The notes below the pieces were generated by a model, which ran no database searches, had not been told where the DNA came from, and saw nothing but the letters and a program-made list of their open reading frames with translations. From NCBI GenBank assembly GCA_001803565.1, contig MHDQ01000279.1:1-6452 (forward strand): 6,452 nucleotides of DNA, in the 5' to 3' direction. The DNA comes from Nitrospinae bacterium RIFCSPLOWO2_12_FULL_45_22. GTDB lineage: Bacteria; 2-12-FULL-45-22. A program made the translations under genes and the position numbers. This document shows, piece after piece, positions 1 through 6,452 of this stretch (position 1 is its first letter; each line of letters begins with the position of its first letter).

Positions 1-6
1 GTATAA

Positions 7-18
7 TGTTTATGACCT
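7..18 (+). repeat. IS left terminal inverted repeat (IRL)
   Basis: TGTTTATGACCT is the exact reverse complement of 1489-1500. Inward of the first 12 bases the similarity between the two ends drops to scattered matches. Confidence 0.9.
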
Positions 19-69
19 CCTGGTACAAACTCAATTATTTTGACACTATGATTAGGTCATGGGTTATAC

Positions 70-98
70 CCCATTATTCGTAGAATAATGGGCGTTTT
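70..98 (+). terminator. Terminator-like hairpin inside the IS left end
   Basis: A 9-bp perfect stem (CCCATTATT at 70-78 with AATAATGGG at 84-92) closes a 5-nt loop and is followed by CG and TTTT (95-98). It lies between the IS left tip and orfA, where it could stop transcription entering from outside and so limit transposase expression. The stem is AT-rich and the U tract is short, so termination may be partial. Role inferred from position and shape. Confidence 0.5.
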
Positions 99-125
99 GA
101 CAGTTTACCTGGCCTCCTCTATTGA
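97..125 (+). promoter_or_regulatory. Weak candidate promoter for the IS transposase genes
   Basis: A perfect TTGACA (97-102) lies directly after the terminator-like hairpin and about 57 bp before the orfA start. With a 17-bp spacer the -10 position reads TATTGA (120-125), a weak match. A second TTGACA at 40-45 lies before the hairpin and has only TATACC (65-70) with a 19-bp spacer. The post-hairpin box is the better placed of the two, but neither is convincing. Confidence 0.25.
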
Positions 126-158
126 GGTATTATTAACCCCTTGGGAAAGGAGGCCGCC

Positions 159-422
159 ATGTCAGCAAAGAATCTTAAACCAGAAGAAAAGCTCCAAATT
201 GTCCTGGAAGGTATCAGAGAGGGTAATATTGCGGCTCTCTGCCGCCGCCATGCCATTCATCCTTCTGATTACCACCGGTGGAAAGAGCAACTTTTTAAAA
301 AAGCTAAAGAGGTCTTCAACAATTCTAAAATCAAGAAAGACCCTGAATTAGAACGAATCCAGAAAGAAAAGGAGAGGTTAGAGCGAACCCTCTTGGACTT
401 AACCTGTGAGCTCCAGCTTTAA
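159..422 (+). CDS. IS3-family transposase OrfA (helix-turn-helix protein)
   Basis: This 87-aa protein has the usual length and plan of an IS3 OrfA. Residues about 6-45 form a helix-turn-helix (EEKLQIVLEGI, then AALCRRHAIHPSDYHRW), expected to bind the terminal inverted repeats. Residues about 60-87 are a charged, leucine-rich coiled coil (ELERIQKEKERLERTLLDL) that would mediate multimerisation. The ATG at 159 is chosen because a strong Shine-Dalgarno, AAAGGAGG at 146-153, sits 5 nt upstream; an in-frame TTG at 141 would lie before that site. The TAA stop (420-422) overlaps the start of an A9 run (421-429). The orfB frame opens at 410, so the two frames overlap by only a few codons. In family members OrfA either acts alone as a regulator or is fused to OrfB by -1 frameshifting. 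Confidence 0.88.
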   Translation: MSAKNLKPEEKLQIVLEGIREGNIAALCRRHAIHPSDYHRWKEQLFKKAKEVFNNSKIKKDPELERIQKEKERLERTLLDLTCELQL

Positions 423-496
423 AAAAAAAGAGTGGACTAGGGCTCACTGGAGAGGTAAAGGGTAACCGCTTAACCCCAGAGATAAAGCTTGAGCTG

Positions 497-1474
497 ATGG
501 AACTGATAGCTTCTCTTCCCTGGCCAGGTAACAAGAGTTGCCGGGTATTGAAGTTAAAACGGGGCCGATATTGGCGATGGAAGAATAGATATGATGGGAC
601 TCTGTCTTCTTTGGAGGACAGGGCCCCTATCGCCCAGATTCGTCCCCATGCCCTTTTACCAGAGGAAAGGCAAGAGATCATCTGCTTTGCCTTAGATAAC
701 CCTAAAGAAAGACATAGGAAACTAAGCTTTCTCATGATTGATCAGGATATCGGCTATTTCAGCCCCTCTACGGCTTACCAGGTCTTAAAGAAGGGGGGGG
801 CCAAACCCTGGGTATCTCTTAAAAAGCCTATGAGAAGACAAGACATTGAAGTTACAGGCCCTAACCAGGTCTGGTACATAGATATTACCTATCTTAAGGT
901 CAACGGGAGAAATTGGTATCTCATACCGGTTCTGGATAAATACTCTCGATTGATAGTGTACTGGGAACTCTGTTGGACGATGACTGCTCATGATGTTAAA
1001 CGGATAGTAGACTTTGCCCTGGAAAAGGAAGGGCTTCATCTCCAGGAACAAAAGCCTAAGATCATCAGCGATAATGGTACCCAGATGGTAGCCAAAAGCT
1101 TCAAAAAATTCCTTAAAGACCTGGGGATTAAACATATCCGTATCGCCTATCGCCACCCTGAAAGTCAAGGGCGGATCGAGGTCTTCTTTAAGACCTTAAA
1201 ATACGAATGCTTCTATCATGGGGAATACCAAAATGCTCATGAAGCCCATAGGGACATAGAAGCCTTCATTCACTATTATAACTACCAAAGATTACATCAG
1301 GGAATAGGTTTTGTTACCCCTTATCAAAAACATATTGGCCGGGCTGATGCTATAATTGCAGCTAGAAAGGCCAAACTCGCCCTGGCCAAAGAATTACGGA
1401 AAGCCCTCAATAGGGGAGAAAAGGTTAAAGCGAACCCCATGCCAGAGATGGTCGGTCATAGTGTCTTAATTTAA
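497..1474 (+). CDS. IS3-family transposase OrfB (DDE integrase core)
   Basis: The protein (325 aa from ATG 497) catalyses strand cleavage and transfer of the IS. Numbered from that ATG, the rve integrase core runs from about residue 118 to 280. Its catalytic triad is D129 (VWYIDITYL), D192 (ISDNGTQM) and E228 (QGRIEVFFKTLK), with exactly 35 residues between the last two and a lysine 7 after the glutamate, the IS3/retroviral signature. A helix-turn-helix-like region (residues about 73-97, ending SPSTAYQVLK) precedes it. The frame is open from 410, and a probable helix (LTPEIKLELMELI) starts upstream of ATG 497, which itself has no good Shine-Dalgarno. The functional product is therefore probably meant to be an OrfA-OrfB fusion of about 438 aa in the -1 frame, joined near 417-421. 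I see no standard slippery heptamer in the right frame there. Confidence 0.88.
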   Translation: MELIASLPWPGNKSCRVLKLKRGRYWRWKNRYDGTLSSLEDRAPIAQIRPHALLPEERQEIICFALDNPKERHRKLSFLMIDQDIGYFSPSTAYQVLKKGGAKPWVSLKKPMRRQDIEVTGPNQVWYIDITYLKVNGRNWYLIPVLDKYSRLIVYWELCWTMTAHDVKRIVDFALEKEGLHLQEQKPKIISDNGTQMVAKSFKKFLKDLGIKHIRIAYRHPESQGRIEVFFKTLKYECFYHGEYQNAHEAHRDIEAFIHYYNYQRLHQGIGFVTPYQKHIGRADAIIAARKAKLALAKELRKALNRGEKVKANPMPEMVGHSVLI

Positions 1475-1488
1475 AATTTTGGTTGAAA

Positions 1489-1500
1489 AGGTCATAAACA
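1489..1500 (-). repeat. IS right terminal inverted repeat (IRR)
   Basis: AGGTCATAAACA pairs perfectly with the left end at 7-18 and ends in CA. The next base, 1501, is the A of an ATG in the flanking cassette DNA. Confidence 0.9.
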
Positions 1501-1626
1501 ATGCAGCTCGTTGTTGTGGCTCTACAGGAGCAAGGACGTGTTGAAGTGACGAAGAAGTATGCTTGTCGCGAAGAAGTCTCGATCGATCGTTTCAAGTGGT
1601 GTATGCTGGTAAATACTCAGCAATGA
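1501..1626 (+). pseudogene. Tail of an integron cassette gene cut by the IS
   Basis: Directly after the IS right end an open frame of 41 codons (MQLVVVALQEQG... to ...CMLVNTQQ, stop TGA 1624-1626) runs on the + strand. It ends 38 bp before the first attC site, where a cassette gene normally ends, and in the orientation expected for a cassette gene. I do not recognise the family. The most likely reading is the 3' part of a cassette gene whose 5' part was removed or separated by the IS. The ATG is the first codon after the IS, and the IS tip supplies AAAAGG (1486-1491) 9 nt upstream, so a short peptide could still be made by chance. It is too short for any functional claim. Confidence 0.4.
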
Positions 1627-1664
1627 GTTATCGAGTCGCCAGGGAACGGCAAGGAACCCGTGGC

Positions 1665-1730
1665 ACCTAACTCGGCGCTCCACACGGACGCGGCAAAAAG
1701 CGCCGCACCGGTGAGCTTGGTGCGTTAGAT
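1665..1730 (+). other. Integron attC recombination site 1 (66 bp)
   Basis: The site has attC architecture on the + strand. R'' is ACCTAAC (1665-1671, fits RYYYAAC) and R' is GTTAGAT (1724-1730, fits GTTRRRY). L'' is GCTCCAC (1677-1683) and pairs with L' GTGAGC (1711-1716), leaving one extra C in the left arm, equal to the extrahelical G of the folded bottom strand. The unpaired spacers are 5 nt (1672-1676) and 7 nt (1717-1723). The inner stem continues with CGG/CCG (1685-1687 with 1708-1710) and GCGGC/GCCGC (1690-1694 with 1702-1706), capped by an A-rich loop. Extra-base placement and spacer lengths both give + orientation. In this family the integrase recombines the folded bottom strand between G and TT of R'. 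The stop codon of the neighbouring DUF3800 gene lies in R'. Confidence 0.85.
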
Positions 1731-2483
1731 TTTCCTGGAAACTTTTGTTGGCGGCACATAGGGAAGACCAGACAACAAATCCTGTTTTCTGAAATACCGA
1801 CAATGCTCTGGATGATTCACCATTCCTCGCAAGAGAGCCGCAAACGATTTTCGTGGTGCCCGGGGTTGCCCCTCAAGAAGCACCCGTGCTTCCTTGTACG
1901 CCTCATACGCAAGAATGTCGGTAGCTTGCAAGGGGCTGAAATACCTTTTATCGGTAAAACTCAACCCTACCCATCTATAGCGATCCTGACGAGCGGGATC
2001 TTTTTTGATTTGATCCGCGAGTTTTAATAGTTCCCCCTTATGAAGCGCCCCATCCTCAAATATATAACCAATAGGCTCCCGGTGTCCAACCTTATCAGCC
2101 CATGCAGCAATCGCCTGAAGGCACATGAGAGCACAGAATGCATATGCATTCTGTGGTGCCCCAGGATCACGTTGCCACAATGCTGCTTCCTTGTAGTCCT
2201 TAACCCCAACTGCCGCAACGACCGGAATTGTTATCCTTCTCTTAATAATTTCAAGGAACTTTTTGAGCCTCTCTATTCGCTCATCTTCTTTCCAATCTTT
2301 GAACTGTTTCTGCCGGTTCTCGTAATCCACCATATGGAAGAAAGAGATACCTGTCTGCTTCAGGGCCTTATCCCATTCTGACTGTAGACGAGCCCACTGC
2401 TTATCGGGGGCAAGAAACCCTGCCACCACAACGACCGGAGAATCCCTATGCACTCCACTCTCATCGAAGTAGGCTCCGAACAT
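1725..2483 (-). CDS. DUF3800 domain protein (cassette cargo)
   Basis: Recognised as DUF3800 by an N-terminal YFDESG motif (residues 5-10), a central IGYIFEDG (138-145) and a C-terminal SPLQATDILAYEAYK (183-197). D7, E143 or D144, and D189 are the candidate acidic metal-binding residues of the RNase H-like fold predicted for this family. The biochemical function is unproven; a nuclease-type role is inference. I chose ATG 2483 (252 aa) because family members usually begin a few residues before Y-x-D-E-S-G. In-frame ATG 2531 and GTG 2540 would add 16 or 19 residues, and none of the three has a clear Shine-Dalgarno. The TAA stop (1725-1727) is made of the first three bases inside the cassette boundary, so it travels with the cassette. 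The gene is inverted relative to both attC sites but points the same way as the operon to the right. Confidence 0.85.
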   Translation of the reverse strand: MFGAYFDESGVHRDSPVVVVAGFLAPDKQWARLQSEWDKALKQTGISFFHMVDYENRQKQFKDWKEDERIERLKKFLEIIKRRITIPVVAAVGVKDYKEAALWQRDPGAPQNAYAFCALMCLQAIAAWADKVGHREPIGYIFEDGALHKGELLKLADQIKKDPARQDRYRWVGLSFTDKRYFSPLQATDILAYEAYKEARVLLEGQPRAPRKSFAALLRGMVNHPEHCRYFRKQDLLSGLPYVPPTKVSRKI

Positions 2484-2622
2484 GACCAGAATCTTCTCGC
2501 ACACCTTATGCGGCAAGACAAGACTCGTCATCTCGCGCACGGAAACATGCCAACCGAGGGGCAGGAAATCTAACCATCGGCTGGAGACCGACGTTGCTTC
2601 GCAGCGCGGCTCAGCCGAGGCG
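1725..2622 (+). mobile_element. Complete integron gene cassette with an inverted gene
   Basis: The unit runs from the crossover point of the first attC (after G1724) to that of the second (G2622), about 898 bp, a usual cassette size. It contains one recognisable gene, DUF3800, on the minus strand, opposite to the attC orientation, filling about 85% of the cassette. The region looks richer in GC than the operon to its right, in line with separate origin. Because the gene is backward it could not be expressed from an upstream cassette promoter (Pc). It would need its own promoter or read-through from the minus-strand operon at 2679-5978. No integron integrase gene is in the window. Confidence 0.75.
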
Positions 2623-2628
2623 TTACTG
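2568..2628 (+). other. Integron attC recombination site 2 (61 bp, array end)
   Basis: R'' is ATCTAAC (2568-2574, fits RYYYAAC). A 6-nt spacer follows, then L'' CTGGAGACCG (2581-2590), which pairs with L' CGGCTCAG (2607-2614) leaving G2584 and A2587 unpaired. The tip is a 6-bp stem, CGTTGC/GCAGCG (2592-2597 with 2601-2606), with a TTC loop. The right spacer is 7 nt (2615-2621). The 6- and 7-nt spacers and the run CCGACG..GCTTCGC..GCGCGGCT closely resemble the attC sites of aadA cassettes as I remember them. R' is GTTACTG (2622-2628): the GTTA core is kept but the last bases do not fit GTTRRRY. That is expected if this is the last site of the array, since the bases after the crossover then belong to the original insertion site. 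Confidence 0.8.
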
Positions 2629-2678
2629 CTCTCATTGCTTTAGCTCCCTCATTCTATCAGGGTTTAACCATGTCAGGC

Positions 2679-3353
2679 TCAAAGCCCCAGCTCTTCTCCT
2701 ACCAGAAAGACAGTGATTTGTGTAGCCATGGGTCTTTTATGCAGGGTCACAAATATGTTGCAGATACGGGCTGGGGAATTGCAATCCACACAAACCCCGG
2801 TCTCTGCACAGGGGGTAGGAACAGGTATGCGTTTGGCATCTGTTGGAGCCGCATAATGTCTTACCCTCCTGACTGCCTCATCTAAATCCTCTACGATCTT
2901 GTTATATCCAGCTACCACTATGACTTGTTGGGGGCCAAAAAACATTGCTCCTACCCGATTACCATTACCATCAATATTGAACAGTTGCCCTTTTTCGGTA
3001 ACGGCATTAGTCCCACTAAGGAATAGATCACAGGAATAAATTTCCCGCATAATAGGCAGCATCTTGGCCATGGCGGTCATCAGGTCTGTCTCCGTTTCCA
3101 GAACCTTTGTTGGGTTCAAGAAGGTAATATCTTCCCGGCGATCGAGTCTTTCGATCAATCCAATTTCCTCCAGGGTCAAAGAACCACCTACACCAACCTT
3201 GGAACCGGCTGGTATTAGCTTGAGGATCTCTTCACAGGCATCCTTTGCTGCTGGGTAATATCTGGCCCCAAAACCATTCTTTTCTAAAGCAGATATTGTC
3301 CGTTTAATCCGTTCCCCTAGATACCAATCCTTTAATTCTTTTGATGTTTGCAT
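2679..3353 (-). CDS. LUD-domain protein (lactate-utilization type)
   Basis: This 224-aa protein belongs to the LUD family (LutB/LutC/YkgG type, formerly DUF162). Evidence is a glycine-rich VGVGGSLTLEEIG at residues 53-65 and the core block SGTNAVTEKGQLFNIDGN at 113-130, followed by GAMFFGPQQVIVVAG (135-149). The C-terminal segment carries four cysteines, C182, C188, C191 and C198 (CX5CX2CX6C), which could bind a metal or iron-sulfur cluster. Experimentally known relatives take part in lactate oxidation to pyruvate, but single-gene versions with this cysteine tail are common in anaerobes and mostly uncharacterised. The start is supported by AGGAGG (3360-3365) 6 nt upstream. Only 14 bp separate it from the upstream 441-aa dehydratase subunit, so the two are probably co-transcribed. 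The gene ends 50 bp from the second attC site. Confidence 0.88.
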   Translation of the reverse strand: MQTSKELKDWYLGERIKRTISALEKNGFGARYYPAAKDACEEILKLIPAGSKVGVGGSLTLEEIGLIERLDRREDITFLNPTKVLETETDLMTAMAKMLPIMREIYSCDLFLSGTNAVTEKGQLFNIDGNGNRVGAMFFGPQQVIVVAGYNKIVEDLDEAVRRVRHYAAPTDAKRIPVPTPCAETGVCVDCNSPARICNIFVTLHKRPMATQITVFLVGEELGL

Positions 3354-3367
3354 GATACGCCTCCTCT

Positions 3368-4693
3368 CTAATTAAGTTTCTTGGTTTCTTTGGATTCTCT
3401 TACAATCTCTAAAAATCCCTCCAGGTGTTCTTCTAGGGCGGCCCTGTTTTCTCCCGGCAAATCTGTATCAATGGTAGTGGTTGGGATGTTAAGCTCCATT
3501 CTTATATTATCAGTTATACACCGTGCTGTCTTGGCGATGTAGTTACAGCCAAAGGCACAGTCAAAGATACTGCCATCGGCCTTCATCTGTTTTGTTAGCC
3601 CAGTCACTAACTTCGCCCTCTGGGTCATGGGCTGAGTAAAGGGTATGGAAAGATCCCTCTTGGCTAAGGCTATAAATGGCTCCTCATCCTCATTCACATC
3701 GGCACGGAATAGGTTCCAGACGCATTCCAATCCAGCCAGAGTACCACCCAGGTCTTCCAAAAGGTTATATATTTTTATCTCAGAAGTAGTTATCCCAGAG
3801 AAAAATATCCTCACAGCATCATCTCTTATGCCCGGGCCTTTTATCCTCTTCGTTGCCCGCTCCCTTATCTCCATCAATATTGTATCAAGGGTGTCATTGG
3901 CCGCTACAGGATCGCTTTGCCAATCATCAACCAAGACCATGGTGAGGATAAAGTCCAGGGCAGATATGGGGGAAGGGTCTAACAATAAAAAGTCCATTAG
4001 CTCTCTGATTTTTTTTCTCATACGATTATGAAACCTTATGGACTCCATCAAATCGGCCTTTTCGACCTTTTTCTTGGTTAGTCTTTCCATAGTCTTTACA
4101 AAGGTTTGTAACTCACCGACCATATAGTCCAGCGCATTGTCCTCTTTGCCTTCCAGATGGGGGAAGAAGGGCTGGTCCAGGAAATGGACCTCAGGGATGA
4201 TGTCAGACAAGTTTTCACCATTATAAGGAGAATTGGTACACCAGGGGCCAACAAAGGTATAATAGGCATCTACCGGGACGAGCTGGCGGCGTATAGCAGC
4301 ATTACCTACGGCTTGCCAGGCACAGGCCTCCGGCGAGAGTTGCTCCCGACCTTCGGTAGCTAAGCTATAATCTCTTGTGTAAATCAGGTGGGCCATAGAG
4401 ATAAAAAAGGGGTCTACCGGTATAACCCCGCAACCATAATAAATATCTGTAGGATTGGCTGGGTACTTCACAACTATGGTTTTACCTTGATTATGGGCTT
4501 CCTTGAGCCGCTCCAACTGGGTAAGGGAAAGGTAAGCCAATTTTCTTATTCCGACCAGTTCCATATCTATCCGCAGATCGGCCAGACCAGGAAAGTGCCT
4601 GGGGGCTTCCTGCATTAAATACTCACCGATCTCTGCCATAGGGATAAATCCACCATTCCCCATACTTAATCCTTCTAATAATTTCTCAGACAT
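3368..4693 (-). CDS. 2-hydroxyacyl-CoA dehydratase / benzoyl-CoA reductase-type subunit (441 aa)
   Basis: This is a member of the 2-hydroxyacyl-CoA dehydratase D-component family (PF06050), cytoplasmic iron-sulfur subunits that take single electrons from an ATP-driven activator and reduce acyl-CoA substrates. The family pattern TDIYYGCGVIPVDPF lies at residues 83-97. Candidate [4Fe-4S] ligands are C124 (SPEACAW), C152 (VGPWCTN) and C379 or C383 (FDCAFGCNY). The first ligand position of the partner subunit is not a cysteine here. The C-terminal ETD-like stretch TIDTDLPGENRAALEEHLEGFLE (407-429) matches the usual family end. Length and cysteine spacing remind me of BcrB/BadE/BzdO-type subunits, but substrate cannot be assigned. 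AGGAGG (4701-4706) 7 nt upstream fixes the start. It lies 130 bp downstream of a second family member, and its stop is 14 bp from the LUD gene. Confidence 0.85.
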   Translation of the reverse strand: MSEKLLEGLSMGNGGFIPMAEIGEYLMQEAPRHFPGLADLRIDMELVGIRKLAYLSLTQLERLKEAHNQGKTIVVKYPANPTDIYYGCGVIPVDPFFISMAHLIYTRDYSLATEGREQLSPEACAWQAVGNAAIRRQLVPVDAYYTFVGPWCTNSPYNGENLSDIIPEVHFLDQPFFPHLEGKEDNALDYMVGELQTFVKTMERLTKKKVEKADLMESIRFHNRMRKKIRELMDFLLLDPSPISALDFILTMVLVDDWQSDPVAANDTLDTILMEIRERATKRIKGPGIRDDAVRIFFSGITTSEIKIYNLLEDLGGTLAGLECVWNLFRADVNEDEEPFIALAKRDLSIPFTQPMTQRAKLVTGLTKQMKADGSIFDCAFGCNYIAKTARCITDNIRMELNIPTTTIDTDLPGENRAALEEHLEGFLEIVRESKETKKLN

Positions 4694-4716
4694 TTCCCTC
4701 CCTCCTATTGTAAGCC

Positions 4717-4823
4717 TTTAGCTATCAGCCGTCAGCTTTCAGCTAAAACTAGTTGTCAGGGTTTAGGGGTCAGGGATCAGCTTTTTAATTTCTATACCCC
4801 GAACTCTAATTGCTGACCCCTGA
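4717..4823. repeat. Intergenic repeat cluster between the two dehydratase genes
   Basis: The 130-bp gap is largely made of short related words. The part next to the 441-aa gene has TTTAGCT (4717-4723) and AGCTAAA (4741-4747) as inverted arms around repeated TCAGC units. The other part has AGGGGTCAG (4765-4773), which pairs perfectly with CTGACCCCT (4813-4821), the latter ending 2 bp from the stop of the 384-aa gene. Such CAGC-rich and GGGTCAG-rich intergenic sequences look like dispersed genomic repeats. In the transcript they could form a hairpin with a 39-nt loop affecting mRNA stability between the two subunit genes. The effect is inference. Confidence 0.55.
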
Positions 4824-5978
4824 TTATTGAGTGCTGTATTTCTGGCCCTGAAGTAGTTCTATAAATGCCTCCATCCTTGTCCTGATCTGGCCCAGGCTAA
4901 TAGAAGAATAATCTGAATTTATATGGAGCAGGGGGATACCCATCTGGTTGAGCCATTTGCGATCGTCTTCTACCTTAAATGCATAGGCATCGCAGAACCT
5001 TAAGGTATAGGAAATAACCCCAGCAACCCGGTATTGCTTGATCAATTCCTTTATATGTTCTCTGCGAGCATTGCCTTCTCTTCGGACATCGGGCAGGGTA
5101 GCGCATGGAATCTTTCCAAGATACCTACGAGCTAGCCCTTCTAGAGTAGGTTCTTCCACATCGTTCCAGAACCATCGGGTGCCGGTGCAAAGCTCATCTA
5201 TCACGATATTTACCCCGAGTTCTTTAACAAGGTCAAGGATCTTCCTATCCCCGGATGCCAGGATACTTCCTGCTATAAGGAGCCTCGGCCCTCTTCTATT
5301 ACCCTTTCTTCGTTCCCTGATTAATGCCAATTCCTCTAGGACAGTGTCAAGGATTTTAAGGTATTTCTGGCGGTCCAATACAAATCCAGCCTCAACTATC
5401 TCATGTGCCTCCTCCCAAGAGACCGGTGGGAACTCTTCTTTAAGGAAGTTATATATAGCCCTTAACTTTTGCCGGATAGAATTATAGAGGGAAATAGAGT
5501 TTTTTAAGTCTTCCTCGGTTATCTTCTTATCAGCTATTTTTTCTATTCTTTCGCGAAAATCTTCCAACTCTCTTAGATAATACGCTAGTGCCTGGTTCTC
5601 TCCAAACTTCCTGGGTAGCCCTATGGGGATGACTTGGACCCCAAAATATTTTTCTAGGGTTTCTAGAACCCATTCCATCTGGACACAGGCGGGTGATTCC
5701 ACAATATAGTTGGTAGCCATAAAAAATGGGTCTTTACCACTGGCACGATAGCCTATGCACGATTTAGCATAGGAGCAGGAATTGGGGGTTATATATTCAC
5801 CACCACTTATCTCAGGCTCTTTTTCTCCGCCCCACATTAGCCGTATAGGGCTGAGCCCGGCGGCATGGATCAGCTCCTCAGGGACATAATTACAAAAATA
5901 GCCTATAGGGGTGCTCCATCTCAACTCTTCGGGTCTGGCTGCAGAGGCCCTTTTAATTTCTTCTAATCCTTTGATCAT
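4824..5978 (-). CDS. 2-hydroxyacyl-CoA dehydratase / benzoyl-CoA reductase-type subunit (384 aa)
   Basis: This is a second PF06050 subunit, presumably the partner of the 441-aa protein downstream. The N-terminal family signature GYFCNYVPEELIHAAGLSP (residues 26-44) is intact and includes C29. Further conserved cysteines are C68 and C74 (NSCSYAKSC), C98 (SPACVQ) and C329 (RFCDAY). The end of the protein, INSDYSSISLGQIRTRMEAFIELL (353-376), is the classic D-component C-terminal motif. The length matches HgdB or BcrC-type subunits (about 380 residues). Possible roles are dehydration of a 2-hydroxyacyl-CoA, ring reduction of an aromatic acyl-CoA, or an electron-transfer role as in double-cubane cluster proteins. 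Nothing visible decides among these. The start is supported by AAGGAG (5987-5992) 8 nt upstream. No activator ATPase gene adjoins it within the window. Confidence 0.87.
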   Translation of the reverse strand: MIKGLEEIKRASAARPEELRWSTPIGYFCNYVPEELIHAAGLSPIRLMWGGEKEPEISGGEYITPNSCSYAKSCIGYRASGKDPFFMATNYIVESPACVQMEWVLETLEKYFGVQVIPIGLPRKFGENQALAYYLRELEDFRERIEKIADKKITEEDLKNSISLYNSIRQKLRAIYNFLKEEFPPVSWEEAHEIVEAGFVLDRQKYLKILDTVLEELALIRERRKGNRRGPRLLIAGSILASGDRKILDLVKELGVNIVIDELCTGTRWFWNDVEEPTLEGLARRYLGKIPCATLPDVRREGNARREHIKELIKQYRVAGVISYTLRFCDAYAFKVEDDRKWLNQMGIPLLHINSDYSSISLGQIRTRMEAFIELLQGQKYSTQ

Positions 5979-6066
5979 AATTATTTCTCCTTAAGGATTA
6001 ACCCTATAGGAGATACATCTTAATTTTTACTTGGGTGTGGCTATTCTTTGTCATAAAGCCTATGAC

Positions 6067-6078
6067 GTAGCATGCTAC
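6067..6078. promoter_or_regulatory. Perfect 12-bp palindrome, possible operator
   Basis: GTAGCATGCTAC is fully self-complementary. It falls a few bases downstream of the transcription start expected from the candidate promoter at 6092-6100, a place where a dimeric repressor could act on the operon. It also contains an ATG (minus strand, 6073-6071) preceded by AGGGAGG (6078-6084) that would open a 10-codon leader peptide. Which of these readings matters, if any, is unknown. Confidence 0.3.
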
Positions 6079-6091
6079 CTCCCTACTTTCT

Positions 6092-6100
6092 ATTGTATCA
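6092..6100 (-). promoter_or_regulatory. Candidate extended -10 promoter for the dehydratase operon
   Basis: On the minus strand the sequence reads TGATACAAT, an extended -10 (TGn plus TACAAT, one base off consensus). No good -35 is present at 15-19 bp upstream, which extended -10 promoters can tolerate. Transcription would start near 6085 and give a leader of about 107 nt before the 384-aa gene. Confidence 0.35.
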
Positions 6101-6126
6101 CGAATTCTATTTGTGCTATTTGAGGT

Positions 6127-6140
6127 ACGGATAAATCCGT
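6127..6140. repeat. Perfect 6-bp inverted repeat upstream of the operon
   Basis: ACGGAT and ATCCGT are separated by AA. It lies upstream of the candidate -10 of the dehydratase operon, roughly at the -42 to -55 region, so an activator site is conceivable. No other evidence supports it. Confidence 0.25.
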
Positions 6141-6365
6141 GGCTCCAAAAAAGTTCGTGGATTTCTGCCAGAAAATAGCCCCCCCAATTCAATTAGAAAT
6201 TGTTTCTTTCTTTTTTAGGGCATATGGCACATATTGCGGTAGCTTTGAGACGGTTCAGAAAATAAGAGGATCAGCCTAGTCATTGGAGTTAGAGGTAAAT
6301 GTTTAGATGCCAATAAACCCAATCCATCTTATAGGTTTGAGATTGTCCATGTCAATCTAATTTTT

Positions 6366-6452
6366 TGTCAAGCCAAAATAGAAATGTCCTATTTTTACCA
6401 AAATAGAAATGTCCGGTTTTAAGGTACTGGAAGTATCCGTTCTCTCTCCTTT
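6366..6452 (+). mobile_element. Probable end of a second insertion sequence, running off the window
   Basis: From TGTCAAG (6366) the sequence carries two exact copies of the 17-mer CCAAAATAGAAATGTCC (6373-6389 and 6398-6414) with a 25-bp period, then GG and a T run. Multiple short terminal direct repeats inside a TGT tip are typical of IS21-like elements, and I associate this GGACATTTCTATTTTGG word with such ends, but the transposase is outside the window. The exact tip and the family are inference. Confidence 0.45.
6373..6414 (+). repeat. Two direct repeats of a 17-bp word
   Basis: The word CCAAAATAGAAATGTCC occurs at 6373-6389 and again at 6398-6414 without mismatch, separated by 8 bases (TATTTTTA). 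Probably transposase-binding repeats of the flanking IS end. Confidence 0.8.

What the first reader, a model, noticed from the sequence alone, without database searches (positions are those of the whole stretch)
1665..2628. Two attC sites reveal an integron cassette remnant without a visible integrase
Both sites show R''/R' core boxes, L''/L' boxes with unpaired extra bases in the left arm, 5-6 nt and 7 nt unpaired spacers and a stem-loop tip, and both have the same (+) orientation. Two independent sites at cassette spacing (crossover points 898 bp apart) make chance unlikely. Next to a catabolic operon of an anaerobe, this is either a cluster of attC sites lacking an integrase or the distal end of a chromosomal integron.
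Basis: partly seen in the sequence, partly recalled or inferred. Interest (0 to 1): 0.75.

Follow-up and report, generated by a model that had tools for sequence, protein, structure and literature searches.

The report
End of an integron cassette array
The two hairpin sites are genuine integron recombination sites (attC) bounding one movable gene cassette, in a bacterium that carries dozens more such sites and two full-length integron integrase genes elsewhere in its genome, so this is a well-supported but ordinary piece of a known gene-capture system.

Summary
A covariance model trained only on attC sites from other genomes finds both sites and nothing else in the window: 1665-1730 (38.2 bits, E 5e-7) and 2568-2629 (25.0 bits, E 3e-4). 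A second model, trained on this genome's other attC sites with the window held out, gives 41.6 and 35.3 bits, significant genome-wide (5.6e-7 and 2.8e-5). Both are on the + strand and bound one complete 898-bp cassette (1725-2622). A truncated older cassette lies upstream, cut by an IS3-like element (7-1500) at the contig edge. The cassette gene, DUF3800, is antisense to the attC sites, which is unusual here; its stop codon is the TTA of the first R' box. To the right is a non-cassette LUD/HGD-D operon, so this is the distal end of an array. The window is one whole short contig. The same genome has two full-length integron integrases, about nine intI fragments and about 64 attC sites on 31 contigs, so 'no integrase' applies only to this contig. 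Whether it is a true CALIN or an assembly-cut integron cannot be decided. It is a new member of a known kind; interest is modest.

The parts
7..1500 (+). IS3-like insertion sequence: terminal inverted repeats TGTTTATGACC (7-17) and GGTCATAAACA (1490-1500), orfA 141-422 (HTH_Tnp_1), orfB 497-1474 (rve). It truncates the upstream cassette. No target-site duplication seen (left flank gtataa, right flank atgcag).
   Evidence: Pfam, NCBIfam (IS3 just under, IS481 well under curated cut-off), sequence; single copy in the genome
1501..1724 (+). 3' remnant of a truncated upstream cassette (164 bp plus its attC up to the crossover)
   Evidence: Lies between the IS end and attC1; no relative found among held loci
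1665..1730 (+). attC site 1: R'' 1665-1671, R' 1724-1730, crossover between G1724 and T1725
   Evidence: R1 38.2 bits E 4.9e-7; R2 41.6 bits E 9.8e-10; canonical bottom-strand fold
1725..2622 (+). One complete gene cassette, 898 bp, from the crossover of attC1 to that of attC2
   Evidence: Positions of the two R' boxes
1725..2540 (-). DUF3800 gene, antisense to the attC sites; stop codon TAA = TTA 1725-1727 of the R' box of attC1; the likelier start is the ATG at 2483, the longest ORF starts with GTG at 2540
   Evidence: Pfam PF12686 E 8.7e-9, 36.7 bits over cut-off 21; only copy in the genome
2568..2628 (+). attC site 2, last of the array: R'' 2568-2574, R' 2622-2628 (GTTACTG, degenerate beyond GTTA)
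   Evidence: R1 25.0 bits E 2.8e-4; R2 35.3 bits E 5e-8
2679..3353 (-). LUD-domain gene with intact C-terminus; first non-cassette gene beyond the array, stop codon 50 bp from attC2
   Evidence: Pfam PF02589 E 1.3e-44; homologues align to the last residues
3368..5978 (-). Two HGD-D (2-hydroxyacyl-CoA dehydratase/benzoyl-CoA reductase-like) genes, 3368-4693 and 4824-5978, in an operon with the LUD gene; no attC among them
   Evidence: Pfam PF06050; no attC-model hit

Best explanation
This is the distal end of an integron cassette array: one truncated and one complete cassette, each closed by an attC site, lying next to an anaerobe's LUD/HGD-D operon. An integron integrase binds the folded bottom strand of each attC and recombines at G|TT of the R' box, so the 898-bp DUF3800 cassette could be cut out as a circle and inserted elsewhere. 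The bases after the last crossover (TTACTG) are then the edge of the receiving DNA. Shown: attC layout, orientation, cassette limits, and integrase genes in the same genome. Inferred: that one of those integrases still acts on these sites, and that the array was once joined to an intI/attI to its left, where an IS and the contig end now lie. The antisense DUF3800 gene cannot be read from an array promoter and would need its own promoter; its product is probably an RNase H-fold nuclease, as published for the domain.
For: Independent attC model: only the two sites score. Held-out genome-specific model: both significant genome-wide. The model is sound: L-stem covariation in its training set and 64 of 64 hits in 17 integron control loci on the expected strand. 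Two full-length IntI over the curated TIGR02249 cut-off in the same genome, with the R, H-x-x-R, H and Y residues present. C304 is a complete integron with at least six attC on the expected side of its intI. About 64 attC genome-wide; at a stricter setting 41 here against none in 43 of 59 comparison genomes. All 36 neighbouring attC pairs share orientation.
Against: No intI or attI on this contig. attC2 has a degenerate R' box and scores lower with the independent model (E 0.16 over the whole genome). The cassette gene is antisense, unlike nearly all other cassettes here. No test of recombination, and no relative close enough to show the site without cassettes.
Confidence: 0.9

Rival explanations
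1. A true CALIN: the array never had, or has permanently lost, its own integrase. Its cassettes were placed here, or are kept mobile, by an integrase encoded elsewhere, possibly through a non-classical target site in the chromosome (attG type; TTACTG being the target edge).
For: No intI on the contig; degenerate last R' box; intI genes elsewhere in the genome; many decayed intI fragments. Non-classical attG insertion of cassettes is described in the literature (Loot et al. 2024, cited in PMC12901181).
Against: The contig is cut 6 bp beyond an IS on the side where intI would lie. attC clusters of this genome lie near contig ends more often than chance, which points to broken arrays. The left junction, needed to recognise an attG insertion, is lost.
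Confidence: 0.3
2. The contig is mis-binned and belongs to another organism, so the integrases of the genome are irrelevant to it.
For: Assembly of 321 contigs, 85% complete; the window is a single short contig; DUF3800 and the IS occur only here.
Against: GC 45.5% lies in the range of the other attC contigs (41-50%). Reported contamination is 1.3%. LUD paralogues at 49% and 42% on other contigs. The attC sites score higher with a model made from the rest of the genome than with the general model.
Confidence: 0.07
3. The hairpins are something else: chance palindromes, terminators, or the structured RNAs reported next to DUF3800 genes (Rfam DUF3800-I, DUF3800-IX).
For: They flank a DUF3800 gene; fold energies are only mildly below shuffles.
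Against: No Rfam family matches either site even at E up to 5, although DUF3800 RNA families are in Rfam (PMC11701678). attC-specific scores are far above everything else in the window.
Confidence: 0.02

Closest known systems
[quoted passage not shown]
   Same: At least two attC sites in the same orientation at cassette spacing with no intI on the replicon fragment (definition: PMC9024848)
   Different: The contig is cut on the side where intI would be, so absence of intI cannot be established. The same paper warns that draft genomes yield spurious CALINs.
Sedentary chromosomal integrons with many cassettes (Vibrio, Xanthomonas)
   Same: Dozens of attC, toxin-antitoxin cassette beside one intI (C243: HigB/HTH), an IS element in the array
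   Different: attC sites vary strongly in sequence and length, several separate decayed intI loci, and assembly too broken to show one array
Complete integron on contig C304 of the same genome
   Same: Same kind of attC, same genome; both found by the same models
   Different: C304 carries a full-length intI (454 aa, with an N-terminal extension like the ~120-aa longer clade-15 IntI of PMC2426708) and mostly sense-strand cassette genes

Membership tests
attC recombination site | R'' (RYYYAAC) and R' (GTTRRRY) inverted core boxes | tested here: met
   Site 1 has 7/7 and 7/7; site 2 has 7/7 and 4/7 with the core GTTA kept
attC recombination site | L''/L' stem with extrahelical bases in the left arm, unpaired spacers and variable hairpin tip on the bottom strand | tested here: met
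   in site 2 part of the spacer can pair
attC recombination site | Significant match to an attC covariance model | tested here: met
   Own models R1 and R2; IntegronFinder's own model was not available
attC recombination site | Recombination by an integron integrase | not testable with these tools
   Needs an excision assay
CALIN | At least two attC close together | tested here: met
   Two sites, crossovers 898 bp apart
CALIN | No integron-integrase beside the cluster | tested here: inconclusive
   None on the contig, but the contig ends at an IS on the critical side; two full IntI elsewhere
Complete integron | intI and attI next to the attC array | tested here: not met
   No integrase of this family among the window's ORFs; the own-genome search places no IntI on C279
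IS3 family insertion sequence | orfA (HTH) and orfB (rve) with inverted repeats and a target duplication | tested here: inconclusive
   orfA, orfB and 11-bp inverted repeats present; curated IS3 cut-off narrowly missed by orfB alone (156 of 160 bits); no target duplication
DUF3800 (PF12686) | Pfam match over the curated cut-off | tested here: met
   36.7 bits over 21

The most novel reading that the evidence does not exclude
The genome belongs to a sparsely sampled lineage (among the held relatives one genome of its order, none other nearer than the domain) that has been colonised by integrons many times over. Its integrases in trans have placed cassettes at non-classical chromosomal sites such as the one beside this operon, and antisense cargo with its own promoter, such as DUF3800, is expressed there independently of an array promoter.
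Probability: 0.2. Interest if true: 0.5.

Novelty: new member of a known kind. Interest (0 to 1): 0.27.

Why it matters
It confirms by models a call made by eye from raw sequence, and adds an integron-rich genome from a poorly sampled anaerobic lineage, with cassettes beside a catabolic operon and an antisense DUF3800 cargo. No paper in the held library has both 'integron' and 'DUF3800'. For the integron field it is a further data point, not a surprise: 65 of 386 sampled genomes carry IntI-like genes.

Tried and rejected
Simple pattern and arm-pairing scores: too weak alone; the pattern with its control read backwards gave more control hits (32) than real hits (15). Folding energy as evidence: not discriminating. 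Rfam: no attC-like or DUF3800 RNA match. DUF3800 in PADLOC: no match; relatives: only distant ones on Bradyrhizobium plasmids, none in phages, viral contigs or the other 289 genomes searched, so no comparison of cassette context was possible. Empty-site test with the LUD gene: relatives too distant, 36-46% identity, outside the order. Joining the contig ends to other held contigs: no overlap found. Antisense ORF of the C156 cassette (L163, 162 aa): no Pfam match, probably spurious. Idea that the decayed intI copies are themselves cassettes: no attC found upstream of the C136 copy.

Full report
What was checked. The window is a whole contig (C279, 6452 bp) of a genome of 3.67 Mb in 321 contigs, 85% complete. 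Both proposed attC sites are in the sequence at the stated coordinates.

Are they more than chance? Rfam gives nothing at these sites, so I built an attC model. Seventy-one loci around relatives of the genome's own integron integrase were fetched from public genomes. Twenty-five attC sites from these other genomes were aligned and made into covariance model R1. The L stem of that alignment shows strong compensatory change; the sites had been picked partly for L-stem pairing, so this is a check of the model's structure and not independent proof. In 17 loci around integrases all 64 hits fell on the strand expected relative to intI. In the window, with filters off, R1 finds 1665-1730 (38.2 bits, E 4.9e-7) and 2568-2629 (25.0 bits, E 2.8e-4), then nothing above 6.8 bits. 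A second model R2, from 54 attC of this genome with the window left out, gives 41.6 and 35.3 bits (E 9.8e-10 and 5e-8) and E 5.6e-7 and 2.8e-5 over the whole genome. R2 was seeded by R1 hits, so the two models are not fully independent of each other, but neither contains the window. E-values from these short calibrations are rough.

Anatomy. Site 1 is canonical, and its bottom strand folds into the textbook shape without constraint. Site 2 has a good R'' and L stem but a degenerate R' (GTTACTG). Because recombination occurs between G and TT, the bases after the last crossover belong to the receiving DNA (established integron mechanism), so a degenerate box is unsurprising at the end of an array. 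Cassette: 1725-2622, 898 bp. Its gene, DUF3800, runs antisense and ends with the TTA that begins the cassette. Upstream lies a cassette remnant cut by an IS3-like element (7-1500). That element has 11-bp inverted repeats and no visible target duplication, and only 6 bp of flank remain on its left. Downstream, 50 bp away, is the stop codon of an intact LUD gene in an operon with two HGD-D genes, free of attC.

The genome. TIGR02249 finds two full-length integron integrases (C243, 467 bits; C304, 439 bits) and many fragments. At the protein level there are about nine further intI loci: C115, C136, C317, C287, C95, C106, C7, C17 and C248. C7, C17 and C248 lie near contig ends and may be cut by assembly. 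R2 lists 64 attC at E below 0.005 on 31 contigs. In 59 comparison genomes at a stricter setting 43 have none and the maximum is 9, against 41 here. C304 has its intI with at least six attC on the expected side. All 36 neighbouring attC pairs share orientation; the longest ORF is on the sense strand in 31 of 35 cassettes with an ORF, and the window's DUF3800 gene is the only antisense case with a recognised domain among those examined. Both full-length IntI keep the catalytic R, H-x-x-R, H and Y; C243 has G in place of a glutamate that the other three aligned integrases share (position 136), so its activity is uncertain.

CALIN or integron end? attC clusters of this genome lie within 2 kb of a contig end in 22 of 27 contigs, which only 33 of 5000 random placements reach. 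Short contigs limit the power, but the test keeps contig lengths and cluster spans. This favours arrays broken in assembly, and IntegronFinder's authors warn of the same effect in drafts (PMC9024848). Non-classical attG insertion is possible but its left junction is lost.

Cargo. DUF3800 occurs once in the genome and has no close relative in the other 289 genomes searched; it is not in PADLOC. Published AlphaFold analysis gives DUF3800 an RNase H fold (PMC10910872). Cassette genes are generally promoterless and read from Pc (PMC11014356, abstract), so an antisense gene needs its own promoter; the consensus scan of the region is at the shuffle level and shows nothing upstream of the likely start.

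How ordinary is it? Integrons with several intI and many pseudogenes are known: 22% of intI-bearing genomes have more than one (PMC9024848), and about one third of intI were pseudogenes in an earlier survey (PMC2426708). Of 386 sampled genomes, 65 have IntI-like genes. The finding is therefore real and well described by existing concepts. The richness of this genome in integron remnants is the only point above routine.

Noticed in passing
L037:15043-15557 (C136) and L039:8631-9142 (C317); part in L043:8373-8510 (C287): Two decayed intI copies share the same internal deletion (residues about 128-270 missing) at 83% DNA identity over 596 bp; a third copy keeps the C-terminal end. A broken intI seems to have been duplicated.
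   Followed up: partly
L037:15043-19900 (C136): The intI remnant and the attC array downstream of it point the same way, the reverse of the classical arrangement; cassettes there encode an Mrr-type restriction endonuclease and a ParA-like ATPase.
   Followed up: partly
L033:3426-4164 (C243): A HigB-like toxin and HTH antitoxin gene pair follows the attC beside a full-length intI, as in sedentary chromosomal integrons.
   Followed up: no
L032:4451-5815 (C304): IntI with an N-terminal extension (454 aa), reminiscent of the longer clade-15 integrases of PMC2426708.
   Followed up: no
window 6373-6420: Two direct copies of CCAAAATAGAAATGTCC(T/G)(A/G)TTTT near the right contig end, possibly the edge of another mobile element.
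   Followed up: no
L162:2122-2654 (C228) with L099; L042:604-1090 (C17) with L117: Cassette-sized stretches of this genome match DNA in integron loci of Syntrophaceae and Desulfobacteraceae at about 72%, which suggests shared cassettes.
   Followed up: no
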